Positions 1 through 64,000 of a stretch of 64,000 nucleotides of DNA are shown here, one piece after another (position 1 is the first letter of the stretch; every line of letters starts with the position of its first letter). The notes under the pieces were generated by a model. That model saw only the letters and a program-made list of their open reading frames with translations, was not told where the DNA came from and searched no databases. Origin of the DNA: Hydrogenothermaceae bacterium (lineage in GTDB: Bacteria; Aquificota; Aquificia; Aquificales; Hydrogenothermaceae); the NCBI GenBank assembly GCA_026418455.1, contig JAOABH010000003.1, positions 1 through 64,000 of the forward strand, read 5' to 3'. The position numbers and the translations under genes were made by a program.

Positions 1-43
1 GCCGCCAACGTTCGCGCTGAGCCAGGATCAAACTCTCCAAAGG
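1..43 (-). rRNA. rrs: 16S rRNA, 5' end only
   Basis: The reverse complement reads AGAGTTTGATCCTGGCTCAG, the near-universal start of bacterial 16S rRNA, followed by a GCGAACG..GGCGGC block typical of the first 40 bases. The gene runs off the left edge of the window. By alignment to E. coli numbering the mature 5' end falls near position 43, which could be off by a few bases. Three consensus promoters lie directly upstream on the same strand, so this is the head of an rRNA operon. Confidence 0.97.
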
Positions 44-132
44 AATCTTTGGGGATCCTGTCTGTCTTAGTTCTCTTATTCAACTGCCAAGGTCCTTTAT
101 CTCAGCCGATTGGCTGTTAGAAACAGATAATC

Positions 133-161
133 AGTTTATCATAACTAACTTTCTTTGTCAA
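133..161 (-). promoter_or_regulatory. rRNA operon promoter P3 (proximal)
   Basis: On the minus strand there is a perfect -35 TTGACA (156-161), a 17-bp spacer and a TAAACT -10 (133-138). Transcription would start about 80-90 bases before the 16S 5' end. The leader between (44-132) contains a short AGCC/GGCT hairpin but no boxA that I can recognise. It is the third of three promoters with identical -35 and spacer. Confidence 0.75.
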
Positions 162-202
162 CTGCTTTTCTTATTCACTTCACCTTTCAAAAAGGGATAT
201 AT

Positions 203-231
203 AATATATCCTATTTCTTATCCTTTGTCAA
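203..231 (-). promoter_or_regulatory. rRNA operon promoter P2 (middle)
   Basis: On the minus strand a perfect TTGACA (226-231), a 17-bp spacer and TATATT (203-208) form a near-consensus sigma-70 promoter. It reads toward the 16S gene and lies 70 bp upstream of P3. Confidence 0.82.
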
Positions 232-290
232 GAGGTTTTATTTTCCTCTCCTCTTTCCTTACTTATTCGTTTTCCAAAAAACAGACATAC

Positions 291-319
291 AGTATATATT
301 ACTTTATTTATGTTGTCAA
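291..319 (-). promoter_or_regulatory. rRNA operon promoter P1 (distal)
   Basis: On the minus strand a perfect TTGACA (314-319), a 17-bp spacer and TATACT (291-296) form a near-consensus sigma-70 promoter. It lies 88 bp upstream of P2. Between 320 and 490 I see no gene or further promoter. Confidence 0.82.
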
Positions 320-490
320 GGGGGTTTCACAGGCTGTTTGAAAATTCAAAAAACAAGAATACATAAGCATTTGCAAGACAGCTGTTTTTAACATAATTAC
401 TGTAAGCAAAAATAAAACCCTTAGAAGAACCAGCAAGTTATATTTGCATATACATCTAAACTTGCTATGTAGTATATCTTTACTCTATCT

Positions 491-631
491 CTAATTTTTT
501 GACGATAGGATAAGTTCTTTTTCCTTAACATATTCACCATACTTTTTATCCATTTTGCCTATATGTCCAAGAAGCCAGCCCCAAGCCAGAGCAACAGCTT
601 CTTTAAAGGCCTGTGCATCACCTTCTTCTAT
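491..631 (-). pseudogene. Decayed C-terminal fragment of an unrecognised protein
   Basis: A 46-codon open stretch on the minus strand ends in TAG at 491. It encodes a well-formed amphipathic sequence that includes AFKEAVALAWGWLLGHIGKM and ends in VKEKELILSSKN. An in-frame TAA lies immediately upstream (632-634), and there is no start codon with a ribosome binding site; the only internal Met leaves about 20 residues. The composition looks like real protein rather than random translation, so it is probably the truncated tail of a lost gene stranded between the rRNA promoters and rnpB. I do not recognise the family. Confidence 0.4.
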
Positions 632-649
632 TTAGTGGATTAAATCAAA

Positions 650-677
650 TTGAAAATAATTTATTAAAGAATAAAAT
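650..677 (+). promoter_or_regulatory. Promoter of rnpB
   Basis: TTGAAA (650-655), a 16-bp spacer and TAAAAT (672-677) lie six bases before the first base of helix P1 of the RNase P RNA (684). That is the expected distance from a -10 element to a transcription start. Confidence 0.6.
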
Positions 678-683
678 ATTTAC

Positions 684-1030
684 TGCTACGGCTTTGAGTG
701 TGGCTACGGTATCTAATAGGATACCGAGGAAAGTCCGGACTCCACAGGGCAGGAAGCTGCCGAAAGGCAGGTGGGGGTGACCTCACAGATAGGGCCACAG
801 AAAACATACCGCCAATCCGCCTACCTGAAAAGGTAGGGACATGGAGGCAAGGGTGAAAAAGTGGGGTAAGAGCCCACTACCTGTGGTGGTGACATCACAG
901 GTTGGCAACCCTCTTCCGGAGTAATCCCAAGTAGGAAGGCGTTATTAGGCTTGCCCGGCCGAGCCTTCGGGTAGGGAGCTTAGATAAATTGCCACTAAAA
1001 CAGAATCCGGCTTACTCCAAAGCCGTAGCA
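684..1030 (+). ncRNA. rnpB: RNase P RNA, bacterial type A, apparently lacking P18
   Basis: This is the catalytic RNA of RNase P, which trims tRNA 5' leaders. The ends pair perfectly over 13 bp (TGCTACGGCTTTG at 684-696 with its complement at 1018-1030), forming P1. Conserved core segments are present: GAGGAAAGTCCGGACTCC near 736, an ACAGAAA segment near 797, and TAGATAAAT..ACAGAATCCGGCTTA near 983-1014. Between the P15-P17 region (about 940-980) and the TTAGATAAAT segment there is no room for the usual P18 hairpin; P18-less RNase P RNAs have been described in Aquificales. P1 followed by TTTTTATAATTTTT may also serve as terminator. The last 19 bases overlap the 3' end of the convergent gene at 1012-2838. 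Confidence 0.95.
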
Positions 1031-2838
1031 TTTTTATAATTTTTGTAAATTTGCCAAATATTTTTTTCAATATCATCTAAATTCTCCACTTTCTTAAAAC
1101 AGATTCTGTAATTACATAGATAAAAAACAGTTTTATCTACAAAAGGATAACCTAAATCTTCAATAAACTTTCTATCTTTATACTCTACAAACTGTATATA
1201 GTGATAGTATGGGAATATGGAAAATAATTTTTTAACAGAAATTTCTTTGTCCTTAGTATAACCAGCTATATGGGTGGTAATAGGTTGGTATAAATACATA
1301 AAATAGGAAAGAGCTGTAGATAAATTACCTTTTATTGGGAGTTTTTCAACTATGTTTTCCATACTTTTAAAGTACATTTCTTTTCCTGTAAATACGGATA
1401 GTTTATAGAGGGAAAATGATAACTGAGAATTTAACTCATAGATGTTGTCAATAAAAGAAATCTTATTTATATTAAAACTGGTTTCTCCATAATCTACATA
1501 AAGTCCAATCTCTTTTGAGTAATAATATTTTTGAAGTGTATTGAACAGATTTTCGGCTATTTTTAGATACTGTAAATCTCCGGTTGTCTGGTAGTAATCT
1601 AATAATAGTTGCAAAAAATAGACTTGATTTGAAAGATAGAAAGCTTTTATTCTGTTAGAATGAATAATTCCTTTTTCTGTAAATGCTTCTTTTGTTAATT
1701 TTTGTATTAGTTTAGTGGCTAATTTAAAATCTTCTTTTGAATTATTGAAAATATAAGAGTATAAAAGAGCATCTGCAAAAAGAGCATTTGTTCCATAGTA
1801 TATGTTTTTTTCAATATTTGGAGAATATCCTAAAGTTCTCTCTATAATTTTCCTTCCTTCTAAATCTTTTGAGAAATAGTCTTCTCCTTTCATAAGTATA
1901 GTTCCTTTTTCATCTATAATATCAGCACCTTGTGAATTATAAAAATATCCGGACTTTTCATCGTACAACTTCTTTTTTGTGAAATTTATCAGCTGATTTG
2001 CATATTCAAGGAAGTTTTTATTCTTAAAAAGTGCATAGCTATTAAAATAAAGTATAGAAAGTTTAGCTTGATCTTTAAGAAGTTTTTCATAATGAGGTTG
2101 TGTCCAGAACTCATCTACACTGTATCTAAATATCCCTCCTTCTTCCTTATCTATAAGATTAGAATATGCATCTAATGTTTTTACTGTTAACTTTTTAGCA
2201 TCTTCATCGCTAAATATAACATAATAAATCATTAAGAAATAAGGAAGATCTATCTCCGGAAATTTTGGAGAGCCTTTAATTCCTCCGTATTGATAATCGT
2301 AAACCATTTTTATGTAGGTATAGTTTTTTATAATTTCAGATTGATCTATCTTTTTTCTTGCCAACATCTTTCTGGTAATATCTGATCTAAGATTACTTTC
2401 AAGTTCGTTTCTTTGAGCTTCTCTTTCTATCTCTTCCTTTGATAATCTTGTATAGTGAAGTAATAATTTTTTCATATCTTCTGGAGGAATATATATACCT
2501 CCAAATATAACTTTTCCATTTTTATCAAGTATAACTGTTGAAGGAAGTCCTCCTTGGTTGTATATCTTATTTATATCTGGTCTTTCTTCGGCATCTACTC
2601 TTATAGGAATGTAATATTTTTTTATCATTTCTACAACCTCTTTATCTCTATAAGTTGTGTTTTCCATAACATTACACCAATGACACCACTGAGCATATAT
2701 GTCTAGAATAATTAGTTTGTTTTCATCTTTTGCCCTCTTAATACCATCTTCAAAAGAAAGCCAATGTATCTCAGACTTGGATTGACAAGATGTTGAGAAA
2801 AAGAAAGAAATAACAAAAAAGTATAAAAATACCTTCAT
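1012..2838 (-). CDS. Thioredoxin-fold DUF255/YyaL-like lipoprotein
   Basis: A 608-residue protein with a hydrophobic N-terminus ending in a lipobox-like STSC (Cys18), so probably a membrane-anchored lipoprotein. An N-terminal thioredoxin-like domain carries the C52-H-W-C55 redox motif in the context QWCHWCNVME, the hallmark of the DUF255 (YyaL, SPATA20) family. The long C-terminal part (from about residue 160) matches the helical six-hairpin region of that family; its activity is not established. The ATG start has an AGGTGA ribosome binding site. The last codons (..ATALE-stop) are encoded by the complement of rnpB helix P1. It stands alone, divergent from trmD. Confidence 0.85.
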   Translation of the reverse strand: MKVFLYFFVISFFFSTSCQSKSEIHWLSFEDGIKRAKDENKLIILDIYAQWCHWCNVMENTTYRDKEVVEMIKKYYIPIRVDAEERPDINKIYNQGGLPSTVILDKNGKVIFGGIYIPPEDMKKLLLHYTRLSKEEIEREAQRNELESNLRSDITRKMLARKKIDQSEIIKNYTYIKMVYDYQYGGIKGSPKFPEIDLPYFLMIYYVIFSDEDAKKLTVKTLDAYSNLIDKEEGGIFRYSVDEFWTQPHYEKLLKDQAKLSILYFNSYALFKNKNFLEYANQLINFTKKKLYDEKSGYFYNSQGADIIDEKGTILMKGEDYFSKDLEGRKIIERTLGYSPNIEKNIYYGTNALFADALLYSYIFNNSKEDFKLATKLIQKLTKEAFTEKGIIHSNRIKAFYLSNQVYFLQLLLDYYQTTGDLQYLKIAENLFNTLQKYYYSKEIGLYVDYGETSFNINKISFIDNIYELNSQLSFSLYKLSVFTGKEMYFKSMENIVEKLPIKGNLSTALSYFMYLYQPITTHIAGYTKDKEISVKKLFSIFPYYHYIQFVEYKDRKFIEDLGYPFVDKTVFYLCNYRICFKKVENLDDIEKNIWQIYKNYKNATALE

Positions 2839-2888
2839 AATTCACCTGCTTATTGAAAATTCTTCTCCTAAATATAATATATAATCTC

Positions 2889-2916
2889 TTTAAAGGAATT
2901 CAAAGATGTTTATAAT
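2889..2916 (+). promoter_or_regulatory. Possible promoter of the trmD-hsp20-lon operon
   Basis: TTTAAA (2889-2894), a 16-bp spacer and a perfect TATAAT (2911-2916) lie about 30 bases before the TTG start of trmD. The -10 is convincing and the -35 is weak. Confidence 0.4.
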
Positions 2917-2945
2917 ATTTTTAAAAATCCTTAAGGGAATTTAAG

Positions 2946-3710
2946 TTGAAGATTTATATTTTTACAATTTTCCCAGAATACTTCGAATGTTTCAAGAACT
3001 ATGGAATAGTATCAAAAGCGATAAAACAAGGTAAGGTTGAGATAGAAACTGTCAATTTAAGGGACTTTACCAAAGATAGACACAGAACTGTCGATGATGT
3101 GGTTTATGGTGGTGGTCCAGGAATGTTACTAAAACCAGAACCAATCTTTGAAGCCTATGACTATCTAAAATCAAAAGGTGTAAATCCTTATACGCTTATA
3201 ACAGAACCTTGGGGAGAGAAATTTAACCAAGATAAGGCAAAAGCGTTATCTAAAAAAGAAGAGATACTTATAATATGTGGAAGATATGAAGGTGTAGATG
3301 AGAGAGTAAAGGTATTAGTAGATGAAGAGGTCTCTATAGGAGATTTTATACTCAGTGGAGGAGAGCCTGCAGTTTTGGTTATAATGGATGCTGTAATTAG
3401 ACTACTTCCTGAAGTTTTATCAGATGAAAAAAGTAAGGAGATAGATTCTTTTAGTGATGGACTTATAGGATACTCTAACTACACAAGACCTTATGAGTAT
3501 AGGGGCATGAAGGTGCCAGATGTACTTCTTTCAGGAAATCATAAATTAATTCAACTTTACAGAAGATGGGATCAACTTCAAAAAACTTTAAAAAAACGAC
3601 CTGATTTACTTGAAAAGGCAAATTTAAGCGATATAGATAAAAAAATGTTAAACTATATTATATATGGTAAATCTTTTGAGGATTTTTTAAAAGAGGAAAA
3701 GGTTGATTGA
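2946..3710 (+). CDS. trmD: tRNA (guanine-N1-)-methyltransferase
   Basis: Methylates N1 of G37 in tRNAs with a G at position 36, using S-adenosylmethionine, which prevents +1 frameshifting. The family signature DDVVYGGGPGMLLKPEP (about residues 50-66) and the SAM-binding trefoil-knot loop region IGDFILSGGEPA (about 131-142) are both present, as is the C-terminal YRRWDQLQKT helix region. Length 254 aa is normal for TrmD. It starts with TTG after an AAGGGA site; the N-terminal MKIYIFTIFPEYF supports this start. It is the first gene of a run that continues with hsp20 and lon, and overlaps hsp20 by 8 bp. Confidence 0.96.
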   Translation: MKIYIFTIFPEYFECFKNYGIVSKAIKQGKVEIETVNLRDFTKDRHRTVDDVVYGGGPGMLLKPEPIFEAYDYLKSKGVNPYTLITEPWGEKFNQDKAKALSKKEEILIICGRYEGVDERVKVLVDEEVSIGDFILSGGEPAVLVIMDAVIRLLPEVLSDEKSKEIDSFSDGLIGYSNYTRPYEYRGMKVPDVLLSGNHKLIQLYRRWDQLQKTLKKRPDLLEKANLSDIDKKMLNYIIYGKSFEDFLKEEKVD

Positions 3711-4035
3711 TATTAAGATACCTGTTGACATTATTGAGAATGAAGATGGTTTTATAGTGGTTGCAGATTTGCCCGGCATAGATAAAAAAGATATTCAAAT
3801 AACAGGTTCTGAGAGTAGTATAACTATAAAAGCTGTAAGAAAACCTATAGAAAATGGCAAATACTTGATTGTAGAGAGGTTTTCCGGAATAATAGGTAGA
3901 ACTATCAGATTTAAGGAGTATATAGATATAGCCCAGTCTAAAGGAGTTTTGGACAATGGTGTTTTAAAGATATATATACCAAAAGCAAAAAATCATTTTA
4001 TAATAGATAGTTGTTTTCAAATCATCATTCTCTAA
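3703..4035 (+). CDS. Small heat-shock protein (Hsp20/alpha-crystallin family)
   Basis: A 110-residue protein that is nearly all alpha-crystallin domain. It opens with a short segment, then DGFIVVADLPGIDKKDIQIT and ends with a GVLDNGVLKIYIPKA strand, the typical Hsp20 C-terminal beta pair. Such proteins hold unfolding clients for refolding or degradation. The N-terminal arm is very short and there is no IXI motif in its usual context; the tail is instead hydrophobic (FIIDSCFQIIIL). The TTG start overlaps the trmD stop and follows AGAGGAAAAGG. Placement directly before lon suggests a shared proteostasis transcript. Confidence 0.88.
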   Translation: MIDIKIPVDIIENEDGFIVVADLPGIDKKDIQITGSESSITIKAVRKPIENGKYLIVERFSGIIGRTIRFKEYIDIAQSKGVLDNGVLKIYIPKAKNHFIIDSCFQIIIL

Positions 4036-4053
4036 AAACCTTAGGAGGTGTGT

Positions 4054-6474
4054 ATGCTCCCTTTCGATGAAGAAAAAAAGTTAGAGCTTCCAAGCTCATA
4101 TCCCCTGATACCAACAAGGGATATTGTTATATTTCCTTTCATGGTATTTCCACTATTTATAGGAAGAGATTTTTCTATAAAAGCTATAGAAGAAGCTATA
4201 GAAAATAACGATAGGTATATATTCCTGGCACTTCAGAAGGATAAAGATATAGAAGTACCTACAAAAAAAGATATTTATCAGATAGGGGTAGTTGCCAACA
4301 TCATTAGAATGATGAAATTAGAAGATGGTAGAGTTAAGATATTAGTCCAGGGAATAAGTAGAGGAAAGATAAAAAAGTTATACAAACAGAATGATTACTA
4401 CAGAGTAGATGTTGAAGTGATTGAAGATGAATATCCAGAAATGCTGAAATCCGAAGAGTACCTTGAAGTAGAAGCTCTTGTAAATTCCCTTAAAGACCTG
4501 ATAGATAAAGCTGTTTCCTTGGGAAAACAGATAGCTCCGGATTTGGTAGATATAATAAAATCCATAGATGAAGCGGGAAGACTTGCAGATCTTGTTGCAT
4601 CAATACTTAACATAAAGGCAGAAGAGGCTCAGGATATCCTTGAGATAATTGATCCTATAGATAGACTATACGTTGTCCACGATAAAATGATAAAAGAGGT
4701 AGCACTCTTAGAGATACAGAACAAGATAAGAGTTGCTGCAAGAGAGGCTATTGAGAAAGACCAAAGGGAGTATTTCTTAAGACAGCAGATAAAGGCTATA
4801 CAGGAAGAGCTTGGAGAAAAGGACGAAAGAAAAGAGGAGATAGAAAATTACCGTAAGAAGATAGATCAATCCGGAATGCCAGAGCAGGTGAGAGAAGAAG
4901 CTGAAAAACAGCTAAAGAGACTTGAAAAGATGCATCCGGATTCAGCTGAAGCAGGAGTGATTAGAACTTACTTAGACTGGCTTGTTGAACTTCCTTGGAA
5001 CAAGAGAACAAAAGACAAGTTAGATTTAAAGCTTGCAAAAGAAATATTAGATAAAGATCATTACGATTTAGAGAAGATAAAAGAGAGAATATTAGAATAT
5101 TTAGCGGTTTTAAAACTAAAAAAAGAAAAGACAAAAGACAGGTCTATAAAAGGACCTATACTATGTTTTGTGGGACCTCCGGGTGTTGGTAAAACATCTC
5201 TTGGAAGATCTATAGCAGAGTCCCTTGGAAGAAAGTTTGTAAGGATATCTCTTGGTGGAGTAAGAGATGAGGCGGAGATAAGGGGACACAGAAGAACCTA
5301 TGTTGGAGCTTTACCGGGTAAAATAATACAGGCTATAAAACAAGCAGGAACAAAGAATCCAGTAATAATGCTTGATGAAGTTGATAAGATAGGAGCAGAT
5401 TTCAGGGGAGATCCTTCTGCGGCACTACTTGAAGTTTTAGATCCGGAACAAAATAAAGAATTCGTTGATCACTACTTAGCGGTTCCTTTTGACCTGTCTG
5501 AAGTTATGTTTATATGTACTGCAAACAGATCTGATACCATTCCAAGACCTCTACTTGACAGAATGGAAGTTATAAGACTCTCTGGATACTCAGAAGAAGA
5601 GAAAGTTATGATAGCTAAGAAATATCTCATTCCAAAACAGTTGAAAGAAAATGGCTTAGATGAGGAAACTGTCCAATTTACAGATAAGGCTATACAGTTT
5701 ATAATCAGAGGATACACGAGGGAAGCTGGAGTAAGAAATTTAGAAAGAAGAATAGGATCTATAATAAGGAAGATAGCAAAAGAGATAGTAGAGAAAGGTA
5801 AGAAAAAACAGTATAAAGTAACACCTTCTTTAGTGAAGAAGATGTTGGGAGCTCCTTTATACACTCCGGAAAAAGAAGAAAAAGCAGAAGTAGGAGTAGT
5901 TACTGGTCTTGCTTGGACAGAAGTTGGTGGTGAGATTTTAAAGATAGAAGCTACAAAAATGCCTGGCAAGGGAGGATTAATACTTACAGGTTCTCTTGGA
6001 GATGTTATGAAGGAATCAGCAAAAGCTGCTTACTCCTATGTAAAATCAAAAGCAGAGGAATACGGTATAAATCCAGAAGATTTCAATAAATACGATATAC
6101 ACGTCCACGTTCCAGCCGGTGCAATACCTAAAGATGGACCTTCTGCTGGTATAGCAATAGCAACAGCAATCATGTCTATATTTACAAATAGACCTGTAAA
6201 ACCTGATGTAGCCATGACAGGAGAGATAACTTTAAGAGGCAAGGTTTTACCAATAGGTGGACTTAAAGAGAAGATATTGGCAGCAAAAAGAGCCGGCATA
6301 AAAACGGTTATACTACCAAAAGACAATAAAGAAGAAGTGATGGAAGATCTTCCAGAGTATGTTAGAAAAGCTGTAGATCTTGTTTTTGTTGAGAATGTAG
6401 ATGAAGTTTTCAAAATAGCTTTAGAAGAACCTATAAAGGATACAGAAGTTGGCGATTCGAAAAGCAGTAGTTAA
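4054..6474 (+). CDS. lon: ATP-dependent protease Lon (La)
   Basis: A cytoplasmic AAA+ serine protease that degrades misfolded and regulatory proteins. The order is N-terminal substrate domain (from [21 protein letters not shown]), a helical linker, an AAA+ module with Walker [10 protein letters not shown] and Walker B-type [11 protein letters not shown], then the Lon protease domain with the catalytic Ser in [14 protein letters not shown] and a Lys in the later [15 protein letters not shown] segment. About 806 aa, normal for LonA. I place the start at the ATG at 4054, five bases after AGGAGG at 4043-4048, rather than at the GTG at 4048, which lies inside that site. Confidence 0.97.
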
Positions 6475-6904
6475 AGATGCACCACAAATATTTAAAATCT
6501 TACAGTATTTTGCATTGAAAGAGGTTTTACTTCCAAGAAGCTTAAACAGTATATATGAGAATATAAGGGACTTTTTTGTTTACGAAGATGAGGGTAAAAT
6601 TGTTGGAGTAGGTTCATTGCATATATACTGGGAAGATTTAGCAGAGATAAAGTCCTTAGCAGTTGAAGAAAATTATCAATATAAGAAGATAGGTAGCCAG
6701 ATAGTTAAAGCCTGTTTAGAGGAAGCTAAGGAACTTGGAATAAAACAAGTTTTTGCACTAACCTATGTTCCCGAATTTTTTGAAAAATTGGGATTTAAAA
6801 TTACGGATAAATCTCTCTTTCCACAGAAAGTTTGGACAGAATGTATACACTGTGTAAAGTTTAATGATTGTAAAGAAATACCTGTCTCCATAAGGTTAGA
6901 TTAA
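6449..6904 (+). CDS. ArgA-like short N-acetyltransferase (GNAT family)
   Basis: A 151-residue GNAT-fold acetyltransferase. The acetyl-CoA-binding region falls around [28 protein letters not shown] (residues about 71-98). The tail [21 protein letters not shown], with its Cys-rich CxxC..C pattern, is characteristic of short ArgA-type N-acetylglutamate synthases, so the likely role is the first step of arginine synthesis from glutamate. argH is in the same window. It starts with TTG inside the end of lon (26-bp overlap) after an AAGGA site, and its stop overlaps the next start by one base. Substrate assignment is by family resemblance only. Confidence 0.78.
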
Positions 6905-7539
6905 TGAAAAAACATATATATTTAATGAGACATGGAGAAAGTGAATATAATGCAAAAAAGATAGTTCAAGGACATATAGACACATCTCTTACAGAGATAG
7001 GTTTTAAGCAAGCAAAACTTGCTGGAGAGTTTTTAAAAGATAAAGGTATAAAGAAAGTTATATCTTCTGACCTGAAAAGAGCATACCAGACAGCAAAAAT
7101 AGTCTCGGAAATTTTAAATGTAGCTTTACTAACCGATAACAGGATAAGAGAGATGCATTTTGGGACATGGGAAGGTATGAGTTACGACTATATATATCAA
7201 AATCATATAGAAGATTTTCATAATTGGCTTTCTAATCCTGTGAAATATCCTCTTCCAAAACAGGAAAGTATAGAGAGCTTTGAGAAAAGGTTAAAACTGT
7301 TTTTGGAAGATGTATCTAATCATGATGAAGATAATATTCTTGTAGTTGGACACGGAGGTTCAATACAGGGACTTTTATGTATATCTTTTGGAATATCTTT
7401 TGAAAATCTTTGGAAATTTAAACATAACAACACTGGTATATCTCTTATAGAAGTAAAAAATGGAGAATTTGAAGTTAAATTTATTAATATGTCCTATCAT
7501 CTTGAAAAAATGGAAGAAAAGAGTATAGTAATGCTTTAA
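6904..7539 (+). CDS. Histidine phosphatase superfamily protein (phosphoglycerate mutase-like)
   Basis: A 211-residue protein with the catalytic LMRHGESEYN motif at residues 7-16, the SSDLKRAYQTA region and a second catalytic His in VVGHGGSIQGL. The family transfers phosphate through a phospho-histidine. Possible substrates include 3-phosphoglycerate, alpha-ribazole phosphate and phosphoserine; a metal-independent phosphoserine phosphatase of this fold is known in the related Hydrogenobacter, so that role is plausible but not proven. Its ATG overlaps the stop of the acetyltransferase gene. Confidence 0.85.
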   Translation: MKKHIYLMRHGESEYNAKKIVQGHIDTSLTEIGFKQAKLAGEFLKDKGIKKVISSDLKRAYQTAKIVSEILNVALLTDNRIREMHFGTWEGMSYDYIYQNHIEDFHNWLSNPVKYPLPKQESIESFEKRLKLFLEDVSNHDEDNILVVGHGGSIQGLLCISFGISFENLWKFKHNNTGISLIEVKNGEFEVKFINMSYHLEKMEEKSIVML

Positions 7540-7561
7540 ATCTTCATGGGAGGTCTATCTG

Positions 7562-8683
7562 ATGGAAGAAATCATAGTTTTGAAAAATAAGCACAGAAAT
7601 AACTATTTAGAAGCATTTATTGTTTCTCTATTAATCGTAGGGCTTGTATCTGGTTTAACAGCTTTATCTATCCTATCAGGGAAAATTAGTAATGTTCTAA
7701 TATTCCAGATAGCAGGTTTTATATACGGTATATCTGCTTTATTGTATATATTCCAATTTTTCTTTAAAAACGAAAAAGTTGGTAAAATAGCTACTTTAAC
7801 TGCATTTTTAGGTTGGCTTACCTCAACGGTAGGACTTTTTGTAAGAGGTATAGAATCATACAACTTAGGGATATTTCATCCACCTTGGACAAATCTTTAT
7901 GAGTCTTTAATGTTTTTCCCTTGGCTTGCTGTTGGACTTTACTTGTATATAGAAAAAGAGTATAAGACAAGATTTATTGGAGCATTTTTCTTGCCGATAG
8001 TTGCCTTTTTGGTTATATGGGGACATAAATTTAACACAGATATAAATCCTCTTGTACCGGCATTAAGAAGTTATTGGTTATATCTCCATGTGATAGCATC
8101 TTTTATTGGTTATGCTGGATTTACTGTAGCTTTTGGATCTTCTTTTGCTTATTTAATAAAAGAAAACTTTAAGGAAGATGTGAAAGTAACTCCTCTACAT
8201 ATAGGAGGCTTTATTTTATCAGGTATAATGAGTTTAGTTTTTGGCTATTTGACACTACACGGTGCTAAAGATATAAAAACTTTAATATTTGGAATTATAT
8301 TTGTGGTTGTTTTAATAAGTTTTCTTTATTTTGCTACATTTGTTTTAAAACCAATAGGAAAAGCATTACCTACAGAAAATATACTTTCTGAAATAGCATT
8401 CAAGGCTGTTGCTATATCTTTCCCAATATGGACTGCTTCTATAATGCTTGGTGGAGCTTGGGCTAACGAAGCTTGGGGAAGTTATTGGAGCTGGGATCCA
8501 AAAGAAACTTGGGCTTTGATTGTTTGGTTATTCTTTGCAGCATACATACATGGTAAAACCATAGGTAAATGGAAAGGAAAAACCTCTGCATGGATAGCAG
8601 TAGCCGGATTTATCATGCTTTTGATATGTTATTTTGGTGTAAATCTATACTTCCCTGGACTACACAGTTACGCAACAGAATAA
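7562..8683 (+). CDS. ccsA: Cytochrome c biogenesis protein CcsA/ResC-like
   Basis: A 373-residue multi-spanning membrane protein of system II cytochrome c maturation, which delivers heme to the outer face of the membrane for attachment to CxxCH motifs. The tryptophan-rich WWD signature WGSYWSWDPKETWALIVW is intact near residues 302-319, and conserved His residues occur before and after it (for example HVIASFIGYAGF and AAYIHGKTIG). It starts at ATG after GGGAGGTC. The product would serve cytochromes such as the diheme peroxidase at 22073. A second, shorter and degenerate relative lies at 57149. Confidence 0.93.
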   Translation: MEEIIVLKNKHRNNYLEAFIVSLLIVGLVSGLTALSILSGKISNVLIFQIAGFIYGISALLYIFQFFFKNEKVGKIATLTAFLGWLTSTVGLFVRGIESYNLGIFHPPWTNLYESLMFFPWLAVGLYLYIEKEYKTRFIGAFFLPIVAFLVIWGHKFNTDINPLVPALRSYWLYLHVIASFIGYAGFTVAFGSSFAYLIKENFKEDVKVTPLHIGGFILSGIMSLVFGYLTLHGAKDIKTLIFGIIFVVVLISFLYFATFVLKPIGKALPTENILSEIAFKAVAISFPIWTASIMLGGAWANEAWGSYWSWDPKETWALIVWLFFAAYIHGKTIGKWKGKTSAWIAVAGFIMLLICYFGVNLYFPGLHSYATE

Positions 8684-8691
8684 TACATATG

Positions 8692-8708
8692 GACGGCTTT
8701 TAGCCGTC
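8692..8708. terminator. Hairpin terminator overlapping the ispD stop codon
   Basis: A GACGGC/GCCGTC stem with a TTTTA loop is followed on the plus strand by TTCCTTT. It lies between ccsA and the convergent ispD, whose TAA stop (8700-8702) is in the loop, so one element can serve both strands. Confidence 0.65.
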
Positions 8709-9368
8709 TTCCTTTGAAAATCTATTACATATACATTGGGCTAATAAAATATCCTCTGGATTCGTTATTTTGAAGTTCAAAAAACTTCCCTGATTTACAG
8801 TTATTTTATATCCCATAACTTCCATAAGATAGGAGTCATCAGTTCCTTTTATATCTTTTTCTTTTGCATTTATATGGGCTTTTAGTAGCTTTTCATACTT
8901 AAAAGTTTGTGGTGTTTGAACTATGTATATATTCTCTCTGTTTAAAGTCTCCATAATCTGATTATCTATAACTTTTTTAACAGTATCAACAGATTTATAA
9001 GCTGTTATACTCCCATCCCATCCATCTTTTACATTTTTTATTCCCTCCATAAACATATCTTTTGTTGCAAAAGGTCTTGCTGAATCATGTATAACAACTA
9101 TCTCCGCCTCTTTTATAGCCAAAAGTCCGTTAAAGACAGATTCCTGTCTCTCAGAGCCTCCTTCTATCTTTATAAACTCTTTTTTTGATGTTATTTCTAA
9201 ATTGATATCTTCCTTCGGAAGGACTATAACTATCTTATCTATATCTGGAATCTCTTCAACAGTTCTTATAGAAAAATCTAATAATCTTTTCCCACATAGA
9301 TTAACGAACTGCTTTTTTGTACCAAACCTTTTTCCTTCACCTGCTGCAAGTAATATACAGACAACCAT
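8700..9368 (-). CDS. ispD: 2-C-methyl-D-erythritol 4-phosphate cytidylyltransferase
   Basis: Third step of the MEP pathway to isoprenoids, joining MEP to CTP. The N-terminal nucleotide-binding segment CILLAAGEGKRFGTKKQF (residues 4-21) and the conserved VIHDSARPF stretch (about 94-102) identify the family; VQTPQTFKYEKL is also typical. 222 aa, normal length. It is the last gene of the long minC-to-ispD minus-strand run and directly follows the copper ATPase gene with no gap. Confidence 0.95.
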   Translation of the reverse strand: MVVCILLAAGEGKRFGTKKQFVNLCGKRLLDFSIRTVEEIPDIDKIVIVLPKEDINLEITSKKEFIKIEGGSERQESVFNGLLAIKEAEIVVIHDSARPFATKDMFMEGIKNVKDGWDGSITAYKSVDTVKKVIDNQIMETLNRENIYIVQTPQTFKYEKLLKAHINAKEKDIKGTDDSYLMEVMGYKITVNQGSFLNFKITNPEDILLAQCICNRFSKEDG

Positions 9369-11483
9369 TTAGTAAGCTTTTACCCTGATTGAGTTACCTA
9401 TAACGAATGCACTACTCAACACCATCGCTAATGCTGCAAATATAGGAGTGAGATGCCCAGATATAGCTAAACCTATACCTATTATGTTGTATATAAAGGC
9501 CCAAAACATATTTGAGTATATAACTCTCTTTACTTTTTTGGAGAGAAGTATAACAAGGGGTACTTTTCTCAAATCATCACTTATTAAACTTATGTTGGCA
9601 GATTCTCTTGTAAGATCTGTACCACAACCCATAGCTATTCCTATATCTGCAGCAGCCAAGGCTGGAGCATCGTTTATTCCATCTCCTACCATAGCCACTA
9701 CTCTACCTTTTGATTTTTCTTCGTTTATTATCCTTAGCTTGTCTTCTGGAAGAAGACCTGAAATAACATCAATACCGAGTTCTTTTCTAATAGTCTTTGC
9801 AAAATATTCCCTATCTCCAGTTAAAACTTTGATATCTATCTTTAACTTTTTAAGAGCTTCAACGGCTATATAAGCTTCTTTTCTTATCTTCTGCTTAAAA
9901 GAAACAAACCCAATAACATCTCTATCATCAGATAGAAAGATAACAACTTCTCCATTTTCAACAGCCTTCTGTTTTAAACTTTCAAATTTATCCGTAGAGA
10001 CTCCTATAGCTCTCATAAATTCTTCACTTCCAAGGTAGTACACTTTACCATCTATTTCTCCACTTACTCCAAGACCAAAATGAACTTTAAAGTTTTTGAC
10101 TTCTCTCTCTTTACAATCTTCACACCACAGAATAAAACTTTTTGCTATCGGATGTTGTGAATGTTTTTCCAGAGAGTATATGATATTCTTTATTTCTTCA
10201 GATCCTTCAAAAACAGAAACTTCCATAACTTTCTCTGTTATTGTTCCGGTTTTGTCTAAAAATACAGTTTTAACCGCTGATAACTTCTCTAAAACTTCTG
10301 CACTTTTTATGATAATACCATCTTTCATAGCTTGACCTAAACCTATCCAAAGGGCAAGAGGTGCTCCTATACTGAATGCACACGGACAAGATATTAATAA
10401 AACAGATAAACTCACTATTAAAGCCTTCTCAAATCCAGACATGTAGAACCAATATATAAAAGAAGAGATTGCCAAAAAGAAAATAATCGGTAAAAAGTAA
10501 AAAGCTATTCTATCAGCCAATCTATTTATAGGAGCTTTTGTATTTCTTATCTGTTTCATAATTTCTATAAATCTGTTTAACGTCCATTGGGATTGAGGTT
10601 TATCAACCTTTACTTTAAAACTTCCGTCTATGGATGTTGTCCCAGCGTAAACAACATCACCATCTTTCTTCAAAACCGGTTTTGATTCTCCCGTTAAGAT
10701 AGACTCATCTATATGTCCTATACCACTTACTATAACTCCATCAGCTGGTATCTTCTCTCCAGGTAATATCCTAATAATATCTCCTACTTTTATCTCCTCA
10801 ACAGGAACCTCTTTTTCTCCACTTTCTGTTAAGATTACAGCTTTTTTTGCTGTCAAATCCATCAGTTTCTTCATAAAGTTAGAAGCCTTAACTCTTGAAG
10901 ATGTTTCAAGGTATCTCCCGAAAGTCACTAAAACCAGTATCATTGTAGCTGTTTCAAAGTATATAGCATTTTTCCCTGTAAAAACAGAGTAAACAGACAG
11001 AAAGTAAGCTGAAAAAGCACCGATAGCAATTAATGTGTCTGTATTAAAGTTAAGTATGTTCTCTTTTGAAAAAGAGTTTTTAAGAATAGGGATACCTAAA
11101 ACAGCCATAACTATAGTTGAAAATGCAAGGATTATCCATTTTATAAATCCAACAAACAACTTCATCTCTGGATCATTAGGATCTACAAAGTGGGACCCGT
11201 ATATATACATACTAAGCATCATAACAAGCATAGATAAGAAGTATCCAAATCCAAATCTTCCTAAGAAAGCAAGAGCTGTCCCTTCTTCCCCTCTTAATCC
11301 GGTGGTTTTGTTTATAAGATAACAACCAAAACAGCAAAAATCTTCCATCTTACCATTAACTTCAAATTTAAGTGGTCTTCCTGTTATCGGAATACCACAC
11401 TGATAACATTCAGCATTCTTTTCCTCTGACAAAGACAAAGGTCCACAGGAGCAAGATATAGTTGGCTTTAGTTTCTCTTCCAT
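9369..11483 (-). CDS. Copper-translocating P1B-type ATPase (CcoI/FixI/CopA family)
   Basis: A 704-residue P-type ATPase. It has the transmembrane metal-binding CPC (C366-P-C368), TGES actuator motif (about 264), DKTGT phosphorylation site (Asp410), the HP motif of the nucleotide domain (EKHSQHPIAKS) and GDGINDAPALAAADIGIAMG hinge. There is no HMA domain. The N-terminus instead carries a cysteine-rich module (C11, C13, C26, C29, C50, C51, C54) like the putative metal domain of CcoI/FixI and CtpA ATPases, which supply copper for cytochrome oxidase assembly. Export or oxidase maturation is inferred from this architecture. Confidence 0.92.
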   Translation of the reverse strand: MEEKLKPTISCSCGPLSLSEEKNAECYQCGIPITGRPLKFEVNGKMEDFCCFGCYLINKTTGLRGEEGTALAFLGRFGFGYFLSMLVMMLSMYIYGSHFVDPNDPEMKLFVGFIKWIILAFSTIVMAVLGIPILKNSFSKENILNFNTDTLIAIGAFSAYFLSVYSVFTGKNAIYFETATMILVLVTFGRYLETSSRVKASNFMKKLMDLTAKKAVILTESGEKEVPVEEIKVGDIIRILPGEKIPADGVIVSGIGHIDESILTGESKPVLKKDGDVVYAGTTSIDGSFKVKVDKPQSQWTLNRFIEIMKQIRNTKAPINRLADRIAFYFLPIIFFLAISSFIYWFYMSGFEKALIVSLSVLLISCPCAFSIGAPLALWIGLGQAMKDGIIIKSAEVLEKLSAVKTVFLDKTGTITEKVMEVSVFEGSEEIKNIIYSLEKHSQHPIAKSFILWCEDCKEREVKNFKVHFGLGVSGEIDGKVYYLGSEEFMRAIGVSTDKFESLKQKAVENGEVVIFLSDDRDVIGFVSFKQKIRKEAYIAVEALKKLKIDIKVLTGDREYFAKTIRKELGIDVISGLLPEDKLRIINEEKSKGRVVAMVGDGINDAPALAAADIGIAMGCGTDLTRESANISLISDDLRKVPLVILLSKKVKRVIYSNMFWAFIYNIIGIGLAISGHLTPIFAALAMVLSSAFVIGNSIRVKAY

Positions 11484-11486
11484 TTT

Positions 11487-11837
11487 TTAAATTTTTACCT
11501 CAAAGGCGTTTTTGATATGTTCAATCTCATCTCCTGTTATAGATACAACATCAAATCTTACTTCATCAAAATGCTGATTTAAATTAGTAAGATAGTAATT
11601 AGCCATCTTTGACAACTTCATTCTTTTTTTTATATCTATACTTTCTAAAGCTTTCCCAAAAGTGTCATAACTTCTACTTCTGACTTCTACAAACACCAAA
11701 CAGTTTCCATCTTTCGCTATTATATCTATCTCTCCAAATCTCTTTCTAAAATTCCTTTCAATTATAATATATCCCCTTTCTTTCAAAAACTTTACTGCTA
11801 TATCTTCTTTTAACTTTCCTATCTCAGATTTATTCAT
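11487..11837 (-). CDS. yraN: UPF0102/YraN family nuclease-fold protein
   Basis: A 116-residue protein with the family core GEIDIIAKDGNCLVFVEVRSR, which matches the E..D..E-V-K/R metal-binding pattern of restriction-endonuclease-like folds. The N-terminal GKLKEDIAVKFLKERGYIIIERNFR is also typical. Its biological role is unsettled; a Holliday-junction-resolvase-like function is often suggested. The start overlaps the end of the upstream surA-like gene by 4 bp, so the two are co-transcribed. Confidence 0.9.
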   Translation of the reverse strand: MNKSEIGKLKEDIAVKFLKERGYIIIERNFRKRFGEIDIIAKDGNCLVFVEVRSRSYDTFGKALESIDIKKRMKLSKMANYYLTNLNQHFDEVRFDVVSITGDEIEHIKNAFEVKI

Positions 11838-12682
11838 AGTCTCTGAATAACAGCTTGTTCTCTTAACTTTTTAATGTATATCTCATACTCTTTTTTAAAC
11901 TTCTCTAAGCTTTTTTCTTGAAAATCTTCCTTAGGAAGTAATTTTTTATCTTCTTTTTCTATGTATATAAAGTAAGTTCCTTTTTCTGTCTCCACTTTAA
12001 ATATATCTCCAGCTTTATGATTAAAAATAGCCTCATCAAGTTCTTTGACTAAATCACCTTTTCTAACATCTCCAAGTAATCCTCCATTTTCTGCTGTAAA
12101 TTTGTCATCTGAATACTGTTTTGCAAAAGATTGAAAGTTATCTTTATTTAAACTTTTCTCAAGTTCAGATACAACCTGTCCATAATCTTCTCTATTCTTT
12201 GACACAAAGATTATCCACACTTTCTTTATATCTTGAATTTGTCCTTCTATAACTCCCTTAGATAATGTCTGTCTCAAATAAAAGTGCAAAAACTTATTTG
12301 CAACTAAATCTCTCTTTATAAACTCTTTTAGCTTTTCATAGGATATACCTTCTTCCGCAAGTTTTCTCTTAAACTCTTCTAAGCTGTTTATTCCGTTTGC
12401 TTTTGCTATATTTAAGATAGCATCATCAACTTCTCTCGCAGATGCAGATATTCCAGATTTTGTAGCTTGCTGATAGAGTAATATTGAATCTATAATTTTC
12501 TCTTGTGCTTCTTCATCTGTTTTTACGTTATACCACTGTTTTGCAAACTCTATATCAGATTTTAAAATAGGCTCAGAGTTAACTACTAAAACTACTTTAT
12601 CAAAAAGTTGAAGTTCTTGGGCAAAAGAGATATCATATAAAAGTAGGATTAGGGTTAATACTTTAGTTATTACTTTTTTCAT
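11834..12682 (-). CDS. SurA-like periplasmic peptidyl-prolyl isomerase/chaperone
   Basis: A 282-residue protein with an N-terminal signal peptide (ITKVLTLILLLYDISFA). It has a SurA N-terminal helical chaperone region (LFDKVVLVVNSEPILKSDIEFA, then repeated helices to about residue 140) and one parvulin domain (FAKQYSDDKFTAENGGLLGDVRKGDL and EAIFNHKAGDIFKVETEKGTYFIYI). SurA-type proteins escort outer-membrane proteins, fitting a didermic cell. It has only one parvulin repeat rather than the two of E. coli SurA. It overlaps glmU upstream and yraN downstream. Confidence 0.85.
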   Translation of the reverse strand: MKKVITKVLTLILLLYDISFAQELQLFDKVVLVVNSEPILKSDIEFAKQWYNVKTDEEAQEKIIDSILLYQQATKSGISASAREVDDAILNIAKANGINSLEEFKRKLAEEGISYEKLKEFIKRDLVANKFLHFYLRQTLSKGVIEGQIQDIKKVWIIFVSKNREDYGQVVSELEKSLNKDNFQSFAKQYSDDKFTAENGGLLGDVRKGDLVKELDEAIFNHKAGDIFKVETEKGTYFIYIEKEDKKLLPKEDFQEKSLEKFKKEYEIYIKKLREQAVIQRL

Positions 12683-14117
12683 ATTTCTTCTTCCTCTTTT
12701 CTGAATAGTTTTCTACAATTTTTTGCTGATTTCTCTCTATTGCAAGAGCTTTATCCGGAACGTCTTTAGTTATAACTGAACCTGAACCAGTAATAGCTTC
12801 TTCACCTATTGTTACAGGTGCAACTAACATCGTATCACTTCCTATAAATGCTCTATCTTTTATAACTGTTTTATGTTTTTGAAATCCATCATAATTACAT
12901 GTTATAGTTCCGGCTCCAATGTTAACTTCATTTCCTATCTGGGCGTCTCCAAGATAAGATAGATGTTTTGCATTTGTATTTTTACCCATCTGACTGTTTT
13001 TAACCTCTACAAAATTTCCAATATGAGAGCCTTCACCTATGATGGAGCTTTCCCTTATCCTTGCAAAAGGTCCTATTATGGCATTGTCCTCTATAACAGA
13101 GTTTTCTATGTAAGAGTTTGCAAGTATCTTAACATTTTTCCCTATTTTACAGTTTTTTATAATACAGTTGGCTTCTATAGTAGTGCCACTATCTACTTTT
13201 GTCTTTCCTGTGATCATACAGTTTTGAAATATCTCAACATCATTTGAAAAATCCACATCAAACTCTATCCAAATACTTTCCGGATTATGGAACGTAACTC
13301 CATTGAGACCCCAAAAAGTCATAAATCTCTGTTTCATAATATTTTCAACACCAGCAAGCTGAAGCCTGTCATTTACATTTAATATTTCTGTATAATCTGG
13401 GATTTCAAGGGCATAAACATATTTACCTTCCTGTCTTAGTATCTCCACAACATCTGTTAAGTAATACTCTCCCTGTGCATTCTGGTTATTTAACTTTTCA
13501 AGAGCATTTGCAAGGTATGGAGCATAAAATATATATATTCCTGAGTTCACCTCGTTTATCTGTTTCTCTTGCGGTGAAGCATCTTTCTCTTCCACTATTT
13601 TCACAATCCTATGGGAACCATCCTTTATAACTCTGCCATATCCGTATGGATTTGGAACTTTAGCTGTTATAGCAACTCCTGCTATATTTTTATTTCTATA
13701 TCCTTCCCTCAAAGTTTCAAGATTTACACCCTCATATCTGATTAAAGCCTTTAGGTACTCTCCAGCATTGTGTAATGTTTCTCCTCTAATAAGTGGAACA
13801 TCACCATTTATAATAAGGACATATCCATCAAACTCCTCAAAATACTTCTTGGCAAGTAAAACAGCATGCCCTGTTCCAAGTTGCTGGTCTTGTTCTACAT
13901 AAATACATTTATCACAGTTAATCTCTCTTACAACTTCTTCCTTCTTATGCCCAACGACTATTATCGTCTCATTTGGTTTTAACCAACTTACAGCAAATTT
14001 AACATACCAGATTATCGGCTTACCTAATATAGTATGTAAAACCTTTGGCTTTTCTGATTTAAACCTTGTCCCCTTACCTGCAGCAAGTATTATTGCCCTT
14101 AAAGGAAAATCTACCAC
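12663..14117 (-). CDS. glmU: Bifunctional UDP-GlcNAc pyrophosphorylase / GlcN-1-P acetyltransferase
   Basis: Makes UDP-N-acetylglucosamine for peptidoglycan and LPS. The N-terminal uridylyltransferase half has RAIILAAGKGTRFKSEKPK (residues 7-25) and the EQDQQLGTGHAVLLA stretch. The C-terminal half is a left-handed beta-helix of hexapeptide repeats (from about residue 270) ending with HLSYLGDAQIGNEVNIGAGT and the acetyl-CoA site region NYDGFQKHKT. 484 aa, slightly longer than usual. The last 20 bp overlap the surA-like gene; its ATG overlaps the hisG stop. Confidence 0.96.
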   Translation of the reverse strand: MVDFPLRAIILAAGKGTRFKSEKPKVLHTILGKPIIWYVKFAVSWLKPNETIIVVGHKKEEVVREINCDKCIYVEQDQQLGTGHAVLLAKKYFEEFDGYVLIINGDVPLIRGETLHNAGEYLKALIRYEGVNLETLREGYRNKNIAGVAITAKVPNPYGYGRVIKDGSHRIVKIVEEKDASPQEKQINEVNSGIYIFYAPYLANALEKLNNQNAQGEYYLTDVVEILRQEGKYVYALEIPDYTEILNVNDRLQLAGVENIMKQRFMTFWGLNGVTFHNPESIWIEFDVDFSNDVEIFQNCMITGKTKVDSGTTIEANCIIKNCKIGKNVKILANSYIENSVIEDNAIIGPFARIRESSIIGEGSHIGNFVEVKNSQMGKNTNAKHLSYLGDAQIGNEVNIGAGTITCNYDGFQKHKTVIKDRAFIGSDTMLVAPVTIGEEAITGSGSVITKDVPDKALAIERNQQKIVENYSEKRKKKYEKSNN

Positions 14118-14752
14118 TACAAACCTCCTAAGAATGATTCAACAGTGTTTATCAGAAGAAATATATCCTGGGACTTAGTTTTATAACTCACTCTATTAAC
14201 TATCAGCTTTGCAGTTGACTCTTTTATAGTATCTATAACTACCAAACCGTTCTCCTTTAAAGTTGTCCCTGTTTCTACTATATCAACTATAAATGGTGCA
14301 AGTCCAACAAGTGGTGCAAGCTCAACAGATCCATATAACTCATATACTATTGGTTTTATACCTTTTTTAGAGAAGAAATTTCCAGCTATCTTTGGATATT
14401 TTGTAGCTACTTTTACACTGTTAGAAAGGTTTTCATAAAGCTCTCTACTTTCCGGTTTGCCTGCAACCACTATTCTACAGTAACCTATTCCAAGATCAAC
14501 AGGTCTGTAAACATCATAGTTTCCCTCATCAAGGACATCATCTCCTGCAACACCAAAATCTGCTATTCCACTTTCTACATAAACCGGAACATCTTTTGAT
14601 CTTACAACAAAAAATCTAAAATTTTCGGACTCTATTATCAACTTCCTTGTATCTTGGCTAACTGTTTCTTTTAAAATACCGGCATTCCTGAGTATATCTA
14701 TTGTTTGGCCAAAAAGCCTTCCTTTTGGTAATGCAAAGGATATCTTTTCCAT
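14117..14752 (-). CDS. hisG: ATP phosphoribosyltransferase, short form
   Basis: First enzyme of histidine synthesis, coupling ATP to PRPP. The opening MEKISFALPKGRLFG and the VVRSKDVPVYVESGIADFGVAGDDVL segment are diagnostic. At about 211 aa it is the short HisG form, which lacks the C-terminal regulatory domain and normally needs HisZ as partner; hisZ is not in this window. I place the start at the ATG at 14752, which follows GGAAGG and comes directly after the minE stop; a longer in-frame TTG start at 14770 is possible but would overlap minE. Confidence 0.93.
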   Translation of the reverse strand: MEKISFALPKGRLFGQTIDILRNAGILKETVSQDTRKLIIESENFRFFVVRSKDVPVYVESGIADFGVAGDDVLDEGNYDVYRPVDLGIGYCRIVVAGKPESRELYENLSNSVKVATKYPKIAGNFFSKKGIKPIVYELYGSVELAPLVGLAPFIVDIVETGTTLKENGLVVIDTIKESTAKLIVNRVSYKTKSQDIFLLINTVESFLGGL

Positions 14753-14753
14753 T

Positions 14754-14999
14754 CTACCTTCCATCTGCAAAAGGTATGCTTATCCAAAGTTCATCTCTAT
14801 CGTTCTCGGATTTTATCTCCACCTCTATGTTATGTGAATCAAACTGAGGATATTTAGAAAAGACAGAGATTAAATCTGATTTAAGTATATCAGCAAAGTT
14901 TGGTGGCAAACCCTTTCTCTCATATGACAAAACCATCATCAACCTTTCTTTTGCTTTATTTGCTGAGCTTTGTCTTTTAAAAAAGCTGAATATAGACAT
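14754..14999 (-). CDS. minE: Cell division topological specificity factor MinE
   Basis: An 81-residue protein that drives MinCD oscillation by stimulating the MinD ATPase. The N-terminal membrane-targeting and anti-MinCD region reads SIFSFFKRQSSANKAKERLMMVLSYER, followed by the topological specificity domain (DILKSDLISVFSKYPQFD..VEIKS). It sits 11 bp after minD in the conserved minC-minD-minE order. Confidence 0.94.
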   Translation of the reverse strand: MSIFSFFKRQSSANKAKERLMMVLSYERKGLPPNFADILKSDLISVFSKYPQFDSHNIEVEIKSENDRDELWISIPFADGR

Positions 15000-15010
15000 C
15001 TGTTTCCCCC

Positions 15011-15793
15011 TTATTTTCCAAATAACTTAGCGAAAAAGCCTTTTTTCTCTTCAAGTTCCTTAAATGGAACATCTTCTCCTTCTAATCTTTTTGCAATATT
15101 CCTAATAGCATTTCCGGCTTTCGACTCTTCAGAAAGAACAATAGGCTCTCCTTTGTTAGTAAAATCAACAAGTTTTTCTTCATCTGGAACAATACCTATT
15201 TTTGGAATCTGTAATATCTCTTCTATATCCTCTACTGAGAGCATCTCTCCTTTTTTAACTTGGTGTAATCTGATTCTGTTTATAACTAACTTCATATCTG
15301 TTTTTTCCATAGATTCAAGTAAGCCTATTATCCTATCAGCATCCCTTACAGAGGAAACCTCTGGATTTACCACTATTAAAGCCTCTGTAGCAGGAGCAGA
15401 TGCTGTCTTAAAGCCTCCCTCTATACCAGCTGGAGAGTCTATAAATATATAATCAAACTTCTCTTTAACAGCTTCAACTATCTCTACCATCTGATGGGGC
15501 TTGACAGCATCTTTATCCTTAGTTTGAGCTGCCGGCAGTAGATAGAGAGGAAGACCTCTTTTGTCTTTAACAAAGGCTTTCTCTGGAGATACTCTTCCCT
15601 CAACCACATCAACGATGTCATACACAATTCTGTTTTCTAACCCTAAAATCATATCAAGATTTCTAAGACCAATATCAGCATCAATAGCCAGAACCTTCTT
15701 GCCGAAAGATGCTAAAGCGGTAGAGATATTTGCCGTAATTGTTGTTTTACCAACTCCACCTTTTCCAGAAGTTACAACTATTACTCTTGCCAT
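15011..15793 (-). CDS. minD: Septum site-determining ATPase MinD
   Basis: A 260-residue ParA/MinD-family ATPase that recruits MinC to the membrane and moves with MinE. It has the deviant Walker A GKGGVGKTT (residues 10-18), the DADIGLRNLD region, DSPAGIE Walker B region, and a C-terminal amphipathic membrane-targeting helix (KKGFFAKLFGK). Between minC and minE in one operon. Confidence 0.96.
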   Translation of the reverse strand: MARVIVVTSGKGGVGKTTITANISTALASFGKKVLAIDADIGLRNLDMILGLENRIVYDIVDVVEGRVSPEKAFVKDKRGLPLYLLPAAQTKDKDAVKPHQMVEIVEAVKEKFDYIFIDSPAGIEGGFKTASAPATEALIVVNPEVSSVRDADRIIGLLESMEKTDMKLVINRIRLHQVKKGEMLSVEDIEEILQIPKIGIVPDEEKLVDFTNKGEPIVLSEESKAGNAIRNIAKRLEGEDVPFKELEEKKGFFAKLFGK

Positions 15794-15803
15794 CTTTTTT
15801 CCC

Positions 15804-16397
15804 TCACTTAATTTTTTCTATAACAATCTGGTTGTTTTCAACATAAGCCTTCTCCGGATAATCAACCTCTTCCGGTTTATCGGGAGATCTTGTAATAAAA
15901 CTTCCTATCCTTATCTGTTGAGGCAAAAATTTAAGTGCCATAATAACAGCAGTTTCATCACCGTTTGCTCCAGCATGGACAAATCCTCTTAAAGTACCCA
16001 TAACTATAATATTTCCAGAAGCAACAACATAAGCATCTGGATTAACATCTCCAAGTATCACAACATCTCCATCATACTCTACTTTCTGTCCACTTCTTAA
16101 GGTTTTATTTATAATTTTCATAGATTTTTTTTCATTTATGGAACTAACTGTCTTCGCAGTATCTTTTGAGTCTTTATAGCCTAATATCTGTGTATTATGA
16201 GATTTGAGTATATCTTCTATCCTTTTCTTATCTTCTTCAGATATATTTACTCCACCATAATCAACGACAGCAACACTTCCTTTAAAAAAGGTAGAAGACA
16301 ACTTTCTTTCCAGTTCTTCAAGATTCTCTTCTACCGTCTTATTGCTATCAAACTTTATCATAAGAGCAGGTATTGTTATTCCTTTTATCTCTATCAT
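15804..16397 (-). CDS. minC: Septum site-determining protein MinC
   Basis: A 197-residue FtsZ assembly inhibitor. The C-terminal beta-helix domain is clear (SGQKVEYDGDVVILGDVNPDA, GNIIVMGTLRGFVHAGANGDE and ALKFLPQQIRIGSFITRSPD); the N-terminal domain is diverged. It is the first gene of the long minus-strand operon ending at ispD. Its ATG is back-to-back with an in-frame ATG of the divergent lysA frame (CATATG at 16395-16400). Confidence 0.94.
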   Translation of the reverse strand: MIEIKGITIPALMIKFDSNKTVEENLEELERKLSSTFFKGSVAVVDYGGVNISEEDKKRIEDILKSHNTQILGYKDSKDTAKTVSSINEKKSMKIINKTLRSGQKVEYDGDVVILGDVNPDAYVVASGNIIVMGTLRGFVHAGANGDETAVIMALKFLPQQIRIGSFITRSPDKPEEVDYPEKAYVENNQIVIEKIK

Positions 16398-16472
16398 ATG
16401 TATAACCTTCTTGTAAATTTAACAATTTTATGGTTATTTATTCTACTGCAAATTTTCACAGGAGGCAAAAGA

Positions 16473-17747
16473 TTGGAAATTAGCCGTAACAACCTCTTCA
16501 TTGAATATTTCGGATATATAGACGGAAAACTTTACTGTGAAGATGTTTCAATACAAAATGTAGCTTCTAAAGTAGGAACCCCAATTTATATATACAGTAA
16601 AAAAGCTATTTTAGACAAAATAAATCAGTATAAAGAAGCTTTTAAAGATTACGACACACTTATCTGTTATGCTCTTAAAGCAAATTCAAATTTGTCTTTA
16701 CTTAAAATTATAGAAGAACAGGGACTTGGTGCTGATATAGTTTCCGGAGGAGAGTTATATAAAGCAAAAAAAGCCGGGTTTCCATCTAACAGAATAGTCT
16801 ATGCTGGAGTGGGAAAGACAGATTACGAGATAGAGTTTGCCATACGAGAGGGGATACTGTCTTTCAATGTAGAAAGTTTAATGGAACTTGAGGTTATAGA
16901 CCAGATAGCCAAGAAGTATGATAAAAAAGCAAATATATCTATCAGGATAAATCCAGATGTTGATCCAAAAACCCACCCATACATCTCAACTGGACTGAAA
17001 AAAAGTAAATTCGGAATAGATATTGACCAAGGATTAGACGCATACAGATATGCAGCAAAGTTTGATAACTTAAATATAATAGGGATACATTGTCATATTG
17101 GATCTCAGATAACAGATATATCAGTTTATAAAGAAGCAGCTGAAAAAACAGCAGATTTAGTATTTAAACTGAAGAAAGAAGGTATAGAGCTTCAATACTT
17201 CGATATGGGTGGAGGATTGGGTATAAGGTACAGACCTGAAGATAATGTTCCTACACCTAAAGATTTAGCAGATATAATCATTCCTGTTGTAAAACAGACA
17301 GGATTAAAACTGATAATAGAACCGGGAAGGTCTATAATAGGAGAAGCAGGAGCATTAATTGCAAAGGTTATTTTCCTGAAAGACAAGGGAGACAAACATT
17401 TTGTTATAGTTGATTCTGGAATGAATGATCTTATAAGACCTTCAATTTATAACGCTTATCATCATATAGTCTCAGTTAAACAAAACAGTGAGAAGATGGT
17501 TGCAGATATTGTAGGACCTATCTGTGAAACAGGAGATTTTCTTGGACTTGAGAGAGAGATTGATAAAGTAGAGAGAGGTGACTTTATAGCCGTTTTATCA
17601 GCTGGTGCCTATGGTGCAAGTATGTCCTCAAACTACAATGTTAGACCAAAAGCTGCAGAAGTTCTGATAGATGGCGAAAAATTTAGTATAATAAAAGAGA
17701 GAGAAGATTATAGACATATAAGTTTATTTGAAGAGGAGATTTTATGA
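16473..17747 (+). CDS. lysA: Diaminopimelate decarboxylase
   Basis: Last step of lysine synthesis, decarboxylating meso-DAP with pyridoxal phosphate. The PLP lysine lies in LICYALKANSNLSLL, and HCHIGSQI, a Gly-rich GGGLGIRY, an IIEPGRSI segment and GPICETGDFLG complete the fold-type III signature. About 424 aa. I place the start at the TTG at 16473, seven bases after a strong AGGAGG (16460-16465). The frame is open further upstream, and an ATG at 16398 would add a hydrophobic 25-residue leader but has no ribosome binding site. It overlaps purD by 4 bp. Confidence 0.95.
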   Translation: MEISRNNLFIEYFGYIDGKLYCEDVSIQNVASKVGTPIYIYSKKAILDKINQYKEAFKDYDTLICYALKANSNLSLLKIIEEQGLGADIVSGGELYKAKKAGFPSNRIVYAGVGKTDYEIEFAIREGILSFNVESLMELEVIDQIAKKYDKKANISIRINPDVDPKTHPYISTGLKKSKFGIDIDQGLDAYRYAAKFDNLNIIGIHCHIGSQITDISVYKEAAEKTADLVFKLKKEGIELQYFDMGGGLGIRYRPEDNVPTPKDLADIIIPVVKQTGLKLIIEPGRSIIGEAGALIAKVIFLKDKGDKHFVIVDSGMNDLIRPSIYNAYHHIVSVKQNSEKMVADIVGPICETGDFLGLEREIDKVERGDFIAVLSAGAYGASMSSNYNVRPKAAEVLIDGEKFSIIKEREDYRHISLFEEEIL

Positions 17748-19030
17748 GAGTTCTGGTAGTCGGAAATGGTGGAAGAGAACATGCATTAGTTTGGAAGATA
17801 AAACAAAGTCCATTGGTAAAAGAAATTTACTGTGCTTCTGGAAATGCAGGAATAGGAAAGATAGCTACCAGAGTAAAAATATCTCCAACAGATATATATA
17901 GTTTAGTAAGATTTGCAAAGGAAAATAAGATAGACTTAACTGTAGTAGGACCAGAACAACCTCTATCGGAAGCTATAGCAGATAGATTTGAAGCAGAAGG
18001 ATTAAAAATATTCGGACATAAATCTTCTGCTGCTATACTTGAAGCAAGTAAAGCCTTCGCAAAGAACTTCATGAAAAAATACAGTATCCCAACAGCTGTA
18101 TATGAAACATTTGATAGAGAAGAAGATGCCATAAATTTTATAAAAAAACAAGGAGCACCTATCGTTATAAAGGCTGACGGACTTGCTGCTGGCAAAGGGG
18201 TAGTTGTAGCCAAAACAGAAGAGGAAGCATTTCAAGCTGTTAAAGATATGTTTGGTGGGAAATTCGGACCTGCCAGTAAGAGAATTGTTATTGAGGAGTT
18301 TTTAGAAGGTGAAGAAGCTTCTTATATATGTATGGTGAAAGATGATAAATTTATACCGATGCCATCTTCTCAGGACCATAAGAGAGCTTTTGATAATGAT
18401 CAAGGACCAAACACCGGAGGAATGGGAGCATACAGCCCAACATCAATAATAACTCCGGAAGTAGAAAAAGAAATTCAGGAGAAGACAATAGTTCCAACAT
18501 TAAAAGGTATGATATCCGAAGGAAGAAATATGTCTGGATTTTTGTATGCTGGACTTATGATAGGACCTAAGGGTATAAATGTCTTAGAGTTTAATGTCAG
18601 AATGGGAGACCCGGAAACCCAACCTATAATGAGAAAATTAAAGTCAGATTTAGTTGAACATATACTCGAAATTTTAGAAGGCAAGATAGATAAAGTAAAT
18701 CCTGTTTGGGATGATAGGACAGCCATCGGTGTAGTAATGGCGTCAAAAGGGTATCCAGACAGTTATGAAAAAGGGAAAGTAATTAGCGGAATAGAAGAAG
18801 CAGAAAAAGATGAAAGTATAGTAGTTTTCCATGCAGGTACAGAAGAGATAAATGGTAAGATAGTTACAAACGGAGGAAGGGTTTTAACAGTTACAGCCCT
18901 TGGAGAAAACATCATTGATGCAAGAGAAAAAGTTTATAAAGCTATAGAAAAGATACATTTTGAAGGAGCCTTTTATAGAAAAGACATAGGTTGGAGAGAA
19001 ATAGAGAGATTTAAATCCGGAGGAAATTAA
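17744..19030 (+). CDS. purD: Phosphoribosylamine-glycine ligase
   Basis: Second step of purine synthesis, an ATP-grasp ligase joining phosphoribosylamine and glycine. The N-terminus [19 protein letters not shown], the ATP-grasp segment [13 protein letters not shown] and the [20 protein letters not shown] motif are diagnostic. 428 aa, normal. The ATG overlaps the lysA stop (ATGA) and the end overlaps lysS by one base, so lysA-purD-lysS are translationally coupled. Confidence 0.97.
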
Positions 19031-20760
19031 TGTCAGAAGAGATACTTGAAAGTCGTATTGAAACATTAAAAAAAATGAGAGAGAAAAATATAAATCCATA
19101 TCCTCATAAATTCCAAACTACACATAACCTCTTAAATATAAGAGAAGGTCTTGAATCTGACCCTCAAGGTGAGGAAGTAAAACTAAAAGGTAAAGTAAAA
19201 AGAGTATCAAAAAAAGATAACGACTACATAATAAGATTTGAAGACCTTGAAGGGCATCATGAGATACAAGTCATAATACCACAGAAAGAACCTATAGCAC
19301 CTAACACAATTGGTGTATTTGTAGGAAAGTTATACAGGATAGATGGAAAACTTACAGTTTTAGCAGAAAGTTTTAATCCAAATGAAGATGGAACACCTGT
19401 AAAAGATATAAAAGAAAAATACGATAAAGATCCACAACATAAAGAAGTAGCAGTAGCCGGAAGATTAATAGCCCTAAGAGACCAAGGAAAAGCGGCATTT
19501 GGACACTTGCAGGATGCTGAAGGTAAACTTCAGATATATATATCATCAAACAGCATAACTGAAGAAAAATATAAAGAACTTATGGACATACTTGATATTG
19601 GGGATATAGTAGGAGTAAAAGGTAAACTTTTCAGAACAATGACCGGAGAACTTACAGTAGATGCTACAGATGTTGTGATACTATCTAAGTCCCTAAGACC
19701 ACTTCCAGAAAAGTGGCACGGATTAAAAGATGTAGAACATAGATATAGATACAGATTTTTGGATTTGATAGCAAACAAAAAATCAAGAGATATCTTTAAA
19801 ATAAGGTCAAAAGCCATAAAAAGTTTAAGAGAATTCCTTGAAAATAAAGGATTTATAGAAGTAGAAACACCTATACTTCAGCCTGTTGCATCTGGAGCGA
19901 TGGCAAAACCGTTTATAACATACCATAACGCTTTGGATATGAACCTATTTCTAAGAATAGCTCCAGAACTTTACTTAAAGATGCTTGTAGTTGGAGGATT
20001 TAACAGGGTCTTTGAAATAGGGAGGAACTTCAGAAACGAAGGGATAGATACAACTCACAATCCAGAATTTACAATGGTTGAGTTCTATGCCGCATATCTG
20101 GATTACAACGACCTTATGGTTTTAACAGAAGAGCTTTTTAGGAAGATACTACTTGATACAGTTGGAACATTGAAGATAACATGGGAAGGAGTAGAACTTG
20201 ACTTTGAAAAACCTTTTAGAAAAGTTAGATTCTTTGATGCTTTAGAAGAGAAAACAGGAAAAAGTAAAGAGTTTTTCTTAGATGAAAATAAAGCAAGAGC
20301 ATTTGCAAAGGAAGTAGGAATACCAAAAGCAGATACACTTACCCATACAAAACTACTTGATAAACTTTTTGAACACTTCATAGAAGAAGATTTAGTCCAA
20401 CCTACGTTTGTGATAGACTTTCCAAAGATACTATCACCTTTAGCAAAAACCCACAGGGAAGACCCTGATTTAGTAGAAAGATTTGAACTTATAATAAATA
20501 AACAGGAACTTGCCAACGCTTACACAGAGTTAAATGACCCGTTAGATCAGAGGGAGAGATTTATCCAACAGATAAGAGAAAAAGAAATGGGTGATGAAGA
20601 GGCAATGGATATAGATGAAACATTTTTAACAGCTCTTGAGTATGGATTACCACCTACAGCCGGAGAGGGTATAGGTATAGACAGACTTGTTATGATGTTA
20701 ACAGATAGTGATTCAATAAGAGAAGTTATACTCTTCCCAACATTAAGACCGGAAAGTTAA
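19030..20760 (+). CDS. lysS: Class II lysyl-tRNA synthetase with an extra N-terminal OB-like segment
   Basis: Charges tRNA-Lys. Class II motifs are visible: motif 2 [13 protein letters not shown], and motif 3 [18 protein letters not shown] near the C-terminus. The canonical anticodon-binding OB fold spans about residues 135-225 ([25 protein letters not shown]). Upstream of it is a second OB-like run (about 48-118: [39 protein letters not shown]) that accounts for the unusual length of 576 aa against about 490-510. Its ATG overlaps the purD stop by one base. Confidence 0.95.
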
Positions 20761-20761
20761 G

Positions 20762-21712
20762 ATGATGATAGATAAATTCAGAGGTACACTCTTAGGAGCA
20801 GCCATAGGAGATAGTATGGGAATGACAGTAGAGGAGCTTCCTGTTGATGAAGTTCTTCTACATTACGGACAGCCGGTTAAAGACATTGTAGACCCTCATC
20901 CCTCTTCACCTTCTTACTTTTTGAAAGCCGGAGAAAATACATCTGAGTTTGAGATAATCTTACTGGTAGCAAAATCAATAATAGATAAACAGAGGATAGA
21001 TGTTAGAGATATAATAGAAAAGTATATAGAGTGGAAAGAAAAAGGAGAGATACATACCTACATAGACCCTACATTCTTACTTGCCATAGATTATATAATA
21101 GAGGGAAGAGATTTAGAGAAAACCGGTTCTACCGTAGATCACATAATGCCGGCTATACCTGTTGGACTTTACCATTACAAAAATCCACACCTTGCGGCAG
21201 AAGGTGCTAAAGCGGTTGTTATGATAACATCCAGAAATGAAAATGTTATTGACTGTGGAGCAATGCTTTCAGTAGCAATATCAGAACTTTCTGAAGACAG
21301 ATTCTACCTTGAAGATGAATGGGAATATTTTTTAAAACTACTTGAGAGCTTTGTAACAAACTCTCTCACTAAAAAGTATCTACATAAAGTAAAAAATCTT
21401 CTAAAAGAAGATGCAGATTTAGAAAAGGCTATAAACGAAGTAGGTAACGGGAGTTTTGTTCTTGAAGCTTTCTCCCTTGCATTATTTATTTTTTTAAAAG
21501 ACCCGACAAATCCAGAGAAAGCCATAATAAATGCAGTAAACAGTTACGGAAACTATGGAGCAGATACAGACAGTATAGGGTTAATCGTAGGGGCACTGTC
21601 CGGAGCCTACAACTCAGAAGAAGCTTTACCGGAGAGATGGAAAAAGAGATTAGTAGGATATAATAATATAGTAGAAGTAGCTGAAAAGCTTTATAACATA
21701 TCTCTGCACTAA
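20762..21712 (+). CDS. ADP-ribosylglycohydrolase family protein
   Basis: A 316-residue member of the DraG/ARH family, binuclear Mg enzymes that remove ADP-ribose from proteins or small molecules. The family motifs RGTLLGAAIGDSMG (near the N-terminus) and NYGADTDSIGLIVGALSGA (about residues 261-279), which supplies metal ligands, are intact. No ADP-ribosyltransferase partner is in the window, so the substrate is unknown. It sits one base after lysS and before hfq. Confidence 0.9.
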   Translation: MMIDKFRGTLLGAAIGDSMGMTVEELPVDEVLLHYGQPVKDIVDPHPSSPSYFLKAGENTSEFEIILLVAKSIIDKQRIDVRDIIEKYIEWKEKGEIHTYIDPTFLLAIDYIIEGRDLEKTGSTVDHIMPAIPVGLYHYKNPHLAAEGAKAVVMITSRNENVIDCGAMLSVAISELSEDRFYLEDEWEYFLKLLESFVTNSLTKKYLHKVKNLLKEDADLEKAINEVGNGSFVLEAFSLALFIFLKDPTNPEKAIINAVNSYGNYGADTDSIGLIVGALSGAYNSEEALPERWKKRLVGYNNIVEVAEKLYNISLH

Positions 21713-21724
21713 CGGAGGAGAAAA

Positions 21725-21982
21725 ATGGCAGAAAAAAAACCAAGATTACAGGAGCTTTTCTTAAATAGAATCAGAAAAGAGAAAATTAGATGTGATGTTT
21801 ATCTGGTAAATGGTGTTAAGTTAGAAGGTAAGATAAAATACTTTGACAACTTTACAATCCTTCTAAAAGAAGGTCCAAGGGAAGTCCTTGTTTATAAACA
21901 TGCAATAACAACGGTTGCTCCTAAGAAGGAGATGGAGTTTGAGTATCAGCAAGAAGAGTATGAAGAGGAACCTTTTGCTTAA
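21725..21982 (+). CDS. hfq: RNA chaperone Hfq
   Basis: An 85-residue Sm-like protein that pairs small RNAs with mRNAs. The Sm1 region LQELFLNRIRKEKIRCDVYLVNG and the Sm2 motif LVYKHAITTV are typical. The C-terminal tail is short and very acidic (EFEYQQEEYEEEP). An AACGGAGGAG site precedes the ATG. It closes the lysA operon. Confidence 0.96.
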   Translation: MAEKKPRLQELFLNRIRKEKIRCDVYLVNGVKLEGKIKYFDNFTILLKEGPREVLVYKHAITTVAPKKEMEFEYQQEEYEEEPFA

Positions 21983-22011
21983 TATCTAAATACAGTATAG
22001 AATCTTGAAGG

Positions 22012-22040
22012 TTGAAAAGTTTTTAATTTTACTTTATACT
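22012..22040 (+). promoter_or_regulatory. Promoter of the cytochrome c peroxidase gene
   Basis: TTGAAA (22012-22017), a 17-bp spacer and TATACT (22035-22040) lie about 33 bases upstream of the start codon. The spacing and -10 are good. Confidence 0.7.
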
Positions 22041-22044
22041 TATT

Positions 22045-22057
22045 AGTAATAATTACT
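22045..22057. promoter_or_regulatory. Dyad AGTAAT-A-ATTACT over the peroxidase start site
   Basis: A perfect 6-1-6 inverted repeat starts four bases after the -10 element, where a repressor would block initiation. Its AATnATT core is the core of Fur/PerR/Zur-type 7-1-7 boxes. It also resembles the metE boxes at 44793 and 44835. A peroxidase gene is a plausible PerR-type target, but binding is inferred. Confidence 0.5.
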
Positions 22058-22072
22058 GTTAAAGGAGGTATA

Positions 22073-23128
22073 ATGATGAAAAAACTAGCAGTGGCAGGAT
22101 TAATATTAACAACAGGTATAATTTCTTACACAGTTGCAGAAAGTAAAATTAACGACAAAGATCTTCTTAACCAAGCAAAGAAATACTTCCAACCTCTCCC
22201 AAAAGAGATACCTGCTCCTTCTGATAACCCAACAACAAAAGAAAAAGTGGAACTTGGCAAGAAACTTTACTATGATCCAAGACTATCCTTATCCGGAGTT
22301 ATTAGCTGTAATACTTGCCACAACCTTGCAACTTACGGTGTTGATGGAGTAGAGACATCTTTAGGACACAAATTCCAAACAGGTGGGAAAAATGCTCCTA
22401 CAGTTCTAAATGCCGGATTCCATATCGCCCAATTTTGGGACGGAAGAGCCAAAACTCTTGAAGAACAGGCAAAAGGTCCTGTACTAAACCCTGTAGAGAT
22501 GTCAATGCCTAATCCTAATTTAGTAATTGAGAGATTAAAAACAATTGAAGGTTATGTAAATGAGTTTAAAAAAGCTTTCCCTAACGATAAAGAACCAGTA
22601 AATTATGATAATGTAGCTAAAGCTATAGCTGCCTTTGAAAGAACATTAGTAACACCTTCAAGATTTGACGAATTTTTAAAAGGAAATACAAAAGCTCTAA
22701 CTCAGAAAGAGAAAGAAGGATTAAAACTGTTTATGGAAAAAGGTTGTGCTTCCTGCCATAACGGAGTTGCAATAGGTGGAACAATGTTCCAAAAATTTGG
22801 TATAGTAAAACCATACAAATATCAAGATCCTAATGACCTTGGAAGATACAACGTAACCAAAAATGAAGCTGATAAATATGTTTACAAAGTCCCTTCTTTA
22901 AGAAACGTAACAAGAACATATCCTTACTTCCATGATGGAAAAGTTTGGGATATAAGGGAAGCTGTAAAAATAATGGGTGAAACTCAGCTTGGCATTAATT
23001 TAACAGATGAAGAGGTAGATAAAATAGTAGCATTTTTAGATTCTACAACTGGTAAAATACCTGAAGACGCTTTAAAGATGCCAGTATTACCTCCATCAAC
23101 TCCAAAGACACCAAAACCTCAGCTTTAA
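22073..23128 (+). CDS. Diheme cytochrome c peroxidase (CcpA/MauG family)
   Basis: Periplasmic enzyme that reduces hydrogen peroxide with electrons from small cytochromes. A signal peptide (KKLAVAGLILTTGIISYTVA) is followed by two heme c sites, CNTCH (residues 79-83) and CASCH (225-229). The NAPTVLNAGFHIAQFWDGRAKTLEEQA and MFQKFG..KVPSLRNVTRTYPYFHDG segments are typical. 351 aa, normal. Two ATGs lie in tandem (22073, 22076); the second is better spaced from GGAGG at 22064-22068. Maturation would need the CcsA-type system at 7562. Confidence 0.95.
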   Translation: MMKKLAVAGLILTTGIISYTVAESKINDKDLLNQAKKYFQPLPKEIPAPSDNPTTKEKVELGKKLYYDPRLSLSGVISCNTCHNLATYGVDGVETSLGHKFQTGGKNAPTVLNAGFHIAQFWDGRAKTLEEQAKGPVLNPVEMSMPNPNLVIERLKTIEGYVNEFKKAFPNDKEPVNYDNVAKAIAAFERTLVTPSRFDEFLKGNTKALTQKEKEGLKLFMEKGCASCHNGVAIGGTMFQKFGIVKPYKYQDPNDLGRYNVTKNEADKYVYKVPSLRNVTRTYPYFHDGKVWDIREAVKIMGETQLGINLTDEEVDKIVAFLDSTTGKIPEDALKMPVLPPSTPKTPKPQL

Positions 23129-23134
23129 AAAATA

Positions 23135-23154
23135 GGGGGCTTTTAGCCCCCCTT
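23135..23154. terminator. Bidirectional hairpin terminator
   Basis: A GGGGGC/GCCCCC stem with a TTTTA loop is followed by CTTTAATT on the plus strand. It sits between the convergent peroxidase and oxidoreductase genes. Confidence 0.8.
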
Positions 23155-23157
23155 TAA

Positions 23158-23853
23158 TTATCTATAATCGAAATAATCAACACCTCTCATAGCTCGATCA
23201 TTCCAGCCAGTTTTTTCCCAGTACCCCTTGTAATCATAATCAACCACTTCTATTTCTTTTATCCACTTTGCTGATTTATATCCCCATTTCTCGGGACATA
23301 CTACCCTAAGAGGATATCCATGGTCAAAGTTAAGTTTATCAAGAATTTTTCCATCTTCATCATAGTTTATGTTATATACCAAAATAGGTTTAAACTCTTT
23401 AACATATGATATTTCTATACTTGTATGGTAATCGTCAAATGATCTAAATACAATCTCTTTAGATTGTGGTAAAACTTGAACTTTTTCAAGAAGATAATTA
23501 AGATCAACACCTTCAACCAGAATTCTTCCTATCTTATCTCCTTTTGAGTTAGATACACACTCAAGGATAATCTCTCTCCTTACAGGTGGCATACTTTTTA
23601 TATCTTCCAAGGAAAGTGTAAGGGGATTTTTCACTTTACCGTAAATTTTAAGTTTATAATCTCTGATATTTAAATTTTTAACTGCAGACGGAATGCCTTT
23701 TATATCTACGATAAAAAGATTGTTTATTGGTGTATATTTACCAGGTGGAGGAAGTGCTGATTTTTGCTTTTTAAAAGCGTCAAAAATTCCAGCATAAACT
23801 TTTGGTGAGAATAAAGATATTAATCCAGTTAGTATAAATGTTCTTCTTTTCAT
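23158..23853 (-). CDS. Sulfite oxidase/MsrP-like molybdopterin oxidoreductase
   Basis: A 231-residue protein with a twin-arginine-like start (MKRRTFILTGLISLFSPKVYA), so probably exported folded. It has the sulfite-oxidase-fold molybdopterin domain, including a putative Mo-ligating Cys99 in ILECVSNSKGDKIG and the DHGYPLRVVCPEKWGYKSAKWIKEIEV stretch. MsrP (YedY) repairs oxidised methionine; other members oxidise sulfite or have unknown substrates, so the substrate here is open. It is shorter than E. coli MsrP and has no cytochrome domain. The gene follows a small membrane protein gene that could play the role of MsrQ. Confidence 0.85.
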   Translation of the reverse strand: MKRRTFILTGLISLFSPKVYAGIFDAFKKQKSALPPPGKYTPINNLFIVDIKGIPSAVKNLNIRDYKLKIYGKVKNPLTLSLEDIKSMPPVRREIILECVSNSKGDKIGRILVEGVDLNYLLEKVQVLPQSKEIVFRSFDDYHTSIEISYVKEFKPILVYNINYDEDGKILDKLNFDHGYPLRVVCPEKWGYKSAKWIKEIEVVDYDYKGYWEKTGWNDRAMRGVDYFDYR

Positions 23854-23862
23854 TTTATTACC

Positions 23863-24174
23863 TCAGAGTATGTGAAGATACATTAAAAATAAAATCAAAA
23901 TTCCGTTAAAAATTAAGAAGATAAACCATCTCTTTTTTACAAAATATTTCCTTAAACCTAAAGATGTGTGGAAAAGTATCAATACATAAAAGATAATTGG
24001 CAAAATGGATCCATGGAGGAGATAAGCATCTCTTCTATCTATCACATTACCAAACACATGACCTATTATCCTTGGTTTTTCAATCCAATAACCGGTAATT
24101 GCCTCGACTATAAAGATAAAATAAAGAATTATAGAGGTTACAATAAAGGCAATTTTTAACACCTGTCTGTTCAT
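23863..24174 (-). CDS. Small three-helix membrane protein, possible heme b partner
   Basis: A 103-residue protein with three hydrophobic spans (about residues 8-27, 55-70 and 82-101). His residues lie at or near the membrane (H39, H54, H68, H100), a pattern compatible with heme b binding in MsrQ-like or cytochrome b561-like proteins. It lies 9 bp upstream of the molybdopterin enzyme gene, and its ATG overlaps the stop of the 52-residue Cys-rich gene. A role in passing electrons between the quinone pool and the exported enzyme is inferred from context only. Confidence 0.6.
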   Translation of the reverse strand: MNRQVLKIAFIVTSIILYFIFIVEAITGYWIEKPRIIGHVFGNVIDRRDAYLLHGSILPIIFYVLILFHTSLGLRKYFVKKRWFIFLIFNGILILFLMYLHIL

Positions 24175-24329
24175 TTAATCTCTACCTTATAACTTTTTTG
24201 ACAACTACTATAAGAAGAACAGGAAGCACATTTTCCTTTTTGATAAACAGACTTAAACTTCCTATACAGGAAGTATCCAGCTACAATAAATATAAAGGCA
24301 GGTAGTATATAGTTTAAAATATTCTCCAT
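24171..24329 (-). CDS. 52-residue membrane protein with Cys-rich tail
   Basis: A short gene starting with ATG at 24329 after an AGAGG site. One transmembrane helix (about residues 4-22, NYILPAFIFIVAGYFLYRK) is followed by a basic stretch and a cysteine cluster, C34-A-S-C37 and C43, and the tail ends KVEIK. The layout resembles the small FeoB-associated Cys-rich membrane proteins, but no feo gene is nearby. The stop overlaps the ATG of the three-helix membrane protein (ATGA), so it is the first gene of a three-gene redox operon. Confidence 0.65.
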   Translation of the reverse strand: MENILNYILPAFIFIVAGYFLYRKFKSVYQKGKCASCSSYSSCQKSYKVEIK

Positions 24330-24387
24330 TTTTCAAAACCTCTTTTTCAAAACTTTATTCTTAATTTATGATTCTCAACTGTAAAAT

Positions 24388-25152
24388 CTATGACAGAATG
24401 ACATCCAATATCATCATAAAAACAAAACCTACAAGAACGCCTATTGAAGCTGATACTTCAAATCCTTTTTTCTGTATCTCAGGAATCATCTCCTTTACAA
24501 CTACAAATAACATAGCTCCACTTGCAAAGGCAAATCCTACAAAAAGAAAACTCAAAAACGGATAAAACACACTAACAGCAAATATACCTCCAACCGGCTC
24601 AATTAAACCTGTTAAAAGAGCTATTTTAAAAGATTTTAATCTTGAGTATCCATAGAGGTACAAAGCAAGTGCAACTGCAAAACCTTCTGGAATATTTTGA
24701 ATACCTATGCCAAGGGCAAGGGTTATACCCTGATTTATATTCCCTGTCATAAACCCTAAAGCAGAGGACATACCTTCAGGAAAATTATGGAGGGTAATAG
24801 CAGCTACAAATAGCCAAACTTTCTTTAAAGACCTTTTTTCTTCCTCTGTCAAAACTTTAATAAAGTAATCTTCTGGTATAAACCTATCCAAAATGAGAAA
24901 CAGAAATCCTCCCCCTAAGAAAAATATGGATACAAGGGTTATTGAAACCTCTTTACTGAAACTTTCCTGAGACAACTCTAAAGCAGGAAGTAAAAGAGAA
25001 AAAAATGAGGCAGAAAGCATAATTCCGGCACTAAAACCCAGAAGAGAATCCTGCCATTTTGTAGAGATCTTCTTTCCAAAAAGAATAGGTACACCACCAA
25101 CTGCAGTTAGTAATCCGGCAAAAAGACTTCCTAAAATAGACTCTAATATCAT
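24388..25152 (-). CDS. ZIP family metal transporter (ZupT-like)
   Basis: A 254-residue integral membrane protein that would import Zn or other divalent metals. ZIP metal-site motifs are clear in TM4 (LHNFPEGMSSALGFM, about residues 120-134) and TM5 (IGIQNIPEGFAVALALY, about 149-165). It overlaps the sirtuin gene by 4 bp, so the two form an operon. A Fur-family regulator is encoded in the window at 44286, but I see no Fur-type box here. Confidence 0.92.
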   Translation of the reverse strand: MILESILGSLFAGLLTAVGGVPILFGKKISTKWQDSLLGFSAGIMLSASFFSLLLPALELSQESFSKEVSITLVSIFFLGGGFLFLILDRFIPEDYFIKVLTEEEKRSLKKVWLFVAAITLHNFPEGMSSALGFMTGNINQGITLALGIGIQNIPEGFAVALALYLYGYSRLKSFKIALLTGLIEPVGGIFAVSVFYPFLSFLFVGFAFASGAMLFVVVKEMIPEIQKKGFEVSASIGVLVGFVFMMILDVILS

Positions 25153-25988
25153 TCTAACAATTTCTTTATAGCTTCAAGTCCACCAAGAGCTATAGGTATA
25201 GCTTTTATATTTGACGGCACTGTGTAATCCCGTGGATTTATTCTTATAAGTGTCCCGTTATACTCTTTGGCAATTCTCTCTCCAAACCATCTGACAGTAG
25301 GTATAGCTTCTCCGGCTCCTATCTCTATAATTACAATATTTTTATCTTCATTCCTATTTAACCACAGATTAAGCCTAAACTCCTGTGATTCTGTTCTATC
25401 TGAAATCCAACTCCAATCTCCAAACATAAGGATATTAGGCCTTGCTATATCTCCACAGTTTACACATTTAGGTAGAGGATCTTTAGCTCTAAAATTCTCC
25501 ATATCTACTTCTATATCTATACTGTCCGCAGACCAAATATCATTACTGCAAGGTTTTATACACTGTAAATAATGGATACTACCATGTATCTCAACTATCT
25601 TGTTTTGATCAAAACAGGCTTTTTGAAACTGTCCATCTACATTTGATGTAAATATAAAATAATTATCTCCTTTTTTTCTGACAAAATCTCTAAGTAGATA
25701 AAACCCTTTATGTGGTTGAGTGTTTCTGTAAAGGTTCAATCTATGACCATAAAAAGCCCAAGCAAGGTAAGGATCCGCTTTGAACCATTTCGGATTAGCA
25801 AGTTCTTGAAAAGATAAACCTAATTTTTTGGCATATGGATATGCTCTCCAAAATCCTTCCTTTCCTCTAAAATCCGGAAGTCCGGAGTCAACACCCATAC
25901 CTGCTCCGGCTGTAATCAAAACAGCCTCAGCCAAATTTAAAGCTTCTTTTGCCTTCTCTATATTCTTTTCGATTTGCAAATTCTCCAT
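25149..25988 (-). CDS. Sir2-family NAD-dependent deacylase
   Basis: A 279-residue sirtuin that removes acyl groups from lysine using NAD. The NAD-binding GAGMGVDSGLPDFRG (residues 28-42), TSNVDGQ, the catalytic-His EIHGS and a Zn site (CIKPC..CVNCG) are all visible. The NAD loop reads GAGMGVDSG rather than the usual GAGIS..SG, which marks a particular bacterial subgroup. It lies 6 bp after pgi and overlaps the ZIP gene. Confidence 0.92.
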   Translation of the reverse strand: MENLQIEKNIEKAKEALNLAEAVLITAGAGMGVDSGLPDFRGKEGFWRAYPYAKKLGLSFQELANPKWFKADPYLAWAFYGHRLNLYRNTQPHKGFYLLRDFVRKKGDNYFIFTSNVDGQFQKACFDQNKIVEIHGSIHYLQCIKPCSNDIWSADSIDIEVDMENFRAKDPLPKCVNCGDIARPNILMFGDWSWISDRTESQEFRLNLWLNRNEDKNIVIIEIGAGEAIPTVRWFGERIAKEYNGTLIRINPRDYTVPSNIKAIPIALGGLEAIKKLLE

Positions 25989-25994
25989 GACTCT

Positions 25995-27338
25995 TTATAT
26001 CTCAAGTAGATGAGTAATTTTACTTAAATTTTTATATTCATTTAATTTCTCTTCATATCCTTTTCTTCCCATCAAACCGTAAGCAAAATTTTTACCTTCT
26101 TCCACTGCAGGCTGGTCAAAAGGATTTACCTTGTATAGTAATCCGGAAAATCCTGTAGCCATCTCGTATAGATATATCAAAAGTCCTATATTAAAAGGAG
26201 AAGGTTTATCCAATGTTATTGTAAGATTTGGCACCTTGGCTTTAACTAACGCTGCCTTTGTACCTTCAAGCTCTATATCCAAAATCTGTTTTAAAGTTTT
26301 ACCTTTAAGATATTCAAGGTCAGTAGGAATATCACCAGTTATCTCAAAATCCCTAAAACTTTCCTCAATATTCAAAAATGTAACTATCTTATCTTTTGGT
26401 CCATCTATATACAGCTGTATCTGGGAATGTTGATCTATTGACCCTATAGATTTTACAGGAGTTTGACCTAAACCTTCCTTTCCTAAGCTTTCAGCCCATA
26501 GCTGTCTATACCAATTTACAAAGGAAGAAAGTCTCTCACTGTAAGCCATCATAACGGATATAGTTTTTCCCTTTTTAACATTGGCTATGTAGTGGATTAA
26601 GCCTATAAGGTAAGCCGGATTACCAAAAGGGTCTATACTCTTTTCACAGAGTTGATAGCCATACTTTGCACCTTCAAGAAGCTCATCTATATCTATACCA
26701 CATACAGCAGCAGACAACAATCCAACATTACTTAAAACAGAAAATCTTCCACCGAGATTAGGAGGAATGTCAAAAGATTCTATCCCCTCCTGATTGGCAA
26801 ACTTTCTTAAAAATCCTTTTTCAGGGTCTGTAGTTATTATGATATGTCTCTTCCAATTATCTCCTATAACTGTCTTTAACATATCAAGAACTATTAAAAA
26901 GTTAGCAACAGTCTCAACTGTGGAACCTGACTTTGTAATCACATTAAAAATCGTTTTTCTCACATCTATCTGATCCATAACAAGAGCAAATTTCTCCGGA
27001 TCAACATTATCCAGAACATAAAATTTAGGAAAATTTTTTAAATTGTAATCAAGACCATTTACGGCATCTTGAACTGTTTGATTGCCAAGAGCAGACCCAC
27101 CTATACCTACAACCACAAAACAATCAAAATTTTCCTTTATTTTCCTTGCAGTTTCTTTAATCTTTGATATGTCCTGAAAAGGCAAATTCATAAAGTAAAA
27201 ATCTTTATCTTTTCGATTGTAAATTTCTTTATGTAAATCTAAAATTATCTGTCTATAAGCCTCTATCTCTTGAACCAGTATTCCTTCCCTTTCACCTAAC
27301 TTTTCAGACATTACATTTGAGTAATCTATCTTTATCAT
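25995..27338 (-). CDS. pgi: Glucose-6-phosphate isomerase
   Basis: Interconverts glucose-6-phosphate and fructose-6-phosphate. Sugar-phosphate binding motifs VVGIGGSALGNQTVQD (about residues 76-91) and NVITKSGSTVETVANFL (about 131-147) are typical, as are GGRFSVLSNVGLL and the later QLWAESLGKEG. 447 aa fits the shorter bacterial form. It begins the pgi-sir2-zip run and is divergent from the PEGA lipoprotein gene, with a TATAAT element upstream. Confidence 0.96.
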   Translation of the reverse strand: MIKIDYSNVMSEKLGEREGILVQEIEAYRQIILDLHKEIYNRKDKDFYFMNLPFQDISKIKETARKIKENFDCFVVVGIGGSALGNQTVQDAVNGLDYNLKNFPKFYVLDNVDPEKFALVMDQIDVRKTIFNVITKSGSTVETVANFLIVLDMLKTVIGDNWKRHIIITTDPEKGFLRKFANQEGIESFDIPPNLGGRFSVLSNVGLLSAAVCGIDIDELLEGAKYGYQLCEKSIDPFGNPAYLIGLIHYIANVKKGKTISVMMAYSERLSSFVNWYRQLWAESLGKEGLGQTPVKSIGSIDQHSQIQLYIDGPKDKIVTFLNIEESFRDFEITGDIPTDLEYLKGKTLKQILDIELEGTKAALVKAKVPNLTITLDKPSPFNIGLLIYLYEMATGFSGLLYKVNPFDQPAVEEGKNFAYGLMGRKGYEEKLNEYKNLSKITHLLEI

Positions 27339-27379
27339 CTTTTTCCCCCTATTTAGGTTTAGAATATTATAACTAAAAG

Positions 27380-27409
27380 TTTACATATTAAGATATTTTG
27401 TTCTATAAT
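27380..27409 (+). promoter_or_regulatory. Promoter of the PEGA lipoprotein gene
   Basis: TTTACA (27380-27385), an 18-bp spacer and a perfect TATAAT (27404-27409) lie upstream of the start at 27447. Confidence 0.65.
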
Positions 27410-27412
27410 TAT

Positions 27413-27428
27413 GTTAGTAAATACTAAC
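27413..27428. promoter_or_regulatory. Dyad GTTAGTA-AA-TACTAAC at the start site
   Basis: A perfect 7-2-7 inverted repeat begins three bases after the -10 and covers the expected transcription start, as an operator would. Its AGTAAATACT core recurs in a second perfect dyad at 40496-40513 upstream of the CRISPR array. Confidence 0.5.
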
Positions 27429-27446
27429 TAAAATAAGAGGTTGGAC

Positions 27447-29054
27447 ATGGAAAGAAAAGGTATAGTAATGTTGATCTTCTTCATTTTTTTGGCTTTCATT
27501 CTATCATCCTGTGAGGGAAAGGGAAAGATACAGATAAATAACCCTCCAGGAGCCCAGGTTTATATTAACGGAAAATTAGTCGGTAAAACGCCTCTGGAGT
27601 TAGAATTAAAAGAGGGTAAATACGACATTACCGTAGCAACTACAGAGTTTGACAGAGATACACAGAAAGGTGTGTGGGTTTACTATGATAAAGTTACAAA
27701 ACTTGATTTCAACCCTAAACCTACTGGTATTTTAAAAGCTGATACGATCCCTCAAGGTGCCATTGTTATGGAAGGAAGGTATGCCATAGGAACTACACCT
27801 TTCAGAGATTACCTACCTGTTGGACAACATCTAATAATATTTAAACTTGGATCAGTAGGAGCATCGAGAAAAGTATTAATTGAGTATGGTAAAGAAAGCT
27901 CTTTAGTGGTAAATCTTCAAAAAGCAGTTATACATTTTAATGCAGACCCTCAAGATGGGATCTTATACATTGACGGTAAACAGATAGGTTCTTTCCCTCA
28001 AAATGTAGAGCTTGAAGAAGGGGTCCATAAATTTGCTGTTGAAAAAGATGTATATAAAGATGAGTTTAATTTAAAGGTTAAAAAGGGAGATGAGTTTAAA
28101 GTTAAATTTACATTAGAAGATGTTCAACTTCCTCCGGTTCAGGCTTACGGACCTTTGGCATTTACATCTGACTACAGGTACTTTATATCCCTGGGTAAAG
28201 CAGGTATCTACTTCTGGGACCTAAAAGATTTAAAACCTCACATATCTCTGTGGGATCCGGAAGATGTTAGGAACTTTGATAAATTCTCCACTTTTGCAGT
28301 TTCAGAAGATGGAAAAATTACGGCAGGTTTAAAACCTATAAAAGCACTGGCATACAAATATAAAGACACAAAAAATCCTCTAAAACTCCTTATCTGGGAC
28401 AACACTACAGCATCTGTAAAACTAAACAAACTCTTAGATTTAACTGCTGATTTTATAACTTTTGGAAAGTCCTCAAATACAGTTTATCTATTTGATAAAT
28501 CTGGAAAAGGTGTAGTTTTAGATTCAAAAACTGCAAACAAAATCAAGGAGATCTCAGTTGGAGAAAGTATAACAGCCTTAAAGACAATTAACAATAAGAT
28601 ATATATAGGAACGGCTTCCGGAAAATTATTAGTTTTAGATACACAATCAGACAACATAGAAAATCAGCAATTTATCCATACAGGATCCATAAACGATATA
28701 CAAATATCTAAAAACAAAGATGTTATAGTAACTGCATCTTCTGATAAAACTGTAAAAGTGATAAAGTTGGCAGATATGTCTATTCAAAAAAGTTTATCAA
28801 TTTCTACCATCCCAATTTCTGTAAATATATCTCCTTCTTTAACTAAGATAATAGTAGGAAGAGCTGATAGAACTGCTGAAGTTCTTTCAATTGACGGTGG
28901 AAAACTTTACTCAATATCTCTTGGATACTCTCCTGTTTCCGTAGGTTTTGCAAATGAAGATATAACAATAACAGCATCTTCTAAAGAAAATCCAATGATA
29001 AACCTGTGGTACCAAGGACATCTACTTAGAAAGTGGGTTCAAACTGTAGAGTAA
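27447..29054 (+). CDS. PEGA-repeat lipoprotein with C-terminal beta-propeller-like region
   Basis: A surface or periplasmic lipoprotein of about 535 aa: signal peptide ending in LSSC (lipobox), then PEGA-type beta repeats. The clearest are NNPPGAQVYINGKLVGKTPLELELKEGKYDI and ADPQDGILYIDGKQIGSFPQNVELEEGVHKF, with a weaker one between. From about residue 235 to the end the sequence is WD40/PQQ-like (GSINDIQISKNKDVIVTASSDKTVKVIKLADM), suggesting a beta-propeller. PEGA domains often bind envelope structures. I start at the ATG at 27447, since the TTG at 27441 abuts the AAGAGG site. Function unknown. Confidence 0.8.
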   Translation: MERKGIVMLIFFIFLAFILSSCEGKGKIQINNPPGAQVYINGKLVGKTPLELELKEGKYDITVATTEFDRDTQKGVWVYYDKVTKLDFNPKPTGILKADTIPQGAIVMEGRYAIGTTPFRDYLPVGQHLIIFKLGSVGASRKVLIEYGKESSLVVNLQKAVIHFNADPQDGILYIDGKQIGSFPQNVELEEGVHKFAVEKDVYKDEFNLKVKKGDEFKVKFTLEDVQLPPVQAYGPLAFTSDYRYFISLGKAGIYFWDLKDLKPHISLWDPEDVRNFDKFSTFAVSEDGKITAGLKPIKALAYKYKDTKNPLKLLIWDNTTASVKLNKLLDLTADFITFGKSSNTVYLFDKSGKGVVLDSKTANKIKEISVGESITALKTINNKIYIGTASGKLLVLDTQSDNIENQQFIHTGSINDIQISKNKDVIVTASSDKTVKVIKLADMSIQKSLSISTIPISVNISPSLTKIIVGRADRTAEVLSIDGGKLYSISLGYSPVSVGFANEDITITASSKENPMINLWYQGHLLRKWVQTVE

Positions 29055-29059
29055 TCTAA

Positions 29060-29078
29060 AGGGGACTTTATGTCCCCT
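29060..29078 (+). terminator. Hairpin terminator after the PEGA lipoprotein gene
   Basis: An AGGGGAC/GTCCCCT stem with a TTTAT loop is followed by CTTCTAC and, slightly later, AAATTTTTT. Confidence 0.7.
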
Positions 29079-29142
29079 CTTCTACAAATTTTTTCTCAAA
29101 GTGGTATATTAATATTAACTAATTTTTTAAAAGGTGATTAAA

Positions 29143-30543
29143 GTGTGTGGAGTATTTGGAGTTTATAACAGTAAGTCTGCTGCAGAGATGACATTTTTGG
29201 GCTTACATGCTCTTCAACATAGAGGTCAAGAATCTGCCGGAATAGCTGTTTCAGATGGTTATGATATAAATTTAAAATTGGGACAGGGGTTAGTTACCTC
29301 TGCTATAAAGGAAGAAGATTTAAGAGAACTAAAAGGTGATATAGCTATTGGACATGTGAGATACTCAACAGCCGGAGGCTCAAATCCCAAAAATATTCAA
29401 CCTTTCTTTGCCCACTTTTACGGTGGCTCCTTTGCTATAGCCCATAATGGAAACCTCGTTAATGCAGAGAGATTAAGAAAAGAGCTTGAAGAAGAAGGTG
29501 CAATATTCAGATCAACTTCAGATACAGAAGTTTTCATACACCTAATAGCAAAATCTAGACAACCTGCACCACCTCATATAAACCTACACAGAAATGATGA
29601 GGATTTTCTACCCCACGTATTTGAAGTTATGAAAAAAGTAAAAGGAGCTTACTCTCTTCTAATACTTAGAGAAAAACAGCTCATAGCCGTTAGGGACCCT
29701 CACGGATTTAGACCTCTCGTTTTGGGTAAAAACAGATCTGGAAGCTATTTTGTTGCATCAGAAACCTGTGCCTTAGATATTATAGATGCTGAGTATCTGA
29801 GAGATATTAACCCAGGAGAAGTTCTCGTTATAGACGATGCAGGTATAAGGTCTTACTATCCCTTTGAGTTTACAGAAGCTCCTAAAAAATGTATATTTGA
29901 GTTTGTTTACTTCTCAAGACCAGATTCAAAAATATTCAGAGAGTGGGTGTACGAAGTTAGAAAAGAGTTTGGAAGAAGACTTGCCAGAGAGTATCCTATA
30001 GATGCTGACTGTGTTATTCCTGTTTTAGATTCTGGACTACTTGCAGCAATGGGATACAGTGAGGAAAGTGGAATACCTTTTGAGATAGGTCTTATAAGAA
30101 ATCATTATGTTGGAAGAAGCTTTATACAGCCTATTCAGGAGATAAGAGATTTAAGTGTAAAACTTAAACTTAATCCCGTAAGAGAAGTTATAGAAGGGAA
30201 GAGGATTATAGTTATAGATGACTCTTTAGTAAGAGGAACAACAAGTAAAAAGATAGTAAATATGTTAAGAAGAGCCGGAGCAAAAGAGATACATATGTTA
30301 ATAAGCTCTCCTCCTGTCGTAAGTCCCTGCTATTACGGTATAGATACACCTACAAAAGAAGAGCTTTTAGCTGCAAGTTTATCTATTGAAGAAATAAGAA
30401 GGTTTATAGGTGCAGATAGCTTAAACTATCTATCACTTGAAGGTATGCTTGAAGCAGCAGATAGGACTAAAGGCTACTGTACCGCATGCTTTACTGGAGA
30501 TTATCCAGTTTTAGATGAGTTATTTTTAACTCAGGAGGTGTAA
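29143..30543 (+). CDS. purF: Amidophosphoribosyltransferase
   Basis: First committed purine step, PRPP plus glutamine to phosphoribosylamine. The N-terminal nucleophile Cys directly follows the start in [20 protein letters not shown], then HRGQESAGI and [10 protein letters not shown]; the C-terminal PRPP loop is [11 protein letters not shown]. Cysteines in [15 protein letters not shown] and YCTACF match the Fe-S cluster ligands of the B. subtilis-type enzyme. I choose the GTG at 29143, giving Met-Cys with no propeptide, because AGGTGA lies five bases upstream. The earlier GTG at 29134 lies inside that site. Confidence 0.95.
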
Positions 30544-30545
30544 AA

Positions 30546-31094
30546 ATGGTAAGAGTTGTAGTTCCCTTAGCAGATGGATTTGAAGAGATAGAAGCCTTAT
30601 CAATAGTAGATATACTCAGAAGGGCAAATATTGAAGTGGTTATGGCAGGATTACATGATGGTTATATAACAAGTGCAAGAGGTGTAAAGGTAATTCCAGA
30701 TACAACCATAGACACTATAAAGGCAGATGACTTTGATATGATAGTCCTTCCTGGAGGTCAACCTGGAACAGATAATCTAAATGCAGATGAGAGAGTTAGA
30801 AAACTTATAGTTGATTTTTACAATAAAGGAAAACTTACCGGAGCAATCTGTGCAGCTCCTTATGTCCTTGCAAATGCAGGAGTTCTATCAGGAAAAAAAG
30901 CCACTTCCTACCCTACATACAAAGAGAGATTAAAAGATGCTACCTACTTAGAGGAAGAAGTTGTAGAGGACAGTAATGTTTTAACAAGTAGAGGACCAGG
31001 AACAGCAGCATCTTTTGCCCTAAAAATTGTAGAAAAACTAAAAGGTAAAGAAGTAGCAGAAAATATAAAAAATGCAATGTTGTTTAGATGTTAA
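30546..31094 (+). CDS. DJ-1/PfpI family protein
   Basis: A 182-residue flavodoxin-like protein with the nucleophile-elbow Cys in GAICAAPYVLANAG (about residues 98-111), a conserved Glu in PLADGFEEIEALSIVDIL, and the SRGPGTAASFALKIVEKL tail typical of the DJ-1/YajL branch. Proposed activities for the family include oxidative stress defence and protein deglycation, which is disputed. It follows purF by 2 bp after AGGAGG and closes that short operon. Confidence 0.9.
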   Translation: MVRVVVPLADGFEEIEALSIVDILRRANIEVVMAGLHDGYITSARGVKVIPDTTIDTIKADDFDMIVLPGGQPGTDNLNADERVRKLIVDFYNKGKLTGAICAAPYVLANAGVLSGKKATSYPTYKERLKDATYLEEEVVEDSNVLTSRGPGTAASFALKIVEKLKGKEVAENIKNAMLFRC

Positions 31095-31138
31095 CCTAAA
31101 ATAAAATAAAAAGTCAGAAAATTATAAAAAAAGCGTTT

Positions 31139-31144
31139 TATAAT
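31139..31144 (+). promoter_or_regulatory. Candidate -10 element of the cmr1/cas region
   Basis: A perfect TATAAT lies about 29 bases before the cmr1 start, in a non-coding AT-rich stretch. No convincing -35 is present at 16-18 bp. Confidence 0.35.
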
Positions 31145-31172
31145 ATTAGAAAAAAATTTAGTTGGAGGGAAT

Positions 31173-32423
31173 ATGTTAAGCATAACCTATAATGTTAAGA
31201 TTATTACACCTGTAATAATGGGAGGAGCAGATTCAAAACAACTTGACCAAATAAGACCTACAGAAATAAAAGGAATGATGAGGTATTGGTTCAGGTCCAT
31301 TATAGGTTCCACTTTGAAAGATGATATAGAAGAACTTCAAAGAATAGAGAATATGTTTTTTGGATCTACCGATATTAGATCACCATTCAAACTTATAGTA
31401 AATCCAATAAATTTGAATATAGGAGAATTTAAAAGAGAAAGTAGTAAATATTTAGGATTTTCATTTAATTTTAAAAAACAATATAAAAATGAAACTGTAA
31501 AAGTTATTTTACCAGAATCTTCTTTTGAAGTCAATTTTCTCTTTTTCCAGACTAAAAACTTAAAAAATGTAATAAAGGCAGCAGTTTTACCATTTTATAT
31601 CTCTACAGCACTGGGAGGCTTTGGACTTCGTTCAAGAAGAGGTTTTGGAAATTGACAAATAAAGAATATAGAGTTCGAAAATTTGCCAGATGATATCTAT
31701 AAAGAAATATTTATAAATTTCGATCCAACAGAGTATTCAGAAAAAAATATAATAGAAGCAATTAAATTACTTAAAAATATCAATGAAAATCAAAAAGGTG
31801 AATCACAAACATTTAGAATCGTAAAAGAGAGTTATATAAAAGTTTACACTAAAAATAACTATCAAGAGTTAGGTAATATTATAGACTGGGAAGATGCAAT
31901 AGATTTTTTAGGTAGAAAATATCAAAACTATAGAAAAGATAACCTAAAAACAACCATTGAATATCAAAATTTGAAAAATTATATGCAATCAAACTGTTCA
32001 TGGAAGTCTATAAAAAAGAATAAATGGAATTTTGCTTTTGGTTTACCACTGCGTATTAACTCTAAAAACGGTATAAAAAAATTACTCGGTATAAATGATG
32101 GTAAAATAGTATCCATAGGCGAATTTAAAATAAAAATAAAAAAGAAAAATGAATATGAGTATAACAATAGGTTGGCTTCTTCAGTTTGGTTTTCTATAAA
32201 AAAAGATAGAGATAATAAATATATGTATATTCTTTCCTATTTAGACGGTACATTCCTCTCAGATGATTCCAAAATTGTATTTAAAATAGACAAAAATAAA
32301 GATTTAACTAATCCACTTTATAGTAAGTGTAATAAACCTATTAGTGAAATAGAATTTGAATACTCTTCGGAAGAAGTTAATAATAAAGCAAAAGATTTTA
32401 TTATTAAATTTCCACAAATTTAA
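31173..32423 (+). pseudogene. cmr1: Orphan type III-B cmr1 interrupted by an in-frame TGA
   Basis: Cmr1 is a RAMP subunit that caps the target end of the Cmr (type III-B) effector. The first 160 residues carry Cmr1 hallmarks: YNVKIITPVIMGGAD, then RPTEIKGMMRYWFRSIIG and the glycine-rich LGGFGLRSRRGFGN. A TGA at 31653-31655 follows, and the same frame is open for another 255 codons to 32423. The total of about 416 codons equals a normal Cmr1. The second half has no ATG or ribosome binding site at its head, so it is probably not translated separately. No cas10 or other cmr gene is in the window. A sequencing error or readthrough is possible. Confidence 0.8.
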
Positions 32424-32485
32424 AGTCAGATATTTGTGGGAAAATAGTTTTTAAATATAAATTAAAAGTAAGGAGAGCTGAGTTG

Positions 32486-33280
32486 ATGAGGGTAAAAGTA
32501 GCACTTAAAACAGACAAAATTCCGATGCTTTACAGACACAGAATGATATCTCTTATTAAGGAAGCATTGAAAAAGGCAGACAGGGAGTATAAAGAGTTTC
32601 TTTATAATAATAAAATAACAAAACCTTTTACATTTAATCTTTCTTTTCCAAAAAACAAAGAAATCCTTGAAGCAGATATTCAGATTGATAGTAATTTTAT
32701 AGTAAAAGATAATGTAGTTATAGTTAAGGAAGGTTATCTTAATCTTTATGTATCCTCTATAGACTACCGATTTTTGATCGGATTGGTAAATGGTTTAAAA
32801 AAGTTAAAAACATTCAACTTAAGTCATGAAGAAAATATGCTTGTTAATGGAGAAAAGGTTGTTTTGGAAATTGTTGATATGAAAATGCTAAATGAAAGGC
32901 ATATACAGAGTAGAACTGTAATATTTAAAACAAACTCTCCTATTCTTATAGAGGACAAAAATGACAATCCGGTTATTTTTAGTGATAAAAATTTTGAGAG
33001 AGAGCTTAATGAAGTAACAGATAGAATATTAAGATCTGAAGTTGTCAAGGGAAAAGGTTTGTATGAGCCTTTAAAGTTTGAACCTATAGATATGAAAAAA
33101 CAGGTGGTAAAACATACATTAAAATCTTTTAGAGAAAAGACTGGAAAGCCTCTTATGTACCTTACAGGAAGTTCCGGAGTTTTTAAAATAACAGGACATC
33201 CAAAAGATTTGGAAATTTTATACAAAATAGGGATAGGAAATAGAACGGGACAAGGTTTTGGGATGGTGGAGGTATTATAA
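32486..33280 (+). CDS. cas6: CRISPR endoribonuclease Cas6
   Basis: Cuts the pre-crRNA within each repeat. About 264 aa with two RAMP-like halves; the N-terminal part has KIPMLYRHRMISLIKEAL and the C-terminus ends in the glycine-rich loop GIGNRTGQGFGMVEVL that marks Cas6. The repeat end GTAGAAAG suggests an 8-nt 5' handle after cleavage. The start is ATG at 32486 or the adjacent TTG at 32483; AGGAGAG lies upstream. The stop overlaps the cas8 start by one base. Confidence 0.93.
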   Translation: MRVKVALKTDKIPMLYRHRMISLIKEALKKADREYKEFLYNNKITKPFTFNLSFPKNKEILEADIQIDSNFIVKDNVVIVKEGYLNLYVSSIDYRFLIGLVNGLKKLKTFNLSHEENMLVNGEKVVLEIVDMKMLNERHIQSRTVIFKTNSPILIEDKNDNPVIFSDKNFERELNEVTDRILRSEVVKGKGLYEPLKFEPIDMKKQVVKHTLKSFREKTGKPLMYLTGSSGVFKITGHPKDLEILYKIGIGNRTGQGFGMVEVL

Positions 33281-34845
33281 TGGAAAGAGTTTATCTCTCT
33301 GACTGGCTTTATAATGCTGGTATCATAGGATTTTTAAAGATAAACTCACATTTATGGAAAATTGAAAATGAAAATATAGTTTCCTTAGATGAAAATATAT
33401 TAAAATTTGCGGATAACTATATAGAGTTTGATAGAAAGATTTTTGAAGGTTTTAGTGAAAGACACTTCAACTATGCTTTCAATTTGTATGGAAGATATGA
33501 CAAAACCTTGCAGAGCTTTAAAGATATGTTAAAAACAGTAAATCAAGAGAATTTAAAAGATTATAACAGTAGATTTTCAAATAATTTATTTAAAAAACTA
33601 AAAGAAGAATACTATCCAAAACTATCAAAAGAAGCATCAAAGGACTTAGAAGTGTTTAAACAAGAATTATCAAAGATTATATCAATATTAGAGGAAAATA
33701 GACAAGAGTTTTTAGAAAATGATGTAAAGATATATTTAGGAAAAATATACGGTCAAAAAAGTTTTTTACAAAAACAAAAAACTGTAAATAAGGATATATT
33801 GGCTAAATTTAAGGCTGATTTTGAGGATAAACTGCTAACTTCCTCAAATAAAACCAGTAAGCTAAAGTGTGTCATATGTGATAGAAAAGCAAAGGATAAA
33901 GCATTTTTTGATACTGGTTTATCTCCTTTTTACGGATTAAACGATGATGCAGAAAACTTTATTTATAACTTCAAAGGATCTCATCCTATATGTGAAATAT
34001 GTGAGATTATATATTTTTCTTACTTTGCTGGTTTTACAAAAATAAATAAAAGCGGAAAAGAAGTTTACTACTTTGTAAATTCTGACACAGATGTAATTAC
34101 ACTTTTAAAGGAAAATTTACTACTTGAAAAGATATTGAAAGATGAAAATGGAGATTTATCTGAATTTTTTACAGAGCTATTTATAAATGCAGAAAAAAAG
34201 AAAGCAGATTATACATTACAAAATACAAATATTATAGAGATAGATCTTTCTAATAAGAGTATGCCGAGAATTTATAGCATGAACTTATCAAAAGATAAAG
34301 CACAATTCATAAATAGCTCAAACTTAAAACGTTTTTCAAAACTTTATTATGAACTAAATAACACCTCAAAAACTTTGATATATGAGCTGATTGATAACAT
34401 TTTAGAAAATAAACTATCACATGAGTTAATTTATAGGCTTTTAAAATCTCTCTTGTCCGGAAAAAACGGTAATGTCAGAAATAGTCATATACAACAGTTA
34501 ATTATATTGATAAAAACATTTTTTAATACAGTGGGAGGTATCGAAATGGATGTAAATGACAAAGAGCTTTGGTTTATCTATAAAAAAGGGCAGGAACTTT
34601 CCAAAAGCTTAAAAGAAGCTGGTGCTGAAAATAAGATATCTTCAATAGCTTATAAACTTCTCAACTGTTTGAGAGTTGCTGACAAAAATCAATTTATGAA
34701 TATCCTACTTAGGACATACATGGCTGTTGATGAGGAGATACCTTCTACATTTGTTAAAGTTATGCAAGATGACAATAGCTTTTTTGCTGTTGGTTATAGC
34801 TTTTTGAATGGATTATTATCTTCAGAAAATAAATTGGAGGTTTAA
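33280..34845 (+). CDS. cas8: Type I-B Cascade large subunit Cas8 (Cst1-like, CxxC-CxxC)
   Basis: The large subunit recognises the PAM and helps unwind target DNA. A 521-residue protein starting with LSDWLYNAGIIGFLKI, typical of the Cst1/Cas8b group, with a zinc-finger-like pair C197-V-I-C200 and C238-E-I-C241. The remainder is helical and poorly conserved. It lies between cas6 and cas7. The subtype name is by resemblance: I-B of the Tneap kind. Confidence 0.88.
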   Translation: MERVYLSDWLYNAGIIGFLKINSHLWKIENENIVSLDENILKFADNYIEFDRKIFEGFSERHFNYAFNLYGRYDKTLQSFKDMLKTVNQENLKDYNSRFSNNLFKKLKEEYYPKLSKEASKDLEVFKQELSKIISILEENRQEFLENDVKIYLGKIYGQKSFLQKQKTVNKDILAKFKADFEDKLLTSSNKTSKLKCVICDRKAKDKAFFDTGLSPFYGLNDDAENFIYNFKGSHPICEICEIIYFSYFAGFTKINKSGKEVYYFVNSDTDVITLLKENLLLEKILKDENGDLSEFFTELFINAEKKKADYTLQNTNIIEIDLSNKSMPRIYSMNLSKDKAQFINSSNLKRFSKLYYELNNTSKTLIYELIDNILENKLSHELIYRLLKSLLSGKNGNVRNSHIQQLIILIKTFFNTVGGIEMDVNDKELWFIYKKGQELSKSLKEAGAENKISSIAYKLLNCLRVADKNQFMNILLRTYMAVDEEIPSTFVKVMQDDNSFFAVGYSFLNGLLSSENKLEV

Positions 34846-34847
34846 AG

Positions 34848-35747
34848 ATGGGTTTAACAATTTCTGTAATTTTTGATGGCATGTCCTTAAACTATGGGGA
34901 GAGCACTGGAAATATCTCCGAACTTAAAAAACTTACAAAGAGAGACAGATTATTTACTTATCTTTCAAGACAAGCTTTAAGGTATGAGCTTTATAGAACT
35001 TTAAAAGAACTTTTCAATATTGACAGTGATAAAGAAGAACCTTTAACAGCACAACAAAACGTTATTCAATTTAAGCCAGAAGCTAACATCAAAGATTATG
35101 TTGAGGTTGACCTATTTGGATACATGAAAACAAAAGACAAAGAAGGATCCCAAATCAGACCTGCGGTTGTAAGGGTTAGTCCTGCAGTTGCTTTAGAGCC
35201 TATGAGACTTGACACCGAGTTTGGAACAAACCTAAATTTTGCCCAAAGATTAAACACTAATCCAAATCTATTCCAACAAGAACATCAATACTCCCTATAC
35301 TCTTATACAGTAACTGTTGAACTCGACAGAGTAGGTAAAGATAAAGATATAGAACTTCCAGCCCAAGAAAAAGCAAGAAGAGTTAATATGCTGTTAGATG
35401 CAATAAAGTTTTTATCAAGAAATATAAGAGGAAGAATGGAAAACTTAAGTCCTATATTTGCCATTGGTGGTGTTTACAGTGTAAAAAATCCATTTTTCTT
35501 AGGTAGATTAAAGGTAGAATACGATGAAAAAGGTTACTATTTAAACACAGATATAATCAACTCTGTCCTCAAATTATCTCTTCCGGATAACAACTTAGTT
35601 AAAGATAAAACTGTTTTAGGTATAGTTGAAGGATACTTTTTAAATCAGGATAAAATAAAAGAGTTAATTAACCAAGATAGCTATGATATTGACCGTTTCT
35701 TCAACACTCTTAAAGCCAAAGTTAATGAATATTACGGAGTTAAATAA
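34848..35747 (+). CDS. cas7: Type I-B Cascade backbone Cas7 (Cst2/DevR family)
   Basis: Forms the helical filament that holds the crRNA. 299 residues, with ISVIFDGMSLNYGES at the N-terminus, IRPAVVRVSPAVALEPM and a D-F-G-like FGTNLNFAQRL segment; the RAMP fold is expected. It begins with ATG after GGAGGTTTAAAG and its stop overlaps the cas5 start by one base. Confidence 0.92.
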   Translation: MGLTISVIFDGMSLNYGESTGNISELKKLTKRDRLFTYLSRQALRYELYRTLKELFNIDSDKEEPLTAQQNVIQFKPEANIKDYVEVDLFGYMKTKDKEGSQIRPAVVRVSPAVALEPMRLDTEFGTNLNFAQRLNTNPNLFQQEHQYSLYSYTVTVELDRVGKDKDIELPAQEKARRVNMLLDAIKFLSRNIRGRMENLSPIFAIGGVYSVKNPFFLGRLKVEYDEKGYYLNTDIINSVLKLSLPDNNLVKDKTVLGIVEGYFLNQDKIKELINQDSYDIDRFFNTLKAKVNEYYGVK

Positions 35748-36472
35748 TGCTTCTAAGAGTAAAAGGTTACCAGGAATTTGCCTGTTACCGGAAACCTCTT
35801 ACATATAACTTTTGGGAAAGTTATCCTCTGCCAACTCCATCAAACGTAAGAGGTTGGTTTCATAAAGTAGTAGATGCAACAGATTATATACCTATGGCTG
35901 TTGGAATAACTGGAAATTTTCAAACTGTAGTTTATGATTTACAAACATTGATTAAATTTGACAGAGTTAGAGAAAGTACAGACAAAGAAAAGGCTTCTTA
36001 TTTGGAAGGTTTTAATAAAATAATGAATAAATCACCTACCTATGTAGCAAATCTGTATGGTGTTGAACTGGTTATTTATATAAAATCAGATATAAGCCAT
36101 TTAAAAAAGTTTATGGAAAATGTCTTTAAGTATGAATATCCTTCTCTTGGTAGAAGAGAGGATTTGATAAGAATTGATGATTTAACCCTTATAGAGCCTA
36201 CTAAATTAGAAAGCCACCACAATATAGATTATGGTATTTATTTTAACAAAAAGACAGCAGAAAACCTATCTCTCAAGGGTATAAATTACAAAATTAACTT
36301 TAAGTATAATCCTATAGATAAAAAAAACGGTATAAGATACTTTGAAAAGAAAGATGTGGTTTATATAGACAGAGGTTTTATACGGGAAGATGATAACTTA
36401 AATTTATTATACGATGAAGAGGAGAATAGAATTATAGATTTGATAGGTGATAACCTTGGAAGTGATAGCTAA
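35747..36472 (+). CDS. cas5: Cascade subunit Cas5 (Cas5t type)
   Basis: Binds the 5' handle of the crRNA. A 241-residue RAMP protein with the N-terminal pattern LRVKGYQEFACYRKPLTYNFWESYPLPTPSNVRGWFH that is typical of Cas5 from I-B systems. Overlaps cas7 by one base and cas3 by 26 bases. Confidence 0.91.
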   Translation: MLLRVKGYQEFACYRKPLTYNFWESYPLPTPSNVRGWFHKVVDATDYIPMAVGITGNFQTVVYDLQTLIKFDRVRESTDKEKASYLEGFNKIMNKSPTYVANLYGVELVIYIKSDISHLKKFMENVFKYEYPSLGRREDLIRIDDLTLIEPTKLESHHNIDYGIYFNKKTAENLSLKGINYKINFKYNPIDKKNGIRYFEKKDVVYIDRGFIREDDNLNLLYDEEENRIIDLIGDNLGSDS

Positions 36473-38645
36473 GGTAGGTAAAGATAAAAGTTATAAAACT
36501 TTACAAAGCCATACAGAAGATTTACTTACAGAACTTGAAAGGATAAAAAGTCTTTATCCAGAGATTTTTGATGAAAAACTGTACTTTGCTTTAAAAGTTG
36601 CCTGTCTTTTTCATGATTTAGGTAAGATTTCTTATCACTTTCAGAAAAAAATTCATAAAGTATTAGGTAAAGAATTTAAAGAAAATCCAGAAGGGAGAAC
36701 ATTAAAAAAAGATATTCCACATAACTTCCTTTCTGGAGTTTTTCTATTCTCTTTAGAAGTTTATAAAAAGTTAGAAAATGAAATAGGTAAAGAACTATTC
36801 GATGCTGTCTTTTTTGCAGTATCATTTCATCACGATAGAAAAATTGATTTCTCACAGGAGGATTTTAAAAAAACATTAGAGTATCTATCACAAAAAATAT
36901 CTCTGTTAGAATGGTTAAAAAATTATGGTTTTGAGATAAAGTCAGATATAAAAGATTATGGTGGTATATTCTCAGAGATTCAAAATTTAGCATCTGAAAA
37001 GATTAATTTAAAAAATAAAAACAGGATACTTATAAAAGGATTACTCCACAGGATAGACCATAGTGCATCTGCAGAAGTGGAAGTAGAAAGAGAACCTATA
37101 GATGATTATACAGATAGATTTAATAAATATTTAAATGATAAAAACATTACCCTCAGAAACTTTCAACAACAGGCAAAAGAATTATCTGATAGAAATGTTT
37201 TATTGGTAGCATCAACTGGATTAGGTAAAACAGAGTTTGCAATGAACTGGATAAATGGCGAAAAAGCCTTTTACACTCTACCTGTTAGAGTTTCTGTTAA
37301 TGCTATGTATGAAAGATTTAAATCAGCTTTTGGTGATGAAAACATAGGATTACTCCACAGTTTTGCTAAATTTTATGAAATAGAGAGAAATGAAGATGAC
37401 AATGGTATAGAGACTGGATTAGATAAGATAGATATGTCAAGACTTTTAGCTATGCCAATTACAGTTACAACAGCAGACCAGTTATTTACTTCTGTATTTA
37501 AGTATCCTGGCTTTGAAAAGATATATGCAACTCTATCCTACTCAAAGGTAATAATAGATGAACCACAAGGATACTCTCCTGAAACTCTTGCGTATATAGT
37601 AAAAGGAATAAGAGAGTTAAAAGATTTAGGTGCAAAATTTTTGGTAATGACTGCAACCTTACATCCATTTTTGAAAAAAGAAATTAATGGTTTTGAATTA
37701 ATAGAGGAGTTTAGTAAAGTTAAGAAACATAAAATAAAACTTGAAGACAAAAAGTTAGAAGAATTGAGTGAAGATATAATTGAATCATACAATCAAGGAA
37801 AAAAGGTATTAGTTATCACCAACACTGTAAAAAAATCTCAACAGATTTATCAACTTCTAAAAGACAAAGCAAATGTAAAGTTATTACATTCTTTGTTTAT
37901 ACAAAAGGAAAAAAGTAAGAAAGAGAAAGAGATTCAAAATGAAAAAGGTCCTGTAATATGGATATCTACTCAGATAGTAGAGGCATCTCTTGATATAGAT
38001 TACGATATACTTTTCACTGAGTTGTCATCAATAGATAGTTTAATTCAAAGAATGGGGAGAATTTATCGGGGGAATGGCAGAGAAATCAAAGACGAAGATA
38101 AACCTAATGTAATAGTAGCTACTAATGAACCTTCTGGGAAGGGGAACGTTTATGATTCTGCTATTGTAGATAGAACATTAGAATCTTTAACTAAATTTAA
38201 TGAAAAAGTTATGACAGAAGAAATAAAACAAGAAATTATGGGAAAGGTTTATCTAAAAGAAGAAATCCCTGAATTTTACAATAAATTCAAAAAGAGTATG
38301 GAACTTCTTGAACTTGGTTTTCAATCAAGTGATAAAAATGAAGCAGAAAAACTTTTCAGAAGGATATATAACTATACGGTTATTCCTGAAAGTATATACA
38401 AGGAAAAATTTACCGAAATAGAAGGTTTAATAAATACTGTTTTTGAATCAAAATCTCAAAAAGACAAACTCTTTGCCTTAAAAGAAATATATGACTATAC
38501 ATTACAACTTCCAATTTATAGAGTAAACTCAGTAATAAGTAAAACAAATATTAATGGTATATATACAGTAAATATAAACTATGATGAGGAACTTGGTTTG
38601 AATTTGTTGTCTCAAGAATGTAAAGATATAGGAGAATTTATTTGA
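36447..38645 (+). CDS. cas3: CRISPR nuclease-helicase Cas3 (HD fused to DExH helicase)
   Basis: Degrades target DNA after Cascade binding. The N-terminal HD nuclease has CLFHDLGK (His56-Asp57) and a later SFHHDRKID. The SF2 helicase follows: Walker A STGLGKTE (about residues 255-262), motif II DEPQ (Asp371), motif III TATL, then VEASLDIDYD and QRMGRIYRG. 732 aa, normal for a fused Cas3. The start is uncertain within the end of cas5: GTG 36447, TTG 36456 or GTG 36462; the AGGTGA at 36443 fits TTG 36456 best. Confidence 0.94.
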   Translation: MITLEVIAKVGKDKSYKTLQSHTEDLLTELERIKSLYPEIFDEKLYFALKVACLFHDLGKISYHFQKKIHKVLGKEFKENPEGRTLKKDIPHNFLSGVFLFSLEVYKKLENEIGKELFDAVFFAVSFHHDRKIDFSQEDFKKTLEYLSQKISLLEWLKNYGFEIKSDIKDYGGIFSEIQNLASEKINLKNKNRILIKGLLHRIDHSASAEVEVEREPIDDYTDRFNKYLNDKNITLRNFQQQAKELSDRNVLLVASTGLGKTEFAMNWINGEKAFYTLPVRVSVNAMYERFKSAFGDENIGLLHSFAKFYEIERNEDDNGIETGLDKIDMSRLLAMPITVTTADQLFTSVFKYPGFEKIYATLSYSKVIIDEPQGYSPETLAYIVKGIRELKDLGAKFLVMTATLHPFLKKEINGFELIEEFSKVKKHKIKLEDKKLEELSEDIIESYNQGKKVLVITNTVKKSQQIYQLLKDKANVKLLHSLFIQKEKSKKEKEIQNEKGPVIWISTQIVEASLDIDYDILFTELSSIDSLIQRMGRIYRGNGREIKDEDKPNVIVATNEPSGKGNVYDSAIVDRTLESLTKFNEKVMTEEIKQEIMGKVYLKEEIPEFYNKFKKSMELLELGFQSSDKNEAEKLFRRIYNYTVIPESIYKEKFTEIEGLINTVFESKSQKDKLFALKEIYDYTLQLPIYRVNSVISKTNINGIYTVNINYDEELGLNLLSQECKDIGEFI

Positions 38646-39151
38646 TTGAAGATATTCAAATTGTAAAAGCAACAGGCTTAATGATAAATTACTACTATGT
38701 ATGTAAGAGAAAGTTGTGGCTTTTTTATAACAAAATATCTTTTGAAAATCAGTCAGACAGGGTTATACTTGGCAAAGTTATACATGAGAATAGTTTCAAA
38801 AATTTAGAAGGCAAAGAGATTCTTATAGATGATTTAATTAAGATAGATATAGTTAATAAAAACAATATACATGAGATAAAACTTTCAGATAAAATGCATA
38901 CAGCTACTACTATGCAGCTTGCATACTACCTTTATTATCTTAAGCAACTTGGTGTAAACAAAGAAGGAGTTATAAACTATCCACTACAGAAAAAGAGATT
39001 CACATTAAAATTGGATAAAAATTTAGAATATCAAATAGAAGAAACTATTAAAGATATACAAAATATAGTAAAACTTAAAAAACCACCAAATCCAGAAAAA
39101 AAGGATTACTGTAAATCATGTGCTTATTTTGAGTTTTGTTTTGTGGAGTAA
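38642..39151 (+). CDS. cas4: Cas4 exonuclease
   Basis: An Fe-S RecB-like nuclease that helps trim and orient new spacers by their PAM. 169 residues with the N-terminal Cys in INYYYVCKRKLWLFY (about 21), the active-site strand EIKLSDKM, and the C-terminal cluster CKSCAYFEFC that together supply the four Fe-S cysteines. A TTG start overlaps the cas3 stop. Placed directly before cas1-cas2, as usual in I-B. Confidence 0.94.
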   Translation: MIEDIQIVKATGLMINYYYVCKRKLWLFYNKISFENQSDRVILGKVIHENSFKNLEGKEILIDDLIKIDIVNKNNIHEIKLSDKMHTATTMQLAYYLYYLKQLGVNKEGVINYPLQKKRFTLKLDKNLEYQIEETIKDIQNIVKLKKPPNPEKKDYCKSCAYFEFCFVE

Positions 39152-39154
39152 TGT

Positions 39155-40141
39155 ATGCGAAGATTTTATATAACTTCACCGGGGAGATTAAGAAGAAAAG
39201 AGAATACAATCTACTATGAAGTAATAAAAGAAGAGAAGGAAATAGACAAAATACCTTTACCTGTAGAAGATATTTCTGCAATTTATCTATTTGGAGAAAC
39301 AGATTTAAATACAAAGGTTTTAAACTATCTATCTCAGTATGATATTCCGGTTCATATTTTTAACTATTATGGATACTACTCTGGCACATTTTTACCAAGA
39401 AAGAAAAATATCTCTGGTAATCTCATCATTTTGCAGGCAAAACATTATATAGATGAAGAAAAAAGATTATACCTTGCAAAAAAATTTATAGAAGGGGCTG
39501 TTTTTCATATAAAAAGAAATTTGAGGGAATATAAAATAGATATATCTGAGATATTAGAGTTAGAAAAAAGTATAGATACTGTTAATTCAATACCAGAGTT
39601 AATGGCAATAGAGGGTAATATAAGAAATATTTATTATCAAAAGTTTAATCTTATAATAGAAAATCCAGATTTTTATATATACAAAAGAGATTACAATCCT
39701 CCATCAAATCCAATAAATGCACTTATATCTTTCGGTAATTCGATTATTTATAGTGTTGTTTTAACAGAAATATATAGAACACATCTTGAACCGTCTATAA
39801 GTTATTTACATTCTCCTTCTGAAAAGAGGTTTTCGTTATCTTTGGATATTGCAGAGATTTTTAAGCCATTTATAGTAGACCCATTGATTTTTAAGTTGAT
39901 AAACACAGGGGCTTTGAAAATAAACCATTTTGATAGGGATTTAAATTTTTCATATCTTAATGAAGAGGGAAGAAAAATTTTTTTGAAAAATCTTGAAGAT
40001 AAACTTGAAAACAGCACAGTAAAACATAGAACTTTATCAAGAAATGTTTCATACAGATATCTAATAAGATTAGAGTGTTATAAGTTAATAAAACATCTTT
40101 TAGAAGAGCAAGTATATACTCCATTTAAAGCGTGGTGGTGA
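39155..40141 (+). CDS. cas1: CRISPR integrase Cas1
   Basis: Inserts new spacers at the leader end with Cas2. 328 residues; N-terminal beta domain ITSPGRLRRKENTIYYEV and LPVEDISAIYLFG, then the helical catalytic domain with conserved Glu in AIEGNIRNIYYQKF, His in SYLHSPSEKRFSLSLDIAEIFKP, and Asp/Glu in the latter. Length and motifs indicate an intact enzyme. Confidence 0.96.
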   Translation: MRRFYITSPGRLRRKENTIYYEVIKEEKEIDKIPLPVEDISAIYLFGETDLNTKVLNYLSQYDIPVHIFNYYGYYSGTFLPRKKNISGNLIILQAKHYIDEEKRLYLAKKFIEGAVFHIKRNLREYKIDISEILELEKSIDTVNSIPELMAIEGNIRNIYYQKFNLIIENPDFYIYKRDYNPPSNPINALISFGNSIIYSVVLTEIYRTHLEPSISYLHSPSEKRFSLSLDIAEIFKPFIVDPLIFKLINTGALKINHFDRDLNFSYLNEEGRKIFLKNLEDKLENSTVKHRTLSRNVSYRYLIRLECYKLIKHLLEEQVYTPFKAWW

Positions 40142-40144
40142 TAT

Positions 40145-40411
40145 ATGTATGTTATAGTTTGCTATGACATAACAGATGATGTTAGACTGAACAAGGTAAG
40201 AAAGATTTTAAAGAAATATCTTAATTGGGTTCAGTATTCTATTTTTGAAGGAGATATAACTTTTGGTAAGTTAAAAAAATGCCAATCTGAATTGTTAAAA
40301 GTAATTAATCCTAAAGAAGATAGTGTTTATTTTTATACAACAGACTCTCCTCATCTATTAAAAAAAGAGATTCTTGGACAGGATAAAAATCCTTTAAATA
40401 TTTTTATTTGA
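40145..40411 (+). CDS. cas2: CRISPR adaptation protein Cas2
   Basis: An 88-residue ferredoxin-fold dimer partner of Cas1. The N-terminal strand MYVIVCYDITDDVRLNKVRKIL carries the usual Asp, and WVQYSIFEGDIT is the standard second motif. It is the last gene of the operon; the leader and array follow. Confidence 0.95.
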   Translation: MYVIVCYDITDDVRLNKVRKILKKYLNWVQYSIFEGDITFGKLKKCQSELLKVINPKEDSVYFYTTDSPHLLKKEILGQDKNPLNIFI

Positions 40412-40445
40412 TTTTTGGAATTTTTGTGTTAAAATTTTTATGGTA

Positions 40446-40478
40446 GTTTTTAAAACTTTAAGACCTTGGAAATTGAAT
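40446..40478 (+). repeat. Possible degenerate CRISPR repeat of another family
   Basis: A 33-bp segment begins GTTTTTAAAAC and ends GGAAATTGAAT. Those ends match the common GTTTTTA..ATTGAAA(C) form of thermophile type I/III repeats but differ from the active repeat, which ends GTAGAAAG. It occurs once. It may be a remnant of a lost array or chance in AT-rich DNA. Confidence 0.3.
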
Positions 40479-40495
40479 AGGTAGCCCACACAAAA

Positions 40496-40513
40496 ATCAA
40501 GTAAATACTTGAT
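40496..40513. promoter_or_regulatory. Dyad ATCAAGTA-AA-TACTTGAT in the leader
   Basis: A perfect 8-2-8 inverted repeat. Its core AGTAAATACT is shared with the dyad at 27413-27428. It could be a binding site for a regulator or for integration factors. Confidence 0.45.
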
Positions 40514-40632
40514 ATAAACCGTTATTCATTTTAAGGGTGCCGAAAAACGCTTTCAAGCTTGTGGTTGTAGTGCATCCTAATTTTCAGGTTTTAAAAATGC
40601 AAATAGGCTTCAATTAAGGCTGAAATGAGAAT

Positions 40633-40657
40633 ATAATAGAAAATATATTTCTATTAT
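40633..40657. promoter_or_regulatory. Dyad ATAATAGAAA-N5-TTTCTATTAT in the leader
   Basis: A perfect 10-5-10 inverted repeat about 120 bp before the first CRISPR repeat. There is no T-run that would make it a terminator, so a protein-binding site is more likely. Confidence 0.45.
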
Positions 40658-40726
40658 GTGAGGTTCGATGCAAAAAACATCAATTTGCGGTTATTCAGTT
40701 GAGATGTTTTTATGTGTTAAAAAGTA

Positions 40727-40755
40727 TTGACAATATTTAATATTTCCGTTATTAT
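40727..40755 (+). promoter_or_regulatory. Pre-crRNA promoter
   Basis: A perfect TTGACA (40727-40732), a 17-bp spacer and TATTAT (40750-40755) lie just upstream of repeat 1. The expected start, near 40762, leaves about 15 leader bases before the array. Confidence 0.78.
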
Positions 40756-40776
40756 TTTTTTACTAAAAGTTAACGG

Positions 40777-41336
40777 GTTTTGTCTGAACCGTGTGGGGTA
40801 GAAAGACAGGCAAGAATGCTATGGTTTATGTTGATATTTATTGTTTTGTCTGAACCGTGTGGGGTAGAAAGCTCAATGTAAACATATTTCAGCTTCTCGT
40901 ATCTACTTGGCTTGTTTTGTCTGAACCGTGTGGGGTAGAAAGGAGTTATAGAGCGTTGCAAATCTATACAAAATGAAATGTTTTGTCTGAACCGTGTGGG
41001 GTAGAAAGATGCAGTAGCAATGGAATGTCGAAGTAAATGAGGAGGTTTTGTCTGAACCGTGTGGGGTAGAAAGTATGGAGGTGGGAAATGATTCTGAAGG
41101 TAATCAGAGAGTTTTGTCTGAACCGTGTGGGGTAGAAAGTAGAATATTTTTCAAGTAAAGAGATTTTGAAGCCTTGTTTTGTCTGAACCGTGTGGGGTAG
41201 AAAGGACAAAAAGATAAGGAGATTTAAGCTTCAAGATATTGGTTTTGTCTGAACCGTGTGGGGTAGAAAGTCTAAAAGTGAATTTGATAATATATAATAT
41301 AACACAAGTTTTGTCTGAACCGTGTGGGGTAGAAAG
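40777..41336 (+). CRISPR. CRISPR array, nine identical 29-bp repeats, eight spacers
   Basis: The repeat starts GTTTTGTCTGAACC and ends GTAGAAAG. Copies start at 40777, 40843, 40914, 40980, 41045, 41111, 41176, 41242 and 41308, all identical, including the last. Spacers are 37, 42, 37, 36, 37, 36, 37 and 37 bp. The repeat has little internal dyad (only ACC/GGT), so Cas6 probably acts on a weakly folded repeat. Adjacent to cas2 of the type I-B operon. The open frames on the minus strand here are repeat translation, not genes. Confidence 0.99.
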
Positions 41337-41413
41337 AAATATAACATCTGAGGAATTATTTGATGTTTGATATACTATATAAAAACTTTTAAAGGAAGAG
41401 GTTGTTTAAATAG

Positions 41414-42478
41414 ATGTTAAATAGATTAAAAGAAGCTCAAGAAAATATAAAAAATCATAATTTAGACTGCTTCTTTTTCTCTTCACACTCAAATGTTTTC
41501 TATCTATCAGGATTCTCCTCTTCAAATGCTTATATAGTTTTAACACCGGAAAAAGGATATTTCCTAACAGATGGAAGATATTACGAAGGAGCCAAAGAGA
41601 AGGTAACTCATTTAGAAGTTATACTTATAAAAAAACTTTCAGAAACTCTGAGACAGATTTTTCAAGATTTAAATATAAAAAAAGTAGGATTTGAGAAAGA
41701 TAAAGTATCTGTATCTTTTTACGAGAAGCTAAAATCAGATTTTCAAGAGATTCAGTTTGAAGGATTTGATGGATTTTTAAACAACATAAGGATGGTTAAA
41801 TCCGAAGAAGAGATTGAGATAATAAAAGATGCAGTAATAAAGACAGATAAAATTTTTTCTAAAATATTAGAGAACATAAACTCATTTGATACAGAACTAT
41901 CTGTGAGAAGGAAGATAGTTGATTTGATTTTTGAAGAAGGGGGAACTTCTGAAAGTTTTCCGGCTATTGTTGCCACAGGAAAACATTCTGCCATACCTCA
42001 TCACGAAACATCTTTAACAAAGATTGAGAAAAATAGCCCACTTTTAATAGATATGGGAATGAAGTTAAAAGGTTATTGTAGTGATTTTACAAGGACAATT
42101 TTCATTGGAAAACCAAACCAAAAACTTATAGATATATACAATATAGTAAAAGAAGCTCATCTTGAAGCAGTTTCTGTTGTAAAAACTGGGATACAGATAA
42201 AAGAGATAGATATAAAAGCAAGATCTGTTATAGAGAAATACGGTTATGGTGAATACTTTATACATTCAACTGGACATGGAATAGGGATAGATATACACGA
42301 AGAGCCAAGGATATACAAAGATAATGAAGATATTCTTAAAGAAAATACAGTTTTCACTATAGAACCGGGTATATATATACCAGATTTAGGTGGAGTGAGA
42401 TTAGAAAATATTGTGGTGGCACGAAAAAACTCAGCAGAACTCCTTACCCAAACCCCTCTGGATTTAATAATAATTTAG
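41414..42478 (+). CDS. M24 metallopeptidase (Xaa-Pro aminopeptidase/dipeptidase type)
   Basis: A 354-residue peptidase of the pita-bread fold that removes residues before proline. The N-terminal creatinase-like domain (VFYLSGFSSSNAYIVLTPEKGYFLTDGRY) precedes the catalytic domain with the metal ligands: DMGMKLKGYCSDFTR (two Asp), HSTGHGIGIDIHEEP (His), FTIEPGIYIP (Glu) and GVRLENIVV (Glu). Near-standard length. It overlaps the convergent ATPase gene by 4 bp at the 3' end. Start codon ATG is in frame; the AGAGG upstream is rather distant. Confidence 0.92.
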   Translation: MLNRLKEAQENIKNHNLDCFFFSSHSNVFYLSGFSSSNAYIVLTPEKGYFLTDGRYYEGAKEKVTHLEVILIKKLSETLRQIFQDLNIKKVGFEKDKVSVSFYEKLKSDFQEIQFEGFDGFLNNIRMVKSEEEIEIIKDAVIKTDKIFSKILENINSFDTELSVRRKIVDLIFEEGGTSESFPAIVATGKHSAIPHHETSLTKIEKNSPLLIDMGMKLKGYCSDFTRTIFIGKPNQKLIDIYNIVKEAHLEAVSVVKTGIQIKEIDIKARSVIEKYGYGEYFIHSTGHGIGIDIHEEPRIYKDNEDILKENTVFTIEPGIYIPDLGGVRLENIVVARKNSAELLTQTPLDLIII

Positions 42479-43674
42479 TATAAAAAGCCTATCAGCCAGA
42501 GAGGTATTTTATTCTCATATCCTATCTCTATTCCATCTACCGCAAGATAAGAATGAGATTTATCTTTTATCTGAGAAAAATCTTTACTTTTACCACCTAT
42601 CTCAAAAAGATATTTCTCATTAACCAAAAAATCTCCTTTATCCGGATAATGGATAGAATATTTATACAATGTCATAGATGCAAAAAAAGTCTCTCTTAAT
42701 GTCCCTACATCTTTTTCTAAACAGAGTGCATTAAGGAGATTTGTATTTCCTAAATAAAGTTTATCCCGTTTTCTTACCGATTTAAAACGTTTAGATTCAT
42801 GAGATAAATGAATTATAAGCTCAGACCTACTAAGATACTCAATATATTTATATAATGTCACTTTAGTTATACCTACTATATTTGCTAACTTTTCAATAGA
42901 AAGTTCAAAAGGTTTAGATACACATACCGTAGATAAAATCTTTTTCAAAGAGTGTATTTTATCTATACTTACAGAGTATATCTCAGCAAGGTCAAAATAT
43001 AAAGTTGCATTTATAGTATCTGACAAACGTTGTAAATATTTATCTGGATCTTCAAAATAGAAAGGATAAGCACCAAAACTGTTATACTCATCAAAAATTT
43101 TCAAGATTTTTTCAGGTATTTTTCTAATTATATCCATAGTTATGTTTTGATGATCTGTAAGAATTTCTTCAAGATGATAAGAGTTAAGTCTTATACCTGT
43201 TTTCAACTCTATGTACTCTCTCAGTGAGAGTATAGGAATATGAAACATGGAGAATCTTCTTGAAAAATCTGGGTTTGTTATAGCTAATGCAGAAGATCCG
43301 GAAAAGTATATTTTTAATTCAAGGAAGTCATATGCAGATTTTATATGTTTTTGAAAATCTTTTATCTTATGAATCTCATCTATAAATACTACTTTTCCCC
43401 CTTTCTTGTAAAACTCTTCTAAAAACTCATATAGATTTATATCACTAAATATAGGATGATCACAGGATATATATATGGACTCTCTTAAAGGTAAATTGAT
43501 GTCTTGAAATATCTGAAGTAATAAAGTCGTTTTTCCTACACCTCTTGGTCCATATAATCCTATAATTTTAGACGGATTTTTCTTTATATCATCAAATAAA
43601 AATCTTCTATATACAGGTAATTTTTGAGATAATTTTAATGCAGATAGATTTATAGCTTTTTCCAGAATGTCCAT
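42475..43674 (-). CDS. AAA_14/DUF4143-type ATPase
   Basis: A 399-residue P-loop ATPase with Walker A GLYGPRGVGKTT (about 39-50), Walker B GKVVFIDEIHK (about 92-102) and a sensor FSGSSALAI. A winged-helix-like segment (IEKLANIVGITKVTLYKYIEYLSRSELIIHL, about residues 259-289) and a C-terminal region ending in FEIGGKSKDFSQIKD fit the DUF4143 architecture common in archaea and thermophiles. Function of the family is unknown; some members are mobile or horizontally spread. The start region carries a 28-bp perfect palindrome (43689-43716), suggesting autoregulation or a dedicated regulator. Confidence 0.85.
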   Translation of the reverse strand: MDILEKAINLSALKLSQKLPVYRRFLFDDIKKNPSKIIGLYGPRGVGKTTLLLQIFQDINLPLRESIYISCDHPIFSDINLYEFLEEFYKKGGKVVFIDEIHKIKDFQKHIKSAYDFLELKIYFSGSSALAITNPDFSRRFSMFHIPILSLREYIELKTGIRLNSYHLEEILTDHQNITMDIIRKIPEKILKIFDEYNSFGAYPFYFEDPDKYLQRLSDTINATLYFDLAEIYSVSIDKIHSLKKILSTVCVSKPFELSIEKLANIVGITKVTLYKYIEYLSRSELIIHLSHESKRFKSVRKRDKLYLGNTNLLNALCLEKDVGTLRETFFASMTLYKYSIHYPDKGDFLVNEKYLFEIGGKSKDFSQIKDKSHSYLAVDGIEIGYENKIPLWLIGFLY

Positions 43675-43688
43675 TTTAGTTCACTCCA

Positions 43689-43716
43689 TTATACTAAAAT
43701 TGCAATTTTAGTATAA
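43689..43716. promoter_or_regulatory. 28-bp perfect palindrome between divergent genes
   Basis: TTATACTAAAATTG is followed directly by its exact reverse complement. A further half-site TTATACT lies at 43721-43727, making a GTATAA-CATA-TTATAC dyad with the right arm. On the minus strand a TATAAT (43720-43725) would place the ATPase transcript start inside the palindrome, as for a repressor operator. The same site lies upstream of the plus-strand gene at 43755. Confidence 0.7.
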
Positions 43717-43754
43717 CATATTATACTTAACTTGATAACTTAGGAAGGATACAG

Positions 43755-44327
43755 ATGAAGATAGATGTTAGGTATTTTATCCGATACAAGTTTTTAAATT
43801 CACTTTTTACAGGTTTATCTATTGGCTCTGTTTTTACTATCTACTCTCCATTACCTCAAACCGTTTTCTCCATAGGAGGTATAGTTCTTGCATTAGGTAT
43901 GATGGTTTTGGCTAAGTTCTATGAAAAAATAGTTAATATAAAATATTTTTTCTTCTTTTCTTTATTGGTTGAAATGGTTATGTTGTTTCTTATATCTGCT
44001 TTCCTTATCAAACCTTATGATTATTACACTGCCTTAGTTATCTATTCTGGATATCAGATAACATTTTTATTTGGAAACTATCTTCTTAGGTCTGAAACTC
44101 TCTTTCTAAGAAAGGTAAAAATTCTATCAACATTGGATATCTACAAACAAGCTGGGTATTTAAGTGGTATGGTTTTATCTTTTTTATTCTATAAATGGCT
44201 TGAATTTAGTTTTGGTATAACAGACAACAGACAGCTTGTTTATAACTTACATTTCCTGCTTTTGGTAATACAGAGTGTAGTTATACTACTTGTTCTGAGA
44301 GCTTTCAAAGTTTTGAGAAACTTTTGA
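43755..44327 (+). CDS. Multi-spanning membrane protein of unknown function
   Basis: 190 residues with about five or six hydrophobic spans and short loops (for example YSPLPQTVFSIGGIVLALGMMVLAKF and IKYFFFFSLLVEMVMLFLISAFLI). I recognise no motif; layout is loosely like part of an MFS or lysoplasmalogenase-type protein but this is not supported. ATG with AAGGAAGG upstream. It is divergent from the ATPase gene across the palindrome and overlaps the convergent Fur-family gene by 42 bp at the 3' end. Confidence 0.75.
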   Translation: MKIDVRYFIRYKFLNSLFTGLSIGSVFTIYSPLPQTVFSIGGIVLALGMMVLAKFYEKIVNIKYFFFFSLLVEMVMLFLISAFLIKPYDYYTALVIYSGYQITFLFGNYLLRSETLFLRKVKILSTLDIYKQAGYLSGMVLSFLFYKWLEFSFGITDNRQLVYNLHFLLLVIQSVVILLVLRAFKVLRNF

Positions 44328-44723
44328 TTTACATTCTGGGCAGACACCATAAACTTCTATACTGTGTCCCAATATATCAAACCCATGAACCTCAATAAGT
44401 TCCTCTTTAAACTTCTCAAAAGGACAGTTATCTATTATGACTATCTTCCTACATTCTTGACATACGAGATAGTTCTTTTTAGATGCAAGTCCAAATCTTG
44501 CCTTATCTTCATTTAACATGTATGCTTTTACTACGAGACCTTTTCTTTGAAGCATATCAAGATTTCTATAAACGGTAGATAAACTCAACTCTATACCTTT
44601 CTCTTTTAATTTTAGATATATATCTTCGGCGTGCATCGGTACAACATTTTCTTCCAAAAGCTGTAGTATAGCTTGTCTCTGTTTAGTAGTTTTGTATCCT
44701 TCAGGAAGTTTTATATTAGCCAT
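44286..44723 (-). CDS. Fur-family metal- or peroxide-responsive regulator
   Basis: A 145-residue Fur/Zur/PerR-type repressor. The winged-helix DNA-binding domain includes YKTTKQRQAILQLL and the recognition helix LSLSTVYRNLDMLQRKGLV. The dimerisation domain has the structural zinc pairs C88-x2-C91 and C128-x2-C131, while HGFDILGH supplies other metal ligands. Which metal it senses cannot be read from the sequence. The gene is divergent from metE, and two 7-1-7 boxes of the Fur class lie between them. Confidence 0.93.
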   Translation of the reverse strand: MANIKLPEGYKTTKQRQAILQLLEENVVPMHAEDIYLKLKEKGIELSLSTVYRNLDMLQRKGLVVKAYMLNEDKARFGLASKKNYLVCQECRKIVIIDNCPFEKFKEELIEVHGFDILGHSIEVYGVCPECKSKVSQNFESSQNK

Positions 44724-44792
44724 TGCTCTCCTTTTTAGAAAAATTAGAAAAATATTATAACTGATAATAAATATAGTTTTATTTTTAGATTT

Positions 44793-44807
44793 TGCAAACT
44801 ATTTGCA
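44793..44807. promoter_or_regulatory. Fur-type box 1, TGCAAAC-T-ATTTGCA
   Basis: A 7-1-7 inverted repeat with one mismatch. Its right arm overlaps the TTGCAT -35 of metE (44804-44809). The centre is 42 bp (about four helical turns) from box 2. Confidence 0.68.
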
Positions 44808-44832
44808 TTTGCATTTTTGTTGTGTTAAAATT
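44804..44832 (+). promoter_or_regulatory. metE promoter
   Basis: TTGCAT (44804-44809), a 17-bp spacer and TAAAAT (44827-44832). Box 1 overlaps the -35 and box 2 begins three bases after the -10. Confidence 0.6.
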
Positions 44833-44834
44833 TT

Positions 44835-44849
44835 TGCAAATGATTTGCA
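44835..44849. promoter_or_regulatory. Fur-type box 2, TGCAAAT-G-ATTTGCA
   Basis: A perfect 7-1-7 inverted repeat at the expected metE transcription start. It matches 10 of 14 arm positions of the classical TGATAAT-N-ATTATCA Fur-family consensus, including the TG..AATnATT..CA frame. Confidence 0.75.
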
Positions 44850-44865
44850 TTTGAAGGAGGTAAAA

Positions 44866-47157
44866 ATGAAAACGACTGTTTTTGGCTATCCAAAGATAGG
44901 AAGAAACAGAGAGCTTAAAAAAGCTCTTGAATCCTATTGGAACGGAGAATTATCAAGGGAAAACTTTTTAGAAGAGGTTAAAAAATTAAATCTTTACAGA
45001 ATAAAAAAGGTTATAGATAGTGGTGTAGATATAGTGCCTTCAAACGACTTTTCTCTGTATGATTTTGTCCTTGATATCTCAACTATGTTTAACATAATAC
45101 CTAACAGATTTAAAGATATAGAGGACTCTTTAGAGCAATATTTTGCTATGGCAAGGGGAAGTAAAACAGCTGTTGCCTGTGAAATGACTAAATGGTTTGA
45201 TACAAACTATCACTATATAGTGCCAGAGCTTTCTGGAGACATTAAACCTATAAAAAACAGACCCTTAGACAGTTTTATAGATGCTAAAAATAACTTCTGG
45301 ATAAACAGTAAACCTGTACTGGTTGGACCATTTACATTTACTTATCTATCAAAAGTTTATAAAACGGATAATCCTTTTGGTATAGCTACTTTAGAAAAAG
45401 CCCCGTTAAGTCAGAAATTTGAGGGATTTTTAGACATTATAACTGACTGTTATATACATATACTTAAAGAGTTAGAGAAGGAAGGTTGTGAAGTTATACA
45501 GCTTGATGAACCGAGTTTTGTCCTTGATTTATCAGAAAAAGAAAAAGATTTAGCAGTTAAAGTTTATCAAAAAATAGCAAAAAATCTATCTTCTCTTAAA
45601 GTTATAGTTCAGACATACTATGAAAGTTTGTCCTATTATAAGGATTTTGTGTATAATCTGCCAGTTCACGGAATTGGTTTTGATTTTATCTTAGGTAGGG
45701 AAAATTTAGAAAATATCAAGAAATTTGGATATCCTTCTGATAAGGTATTGGTGGCTGGAGTTATATCTGGAAGAGATATATGGAAAACAGATTTTGAAGA
45801 AAGTCTTGATATAGTTAAAGTCTTAGAGAAGGTTGTCAATCCGGGAAATATTATCCTTTCAAACTCATCTCCACTATTCCATCTGCCGATTACAGTAGAA
45901 GATGAAAAGGGTCATCTTCCAGAAGATTTAATACAGGTTTTATCCTTCGCTGATGAAAGGTTAAAAGAGCTTCAAACTCTAAAAAATATCATAGAAGGTA
46001 AAGAGAAAGCTCCAAAATCAAATCTCAAACAGTTCTTTGAAAGCTATAAAAACCAAACTTTACGACAGCAGATAGAAGAGATAAAAAACAAAGATATAAA
46101 AAGACAAACAGAGTTTAAGGAAAGATACAAAAAGCAAAACGATATACTTAAACTTCCTCTATTTCCAACAACCACAATAGGTAGCTTTCCTCAGACTAAG
46201 GAGTTAAGAAAAGTAAGAGCAGACTACAAAGCCGGAAGATTATCAAAAGAAGATTATGAGAAGTATATAAACTCACAGATAGAGTATGCTATAAAGATAC
46301 AGGAAGAGATAGGACTTGATGTATTTGTCCACGGTGAGTTTGAAAGGACAGATATGGTTGAGTTCTTTGGAGAAAAGCTTAAAGGATTTGCCTTTACAAA
46401 GAATGGCTGGGTTCAGTCTTACGGCTCAAGATGTGTAAGACCACCAATTATCTATGGAGATGTATCAAGACCAACTACTATGACATTGAGAGAAATACTA
46501 TACGCTCAAAGTTTAACAGACAAGCCTGTAAAAGGTATGTTAACCGGACCTGTAACTATTTTAAACTGGTCTTTTTACAGAAAAGATATACCAAAGGAAG
46601 AGATATCTTATCAGATAGCTTTATCTCTGAGAGAAGAGGTACTGGACCTTGAAAAGGCTGGAATAAAGATAATTCAGATAGATGAGCCAGCATTTAGGGA
46701 AGGTTTACCTCTAAAGAAAGATAAACAGTCTCACTATCTAAACTGGGCTGTTAAATCCTTTAGACTTACCCATTATGATGTGAAAGACACTACACAGATA
46801 CATACTCATATGTGTTACTCAGAATTTGATGAGATTATTGAGTATATCTATAAAATGGATGCAGATGTTATCTCAATAGAAGCATCAAGAAGTAAAGGAG
46901 ATATATTAGAGGCTTTTGAGAGATTTAACTATGATCATGGTATAGGACTTGGTGTTTATGATATCCACTCTCCAAGGATACCGTCTATTGAAGAGATGGA
47001 AGAGATAGTTTTGAGAGCTTTAAAGGTTATAGATAAAAATCTTTTCTGGATAAATCCGGACTGTGGATTAAAAACAAGAAAGTGGGAAGAGGTAATACCA
47101 GCTCTGAAAAATATGGTAGAAGTTGCAAAAAGATTAAGGGAGAAATTTAAACAGTAG
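44866..47157 (+). CDS. metE: Cobalamin-independent methionine synthase
   Basis: Transfers a methyl group from methyltetrahydrofolate polyglutamate to homocysteine using a bound zinc. About 763 aa in two homologous halves: N-terminal FGYPKIGRNRELKKALESYW and the catalytic C-terminal half beginning LPLFPTTTIGSFPQTKELRK. Zinc ligands are expected from IHTHMCYSEFDEI (His, Cys), DVISIEASRS (Glu) and WINPDCGLKTR (Cys). The start is the ATG at 44866 after GAAGGAGG; the frame is open further upstream but that would run through the promoter and boxes. Confidence 0.97.
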   Translation: MKTTVFGYPKIGRNRELKKALESYWNGELSRENFLEEVKKLNLYRIKKVIDSGVDIVPSNDFSLYDFVLDISTMFNIIPNRFKDIEDSLEQYFAMARGSKTAVACEMTKWFDTNYHYIVPELSGDIKPIKNRPLDSFIDAKNNFWINSKPVLVGPFTFTYLSKVYKTDNPFGIATLEKAPLSQKFEGFLDIITDCYIHILKELEKEGCEVIQLDEPSFVLDLSEKEKDLAVKVYQKIAKNLSSLKVIVQTYYESLSYYKDFVYNLPVHGIGFDFILGRENLENIKKFGYPSDKVLVAGVISGRDIWKTDFEESLDIVKVLEKVVNPGNIILSNSSPLFHLPITVEDEKGHLPEDLIQVLSFADERLKELQTLKNIIEGKEKAPKSNLKQFFESYKNQTLRQQIEEIKNKDIKRQTEFKERYKKQNDILKLPLFPTTTIGSFPQTKELRKVRADYKAGRLSKEDYEKYINSQIEYAIKIQEEIGLDVFVHGEFERTDMVEFFGEKLKGFAFTKNGWVQSYGSRCVRPPIIYGDVSRPTTMTLREILYAQSLTDKPVKGMLTGPVTILNWSFYRKDIPKEEISYQIALSLREEVLDLEKAGIKIIQIDEPAFREGLPLKKDKQSHYLNWAVKSFRLTHYDVKDTTQIHTHMCYSEFDEIIEYIYKMDADVISIEASRSKGDILEAFERFNYDHGIGLGVYDIHSPRIPSIEEMEEIVLRALKVIDKNLFWINPDCGLKTRKWEEVIPALKNMVEVAKRLREKFKQ

Positions 47158-47166
47158 ATAGAAGAT

Positions 47167-47185
47167 AAGGGGGCTATGCCCCCTT
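47167..47185 (+). terminator. metE terminator
   Basis: An AAGGGGGC/GCCCCCTT stem with a TAT loop follows the stop codon by eight bases and is followed by CTACTT. The stretch 47190-47286 beyond it holds no intact gene, only a 15-codon minus-strand tail ending in KKKLAS. Confidence 0.75.
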
Positions 47186-47286
47186 CTACTTAAGAAGCTA
47201 ATTTTTTCTTTTCAAATTCCTCGGAAGCATCAAGAAATTATTAAATTTAATTTAAGCTCTGGGAATGAAATTTTGATGAAAAGGAA

Positions 47287-47309
47287 ATAGGGAGAGAGTT
47301 ACTCCCTAT
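47287..47309. terminator. gatA terminator
   Basis: An ATAGGGAG/CTCCCTAT stem with a 7-base loop lies just past the gatA stop. On the minus strand it is followed by TTCCTTTTC. Confidence 0.65.
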
Positions 47310-47312
47310 ATA

Positions 47313-48770
47313 TTAGTAGTTGAAAAATTTGAGTTTAAATCCGGATAAATCTTCTACTTTTTTGGCTACATTTAATATGGTTCCTTCGTCAAATGGTTTT
47401 CCTATTATCTGAAGTCCTATCGGTAGATTGTCCTTTAGACCACAGGGTACATTTATAGCTGGCACAGTTGCAAGATTTACAGAAACTGTAAATATATCTG
47501 ATAGATACATCTGGATTGGGTCTGATGATTTCTCTCCGATTTTAAATGCAACATCAGGAGTAGTTGGAGTTATAATTACATCAACATTCTCAAATGCATT
47601 CATAAAATCTTTGTATATCAATGTCCTAACTTTTTGAGCCTTTAAATAGTATGCATCATAATAACCAGAAGATAAAACATAAGTTCCTATCATAATTCTT
47701 CTTTTTACTTCAGGACCAAAGCCCTCATCTCTTGTCTTTGAGTACATCTCCTCAAGATCAGAGTACTCTTTTGTTCTGTATCCGTATCTTACACCATCAA
47801 ACCTTGCAAGGTTGGAAGAAGCTTCTGAAGGAGCTATAATGTAGTATGTTTCTATAGCATATTTTGTGTATGGGAGAGATATCTCCTCAACAACTGCTCC
47901 TTCTTTTTCAAGTTGCTTAACAACATTTAGAATTCTCTCTCTTATATGATTGTCTAAATCCTCTGGAAAGTATTCTTTTGGGATACCTATTTTTAAACCT
48001 TTTATATCTCTGTTTAGAAACTGGGTAAAATCTTCTACAGGAATATCCTTTGACGTTGAATCTCTCGAGTCTTTTCCGGATATAACATTCATAAGTATCG
48101 CAGTATCTTCAACAGTCCTTGTAATAGGACCTATCTGGTCAAGGGAAGAGGCAAAAGCAACAAGTCCATACCTTGACACTCTTCCATAGGTCGGTTTTAA
48201 TCCAACAACACCACAGAAAGCTGCAGGCTGTCTTATAGAACCTCCTGTATCGGACCCTAAGGAAGCCAAAGCTTGTCCACTTGCAACGGCAGCAGCAGAT
48301 CCTCCTGATGAGCCTCCTGGAACTCTCTCTAAGTCCCATGGATTTTTTGTAGTAAAAAATGCAGAGTTTTCTGTCGAAGAACCCATGGCAAACTCATCAA
48401 GATTTGTTTTACCAAAAATTATATAACCTTGTGATTTTAATTTTTCTATAACAGTTGCATCATACACAGGTGTGAAGTTTTCAAGCATCTTTGATGAACA
48501 AGTAGTTCTTATACCTTTTGTAGATATATTGTCTTTTATAGCTATTGGCATTCCATAGAGAGAAGGGATATTATCAAGTTTAACTATCTCTTCATCTTTC
48601 TTTTTTGCTTCCTCTAAGGACAGCTCATCTGTGTAAGATACAAAAGCTTTTATCTTACTGTCTACCTGATTTTTTCTATCTATAAAGGAAGATACTATCT
48701 CAGAAGGTTTGACTTCTTTCTTTCTAACTAATTCTGATAACTCTTTTAAACTTCTTTCCCACAATCTCAT
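47313..48770 (-). CDS. gatA: Asp-tRNA(Asn)/Glu-tRNA(Gln) amidotransferase subunit A
   Basis: The amidase subunit that releases ammonia from glutamine to convert mischarged tRNAs. The amidase signature is complete: catalytic Lys in [12 protein letters not shown], then [32 protein letters not shown] with the cis-Ser and nucleophile Ser. 485 aa. Its presence implies indirect charging of tRNA-Gln and/or tRNA-Asn; gatB and gatC are not in the window. Its ATG overlaps the dksA stop by one base. Confidence 0.96.
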
Positions 48771-49213
48771 TAAAGCTCTCCTGCCTCTTCTTCTGAAGTC
48801 GGTTTTTCTCTTGTTAAAAGATTATCAAAGTACTCTTTATATCTTGTATCAGGTGTTGCTTTAATCTGATCTAATTCCTTTGCATGTTCTATACACAGTG
48901 CAGTCCAAGGAATAGCTTCAAGCCTTTCTTCCTCTATCTCCTTTCCGCAAACTTCACATATTTCATAGGTCCCATTTTCTATATTTTCAAGAGCTTTATC
49001 TATCTGATTTAATATCTCTATCTCTATGTCTTCAAGCTGTCCTAAAATCTCCTCTGTAATATCAATCAAAGCATATTCTTCTATATCTCTTGGTTCCGCT
49101 GATTGATATGTTAAAACTTTTTCAGTTTCTTCCTGCTTAAAAAATCTCTCTAAAATCTGAGCTCTCTTTTGAATTAACAACTTTCTAAACTTCTCAACTT
49201 TTTTCTTATCCAT
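48770..49213 (-). CDS. dksA: DksA/TraR family RNA polymerase-binding regulator
   Basis: A 147-residue secondary-channel factor. An N-terminal coiled coil ([43 protein letters not shown]) leads to a zinc-finger region [25 protein letters not shown] (C86, C89, C107, H110). The fourth zinc ligand is His rather than Cys. The coiled-coil tip has D-I-E near the usual DxxDxA position but is not an exact match. It precedes gatA in an operon. Confidence 0.88.
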
Positions 49214-49281
49214 ATCTAATTCCTCAAAGTAGGTATTTATTCAAAATTATAGCATAATTAAAAGTTATAAAAATGTTAAAA

Positions 49282-49300
49282 TAGTTATACTTAATAACTA
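49282..49300. promoter_or_regulatory. Dyad TAGTTAT-ACTTA-ATAACTA
   Basis: A perfect 7-5-7 inverted repeat just upstream of the ribosome binding site of the gene at 49314, in the divergent interval with dksA. A TTAAAAT sequence overlaps its left side. Probably an operator or a 5' UTR hairpin. Confidence 0.4.
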
Positions 49301-49313
49301 CAGAGGTTTAAAT

Positions 49314-49637
49314 TTGGCTAATCTGATAATATACATACCTCTATTTATCCTTGGGTTTATTTCCGGTGTTATATATTTCTGGCATATGTGGAAAAGTATA
49401 GGTGTATATGGGACTGAAAAAAGTAAGGTTCTCATGAGTATGATCGTAAGACTTCCTTTTCCTATAGGTGCTGCACTTATAGGATACGTATTAGGTAAAT
49501 TTGAAGGTATAATAGCTGTGCTGATTGGCTTTACCACTTTTCAGATAATTTTTCTCGTAAAAAAAGGACAAGCATTAAAAAAAGAGTTAGAAGAAGAACT
49601 TAAAAGACAAGAGAGGGAAGTTGAGAAGAAAGATTAG
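49314..49637 (+). CDS. Small membrane protein with AtpI/AtpR-like layout
   Basis: 107 residues with three hydrophobic spans (about 3-23, 42-61, 66-83) and a charged C-terminal helix (KKGQALKKELEEELKRQEREVEKKD). The segment FWHMWKSIGVYGTEKSKVLMSMIVRLPFPIGAALIGYVLG resembles AtpR/AtpI accessory proteins of ATP synthases, but no atp gene is nearby, so this is only a resemblance. TTG start after CAGAGG. It overlaps the next gene by 17 bp. Confidence 0.6.
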   Translation: MANLIIYIPLFILGFISGVIYFWHMWKSIGVYGTEKSKVLMSMIVRLPFPIGAALIGYVLGKFEGIIAVLIGFTTFQIIFLVKKGQALKKELEEELKRQEREVEKKD

Positions 49638-50121
49638 ATTTTTATTATCAAAACTTGGGGAGAAAATTTCCAATTTAGATAATAGTCTTATAAACTTTTT
49701 GGAAAATTTTGACAGAATCATACATCTATTTTTGGCTATACTTATTGTTTTTGTCGCCATCTCTTTATTTGCATGGTTTATCCATGATGTTGTTAATCTT
49801 ATAAAAAACATTGTTGAGTTTAAGAAAAATATAAGTTCAAGTGCTTTAAGACTATTTGGAACAGCGATACTACTTTGGCCCCTGTCATCTTTATTAAAGG
49901 CTGAGATAGAGCTTATAAAAGGTGGAAAGATATCTGTAAATCTGTTTGTAGATACAGCCATAGCAAGCTCTATTCGTTCGGTACTGATATCATCGGCAGA
50001 AGGTGAAAATATAGATACTTATAAATTTGTGATAGCTATAGTTGCTTTAGCTTTAGTGAGATTGATAGTTGTATTTACAGAAAATTTGGAGAGAAAAGGA
50101 AGTAAAAATGGAAATTTATGA
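49621..50121 (+). CDS. PsiE-like membrane protein
   Basis: 166 residues with a charged N-terminus followed by about four hydrophobic spans. The middle and end (LRLFGTAILLWPLSSLLKAEIELIKGG..VDTAIASSIRSVLISS..FVIAIVALALVRLIVVFTE) resemble the phosphate-starvation-inducible PsiE family, whose function is unknown. TTG start within the end of the previous gene. It overlaps pilD by 14 bp. Confidence 0.55.
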   Translation: MRRKIRFLLSKLGEKISNLDNSLINFLENFDRIIHLFLAILIVFVAISLFAWFIHDVVNLIKNIVEFKKNISSSALRLFGTAILLWPLSSLLKAEIELIKGGKISVNLFVDTAIASSIRSVLISSAEGENIDTYKFVIAIVALALVRLIVVFTENLERKGSKNGNL

Positions 50122-50896
50122 AACCGTAAAGATTTTAGCAATTTTCATACTTGGAATATCAGTAGGAAGTTTTCTAAATGTGGTAATATATAGAATGCCA
50201 AGGGATATGAGTGTAGTTTATCCCCCTTCAACATGTCCTAACTGTAAGAATAGGATAAAGTGGTATGATAACATCCCAATAATCTCTTACCTACTTCTTA
50301 AAGGTAAGTGTAGGTTCTGTGAAACCAAGATAGGATTAAAATATCCGATAGTAGAGTTTTTAACAGGGGTTATGGCTGTTGCTACTTATCTTAAATTCGG
50401 TTTTGACCTTGAGTTTCTGTTTTACTTTTATTTTGTGTGTAGTATGATAGCTCTCAGTTTTATAGATTTAGAGTTTAAAATTATTCCGGATCAGATTAAC
50501 TTTGCTGGTCTATTTGTTGGATTGATATTTGCAGTTGTAAAAGCTATAAAATCTACTTCTTTTGAACCTGTAATTGATTCAGTAATAGGAAGTTTGGTAG
50601 GTGCTGGTTTTCTGTTTGGTGTTGCCTATCTATACCTAAAATATAGAGGTATAGAAGGTCTTGGAATGGGAGATGTAAAACTCCTTGCATTTATAGGTGC
50701 ATATACAGGCTGGTTTGGTGCATTGTTTACAATTTTCTTCGGGTCATTAGTGGGAGCAATTTTAGGGGTAGCTTTTATAAAACTGTCTAAGAAAGACTTT
50801 CATTATGAGATACCTTTTGGACCTTTTCTGGCTTTAGCCGGTACTTTATACATCTTTTTTGGGGAGTTTGTAAAACAAATATACTTTGGAGGTTGA
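50108..50896 (+). CDS. pilD: Type IV prepilin peptidase
   Basis: An aspartic membrane protease that cleaves and N-methylates type IV pilins and pseudopilins. N-terminal GSFLNVVIYRMPRDMS and the zinc-type CPNC..CRFC pairs (about residues 38-41 and 63-66) mark the A24 family. The active-site Asps lie in FIDLEFKIIPDQ and GLGMGDVKLLAFIG. 262 aa from the ATG at 50108, which follows GGAAG. No pilin or assembly genes are in the window. Confidence 0.95.
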   Translation: MEIYETVKILAIFILGISVGSFLNVVIYRMPRDMSVVYPPSTCPNCKNRIKWYDNIPIISYLLLKGKCRFCETKIGLKYPIVEFLTGVMAVATYLKFGFDLEFLFYFYFVCSMIALSFIDLEFKIIPDQINFAGLFVGLIFAVVKAIKSTSFEPVIDSVIGSLVGAGFLFGVAYLYLKYRGIEGLGMGDVKLLAFIGAYTGWFGALFTIFFGSLVGAILGVAFIKLSKKDFHYEIPFGPFLALAGTLYIFFGEFVKQIYFGG

Positions 50897-50898
50897 GC

Positions 50899-51237
50899 AT
50901 GAGGAAGAAAAAGGTAAAACTTGAAGTTAAGTACAAAGTTTGGCTCGAAAAAGATGGTGAGATCATTATGGGACAAGGTAGAGAGCTTTTGTTAAAGTAC
51001 ATTGATGAAACAGGCTCAATTTTGCAGGCATCTAAGATGCTTAACATAAGCTACAGAAAAGCACTCCACTACATAAGAGCTATGGAAGAGAGATTAGGTA
51101 AAAAACTTGTTGAGAGCCAAAGAGGAGGTTATACGAGAGGTGGGTCTACTCTTACAGAAGATGCAAAGGAGTTACTTAAACATTACGAGAACATTGTAAA
51201 AGAGTTTGAGAAACTAAAAGATAAGTTAGAGAAATGA
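50899..51237 (+). CDS. ModE-like winged-helix regulator
   Basis: 112 residues with an N-terminal strand segment and the ModE/LysR-type helix-turn-helix ETGSILQASKMLNISYRKALHYIRAMEERLG, ending in a helical coiled region. It lacks the C-terminal TOBE molybdate-binding domains of full ModE, so it belongs to the short DNA-binding type. Molybdate dependence is therefore uncertain. The ATG at 50899 follows GGAGG; the next gene overlaps its end by 4 bp. Confidence 0.85.
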   Translation: MRKKKVKLEVKYKVWLEKDGEIIMGQGRELLLKYIDETGSILQASKMLNISYRKALHYIRAMEERLGKKLVESQRGGYTRGGSTLTEDAKELLKHYENIVKEFEKLKDKLEK

Positions 51238-51572
51238 GTTTGATAGAGAAGAGAAAGATATATTTTGCTGGTCTTTTTGGTGTTATCATCTTCTTTGCCG
51301 TACTAATTATACTTAAAATTCCCTTCAGAGATAACTTAGACAACCTTGGTTTTTATATTATTATTCTTACTTCAATAATCCCAGCTACTCTTATATTCTT
51401 TAAAGAGGTTGATTTTAAGAAGAAGGTTCTTATATCTTACACACCGGCTATCTTAGGGTTTATAGTATCTCTGATTTACAAAAACAGTATTTACTTTCTC
51501 ATATCATTTCCTATATTTTTCCTTAACTTTTTAGTAATATTCCCAAGGAGTAAAGATGGAAAACTACATTGA
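51234..51572 (+). CDS. Hypothetical four-helix membrane protein
   Basis: 112 residues with about four hydrophobic spans (YFAGLFGVIIFFAVLIILKI; GFYIIILTSIIPATLIFF; LISYTPAILGFIVSLIY; IYFLISFPIFFLNFLVIF). I recognise no family. The ATG overlaps the ModE-like gene's stop (ATGA), and the end overlaps rfaE2 by 17 bp, so it is part of the pilD-to-pgsA run. Confidence 0.75.
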   Translation: MSLIEKRKIYFAGLFGVIIFFAVLIILKIPFRDNLDNLGFYIIILTSIIPATLIFFKEVDFKKKVLISYTPAILGFIVSLIYKNSIYFLISFPIFFLNFLVIFPRSKDGKLH

Positions 51573-52014
51573 TGTTGTAAATAAATTAAAAAAGGAAGGG
51601 AAAAAGATAGTTTTCACTAACGGCTGTTTTGATATCATACATGCTGGACATGTTGACTACCTTCAAAAGGCGAAATCATTGGGAGATTTTTTGATAGTAG
51701 GTTTAAACAGTGATGAGTCCATAAGAAGATTAAAAGGAGATGGAAGACCTGTAAATCCACAAGAGCAGAGGAAAAGAGTTCTTGAAGCTTTAAAACCTGT
51801 AGATATGGTTATTATATTTGAAGAAGACACTCCGGAGAGACTTATAAAAGAAATAAAGCCTGATGTGTTAGTGAAAGGTGGAGATTGGAAGATAGAGAAT
51901 ATAGTAGGAGCAGATTTTGTTATGTCTTATGGAGGTAAAGTTTATACGATAGATTTTGCCTATGACACATCAACCACAAAAATAATCCAAAAGGTTAAAA
52001 ATGGGACTTGCTAA
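51556..52014 (+). CDS. rfaE2: D-glycero-beta-D-manno-heptose 1-phosphate adenylyltransferase
   Basis: A stand-alone nucleotidyltransferase of 152 residues, equal to the C-terminal domain of HldE. It has FTNGCFDIIHAGHVDYLQKAK with the HxGH motif, GLNSDESIRRLKGDGRPV, and VKGGDW. It makes ADP-heptose for LPS core, consistent with a didermic cell; the kinase half would be encoded elsewhere. Confidence 0.94.
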   Translation: MENYIDVVNKLKKEGKKIVFTNGCFDIIHAGHVDYLQKAKSLGDFLIVGLNSDESIRRLKGDGRPVNPQEQRKRVLEALKPVDMVIIFEEDTPERLIKEIKPDVLVKGGDWKIENIVGADFVMSYGGKVYTIDFAYDTSTTKIIQKVKNGTC

Positions 52015-52561
52015 CAAACTTACCCTAATGAGAATATTCTTAGTTCCTGTTTTTATAATACTCATCGGATACTCTAAACCTCTTTATGCTCTTATAGTTT
52101 TTATAATAGCCGGACTAAGTGATGCTTTAGATGGTTATATAGCAAGGAAGAGAAATGAGATAACTCAGTTTGGAAAGATAGTTGACCCAATCGCAGATAA
52201 AACGCTTTTACTATCTGCTTTTATATTCATCTACAACAGTCAACTTACATTTAAATTTCCTTTTTGGTTTGTTGTTCTTGTAATATCAAGAGATGCTTAT
52301 ATTTTAGTAGGAAGTTTTCTTATATATCTGATTAAAGGGAATCTGAAAGTAAGTCCTTCTATCTTCGGTAAAACAACTACATTTTTGCAAATTGCCACAG
52401 TCGTTTATGTCTTGTTAATTAATATAAATTCAAAATTTTTTGATGTGTATCTATACGATGGACTGATAACATTAACAGTTTTTTTGATGATTCTGTCAGT
52501 CTTAAGATACAGTTATGATGGATTTAATCAGCTTAACTCTTCTTTAGAAAAAAATCACTAA
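52001..52561 (+). CDS. pgsA: CDP-diacylglycerol-glycerol-3-phosphate phosphatidyltransferase
   Basis: Integral membrane enzyme for phosphatidylglycerol phosphate synthesis. The CDP-alcohol phosphotransferase motif is intact: DALDGYIARKRNEITQFGKIVDPIADK (D-x2-DG-x2-AR-x8-G-x3-D-x3-D, about residues 45-71). 186 aa. It overlaps rfaE2 by 14 bp and the convergent dapE by 29 bp. Other CDP-alcohol substrates are possible, but length and motif fit PgsA. Confidence 0.93.
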   Translation: MGLANKLTLMRIFLVPVFIILIGYSKPLYALIVFIIAGLSDALDGYIARKRNEITQFGKIVDPIADKTLLLSAFIFIYNSQLTFKFPFWFVVLVISRDAYILVGSFLIYLIKGNLKVSPSIFGKTTTFLQIATVVYVLLININSKFFDVYLYDGLITLTVFLMILSVLRYSYDGFNQLNSSLEKNH

Positions 52562-53594
52562 AAATTTCAAAAGATTTTACGAGGTTATCCACAGGTATAT
52601 ACTCATTTCTCTGATGGGCTTGGGCAGGGTCTCCAGGTCCAAAATTTACAGCATCTATACCATACTGACTTAACCTTCCAACATCTGTCCATGCCTGTTT
52701 TGCTTCAACTTTCAAATTGTATCTACTTATAAAATCTTTAAGTATAGGGTTATCTTTACAAACTTTTCCAGAGGGAGATAGATCTGTAAACTCAACTTCC
52801 ACACCTCCTCCAACAAATTTCAAGAAATCTTCTTTTGCTTCCTCAATTGATTTACCAGGGGCAAATCTGTAATTTATGTTAAGTCTAAATTCTTCTGGAA
52901 TTATGTTTCTTCCTCCGGAAAATTGACACATCGTAGCGTTCATAACCTCATAGTACTTAAGCCCATCAAAATCATACTCAATCCTATCAAATTCAGCCAG
53001 CTTTTTGAGTAACCAATGGGCTTTGTGGATAGCATTATCTCCTTCCCATGGCCTTGCAGAGTGAGCTCTCTTTCCTTTAAATACAACCCATGCATGCATA
53101 GTTCCAAGACAACCCATCTGTATACTGTTATTTGTTGGCTCCAATGCAAAAACTAAATCTGATTTTTGAATAATATCAAAACTTTTCAAAAGAGGTTCCA
53201 AACCATTATCTTCATATGGACCCTCTTCTTTCTCATAAAAAACATACAAAAGATTGTATTCACTCTCTCTATCATTAAAAAACTCAATAAGAGACATCAT
53301 AACAGCCAGTCCACCTTTCATATCACTAGCACCGAGTCCGTAAATCTTACCATCTATAATCTGACCGGTAAAGTCATTACTTCCCGGAACCGTATCAAGA
53401 TGTCCCAACAAACAGATAGTTTTTTTACTTTTATCAAAATCTGGATAAGCTATCAGGGAATTACTGTATCTTATAACATTCTTCACATAATTTTTTAAAA
53501 AATTTTCAACAAAATCTGCTATTTCTCTTTCATTTCCTATAACAGAGTTAATTTTAACAAGATTAACTGTATGGTTTATCAGAGATTCTCTCAT
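52533..53594 (-). CDS. dapE: M20 peptidase, probable succinyl-diaminopimelate desuccinylase
   Basis: A 353-residue di-zinc amidohydrolase. Metal-site motifs LLGHLDTVPGS, GLGASDMKGGLAVMM and YEKEEGPYEDNG (catalytic Glu pair) are clear, followed by the dimerisation domain with AHSARPWEGDNAIHKA. It resembles the DapE form found in actinobacteria and some thermophiles; lysA in this window shows a DAP pathway. ArgE-like specificity cannot be fully excluded. It overlaps the iclR gene by 4 bp and pgsA at its 3' end. Confidence 0.85.
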   Translation of the reverse strand: MRESLINHTVNLVKINSVIGNEREIADFVENFLKNYVKNVIRYSNSLIAYPDFDKSKKTICLLGHLDTVPGSNDFTGQIIDGKIYGLGASDMKGGLAVMMSLIEFFNDRESEYNLLYVFYEKEEGPYEDNGLEPLLKSFDIIQKSDLVFALEPTNNSIQMGCLGTMHAWVVFKGKRAHSARPWEGDNAIHKAHWLLKKLAEFDRIEYDFDGLKYYEVMNATMCQFSGGRNIIPEEFRLNINYRFAPGKSIEEAKEDFLKFVGGGVEVEFTDLSPSGKVCKDNPILKDFISRYNLKVEAKQAWTDVGRLSQYGIDAVNFGPGDPAQAHQRNEYIPVDNLVKSFEIFSDFFLKKS

Positions 53595-54385
53595 AGCTGG
53601 ATTTCCTTTGAGTAGCCTAACTTTTCCGATAGCTCATTAGATGCTTCTAAGAATAGGTCTTTCATCTTTCCGTGAAGGAGATTAAAAGGCAGTCTAAAAG
53701 ATGGTGCAGATAAAGTTATAGCAGCTACAACATCTCCGGTGTAATTTCTTACAGGGACAGATATACATCTTACTTCCTTTTCCCACTCCTCGTTATCTAC
53801 AGCATAACCTCTCTTCCTTGTTTCTTCAATTTCCTGAAGGAGTTTTTCTCTGTCCGTAATCGTATTTTCCGTAAATTTCTCAAGTTTAACCTCTTTAAAA
53901 AACTCCTCTAAATCTTCTTTATCCATATAGGCAAGGTGAATTTTACCGGAAGCTGATGCATACATGGGCAACAGTCTTCCAACTCTGGATTTAACCACAA
54001 CATTTCTGTTGACTTCATACGCATCTATATAGACTATTTCAAAGTTACTTCTTGCTGCAAGATACACATTTTCATTAAACTCAGCAGCAAGTTTCTGAAG
54101 GTAAGGTCTTGCCTGTCTTCTTATTTCTCCATGTAAAAGATAGGACTGTCCCAGTTCAAAGTTTTTTATTCCGAGTGTGTATAGTTTTTTTCTTCTGTTG
54201 TAATCTATGTAACCTCTTATAATCAGAATTTCAATAATCTTTTCCAAGGTTTGGGGAGAAATAAGGAACTTATCCTCTAAATCTTTTAGTTTCACACTAT
54301 TTTTCTTAGCAATGTAGAACAGAATATCAAAAGCAAGATCAACGTTTTGGACTATATAATCTGATTTATCCCTTTTACGATGCAT
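53591..54385 (-). CDS. IclR-family transcriptional regulator
   Basis: 264 residues: an N-terminal winged helix (VQNVDLAFDILFYIAKKNSVKLKDLEDKFLISPQTLEKIIEILIIRGYI) and the C-terminal effector domain (RPYLQKLAAEFNENVYLA, SASGKIHLAY, RKRGYAVDNEEWEKEVRCISVPVRNYTGDVVAAITLSAP). Its ligand is unknown. It lies downstream of the two tRNA genes and overlaps dapE by 4 bp, so it may be co-transcribed with them. Confidence 0.92.
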   Translation of the reverse strand: MHRKRDKSDYIVQNVDLAFDILFYIAKKNSVKLKDLEDKFLISPQTLEKIIEILIIRGYIDYNRRKKLYTLGIKNFELGQSYLLHGEIRRQARPYLQKLAAEFNENVYLAARSNFEIVYIDAYEVNRNVVVKSRVGRLLPMYASASGKIHLAYMDKEDLEEFFKEVKLEKFTENTITDREKLLQEIEETRKRGYAVDNEEWEKEVRCISVPVRNYTGDVVAAITLSAPSFRLPFNLLHGKMKDLFLEASNELSEKLGYSKEIQL

Positions 54386-54418
54386 TTTTTCCCATTTTGT
54401 ATTTTCTAATAAAAAAAG

Positions 54419-54494
54419 CGGAGCCGACGGGATTCGAACCCGCGACCTCCTGCGTGACAGGCAGGCGTTCTGGGCCGAGCTGAACTACGGCTCC
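54419..54494 (-). tRNA. tRNA-Asp (GTC)
   Basis: The cloverleaf is clear on the minus strand: acceptor GGAGCCG/CGGCTCC, anticodon arm CTGCCTGTCACGCAG with anticodon GTC, and T arm with GGTTCGAATCC. The discriminator is G. CCA is not encoded. A T-run follows (54411-54417). Confidence 0.97.
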
Positions 54495-54502
54495 GTTTTT
54501 AG

Positions 54503-54576
54503 TGGGCGGTAGAGGAGTCGAACCTCTGACCCCCTCCTTGTAAGGGAGGTGCTCTGGCCAGCTGAGCTAACCGCCC
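54503..54576 (-). tRNA. tRNA-Val (TAC)
   Basis: Minus-strand cloverleaf: acceptor GGGCGGT/ACCGCCC, D arm TAGCTCAGCTGG, anticodon loop CTTACAA with anticodon TAC, T arm AGAGGTTCGACTCCTCT. The discriminator is A. CCA is not encoded. It precedes tRNA-Asp by eight bases in the same transcript. Confidence 0.97.
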
Positions 54577-54588
54577 AACGAGAGAAAT

Positions 54589-54617
54589 ATTATATTACAA
54601 ATTTCATTTTAATGCAA
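54589..54617 (-). promoter_or_regulatory. Promoter of the tRNA-Val/tRNA-Asp transcript
   Basis: On the minus strand TTGCAT (54612-54617), a 17-bp spacer and a perfect TATAAT (54589-54594) lie 12 bases before tRNA-Val. Confidence 0.78.
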
Positions 54618-54622
54618 TAGTT

Positions 54623-55696
54623 TTATAATCTCCGTATTATCTCCTCTGCCATCTCTACTGTTCCTACTTTCTTTGTTCCTACAGACCAGATATCTGGTGT
54701 TCTATAACCATCATCTAATGCTCTCTCTATGGCATTCTCTATATCTCTTGCTGCTTGAGGAAGTTTACATGTAAGCTCAAGCATCATAGCTGCAGACAGT
54801 ATTGTAGCTATTGGGTTTGCCACCCCTTTACCTGCTATATCCGGAGCAGACCCGTGTATAGGTTCATAGAATGCATATCTCTCACCTATACTTGCAGATG
54901 GTAACATTCCAAGACTTCCCGTTAAAGCTCCAGCCTCATCCGAGATGATATCTCCGAATATATTTCCTGTCACTATAACATCAAAATCCTTTGGTCTTCT
55001 TATTAACTGCATTGCACAGTTATCAACATACATATGTTCAAGTTCAACGTCAGAGTAATCTGCATGGACCTCATTTACTATCTCTCTCCAAAGACCACTG
55101 ACTTCCAGGACATTTGCTTTATCTACGCTTGTAACCTTATTTCTTCTCTTTCTTGCAATCTCAAATGCGAGTTTTGCTATTCTTCTAACTTCGTGTTCAT
55201 AGTATATCATCGTGTTGTATCCAACTCTCTCACCATCTCTTACATCTCTTCCCCTTGGCTCTCCAAAATAAACATCACCTGTAAGCTCCCTTAAAACTAC
55301 AAGATCAACTCCCTTTATTATTGACTCTTTTAGAGGAGATGAATCGAGTAAAGGAGTGTAGGCTTTTGCAGGTCTTATGTTTGCATAGAGGTTTAACTCT
55401 TTTCTTATTCTCAACAAACCTTTTTCCGGTCTTTTATCTGTAGGAAGATTATCCCATTTATCTCCACCAACTGCTCCAAAAAGTATGGCATCACTTTCTT
55501 TACATATCTTTAACGTCTCCTCAGGAAGCGGGTCTCCCGTTTCATCTATAGCTGCTCCACCGACAAGTCCATACTTATATTCAAACTCAATGTTGTACTT
55601 TTTCTCGATAACATCTAAAACTCTTATAGCTGCATCAATAATCTCCGGACCTATCCCGTCTCCTGGTAAAACTGCAATTTTAAAAATCTTTTTCAT
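54623..55696 (-). CDS. leuB: 3-isopropylmalate dehydrogenase
   Basis: Third step of leucine synthesis, NAD-dependent oxidative decarboxylation. N-terminal [22 protein letters not shown], the substrate-binding arginines in [17 protein letters not shown] and [15 protein letters not shown], and [28 protein letters not shown] are diagnostic. 357 aa, normal. The run nadC-leuB lies on the minus strand; GGAGG precedes its ATG. Confidence 0.96.
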
Positions 55697-55714
55697 ATTT
55701 ACCTCCTAAATTTG

Positions 55715-56548
55715 TTAATCTATAAATTTTAAACTAATATCAACCCATCTTGCAGAGTGTATTAAAGCACCGCTTGATATAAAATCAACTCCTGTCTCTG
55801 CATACTTTCTTATATTTTCCAATGTTACATTTCCAGAAACTTCAAGTTTCTTCTTCCCATTGTTAATTTTTACAGCTTCTCTAATCTCTTCCAAGGACAT
55901 ATTATCAAGCATTATTATATCAACCTCAAGATCAACAGCTTCCTTAAACTCCTCGAAGTTAGATACTTCAACTTCTATTTTAACCATTGGAGAAACTTTA
56001 TTTTTTACCTGCTTTACAGCTTCTTTTATAGATCCTGCCATCTTTATATGGTTATCTTTAAGCATTACCATGTCATAAAGAGCAAACCTGTGATTTTTAC
56101 CTCCTCCAACTCTAACAGCGTACTTTTCAAAAGCTCTAAATCCAGGAGTAGTTTTCCTTGTGTCTAATATATAACTGTTTGAACCTGATAGAGCTTCCAC
56201 ATACATTTTTGTGTTGGTTGCTATTCCGGAAAGTCTCTGAAGTATATTTAAAGCTAATCTCTCCCCTTTCAAGATAGATTTCCCATTTCCTTCAACAGAG
56301 GCTAAAATCTCACCTTTCTCTACTTTCTGTCCTTCTTCTTTAAACTTTTCAAACTTCACATTTCCATCTATAACATTAAAAACTTCTAATGCAAAATCTA
56401 AACCTGCAACTACCAGAGACTCTTTCGCAACAAAAACAGCTTTCACATCTTTAGATAGGTCTAAACTGTCTGTTGTTATATCACAGTAACCTATATCTTC
56501 TTCTAAAAATTCCTCTATTTTCTTTCTTAAAAAGAGTTTGTCAATCAT
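55715..56548 (-). CDS. nadC: Nicotinate-nucleotide pyrophosphorylase (carboxylating)
   Basis: Converts quinolinate and PRPP to nicotinate mononucleotide in de novo NAD synthesis. LEEDIGYCDITTDSL, then LNILQRLSGIATNTKMYVEAL, DTRKTTPGFRAFEKYAVRVGGGKNHRFALYDMVMLKDNHI and VEVSNFEEFKEAV are typical. 277 aa from the ATG at 56548, which has AGAGG upstream; a longer frame to 56575 would start inside the preceding gene. Confidence 0.96.
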   Translation of the reverse strand: MIDKLFLRKKIEEFLEEDIGYCDITTDSLDLSKDVKAVFVAKESLVVAGLDFALEVFNVIDGNVKFEKFKEEGQKVEKGEILASVEGNGKSILKGERLALNILQRLSGIATNTKMYVEALSGSNSYILDTRKTTPGFRAFEKYAVRVGGGKNHRFALYDMVMLKDNHIKMAGSIKEAVKQVKNKVSPMVKIEVEVSNFEEFKEAVDLEVDIIMLDNMSLEEIREAVKINNGKKKLEVSGNVTLENIRKYAETGVDFISSGALIHSARWVDISLKFID

Positions 56549-56558
56549 AAGAACCTCT

Positions 56559-57062
56559 TCACCGTCTCTGTGCAACTAAGCCCATAGAGATAAGTGCCCT
56601 GTAAACTTTATAAGCATAATCTTTTCTACCGTTATATCTCCATATAGCATCCCAGGTAAAGCCATACTTATCTATATTCTCTCTCAGTATGTATGCTGAC
56701 ACCATAAGGTTATTACATGGATCAAGTAAAGACACAGGGTCTATACGTAATCTCTTAATATTCCATACATTTATCTGACCTATTCCAACATCATAATTGT
56801 AACCATTTTGATGTAGATAGCTAAGGTAATAAACAGCTTCCTCATAACTTTTTGGGTTTATAACCCTTACAGACTGTCCATTATGATTTATATTTATAAC
56901 CCACGGTCTAAATCCACTTTCAACTTTTGCTATAGCAATTAAGAGAGCCGTTGGAATGTTATATCTTGCCGCCGCCTGTACAAAGCAACTATTTAAATCT
57001 CCACCATAGGAGTAAAAACTTATAAAAAAGATTGATAGGAAAACAGTTAAAACCTTCCTCAT
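56559..57062 (-). CDS. Exported lytic transglycosylase (SLT domain)
   Basis: 167 residues with a signal peptide (RKVLTVFLSIFFISFYSYG) and one SLT domain. The catalytic Glu is in AIAKVESGFRPW (about residue 48), followed by GIGQINVWNIKRL and DPCNNLMVSAYIL. Such small, single-domain enzymes often open gaps in peptidoglycan for pili or secretion machines (VirB1/IagB type). None of those genes is adjacent, though pilD lies 6 kb away. Confidence 0.9.
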   Translation of the reverse strand: MRKVLTVFLSIFFISFYSYGGDLNSCFVQAAARYNIPTALLIAIAKVESGFRPWVININHNGQSVRVINPKSYEEAVYYLSYLHQNGYNYDVGIGQINVWNIKRLRIDPVSLLDPCNNLMVSAYILRENIDKYGFTWDAIWRYNGRKDYAYKVYRALISMGLVAQRR

Positions 57063-57148
57063 AGCAACTATATTTTACCAGAATTGTCATCATAATTTAT
57101 AAAGTTATGTTGTATAATTAAGATAAGCAACAACAGAGGAGAAAAAAA

Positions 57149-57949
57149 TTGGACAGATTTACTGAAATTATCCCAATGATTTTATACTTTATATCTTCTA
57201 TAAGTTTTTGGGTATATCTATTTAACAAAAACGAAAAAGTCCAAAAAATAGGACACTCCTTTTTTGGTTTAGGGTTTAGCTCCCAGATAGTCTTATTTAT
57301 TGTAAAGTCTTTAAAGTATGGAAGTATGCCACTATCTACTTTAACAGATATAATCTTCTTTTTATCTATGATAATGGCCACAATATTCTACGGATTTTCT
57401 TTTTTATACAGAAAACAACTCATAGAGTTTGGGTCTCTAATCTCTCCACTTGTTATGTTTTTAATAGCATTTACCATACCTTTTAAACAGGAAACTGAAA
57501 ATACATATAACAACTTCTGGTTCTATCTTCACGTTGGGTCCTTAATCCTATCTTACGGACTTATCGTATTTTCCTCCATAACAGCTATTATATACATAAT
57601 AACAGACAGAGATTTAAAGAGAAAGAAATTAAACTCCTTCTTCGTATCAAAATTTTGGTCATCTTTATCGTTTATAAATGAACTTGAATATAAATCAACT
57701 ATACTGGCATTTATTTTTTTAAGTATAGGTATAATAGCATCGTCAGTATGGAGTGCAGTGTATATAGGTAAACACTGGATATGGGATGTAAAGCAGGTAA
57801 TGTTATCTTTTCTCTGGATATTCTACGGATTTATATTACACACAAGAATAATAAAGAATATAAGAGGTAGAAAAGCTTCCTACTTAACTTTAGCAGGAAG
57901 CATCATGGCGTTTATCGTATTCTGGCTCATAGGACATCCTACTTTTTAA
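57149..57949 (+). CDS. HemX/CcsA-like membrane protein
   Basis: 266 residues with about eight hydrophobic spans. It belongs to the cytochrome c assembly/HemX family: HVGSLILSYGLIVFSSITAIIYII precedes a tryptophan-rich segment HWIWDVKQVMLSFLWIFYGFILH. That segment retains W-x-W-D but lacks most of the full WWD motif seen in the protein at 7562. HemX-like proteins modulate heme synthesis or handling. TTG start after GAGGAG. It overlaps the convergent pyrE by 11 bp. Confidence 0.78.
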   Translation: MDRFTEIIPMILYFISSISFWVYLFNKNEKVQKIGHSFFGLGFSSQIVLFIVKSLKYGSMPLSTLTDIIFFLSMIMATIFYGFSFLYRKQLIEFGSLISPLVMFLIAFTIPFKQETENTYNNFWFYLHVGSLILSYGLIVFSSITAIIYIITDRDLKRKKLNSFFVSKFWSSLSFINELEYKSTILAFIFLSIGIIASSVWSAVYIGKHWIWDVKQVMLSFLWIFYGFILHTRIIKNIRGRKASYLTLAGSIMAFIVFWLIGHPTF

Positions 57950-58490
57950 GCAGATAAGAAACTTTAAATATAGATATAAGTTCAAGTCCTTCTTTTTTTA
58001 TATTCTCTTCTCCCCCTTCTTCTCTATCAACGAGAGTTATAACTCCAAGGACATTCAGACCAAAATCTCTGGCTACTTTCACAGCTTTTAAAGATGAGCC
58101 GGCTGTTGTTACCACATCTTCAAGAATATAAACGTTTTCTCCCGGTTTTACGTTTCCTTCTATCTGTTTTCCTGTTCCGTGTCCTTTTGGTTCTTTTCTT
58201 ACTACAAATGGTTTTATTGGATTTTTGTTTATATAGGACACAATTGAAGTTCCGTAAGCTATAGGATCAGCTCCCAGTGTCAATCCTCCAACAGCATCAA
58301 CTTTTTTATCTTTAACTATATCATATATAACATTACCTATAACGTATCCACCTTCTGGATCAAGTGTTACAGTTCTAAGGTCTATATAGTAATTACTCAT
58401 CTTTCCAGATGATAGCTTAAATATAGGCTCATCTGCCACTTTTAAGGCTCTATCTCTTATCAGCTCTTCCAGTCTTTTCTTATAATCCAT
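57939..58490 (-). CDS. pyrE: Orotate phosphoribosyltransferase
   Basis: Forms orotidine monophosphate from orotate and PRPP. 183 residues with FKLSSGKMSNYYIDLRTVTLDPEG, the flexible loop RKEPKGHGTGKQIEG and the PRPP motif VYILEDVVTTAGSSLKAV. It lies 2 bp after the amidohydrolase gene on the same strand. Confidence 0.95.
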   Translation of the reverse strand: MDYKKRLEELIRDRALKVADEPIFKLSSGKMSNYYIDLRTVTLDPEGGYVIGNVIYDIVKDKKVDAVGGLTLGADPIAYGTSIVSYINKNPIKPFVVRKEPKGHGTGKQIEGNVKPGENVYILEDVVTTAGSSLKAVKVARDFGLNVLGVITLVDREEGGEENIKKEGLELISIFKVSYLLKK

Positions 58491-58492
58491 CT

Positions 58493-59242
58493 TTAAAACT
58501 CCATCTTTATTTTATTTCTGACTTTATAAACTTCATCAAGGTCTATATCTGCACTTACTATACCTTCTTCGTTTCTCTCTATATCAAGTATATCTCCCCA
58601 TGGAGAGTAGATGGCAGAATGTCCAGCATATTCAATTTCTCCTATCTTACCTACTGTATTACTTACCACAACATAAGACTGTGTTTCTATTGCCCTTGCT
58701 CTTGAAAGTATTTTAAGATGCTCCACTCTCTCTTTACCCCATTGTGCTGGAACAAGTATTATCTCTACATCTTTCTTTCTAAGGTGATAGGAGATATTAG
58801 GATATCTTAACTCAAAACATATCATAAATCCAAGATTTCCCGCTGAACTTTCTGTTATATCAAAGTTGTTTCTTCCAGATTTAAAGTATTTATGCTCATC
58901 TGTAGGTGTAAAAAGTTTTACTTTTGGCCTCTTTGCTGTTATCTCCCCGTTATCTATGATAAATCCCATGTTGTATATATCATTCTTTTTCCTCTCAGGG
59001 ACTGTCCCTGCTATAACAAGAGATTTTTCAGAAGATATCTTCTGTAAGTCTCTGTATATTTTTGGAGTTTTTCTTGAATGTATATAGAGATTCTCATTAT
59101 CAAAACCACAACTAAACATCTCAGGAAGTAAAACCAGAGAGTTAGATTTTATCTTCCTTGAATTTAGGATAGAGAAGACCTTCTCTAAATTGCTATCAAC
59201 ATCCCCTATCTTTAAATTAAGCTGCAAAGAGTAAACAAACAT
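58493..59242 (-). CDS. Carbon-nitrogen hydrolase (nitrilase superfamily, omega-amidase-like)
   Basis: 249 residues with the Glu-Lys-Cys triad: Glu in VLLPEMFSCGF (about 41), Lys in AKRPKVKLFTP (about 110), Cys in LGFMICFELRYPN (about 143). The HSAIYSPWGDIL stretch is typical of the Nit2/omega-amidase branch, which hydrolyses alpha-keto acid amides or other small amides. The substrate is unproven. It forms an operon with pyrE. Confidence 0.88.
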   Translation of the reverse strand: MFVYSLQLNLKIGDVDSNLEKVFSILNSRKIKSNSLVLLPEMFSCGFDNENLYIHSRKTPKIYRDLQKISSEKSLVIAGTVPERKKNDIYNMGFIIDNGEITAKRPKVKLFTPTDEHKYFKSGRNNFDITESSAGNLGFMICFELRYPNISYHLRKKDVEIILVPAQWGKERVEHLKILSRARAIETQSYVVVSNTVGKIGEIEYAGHSAIYSPWGDILDIERNEEGIVSADIDLDEVYKVRNKIKMEF

Positions 59243-59275
59243 AAGGATATTTTAACATATCTGCAGAAGTAAGAA

Positions 59276-59299
59276 GGAGAGAAGTTTAAACTTCTCTCC
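59276..59299 (-). terminator. Terminator of the DUF5335 gene
   Basis: A 24-bp perfect palindrome (GGAGAGAAG, centre TTTAAA, CTTCTCTCC) lies just past the stop codon at 59306. On the minus strand it is followed by TTCTTACTTC. Confidence 0.7.
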
Positions 59300-59305
59300 A
59301 AGAGA

Positions 59306-59638
59306 TTAGGCTGGTAAAGCTTCTACAGGTTTTATCTTTATTATCTGCTTAGTTCCATCTTCTTGAATTACTTCAACAGCTCTTAAACCTTCAACGTCTT
59401 CATCTATGTAAATCTCAACTGGTTTAAAGATAAGATGGTCTAATCCTTCTAATGCAACTTCAAACTCATCATCTTTTGGGTCATAGGATAAACCTATAAG
59501 AGGTTTCCATTTAGTTTCCTCCTGATCTCCAATCTCAGGATTTACAATCTCTATAAGAGCTTCTTTTGCACCTACATTTTTTGAGAAGTTGTTAAAATAA
59601 GCTTCCCACTCTCCTCTTTCTAACTTTCTTACTGCCAT
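59306..59638 (-). CDS. DUF5335 family protein
   Basis: About 110 residues: starts MAVRKLERGEWEAYFNNFSK, then ALIEIVNPEIGDQEETKWKPLIGLSYDPKDDEFEVALEGLDHLIFKP and a short acidic C-terminal strand region. This matches the DUF5335 family of small cytosolic proteins of unknown function. I start at the ATG at 59638, eight bases after GGAGGT; a longer frame to 59680 lacks such a site. It stands alone and is highly acidic. Confidence 0.75.
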   Translation of the reverse strand: MAVRKLERGEWEAYFNNFSKNVGAKEALIEIVNPEIGDQEETKWKPLIGLSYDPKDDEFEVALEGLDHLIFKPVEIYIDEDVEGLRAVEVIQEDGTKQIIKIKPVEALPA

Positions 59639-59805
59639 TTTTCTTACCTCCATCTTGGTTTTATTTTCAGTTGTTTTCACAAAATAAAGATAAGAAAAAT
59701 AAAAATAGATGCAAGCCTCAAATTAAGAAAAATAAACCACTTTTTAATAACCATTTAACAATTAAGTTGTACATTTTTATCAAAAATTTAGGAGGTAAAA
59801 AAGAG

Positions 59806-59994
59806 ATGAAAGTAAAAGAGATTGTTGAAGTAGAGTTTAAAGAAGCTGAGTATTTATGTAAATGTGGAACTGTTAATAAGGTAATTTCTCTTGTTATTAA
59901 CGGATATGGATTTAATGACAGCTACTGCAAAAACTGTGGGAAGAGATATAAGATAGAGATAGATGAAAATTTTGTATATATTAAATCTATCTGA
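59806..59994 (+). CDS. Small zinc-ribbon protein
   Basis: 62 residues. CKCG (about residues 18-21) and CKNCG (41-45) form a four-Cys zinc ribbon around a short beta hairpin (NKVISLVINGYGFNDSY); the ends are acidic. ATG at 59806 after GGAGGT. Possible roles include nucleic acid or protein binding; I do not recognise a named family. It is divergent from the DUF5335 gene and overlaps the symporter gene by 8 bp at the 3' end. Confidence 0.7.
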   Translation: MKVKEIVEVEFKEAEYLCKCGTVNKVISLVINGYGFNDSYCKNCGKRYKIEIDENFVYIKSI

Positions 59995-61330
59995 TGGAAA
60001 AGATAATCATAAATAGAATGTTTACAAAAAATCCTGACAGTATTCCGGCTGTGTGATATCCAAAAATTATATCCAAAACAAACCATACAGAAAAACCACC
60101 TAAAATAGAGTAGATTGCTCCCTTTGAGCTTGCCTTTTTCCAGTAAATACCAAAAACCAAAGGTGCAAATAGAGATACAAGAGTTATAACGGAAGAAGAA
60201 GCAACAAGCTGGTATATTGACTCTTCAGAAAAAGCAAAAAGCATAGATATTAATCCAATGATTACTACCACAACTCTGTTGATAAAAACAGCGGAAAATT
60301 TAGAAAAAGTTTTAAAAACCTTTGGCAAAATATTCTCGGTTATTATGGCAGAAGGGGCAAGTATAGCAGCAGATGAAGTACTAAGTATAGCTGATAAGAT
60401 ACCAAAGAAAAAAAGTACTTTTAAAATAGGATCTACCATATTTATATACTCAAGTAAAGAGTTATCAGAAAAACCTAAACTGAATTTAGAATAACCGGCT
60501 ATTATGAGAGGTATAAGAGCAACAGAGAGATACATTAAACCAGCCAAATATGAGGAATAAACGGCAACCTTCTCAGACTTAGAAGACATAAATCTCTGAA
60601 ATAGGTCTTGTCCTGGGATAGAACCAAGTCCAATTACAATCCAAGCCAATATATATTCAGAGATAGAAGATATATTTATATCCGGCAAAAATTTGAAATA
60701 ATCTGAAGGTATATTTTTCAAAACGTTATCCAAACCACCTACGGAAAAGACAAGATAGCCAAAAACTAAAAAGACACTAAGTAAAATTAGAATGGTTTGA
60801 ATAAAATCAGTAATAGCTATAGCCCACATACCTCCGAAATAAACCATCAAAACAGATACAAAAAATGCAAAAATTATTCCTAAGGAAATAGGAAGTCCGG
60901 AAATGGTTTTAAAAATTAAACCAAAAGCAACAAACTGAGCTGCAATCCAACCAAAGTATGATATAACCAAAAAAACACTTGCTATATTTTCAACATTTTC
61001 TCCATACTTAACTTTATAAAAATCAGCAAATGTAAGTAGATTCATCCTGTAAAGAGGTTTCACAAAAAACATACCTGCCAATATCAAACACAATGCTGCT
61101 CCAAAAGGTTCTTCTATTACTTTTAAAAGTCCACCATTAACAAACTCCTGAGATGCTCCAAGTATAGTTTCAGATCCAAACCATGTAGCAAAAAGTGCAA
61201 AAGTTGAAAGGGAAAGAGGAAGGGACCTTCCTGCAAGGAGATAATCTTTTTCGGAAGATATAAATCTTTTAGATATAAAACTTAGTCCAACTAAAAATAG
61301 AAAGTAAGCTAAAACAAGCCAAAGTATCAT
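59987..61330 (-). CDS. Sodium:solute symporter family protein
   Basis: 447 residues with about 12-13 transmembrane segments of the SSS/SLC5 (LeuT-like) fold. Typical features are FALFATWFGSETILGASQEFVNGG near TM1-2, LTFADFYKVKYGENVE, and the GLGSIPGQDLFQRFMSSKSEKVA signature (about 242-264). The substrate cannot be deduced. The ATG is directly preceded in frame by the TAG of a 13-codon leader ORF and has no ribosome binding site of its own, so translation probably depends on coupling. Confidence 0.88.
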   Translation of the reverse strand: MILWLVLAYFLFLVGLSFISKRFISSEKDYLLAGRSLPLSLSTFALFATWFGSETILGASQEFVNGGLLKVIEEPFGAALCLILAGMFFVKPLYRMNLLTFADFYKVKYGENVENIASVFLVISYFGWIAAQFVAFGLIFKTISGLPISLGIIFAFFVSVLMVYFGGMWAIAITDFIQTILILLSVFLVFGYLVFSVGGLDNVLKNIPSDYFKFLPDINISSISEYILAWIVIGLGSIPGQDLFQRFMSSKSEKVAVYSSYLAGLMYLSVALIPLIIAGYSKFSLGFSDNSLLEYINMVDPILKVLFFFGILSAILSTSSAAILAPSAIITENILPKVFKTFSKFSAVFINRVVVVIIGLISMLFAFSEESIYQLVASSSVITLVSLFAPLVFGIYWKKASSKGAIYSILGGFSVWFVLDIIFGYHTAGILSGFFVNILFMIIFSIR

Positions 61331-61372
61331 CTACGGCTTTAAATCTTCTTTTGTAAGGTTTTCAACCTTCAT
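61331..61372 (-). CDS. 13-residue leader ORF upstream of the symporter
   Basis: A short minus-strand frame (MKVENLTKEDLKP-stop) begins at an ATG with a good GAGGTG site five bases upstream. Its TAG stop abuts the ATG of the symporter in the same reading frame. It may be a coupling or leader peptide, or the symporter's original N-terminus cut off by a TAG. Confidence 0.45.
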   Translation of the reverse strand: MKVENLTKEDLKP

Positions 61373-61416
61373 AGATACACCTCACAACTTATATAAACAA
61401 AAATTTATAACATTAA

Positions 61417-62805
61417 TCAAATTTTTCTATATTTTAGTCTATCTTCCCAGTATTCTATCTGTTTTAAAATCTGTTCTCTTGCCGTTCCACCAAAAGATTT
61501 TCTTCTATCTGCAACAACCTCAGGTTTTAATAGATTTAAAACATCTTCTTCAAAAGTATCACTAAACCTTTTTAACTCCTCTAATGTTACACTTTCAAGA
61601 TCTCTTCCTTGAGATATAAGATATCCAACAATACTTCCCACTATGTGATGTGCCTGTCTGAAAGGAATACCTTTCTCTGCCAAGTAATTAGCAAGATCTG
61701 TGGCAAGGGCAAAACCTCCGGCAGATTTATAAGTTATATCTTCTCTAAATTTAAGACCCTCTACTATCTTTTTTATACCTATGAGAGAACCTTTTATAGT
61801 TTTAACTGTATCAAATACAGGTTCCTTATCCTCTTGTAAATCCCGATTGTAAGCCAGAGGTAAACCTTTTACAGTTGTAAGTAGAGATACTAAATTTCCG
61901 TAAACTCTTCCAGTTTTACCTCTTATTAATTCCAAAACATCTGGATTTTTTTTCTGTGGCATTATAGATGATCCTGTAGTAAGTTTATCAGGAAGCTCAA
62001 CAAAAGAAAACTCTGTAGAAGAGTAGATAATCATATCTTCACAAAACCTTGACATATTAGCCATACATATAGCAGAAGCTGATAAAAACTCCAAAGCAAA
62101 ATCTCTACTTGAGGTTGCATCTATAGAGTTTCTCATAATTTGAGAAAAACCAAGCTCCTTAGCTACAAAATCTCTATCTATTGGAAAGTCCACTCCGGCA
62201 ACAGCACCACTTCCAAGAGGAAGCATATCAACTCTTTTTAAATTGTCTAAGAATCTATCTCTATCCCTTGAGAACATTTCAAGGTAAGCTAAAAAGTAAT
62301 GTGAAGCTCTTATAGGTTGAGCTCTTTGAAGATGTGTGTATGCCGGCATTATAACATCAATATACTCCTTTGATTTCTCAAGTAATGCTGACATAAGATC
62401 ACCAAGTAGATCTAATATATGGTTAATCTGATCCTTTAAGTATAGTCTAAAAGCTGTTACAACTTGATCATTTCTTGATCTTCCAGTATGTAACTTTCCT
62501 CCGGTAGGACCTATCTTATCAGTTAAAGCTTTTTCTATATTCATATGAACATCTTCTAACGCTCTCTCCCACTTAAATCTACCTTCTAAAATCTCCTTTT
62601 CTATCTCTTTTAAACCTTCTATAATTTTTTTAGCATCTTCATCTGGTATGATTCCCTGTTTCCCAAGCATTTTTGCATGAGCTATACTTCCTTGTATATC
62701 GTATATAGCAAGCTCCTTATCAAAGGAAACACTTTCAGTAAATTCTTCTACAAACTCATCTGTGTTTTCAGAAAATCTACCACCCCAAAGCTTTTTCTCT
62801 TGCAT
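61417..62805 (-). CDS. argH: Argininosuccinate lyase
   Basis: Last step of arginine synthesis. LWGGRFSENTDEFVEEFTESVSFD, HTGRSRNDQVVTAFRLYL, HLQRAQPIRASHYFLAYLEMF and the signature GSSIMPQKKNPDVLELIRGK with the catalytic Ser loop are all present. 462 aa, normal. Single gene, divergent from the diguanylate cyclase. Confidence 0.97.
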   Translation of the reverse strand: MQEKKLWGGRFSENTDEFVEEFTESVSFDKELAIYDIQGSIAHAKMLGKQGIIPDEDAKKIIEGLKEIEKEILEGRFKWERALEDVHMNIEKALTDKIGPTGGKLHTGRSRNDQVVTAFRLYLKDQINHILDLLGDLMSALLEKSKEYIDVIMPAYTHLQRAQPIRASHYFLAYLEMFSRDRDRFLDNLKRVDMLPLGSGAVAGVDFPIDRDFVAKELGFSQIMRNSIDATSSRDFALEFLSASAICMANMSRFCEDMIIYSSTEFSFVELPDKLTTGSSIMPQKKNPDVLELIRGKTGRVYGNLVSLLTTVKGLPLAYNRDLQEDKEPVFDTVKTIKGSLIGIKKIVEGLKFREDITYKSAGGFALATDLANYLAEKGIPFRQAHHIVGSIVGYLISQGRDLESVTLEELKRFSDTFEEDVLNLLKPEVVADRRKSFGGTAREQILKQIEYWEDRLKYRKI

Positions 62806-62867
62806 AAACCAATCTCCTCATTTAAATTTTAATTTAAAAGATATGAGTACCTTATAATAATTATACG

Positions 62868-64000
62868 ATGAAAAAGATTAAAGAAGAAATAGCATTAATA
62901 GTTGGAAGTTTTATAACTTACGCAATTTTAATCACTTTTCTCCATATTGATAGAAAAAATAAGGAATATATATACTCTCTTGGAAAAATAGATCAGATTG
63001 AGTCAGAATTTCTTGTTATATCTGAAAGATTTGAAAATCTATCAGAATTTTTCACAAACTCAAGATTAAGAAAACCTGATATAACTACCACATTAGCAAC
63101 AGAAGATGTTTCAAAGAGATACATCATTTTTAACGGAATATATGAAGATTTTAAATTATTAAAGAATTATGGTTATGATGATATCATCTTCATACTACCT
63201 GATGGAATACTTTTTTTAGATATGAAAAAGCCCCAAATTTCTGGTAAAAAATTTATAGATATAGACAATATAGTGGTTGTCTCAAATACATTAAAAAACT
63301 CTGTTGATAAAAGGTTTTACGACAGTATGATCTATTCTTACCCATTGTTTCACAATAATAATCTCGTATCCTATGTATATTTTACAGTTCCTTTTTATAC
63401 AGTAGGAAAAAATCTTTCAGATATCTTTAGAAATTTTTATGTTTTTTACATCCATAGAGACTTTATATCACTAAATGGTTCAAAAGGTTACATTCAATCA
63501 GAACTAAGTGATGAATACTTTGTTGATAGAAAATTTTACAACCTAAGCTTAAAGAAAAAGGAAGAGAATATAGATATTATAACAAAGATAAATATAGAGC
63601 TTAAAAGTAAAATATCAGAAAGGCTGCAAAAAATTGATTCATTCTGTGTTCCTGTTAAAATTGAAAACAAACCTTATATTGTAACTTTTTATAGCATTAA
63701 AGATATATCGGACAGACATATAGGTTATCTAGTATCTTATACATTAGACAACACGTTTTTTGAATTTGAAAGAACTTTCTATATTACTGCAGGTTTATTA
63801 GGGATAATTGTAATACTTATAACATACTCAGTTTATCAAATTTTAAAATTAAAGGCTGCTGCAGAAGAAAAAGCTATTACAGATAAATTAACAGGTACAT
63901 TTAATAGAATGGCTATAGAACCAATAATAAATGCAGAATTAGATAGATCAAAAAGAAATAACAAGCCAGTATCTTTAATATTATTTGATATAGATTTCTT
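62868..64000 (+). CDS. Membrane-bound diguanylate cyclase (GGDEF), 5' part
   Basis: A frame open to the right edge of the window. An N-terminal transmembrane helix (ALIVGSFITYAILITFLHI) is followed by a large extracytoplasmic sensor region of about 270 residues (it includes YPLFHNNNLVSYVYFTVPF, like dCACHE domains). A second transmembrane helix (FYITAGLLGIIVILITYSVY) leads to the start of a GGDEF domain, DKLTGTFNRMAIEPI..SLILFDIDF. The active-site GGDEF motif itself lies beyond the window. It probably makes cyclic di-GMP in response to an external signal. ATG at 62868; a TATAAT lies just upstream but no clear ribosome binding site. Confidence 0.85.
   Translation, partial: MKKIKEEIALIVGSFITYAILITFLHIDRKNKEYIYSLGKIDQIESEFLVISERFENLSEFFTNSRLRKPDITTTLATEDVSKRYIIFNGIYEDFKLLKNYGYDDIIFILPDGILFLDMKKPQISGKKFIDIDNIVVVSNTLKNSVDKRFYDSMIYSYPLFHNNNLVSYVYFTVPFYTVGKNLSDIFRNFYVFYIHRDFISLNGSKGYIQSELSDEYFVDRKFYNLSLKKKEENIDIITKINIELKSKISERLQKIDSFCVPVKIENKPYIVTFYSIKDISDRHIGYLVSYTLDNTFFEFERTFYITAGLLGIIVILITYSVYQILKLKAAAEEKAITDKLTGTFNRMAIEPIINAELDRSKRNNKPVSLILFDIDF

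Follow-up and report, generated by a model that had tools for sequence, protein, structure and literature searches.

The last two genes of a same-strand run in a Hydrogenothermaceae genome constitute a two-gene module and are an evolutionary unit. One encodes an exported molybdopterin oxidoreductase of the sulfite-oxidase (SUOX) fold, the other a protein of 103 residues with three transmembrane helices (3-TM). The unit was recognized from identical sets of ten genomes within the phylum, joint losses of both genes, and recurrence of the pair in other phyla. With a probability slightly above one half, the pair is read here as a minimal MsrPQ-like relay, i.e. a two-component molybdo-oxidoreductase of the cell envelope in which b haem would link the Mo centre electronically to the quinol pool. 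Among SUOX-fold enzymes, many from environmental bacteria and archaea have yet to be characterised (group 3 in PMC7759655), and one of them is given a definite partner by co-occurrence, joint loss and recurrence. The pair also yields a concrete prediction: haem-borne electron transfer is the task of a protein of about 100 residues whose family matches all stay below cut-off. No paper describing the pair by its title or the start of its abstract was found in the literature searched. The window, that is the whole 64,000-nucleotide stretch analysed, belongs to contig 8 (C8) of a genome of 1.54 Mb. Features are listed in Table 1.

Table 1. Features of the window and of the remote loci carrying related gene pairs
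Feature	Position	Strand	Remarks
MauG/CCP-type di-haem cytochrome	22073..23128	+	Convergent, outside the operon; PF03150, 196.6 bits
Bidirectional terminator-like hairpin	23134..23153	.	8 pairs on the minus and 7 on the plus strand
SUOX-fold molybdopterin oxidoreductase, 231 aa	23158..23853	-	PF00174; predicted Tat-exported
3-TM protein, 103 aa, putative small b-type cytochrome	23863..24174	-	H54-x14-H69; weak PF01292
Cys-rich single-span protein, 52 aa, FeoB-associated-like	24171..24329	-	Weak PF12669
ZIP/ZupT-type metal transporter	24388..25152	-	PF02535, 93.1 bits (cut-off 35.1)
Sir2-type protein	25149..25988	-	PF02146; 4-bp overlap with ZIP gene
Phosphoglucose isomerase-like (PGI) gene	25995..27338	-	First gene seen in run; PF00342, 106.6 bits
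Tandem-SUOX protein (~392-408 aa)	L006 4350-5537		H-x14-H 3-TM gene directly upstream; Thr for Cys
Tandem-SUOX protein (~392-408 aa)	L008 610-1791		H-x14-H 3-TM gene directly upstream; Thr for Cys
Tandem-SUOX protein (~392-408 aa)	L157 1791-2969		As above; Thr for Cys
Tandem-SUOX protein (~392-408 aa)	L158 317-1543		As above; Thr for Cys
Tandem-SUOX protein (~392-408 aa)	L159 1791-2969		As above; Thr for Cys
Tandem-SUOX protein (~392-408 aa)	L160 1778-3004		As above; Thr for Cys

The run comprises the PGI, Sir2, ZIP, Cys-rich, 3-TM and SUOX genes, all on the minus strand and separated by 6, -4, 58, -4 and 9 bp, respectively; the 3-TM gene overlaps the Cys-rich gene by 4 bp and the SUOX gene lies 9 bp beyond the 3-TM gene. 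The run is closed by a hairpin in the space between SUOX and the MauG-type gene convergent with it, and this hairpin is shared by both. Promoter-like sites were about as frequent as in shuffled sequence (23 versus 21.7). The sequence-only reading had presented the Cys-rich, 3-TM and SUOX genes as a three-gene redox operon. Its coordinates, lengths, spacing (with the gaps recomputed) and C-x2-C-x5-C motif were confirmed, and the genes are real; its boundary was wrong, the three being the end of the longer PGI-to-SUOX run, of which it had not noted the upstream ZIP, Sir2 and PGI genes or the closing hairpin. The comparison with relatives that it had proposed was run, and the neighbourhood proved to be conserved: the order ZIP, Cys-rich, 3-TM, SUOX was kept in six genomes, and the order including the Sir2-type gene was kept in the same-genus MAG L004.

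The phylum was surveyed in 136 genomes with profiles for the SUOX (7 rows), 3-TM (10 rows) and Cys-rich (6 rows) proteins and with one ZIP sequence. The SUOX subtype was present in ten of them (G000, G001, G002, G006, G008, G012, G015, G019, G025 and G031) at 333-445 bits, the next best score being 114 bits. The 3-TM protein was detected in the identical ten genomes and in no others at E values up to 0.01. The two genes were adjacent in 7/10, and lay on different contigs with unrelated neighbours in G006, G012 and G019. Three genera are mixed for the pair (g5, 1/6 genomes; g6, 2/3; g8, 4/7). Matching at random within genera would produce such concordance with a chance of 1/630, or of 1/18 for the two genera with unlinked genes only; both figures are rough, genomes being treated as exchangeable and assembly gaps ignored, and the co-occurrence is inflated because the genomes are related to one another. 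Both genes were also lost together. In G021 SUOX and 3-TM are both gone, and about 40 bp lie between the MauG gene, which is intact, and the end of the Cys-rich gene; in G028 an intact Cys-rich gene is followed by a 3-TM stump joined to two short SUOX pieces. The pair is thus gained or lost together while the Cys-rich gene stays. The ZIP gene of G028 is broken too, a sign of operon decay (L153 2243-2733; L154 863-1125). An assembly gap of the kind ignored above is seen in G033, a genome with a completeness of 82% in which the contig breaks off where the ZIP gene ends.

The arrangement recurred outside the phylum. Two loci found through SUOX, in a Spirochaetota record (L006) and an Actinomycetota record (L008), carried a 3-TM gene of 101 and 104 codons for amino acids, respectively, directly upstream of SUOX. 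The remote 3-TM homologue matched the Aquificota 3-TM protein in hhalign with an E value of 1.9e-5 and a probability of 78%. When a joint 3-TM profile was searched over 296 genomes of each of Spirochaetota and Actinomycetota, six further matches at E < 1e-13 were obtained beyond the two starting genomes. In four of these six (L157-L160) an intact SUOX gene followed the 3-TM gene directly, one (L148) adjoined a decayed SUOX remnant (E 5e-4), and one (L147) had none, the last two weighing against the two-component reading; L149 and L150, weak A6 matches (E 7e-5 and 9e-4) with internal stop codons, were left out of the counts. A gene for an NAD-binding flavoprotein was located just upstream of the 3-TM gene in L157, L158 and L159, with NAD_binding_1 above cut-off in all three. 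All six remote SUOX relatives, the flavoprotein-linked ones included, had Thr (LETISNP) at the position of the Mo-ligand Cys.

The window SUOX protein consisted of a single PF00174 domain scoring 110.1 bits against a cut-off of 24, which places it in the family. Neither a haem domain nor a dimerisation domain was found in it, in agreement with the earlier description of a short enzyme lacking a heme domain. Near its start it has a twin-arginine motif, KRRTF; in this position twin Arg was present in eight and Lys-Arg in two of the ten family members. The Mo-ligand Cys is C99; in 10/10 members this residue falls opposite the Cys of SorA-like P0005 in the alignment; C99, a second Cys (C186) and W217 were invariant throughout the ten. 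In the SUOX tree the ten proteins formed one clade (100/99); the placement of MsrP was unreliable, with 22% of columns filled. The structure model of the protein was of modest confidence (pLDDT 71).

SorA (2blf) was the nearest solved chain by both sequence and fold, and SorA also gave the best NCBIfam match. The scores against the SorA, SoxC and SorT equivalog models were 67.1, 59.3 and 21.8 bits, all below the respective cut-offs of 600, 420 and 570. The protein was aligned to SorA chains, including the R55M and Y236F entries, with regard to R55, H57 and Y236, the substrate-pocket Arg, His and Tyr of SorA. The segment bearing R55 and H57 corresponded to IVDI[KS]G, without Arg or His, in all ten members, and the equivalent of Y236 was W217 in each, the aligned entry 2c9x (Y236F) confirming the position. 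Another SorA/SoxC-like protein encoded in the same genome (L001) keeps the R-x-H and Tyr positions. The window enzyme therefore resembles SorAB and SoxCD in its fold, in its Mo-ligand Cys and in having them as its nearest solved sequences, but differs from them in the three pocket residues, in the lack of a detected dimerisation domain, and in having no cytochrome c gene beside SUOX in the operon. With the pocket residues missing and scores below the SorA, SoxC and SorT cut-offs, a canonical sulfite oxidase is not favoured.

These comparisons bear on the direction of catalysis. The same SUOX/3-TM unit could work oxidatively: outside the cytoplasm, SUOX would oxidise reduced sulfur or another compound, and the electrons would reach quinone through the 3-TM protein. 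This direction is a serious rival, albeit an unlikely one: the proximity to SorA, a sulfite dehydrogenase, speaks for it in the solved chains and in the 67-bit NCBIfam match, whereas the absence of the Arg, His and Tyr equivalents, a score far below 600, and the presence in the same genome of L001, which retains R, H and Y, speak against it. The sequence-only reading had offered a sulfur-oxidising module as one of its options, to which the active-site residues lend no support.

The 3-TM protein had three spans by hydropathy and the Cys-rich protein one in all relatives tested, as previously described for the window copies. The charge of the 3-TM protein was +2 to +3 at the N-terminus, -1 to +2 in the first loop, +2 to +6 in the second and 0 to +1 at the C-terminus, from which an N-in/C-out topology is predicted. 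In the structure model (pTM 0.46) helices were placed at residues 3-27, 29-40, 47-78 and 83-102. Eighteen residues were invariant over the ten genomes, H54, H69 and H101 among them; the conservation of His, which the sequence-only reading had made a test of its proposal, therefore held in 10/10. H54 is at the outer-side start of helix 2 and H69 towards its inner side, and H101 is at the outer end of helix 3. When the remote group (24-29% identical to P0002) was included, TGY, R47, H54 and H69 were invariant in 18/18 aligned homologues; H101 was not kept in the remote group. The H-x14-H motif as such is not rare: among 187 control ORFs of 80-130 aa, which include copies of the family, 52 had it, so only its conservation counts.

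Cytochrome b561 (PF01292) was matched weakly by eight of the ten Aquificota members at E values up to 1 (best 1.2e-4); the single score seen was that of L029, 15.2 bits against a cut-off of 30.1. Like the prokaryotic b561 proteins, of which the superoxide oxidase CybB is an example, the 3-TM protein has a His pair about 14-15 residues apart in one helix. Unlike them it has three helices and about 100 aa rather than four helices, and its profile gave no significant hhalign match to the E. coli b561 proteins CybB and YodB (probability 1%). The hhalign comparison with MsrQ was likewise not significant, and 0 matches were returned by both a fold search of the model and a profile search against the PDB. 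These negative comparisons with haem-bearing structures and MsrQ, along with the weakness of the PF01292 matches, would suit a protein without haem that serves SUOX as a membrane anchor or maturation factor and uses its His for structure or metal binding. We consider such a role improbable, since H-x14-H is kept in all 18 homologues despite the low identity of the remote group, and a flavoprotein gene accompanies the pair in a remote system. The 3-TM protein is probably a b-haem carrier.

The relay proposed for the pair resembles MsrPQ (YedYZ) in joining an exported SUOX-fold Mo enzyme without a haem domain of its own to the gene of an integral membrane partner, and in the FNR-type flavoprotein gene found with some remote relatives of the pair, as MsrQ uses Fre. 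It differs in that the partner is a 3-TM protein of about 100 aa and not a ferric-reductase-domain protein, and in that the SUOX protein, at 231 aa, aligned with only 24% identity to E. coli MsrP and scored 51.3 bits against MsrP model NF003767, far below its cut-off of 207. The MsrQ-type domain PF01794 (Ferric_reduct) was detected in 0/41 genomes of the family, that of the window included, while the E. coli control was positive. True MsrPQ membership was rejected on these two grounds.

In the relay that we infer, the SUOX protein would be exported folded by Tat and hold Mo-pterin through C99. The 3-TM protein would lie in the membrane N-in/C-out and most likely bind b haem via H54 on the periplasmic side and H69 on the cytoplasmic side. 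Di-haem b cytochromes have a spacing similar to this H-x14-H within a single helix, which suggests a homodimer; two copies would then probably supply bis-His pairs, and H101 may be a further ligand or a quinone contact. Quinol would deliver electrons to the 3-TM protein, whose b haem(s) would pass them to Mo and so to an oxidised compound on the outer side of the membrane. The reductive direction appears the most likely, as in MsrPQ, with methionine sulfoxide as the leading candidate substrate. The analogy is with the Fre-MsrQ-MsrP chain (PMC11031084; PMC7759655), whose electron path, described in PMC11031084, is matched by the flavoprotein gene upstream of the pair in L157, L158 and L159. The flavoprotein gene of the remote group points to cytosolic NAD(P)H as the electron source, i.e. 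to the reductive direction; as the remote SUOX has Thr at the Mo-Cys position, its chemistry may differ and this indication transfers only partly. MsrA was absent from 37/41 family genomes whether or not they had the pair, so the pair is not a simple replacement for MsrA. The absence of MsrA and of MsrQ-type proteins leaves room for a repair role of the pair and does not show one.

A broader proposal is put forward tentatively, and is doubtful as it stands: the three-helix cytochromes of about 100 residues might constitute an unnamed family of dimers with two b haems (one H-x14-H helix each), serving as a general small SUOX partner in several phyla and as the smallest MsrPQ-like transmembrane relay, with one branch driving Thr-SUOX.

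The sequence-only reading had proposed an alternative minimal MsrPQ-like module in which both small proteins carry electrons or metal. The part concerning SUOX and the His-bearing 3-TM protein is upheld by the shared genome sets, joint losses and recurrence. The Cys-rich protein as a third redox partner had to be dropped. It was absent from G006, G012 and G019, in which the pair is present, lay on a different contig from the pair in G002, and persisted in G021 and G028 after the loss of SUOX and 3-TM. Its C-terminal side carries a net charge of +4 to +7, and in 6/6 members the N-terminus is predicted to be outside and the Cys motif (C34-x2-C37-x5-C43 in the 52-mer) cytoplasmic, opposite to the Tat-exported SUOX. 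A module of three, with the Cys-rich protein as a further carrier of electrons or metal for SUOX, for which the 4-bp overlap with the 3-TM gene and the order conserved in six genomes could be adduced, is therefore highly improbable given its independent distribution in both directions and a predicted cytoplasmic motif facing away from a periplasmic enzyme.

Although encoded in the operon, the Cys-rich protein can be separated from SUOX and 3-TM. It was found in 27 genomes at E < 1e-8, most of them without the SUOX/3-TM pair. ZIP was present at 7/27 loci, always directly upstream as in the window, six of these having the pair and one (G021) lacking it; a constant association with ZIP was accordingly rejected. 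Fourteen loci (L074, L077-L085, L087-L090) were near IscA, mostly with HemJ and with no SUOX or 3-TM gene, and six had none of the query genes nearby. Between G015 and G025 the Cys-rich gene showed a dN of 0.047 and a dS of 0.97, hence it is real and under purifying selection. The translation of tiny PF12669-like genes is treated as an open question in PMC8749426, and these values provide codon-level evidence that such genes are real.

The window protein (P0003) scored 22.9 bits against PF12669, the FeoB-associated Cys-rich family, below the cut-off of 27, and the match was weak in all six operon members (best 3.8e-6). It resembles that family in being short, with a single span and a C-terminal Cys cluster. 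It differs in its motif, C-x2-C-x5-C versus the Cx3-5Cx2-3Cx6-8C given in PMC8749426, and in that the window copy stands beside a ZIP gene and not FeoB. Pairing of the window copy with FeoB was rejected: FeoB was present in 114/136 genomes but not beside the window copy, which is at C8:24174, while the only FeoB_C match of the genome is at C8:353498, so that the gene is not downstream of feoB. We infer that the Cys-rich protein may assist the ZIP transporter of this operon in metal handling, the two forming a co-encoded but separate metal-uptake pair.

The MauG/CCP-type gene was tail-to-tail with the SUOX gene in seven of the ten genomes having SUOX, which is possibly mere shared gene order. 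In G012 the neighbour on the other side of SUOX was a DsbD_2-family membrane protein (L043 2206-2835; PF13386, 150 bits) and not the 3-TM gene. SUOX proteins with C-terminal membrane helices were encountered in the archaeal Thermoplasmatota (L007 4905-5927, L014 4854-5933 and L016 4893-5918). The helices of L007 matched DUF4079 above cut-off and those of L014 and L016 were judged by eye; they appear to be a fused membrane partner.

Follow-up and report, generated by a model that had tools for sequence, protein, structure and literature searches.

We report that the promoter of the methionine synthase gene metE, in a Hydrogenothermaceae genome, carries two conserved boxes that recur within this family before the vitamin B12 receptor gene btuB and, in some genera, before metF, and that a neighboring gene encodes a probable Fur-fold repressor of this methionine/B12 regulon, one that would answer a methionine-cycle metabolite without the usual Fur metal site. 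Fur proteins are textbook bacterial metal sensors, and elsewhere the control of methionine synthesis and B12 uptake is exercised by RNA switches or by proteins unrelated to Fur. The host family lives in hot springs and at deep-sea vents.

Two Boxes Span the Predicted metE Promoter

Upstream of metE, the window (the whole stretch of DNA that was analysed, 64,000 nt) contains TGCAAATGATTTGCA at positions 44835-44849, a perfect 15-mer, and TGCAAACTATTTGCA at 44793-44807, which departs from it by one mismatch, with a centre-to-centre distance of 42 bp. The gene itself (44866-47157, + strand) encodes a cobalamin-independent methionine synthase of 763 aa (TIGR01371, 1039 bits against a cut-off of 930). 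The conserved box is longer than the 15-mer and asymmetric, approximately TTTTGCAAATNATTTGCATTTG(A/C)A; in this form box 1, TTTTGCAAACTATTTGCATTTGCA, occupies 44790-44813 and box 2, TTTTGCAAATGATTTGCATTTGAA, occupies 44832-44855, both on the + strand. Box 1 contains the predicted -35 hexamer, TTGCAT (44803-44808, +), which is followed at a spacing of 17 by the predicted -10 hexamer, TAAAAT (44826-44831, +). Box 2 begins directly 3' of the -10, lies over the predicted start point and extends to the AAGGAGG ribosome-binding site of metE. The TTGCAT-17-(-10) geometry is common to nearly all orthologous metE promoters, and wherever two boxes are present, box 2 lies 41-42 bp after box 1. Both boxes look like true metE operators, and their geometry suits a repressor that would occlude the promoter.

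The sequence-only reading of this DNA had described the two boxes with centres 42 bp apart, had placed them over the metE -35 and start point, and had suggested that in the TGCAAAT arm the Fur consensus takes a form specific to this group. Both boxes were located at its coordinates, and their placement over the promoter agrees with ours. The arm does prove to be a group-specific variant, but the equally group-specific protein that goes with it does not appear, from its sequence, to be a metal sensor (see below). Across all genomes, box 1 at metE usually ends in TTTGAA and box 2 in TTTGCA. The right-hand ATTTG extension is fixed, which makes the metE and btuB boxes asymmetric and oriented, in contrast to the more complete palindrome found at metF, and in box 1 this extension is the -35.

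When the whole 1.54-Mb genome was searched with the 15-mer at ≤1 mismatch, three matches were obtained: the two metE boxes and a perfect copy at C8:84997-85011, ~30 bp 5' of a btuB-type gene. At ≤3 mismatches the 15-mer performed no better than chance, either in the window (5 matches seen, 6.4 expected from shuffles) or in the genome (99 matches versus 89 for the reversed pattern), and we therefore gave weight only to near-perfect matches. Four places in the genome with two mismatches, three of them intragenic and one a weak intergenic match, were discounted as sites. Elsewhere in the window, a CRISPR-like array at 40777-41337 holds nine copies of GTTTTGTCTGAACCGTGTGGGGTAGAAAG at a spacing of 65-71 bp; a similar DR2-type array is found near metE in genome G012 (L086:4738-5171).

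The Boxes Track the Regulator across the Family

A search of 41 Hydrogenothermaceae (Aquificota) genomes with TTTGCAAATNATTTGCATTTG at ≤2 mismatches returned 66 matches, versus a single one for the reversed pattern. Box 1 precedes metE in 31/31 promoters of genomes that carry the regulator or metH, its position being -72 to -89 relative to the gene start, and no metE box occurs in the 5 genomes that carry neither (G005, G009, G010, G016, and G022). These five retain other Fur paralogs and have a boxless metE; metH and btuB are absent from them. Box conservation in related genomes, on which the sequence-only reading had let its proposal depend, thus extends across the Hydrogenothermaceae. Sister families without an ortholog of the regulator yielded one unrelated site in 16 genomes; this single match (G037) precedes a gene for an unrelated Fe-S protein and was treated as chance.

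A close ortholog of the regulator occurs once per genome in 34 of the 41 genomes, with 62-85% identity in the first set compared. Named genomes with close relatives belong to Sulfurihydrogenibium, Persephonella, and other Hydrogenothermaceae/Aquificota MAGs, and beyond this group the best identity is ≤39%. The boxes are probably bound by the adjacent Fur-family protein because box and ortholog co-occur, and because genomes without the ortholog have other Fur paralogs and no metE box. That much of the earlier proposal that this regulator represses metE is upheld by the genome comparison; what we infer is that the regulator binds the boxes, in which direction it acts, and to which ligand it responds. 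Three genomes depart from the common pattern: G001 has its regulator gene away from metE; in G004 (an 83% complete assembly) boxes are present and the regulator was not found; and in the divergent G002 the only box accompanying the regulator is a palindromic one at btuB. Loss of the regulator is confined to genomes that lost B12-dependent methionine synthesis, apart from G004 with its incomplete assembly. In G053, box 1 of the metE promoter is displaced by an inserted gene, a TnpB-like transposon gene lying between both boxes and metE (L082:1501-3021; L105, G053:C1:723901 onward); metE is intact and severed from its operator there, a natural case of promoter separation.

The number of boxes at metE varies with metH. 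Two boxes were found in 21/21 metH-bearing genomes, the second being seen only there, and one box in 10/10 regulator-bearing genomes without metH and btuB. Mapped on the regulator tree, the box 2/metH pattern requires 4 switches (3-4 in bootstraps), only 2 of which fall on strongly supported branches. A sign test of box 2 against metH was not significant and was underpowered, 3-4 evolutionary switches being too few, and we regard the association as suggestive, not as proof.

Some matches fell in repeated sequence. Five identical copies of ATTGCAAATTAATTGCATTTG in G004 are not 5' of genes, nor do the similar copies in G017/G011 or two sites in G024 stand before genes, and all were discounted. 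The dispersed repeats themselves (G004, L088 and L109-L111; G017/G011, L300 and L299; G024, L098) carry a box-like TTGCAAAT..TTGCATT and could titrate the regulator, or could reflect chance.

B12-Uptake and Methionine Genes Share the Box

Outside metE, the box is most regular at btuB, where it precedes 19/19 starts in loci fetched by homology; an initial count of 15/15 was biased, the loci having been chosen because they bore a site, and was for that reason repeated. The single btuB box is flanked by a TATAAT-like -10 on one side and the ribosome-binding site on the other; in G003 and G012 it is in reverse orientation. We named the receptor gene btuB on three grounds: TIGR01779 (TonB-B12 receptor) is by far its best family, although the score of 275 bits (E 9e-82) is below the curated cut-off of 599.7; its best PDB match, with E 5e-40, is E. 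coli BtuB; and its distribution follows that of metH, with btuB in 23 genomes, metH in 24, and a 55%-complete assembly as the sole difference. Genera g3 and g7 have a metF box at -48, in many cases with the fuller palindrome TTTGCAAATNATTTGCAAA; two g4 genomes have one at about -69, and no metF box was found in g5, g6, or g8. We rejected metH as a general target, 21/22 of its starts being boxless; the exception is G012, where metH takes the place of metE as the gene divergent from the regulator. In G044, where the regulator gene is separated from metE, a box precedes the regulator gene itself.

The genes under the common box, metE, btuB, and (in three genera only) metF, form a MetJ-like set. 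Judging by MetJ, control of metK, metX, and metY as well might be expected of a general SAM sensor; these were not seen among the targets, where weak sites could have escaped. No metal-uptake, peroxide, or stress targets were found among the boxed genes of the 41 Hydrogenothermaceae genomes. The genome scan proposed by the earlier reading, which looked to metal-uptake or stress genes, led instead to btuB, metF, and, once, metH.

A further gene (43755-44327, +), convergent with that of the regulator in the window and elsewhere usually directly after btuB, encodes a strongly hydrophobic membrane-type protein of 190 aa. It occurs in 21/41 genomes, all of them bearing metH/btuB, and has no relative in Pfam, NCBIfam, PHROGs, or the PDB. 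Other loci of the family are L284:10802-11383 and L105:5875-6432. It is possibly a B12-uptake partner in the inner membrane that has not been described before.

These targets raise the question of whether cobalamin is the signal and the regulator a protein stand-in for the absent B12 riboswitch, in which case metE and btuB would be repressed and metH would be on when B12 is available. The B12 riboswitch classically governs metE and btuB and leaves out metH, and the RNA element was found in none of the family's genomes (RF00174, 0/41 Hydrogenothermaceae genomes, with 8/14 control genomes positive); a full Rfam scan of 14 loci likewise showed no riboswitches near metE, btuB, or metH. The almost perfect co-occurrence of btuB with metH and the restriction of the second metE box to genomes with metH point the same way. 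However, the regulator and a well-conserved box 1 at metE are both kept in 10 genomes from which metH and btuB are absent, which makes B12 an unlikely signal, and the targets include metF, whose product serves both synthases. We therefore consider cobalamin sensing rather unlikely, and favor a metabolite of the methionine cycle.

A Fur Fold without the Regulatory Metal Ligands

The gene divergent from metE (44286-44723, -) encodes a protein of 145 aa that matches PF01475 with an E-value of 2e-25, in agreement with its earlier assignment to the Fur family. It reached no cut-off among the NCBIfam Fur/PerR/Zur equivalogs (best 74 bits versus cut-offs of 146-220), and its Pfam matches comprised only FUR and a weak winged-helix, with no MetJ ribbon-helix-helix domain. 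An AF2 model built from 18 orthologs had a pLDDT of 67, which rose to 80.7 with 38 sequences; Fur and PerR are the best PDB matches of the latter model.

The five regulatory metal ligands (H37, D85, H91, H93, and D104 in PerR) are replaced in 18/18 aligned orthologs, which carry, in PerR numbering, P37, G/A85, K91, Y/F93, and I104, while the Cys4 zinc site (PerR C96, C99, C136, and C139) is kept in all 18. This structural Cys4 site is not universal in the FUR superfamily. All nine residues, the five ligands and Cys4, are retained in both Fur paralogs of the window's genome and in nine paralogs from four other Hydrogenothermaceae genomes. Positions that are fixed among the orthologs and rare elsewhere (P29, Y68, E72, D73, K82-Y85, I96, N99, and F102) cluster near the lost metal site.

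Cys100, invariant within the IDNCPF motif of the orthologs, might act with Cys4 as a thiol/redox switch through which methionine synthesis would respond to stress from oxidants or sulfide. A precedent is BosR of Borrelia burgdorferi, a Fur-family protein in which, as reported, the S2 metal-sensing site is missing and two CXXC motifs are kept and needed (PMC6476982), although BosR is reported as an rpoS activator and has no methionine link. The regulon described here, however, consists only of methionine-pathway and B12-uptake genes and includes no redox gene, and we regard such a switch as improbable.

A Zur/PerR-type sensor of metal or peroxide, under which metE would be controlled as a zinc enzyme or as an oxidation-sensitive one, is very improbable. 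The Fur fold and the 7-1-7 box are consistent with such a sensor, and in Streptococcus suis PerR represses the methionine operon metQIN and responds to peroxide (PMC3458967), but that protein keeps four of the five metal ligands and its target is a transporter. Here, all five PerR-type ligands are replaced, the boxes mark btuB, metF, and metH instead of genes of metal or peroxide responses, and both of the genome's other Fur-family proteins retain complete metal sites. On these grounds, the metal or peroxide control of metE suggested by the sequence-only reading is not sustained. That the boxes are bound by another protein, whether a different Fur paralog or some other factor, with the adjacent gene playing no part, seems highly improbable. 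Although binding by the regulator is deduced and its gene is not adjacent to metE in G001, the five genomes without the ortholog have other Fur paralogs yet no metE boxes, the metH box of G012 occurs exactly where metH instead of metE is the divergent neighbor of the regulator, and the 7-1-7 symmetry fits a Fur dimer.

Discussion

In the mechanism that we propose, a regulator found only in Hydrogenothermaceae would repress metE and btuB, the latter together with the membrane protein gene usually found behind it, as well as metF in some genera and, in some cases, its own gene. A dimer of the regulator would bind TTTTGCAAATNATTTGCA(TTTG). At metE, dimers on box 1, covering the -35, and on box 2, covering the start point four helical turns (41-42 bp) away, would exclude RNA polymerase; at btuB, a dimer would occupy the single box just before the ribosome-binding site. 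The signal would most likely be a methionine-cycle metabolite, either S-adenosylmethionine or methionine acting as co-repressor, or homocysteine or SAH acting as inducer. Plentiful methionine would then lower metE, metF, and B12 uptake and usually leave metH untouched, with the second box giving tighter repression of metE where MetH can take over.

The combination of metE, metF, and btuB fits control by SAM because MetJ, which uses SAM as co-repressor, has these genes in its core regulon; MetJ of gammaproteobacteria represses them, and in some orders metH, as one regulon (PMC3228920, PMC4239095). MetJ differs in being an unrelated ribbon-helix-helix protein and in controlling metK, metA/B, and transporters, which we did not see here. 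The cobalamin riboswitch likewise typically controls metE and btuB and not metH, but is an RNA element. With Fur, PerR, and Zur the regulator shares the winged-helix and dimerisation fold, the Cys4 zinc site, and a 7-1-7 inverted-repeat operator over the promoter, whereas its missing regulatory metal ligands, the TGCAAAT arms with their one-sided ATTTG extension, and the methionine/B12 targets set it apart. SahR and SamR offer a parallel in that a metal-sensor fold was reassigned to methionine-cycle genes, although they belong to the ArsR family and not to Fur and have other operators, and SahR senses SAH.

It is reasonably likely that this Fur branch exchanged metal sensing for the sensing of an organic methionine-cycle metabolite, and that as a dedicated methionine/B12 repressor it fills, in Hydrogenothermaceae, the role of the cobalamin riboswitch, MetJ, or SahR. 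A search confined to the open-access literature found no Fur-family methionine/B12 repressor, and this is not proof of novelty. The label "Fur-family regulator" alone would steer users of such annotations to iron or zinc. If our reading is true, the protein would illustrate clearly how a metal sensor can become a metabolite sensor, much as ArsR gave rise to SahR, and would explain how metE and btuB are controlled in a bacterial family without cobalamin riboswitches.
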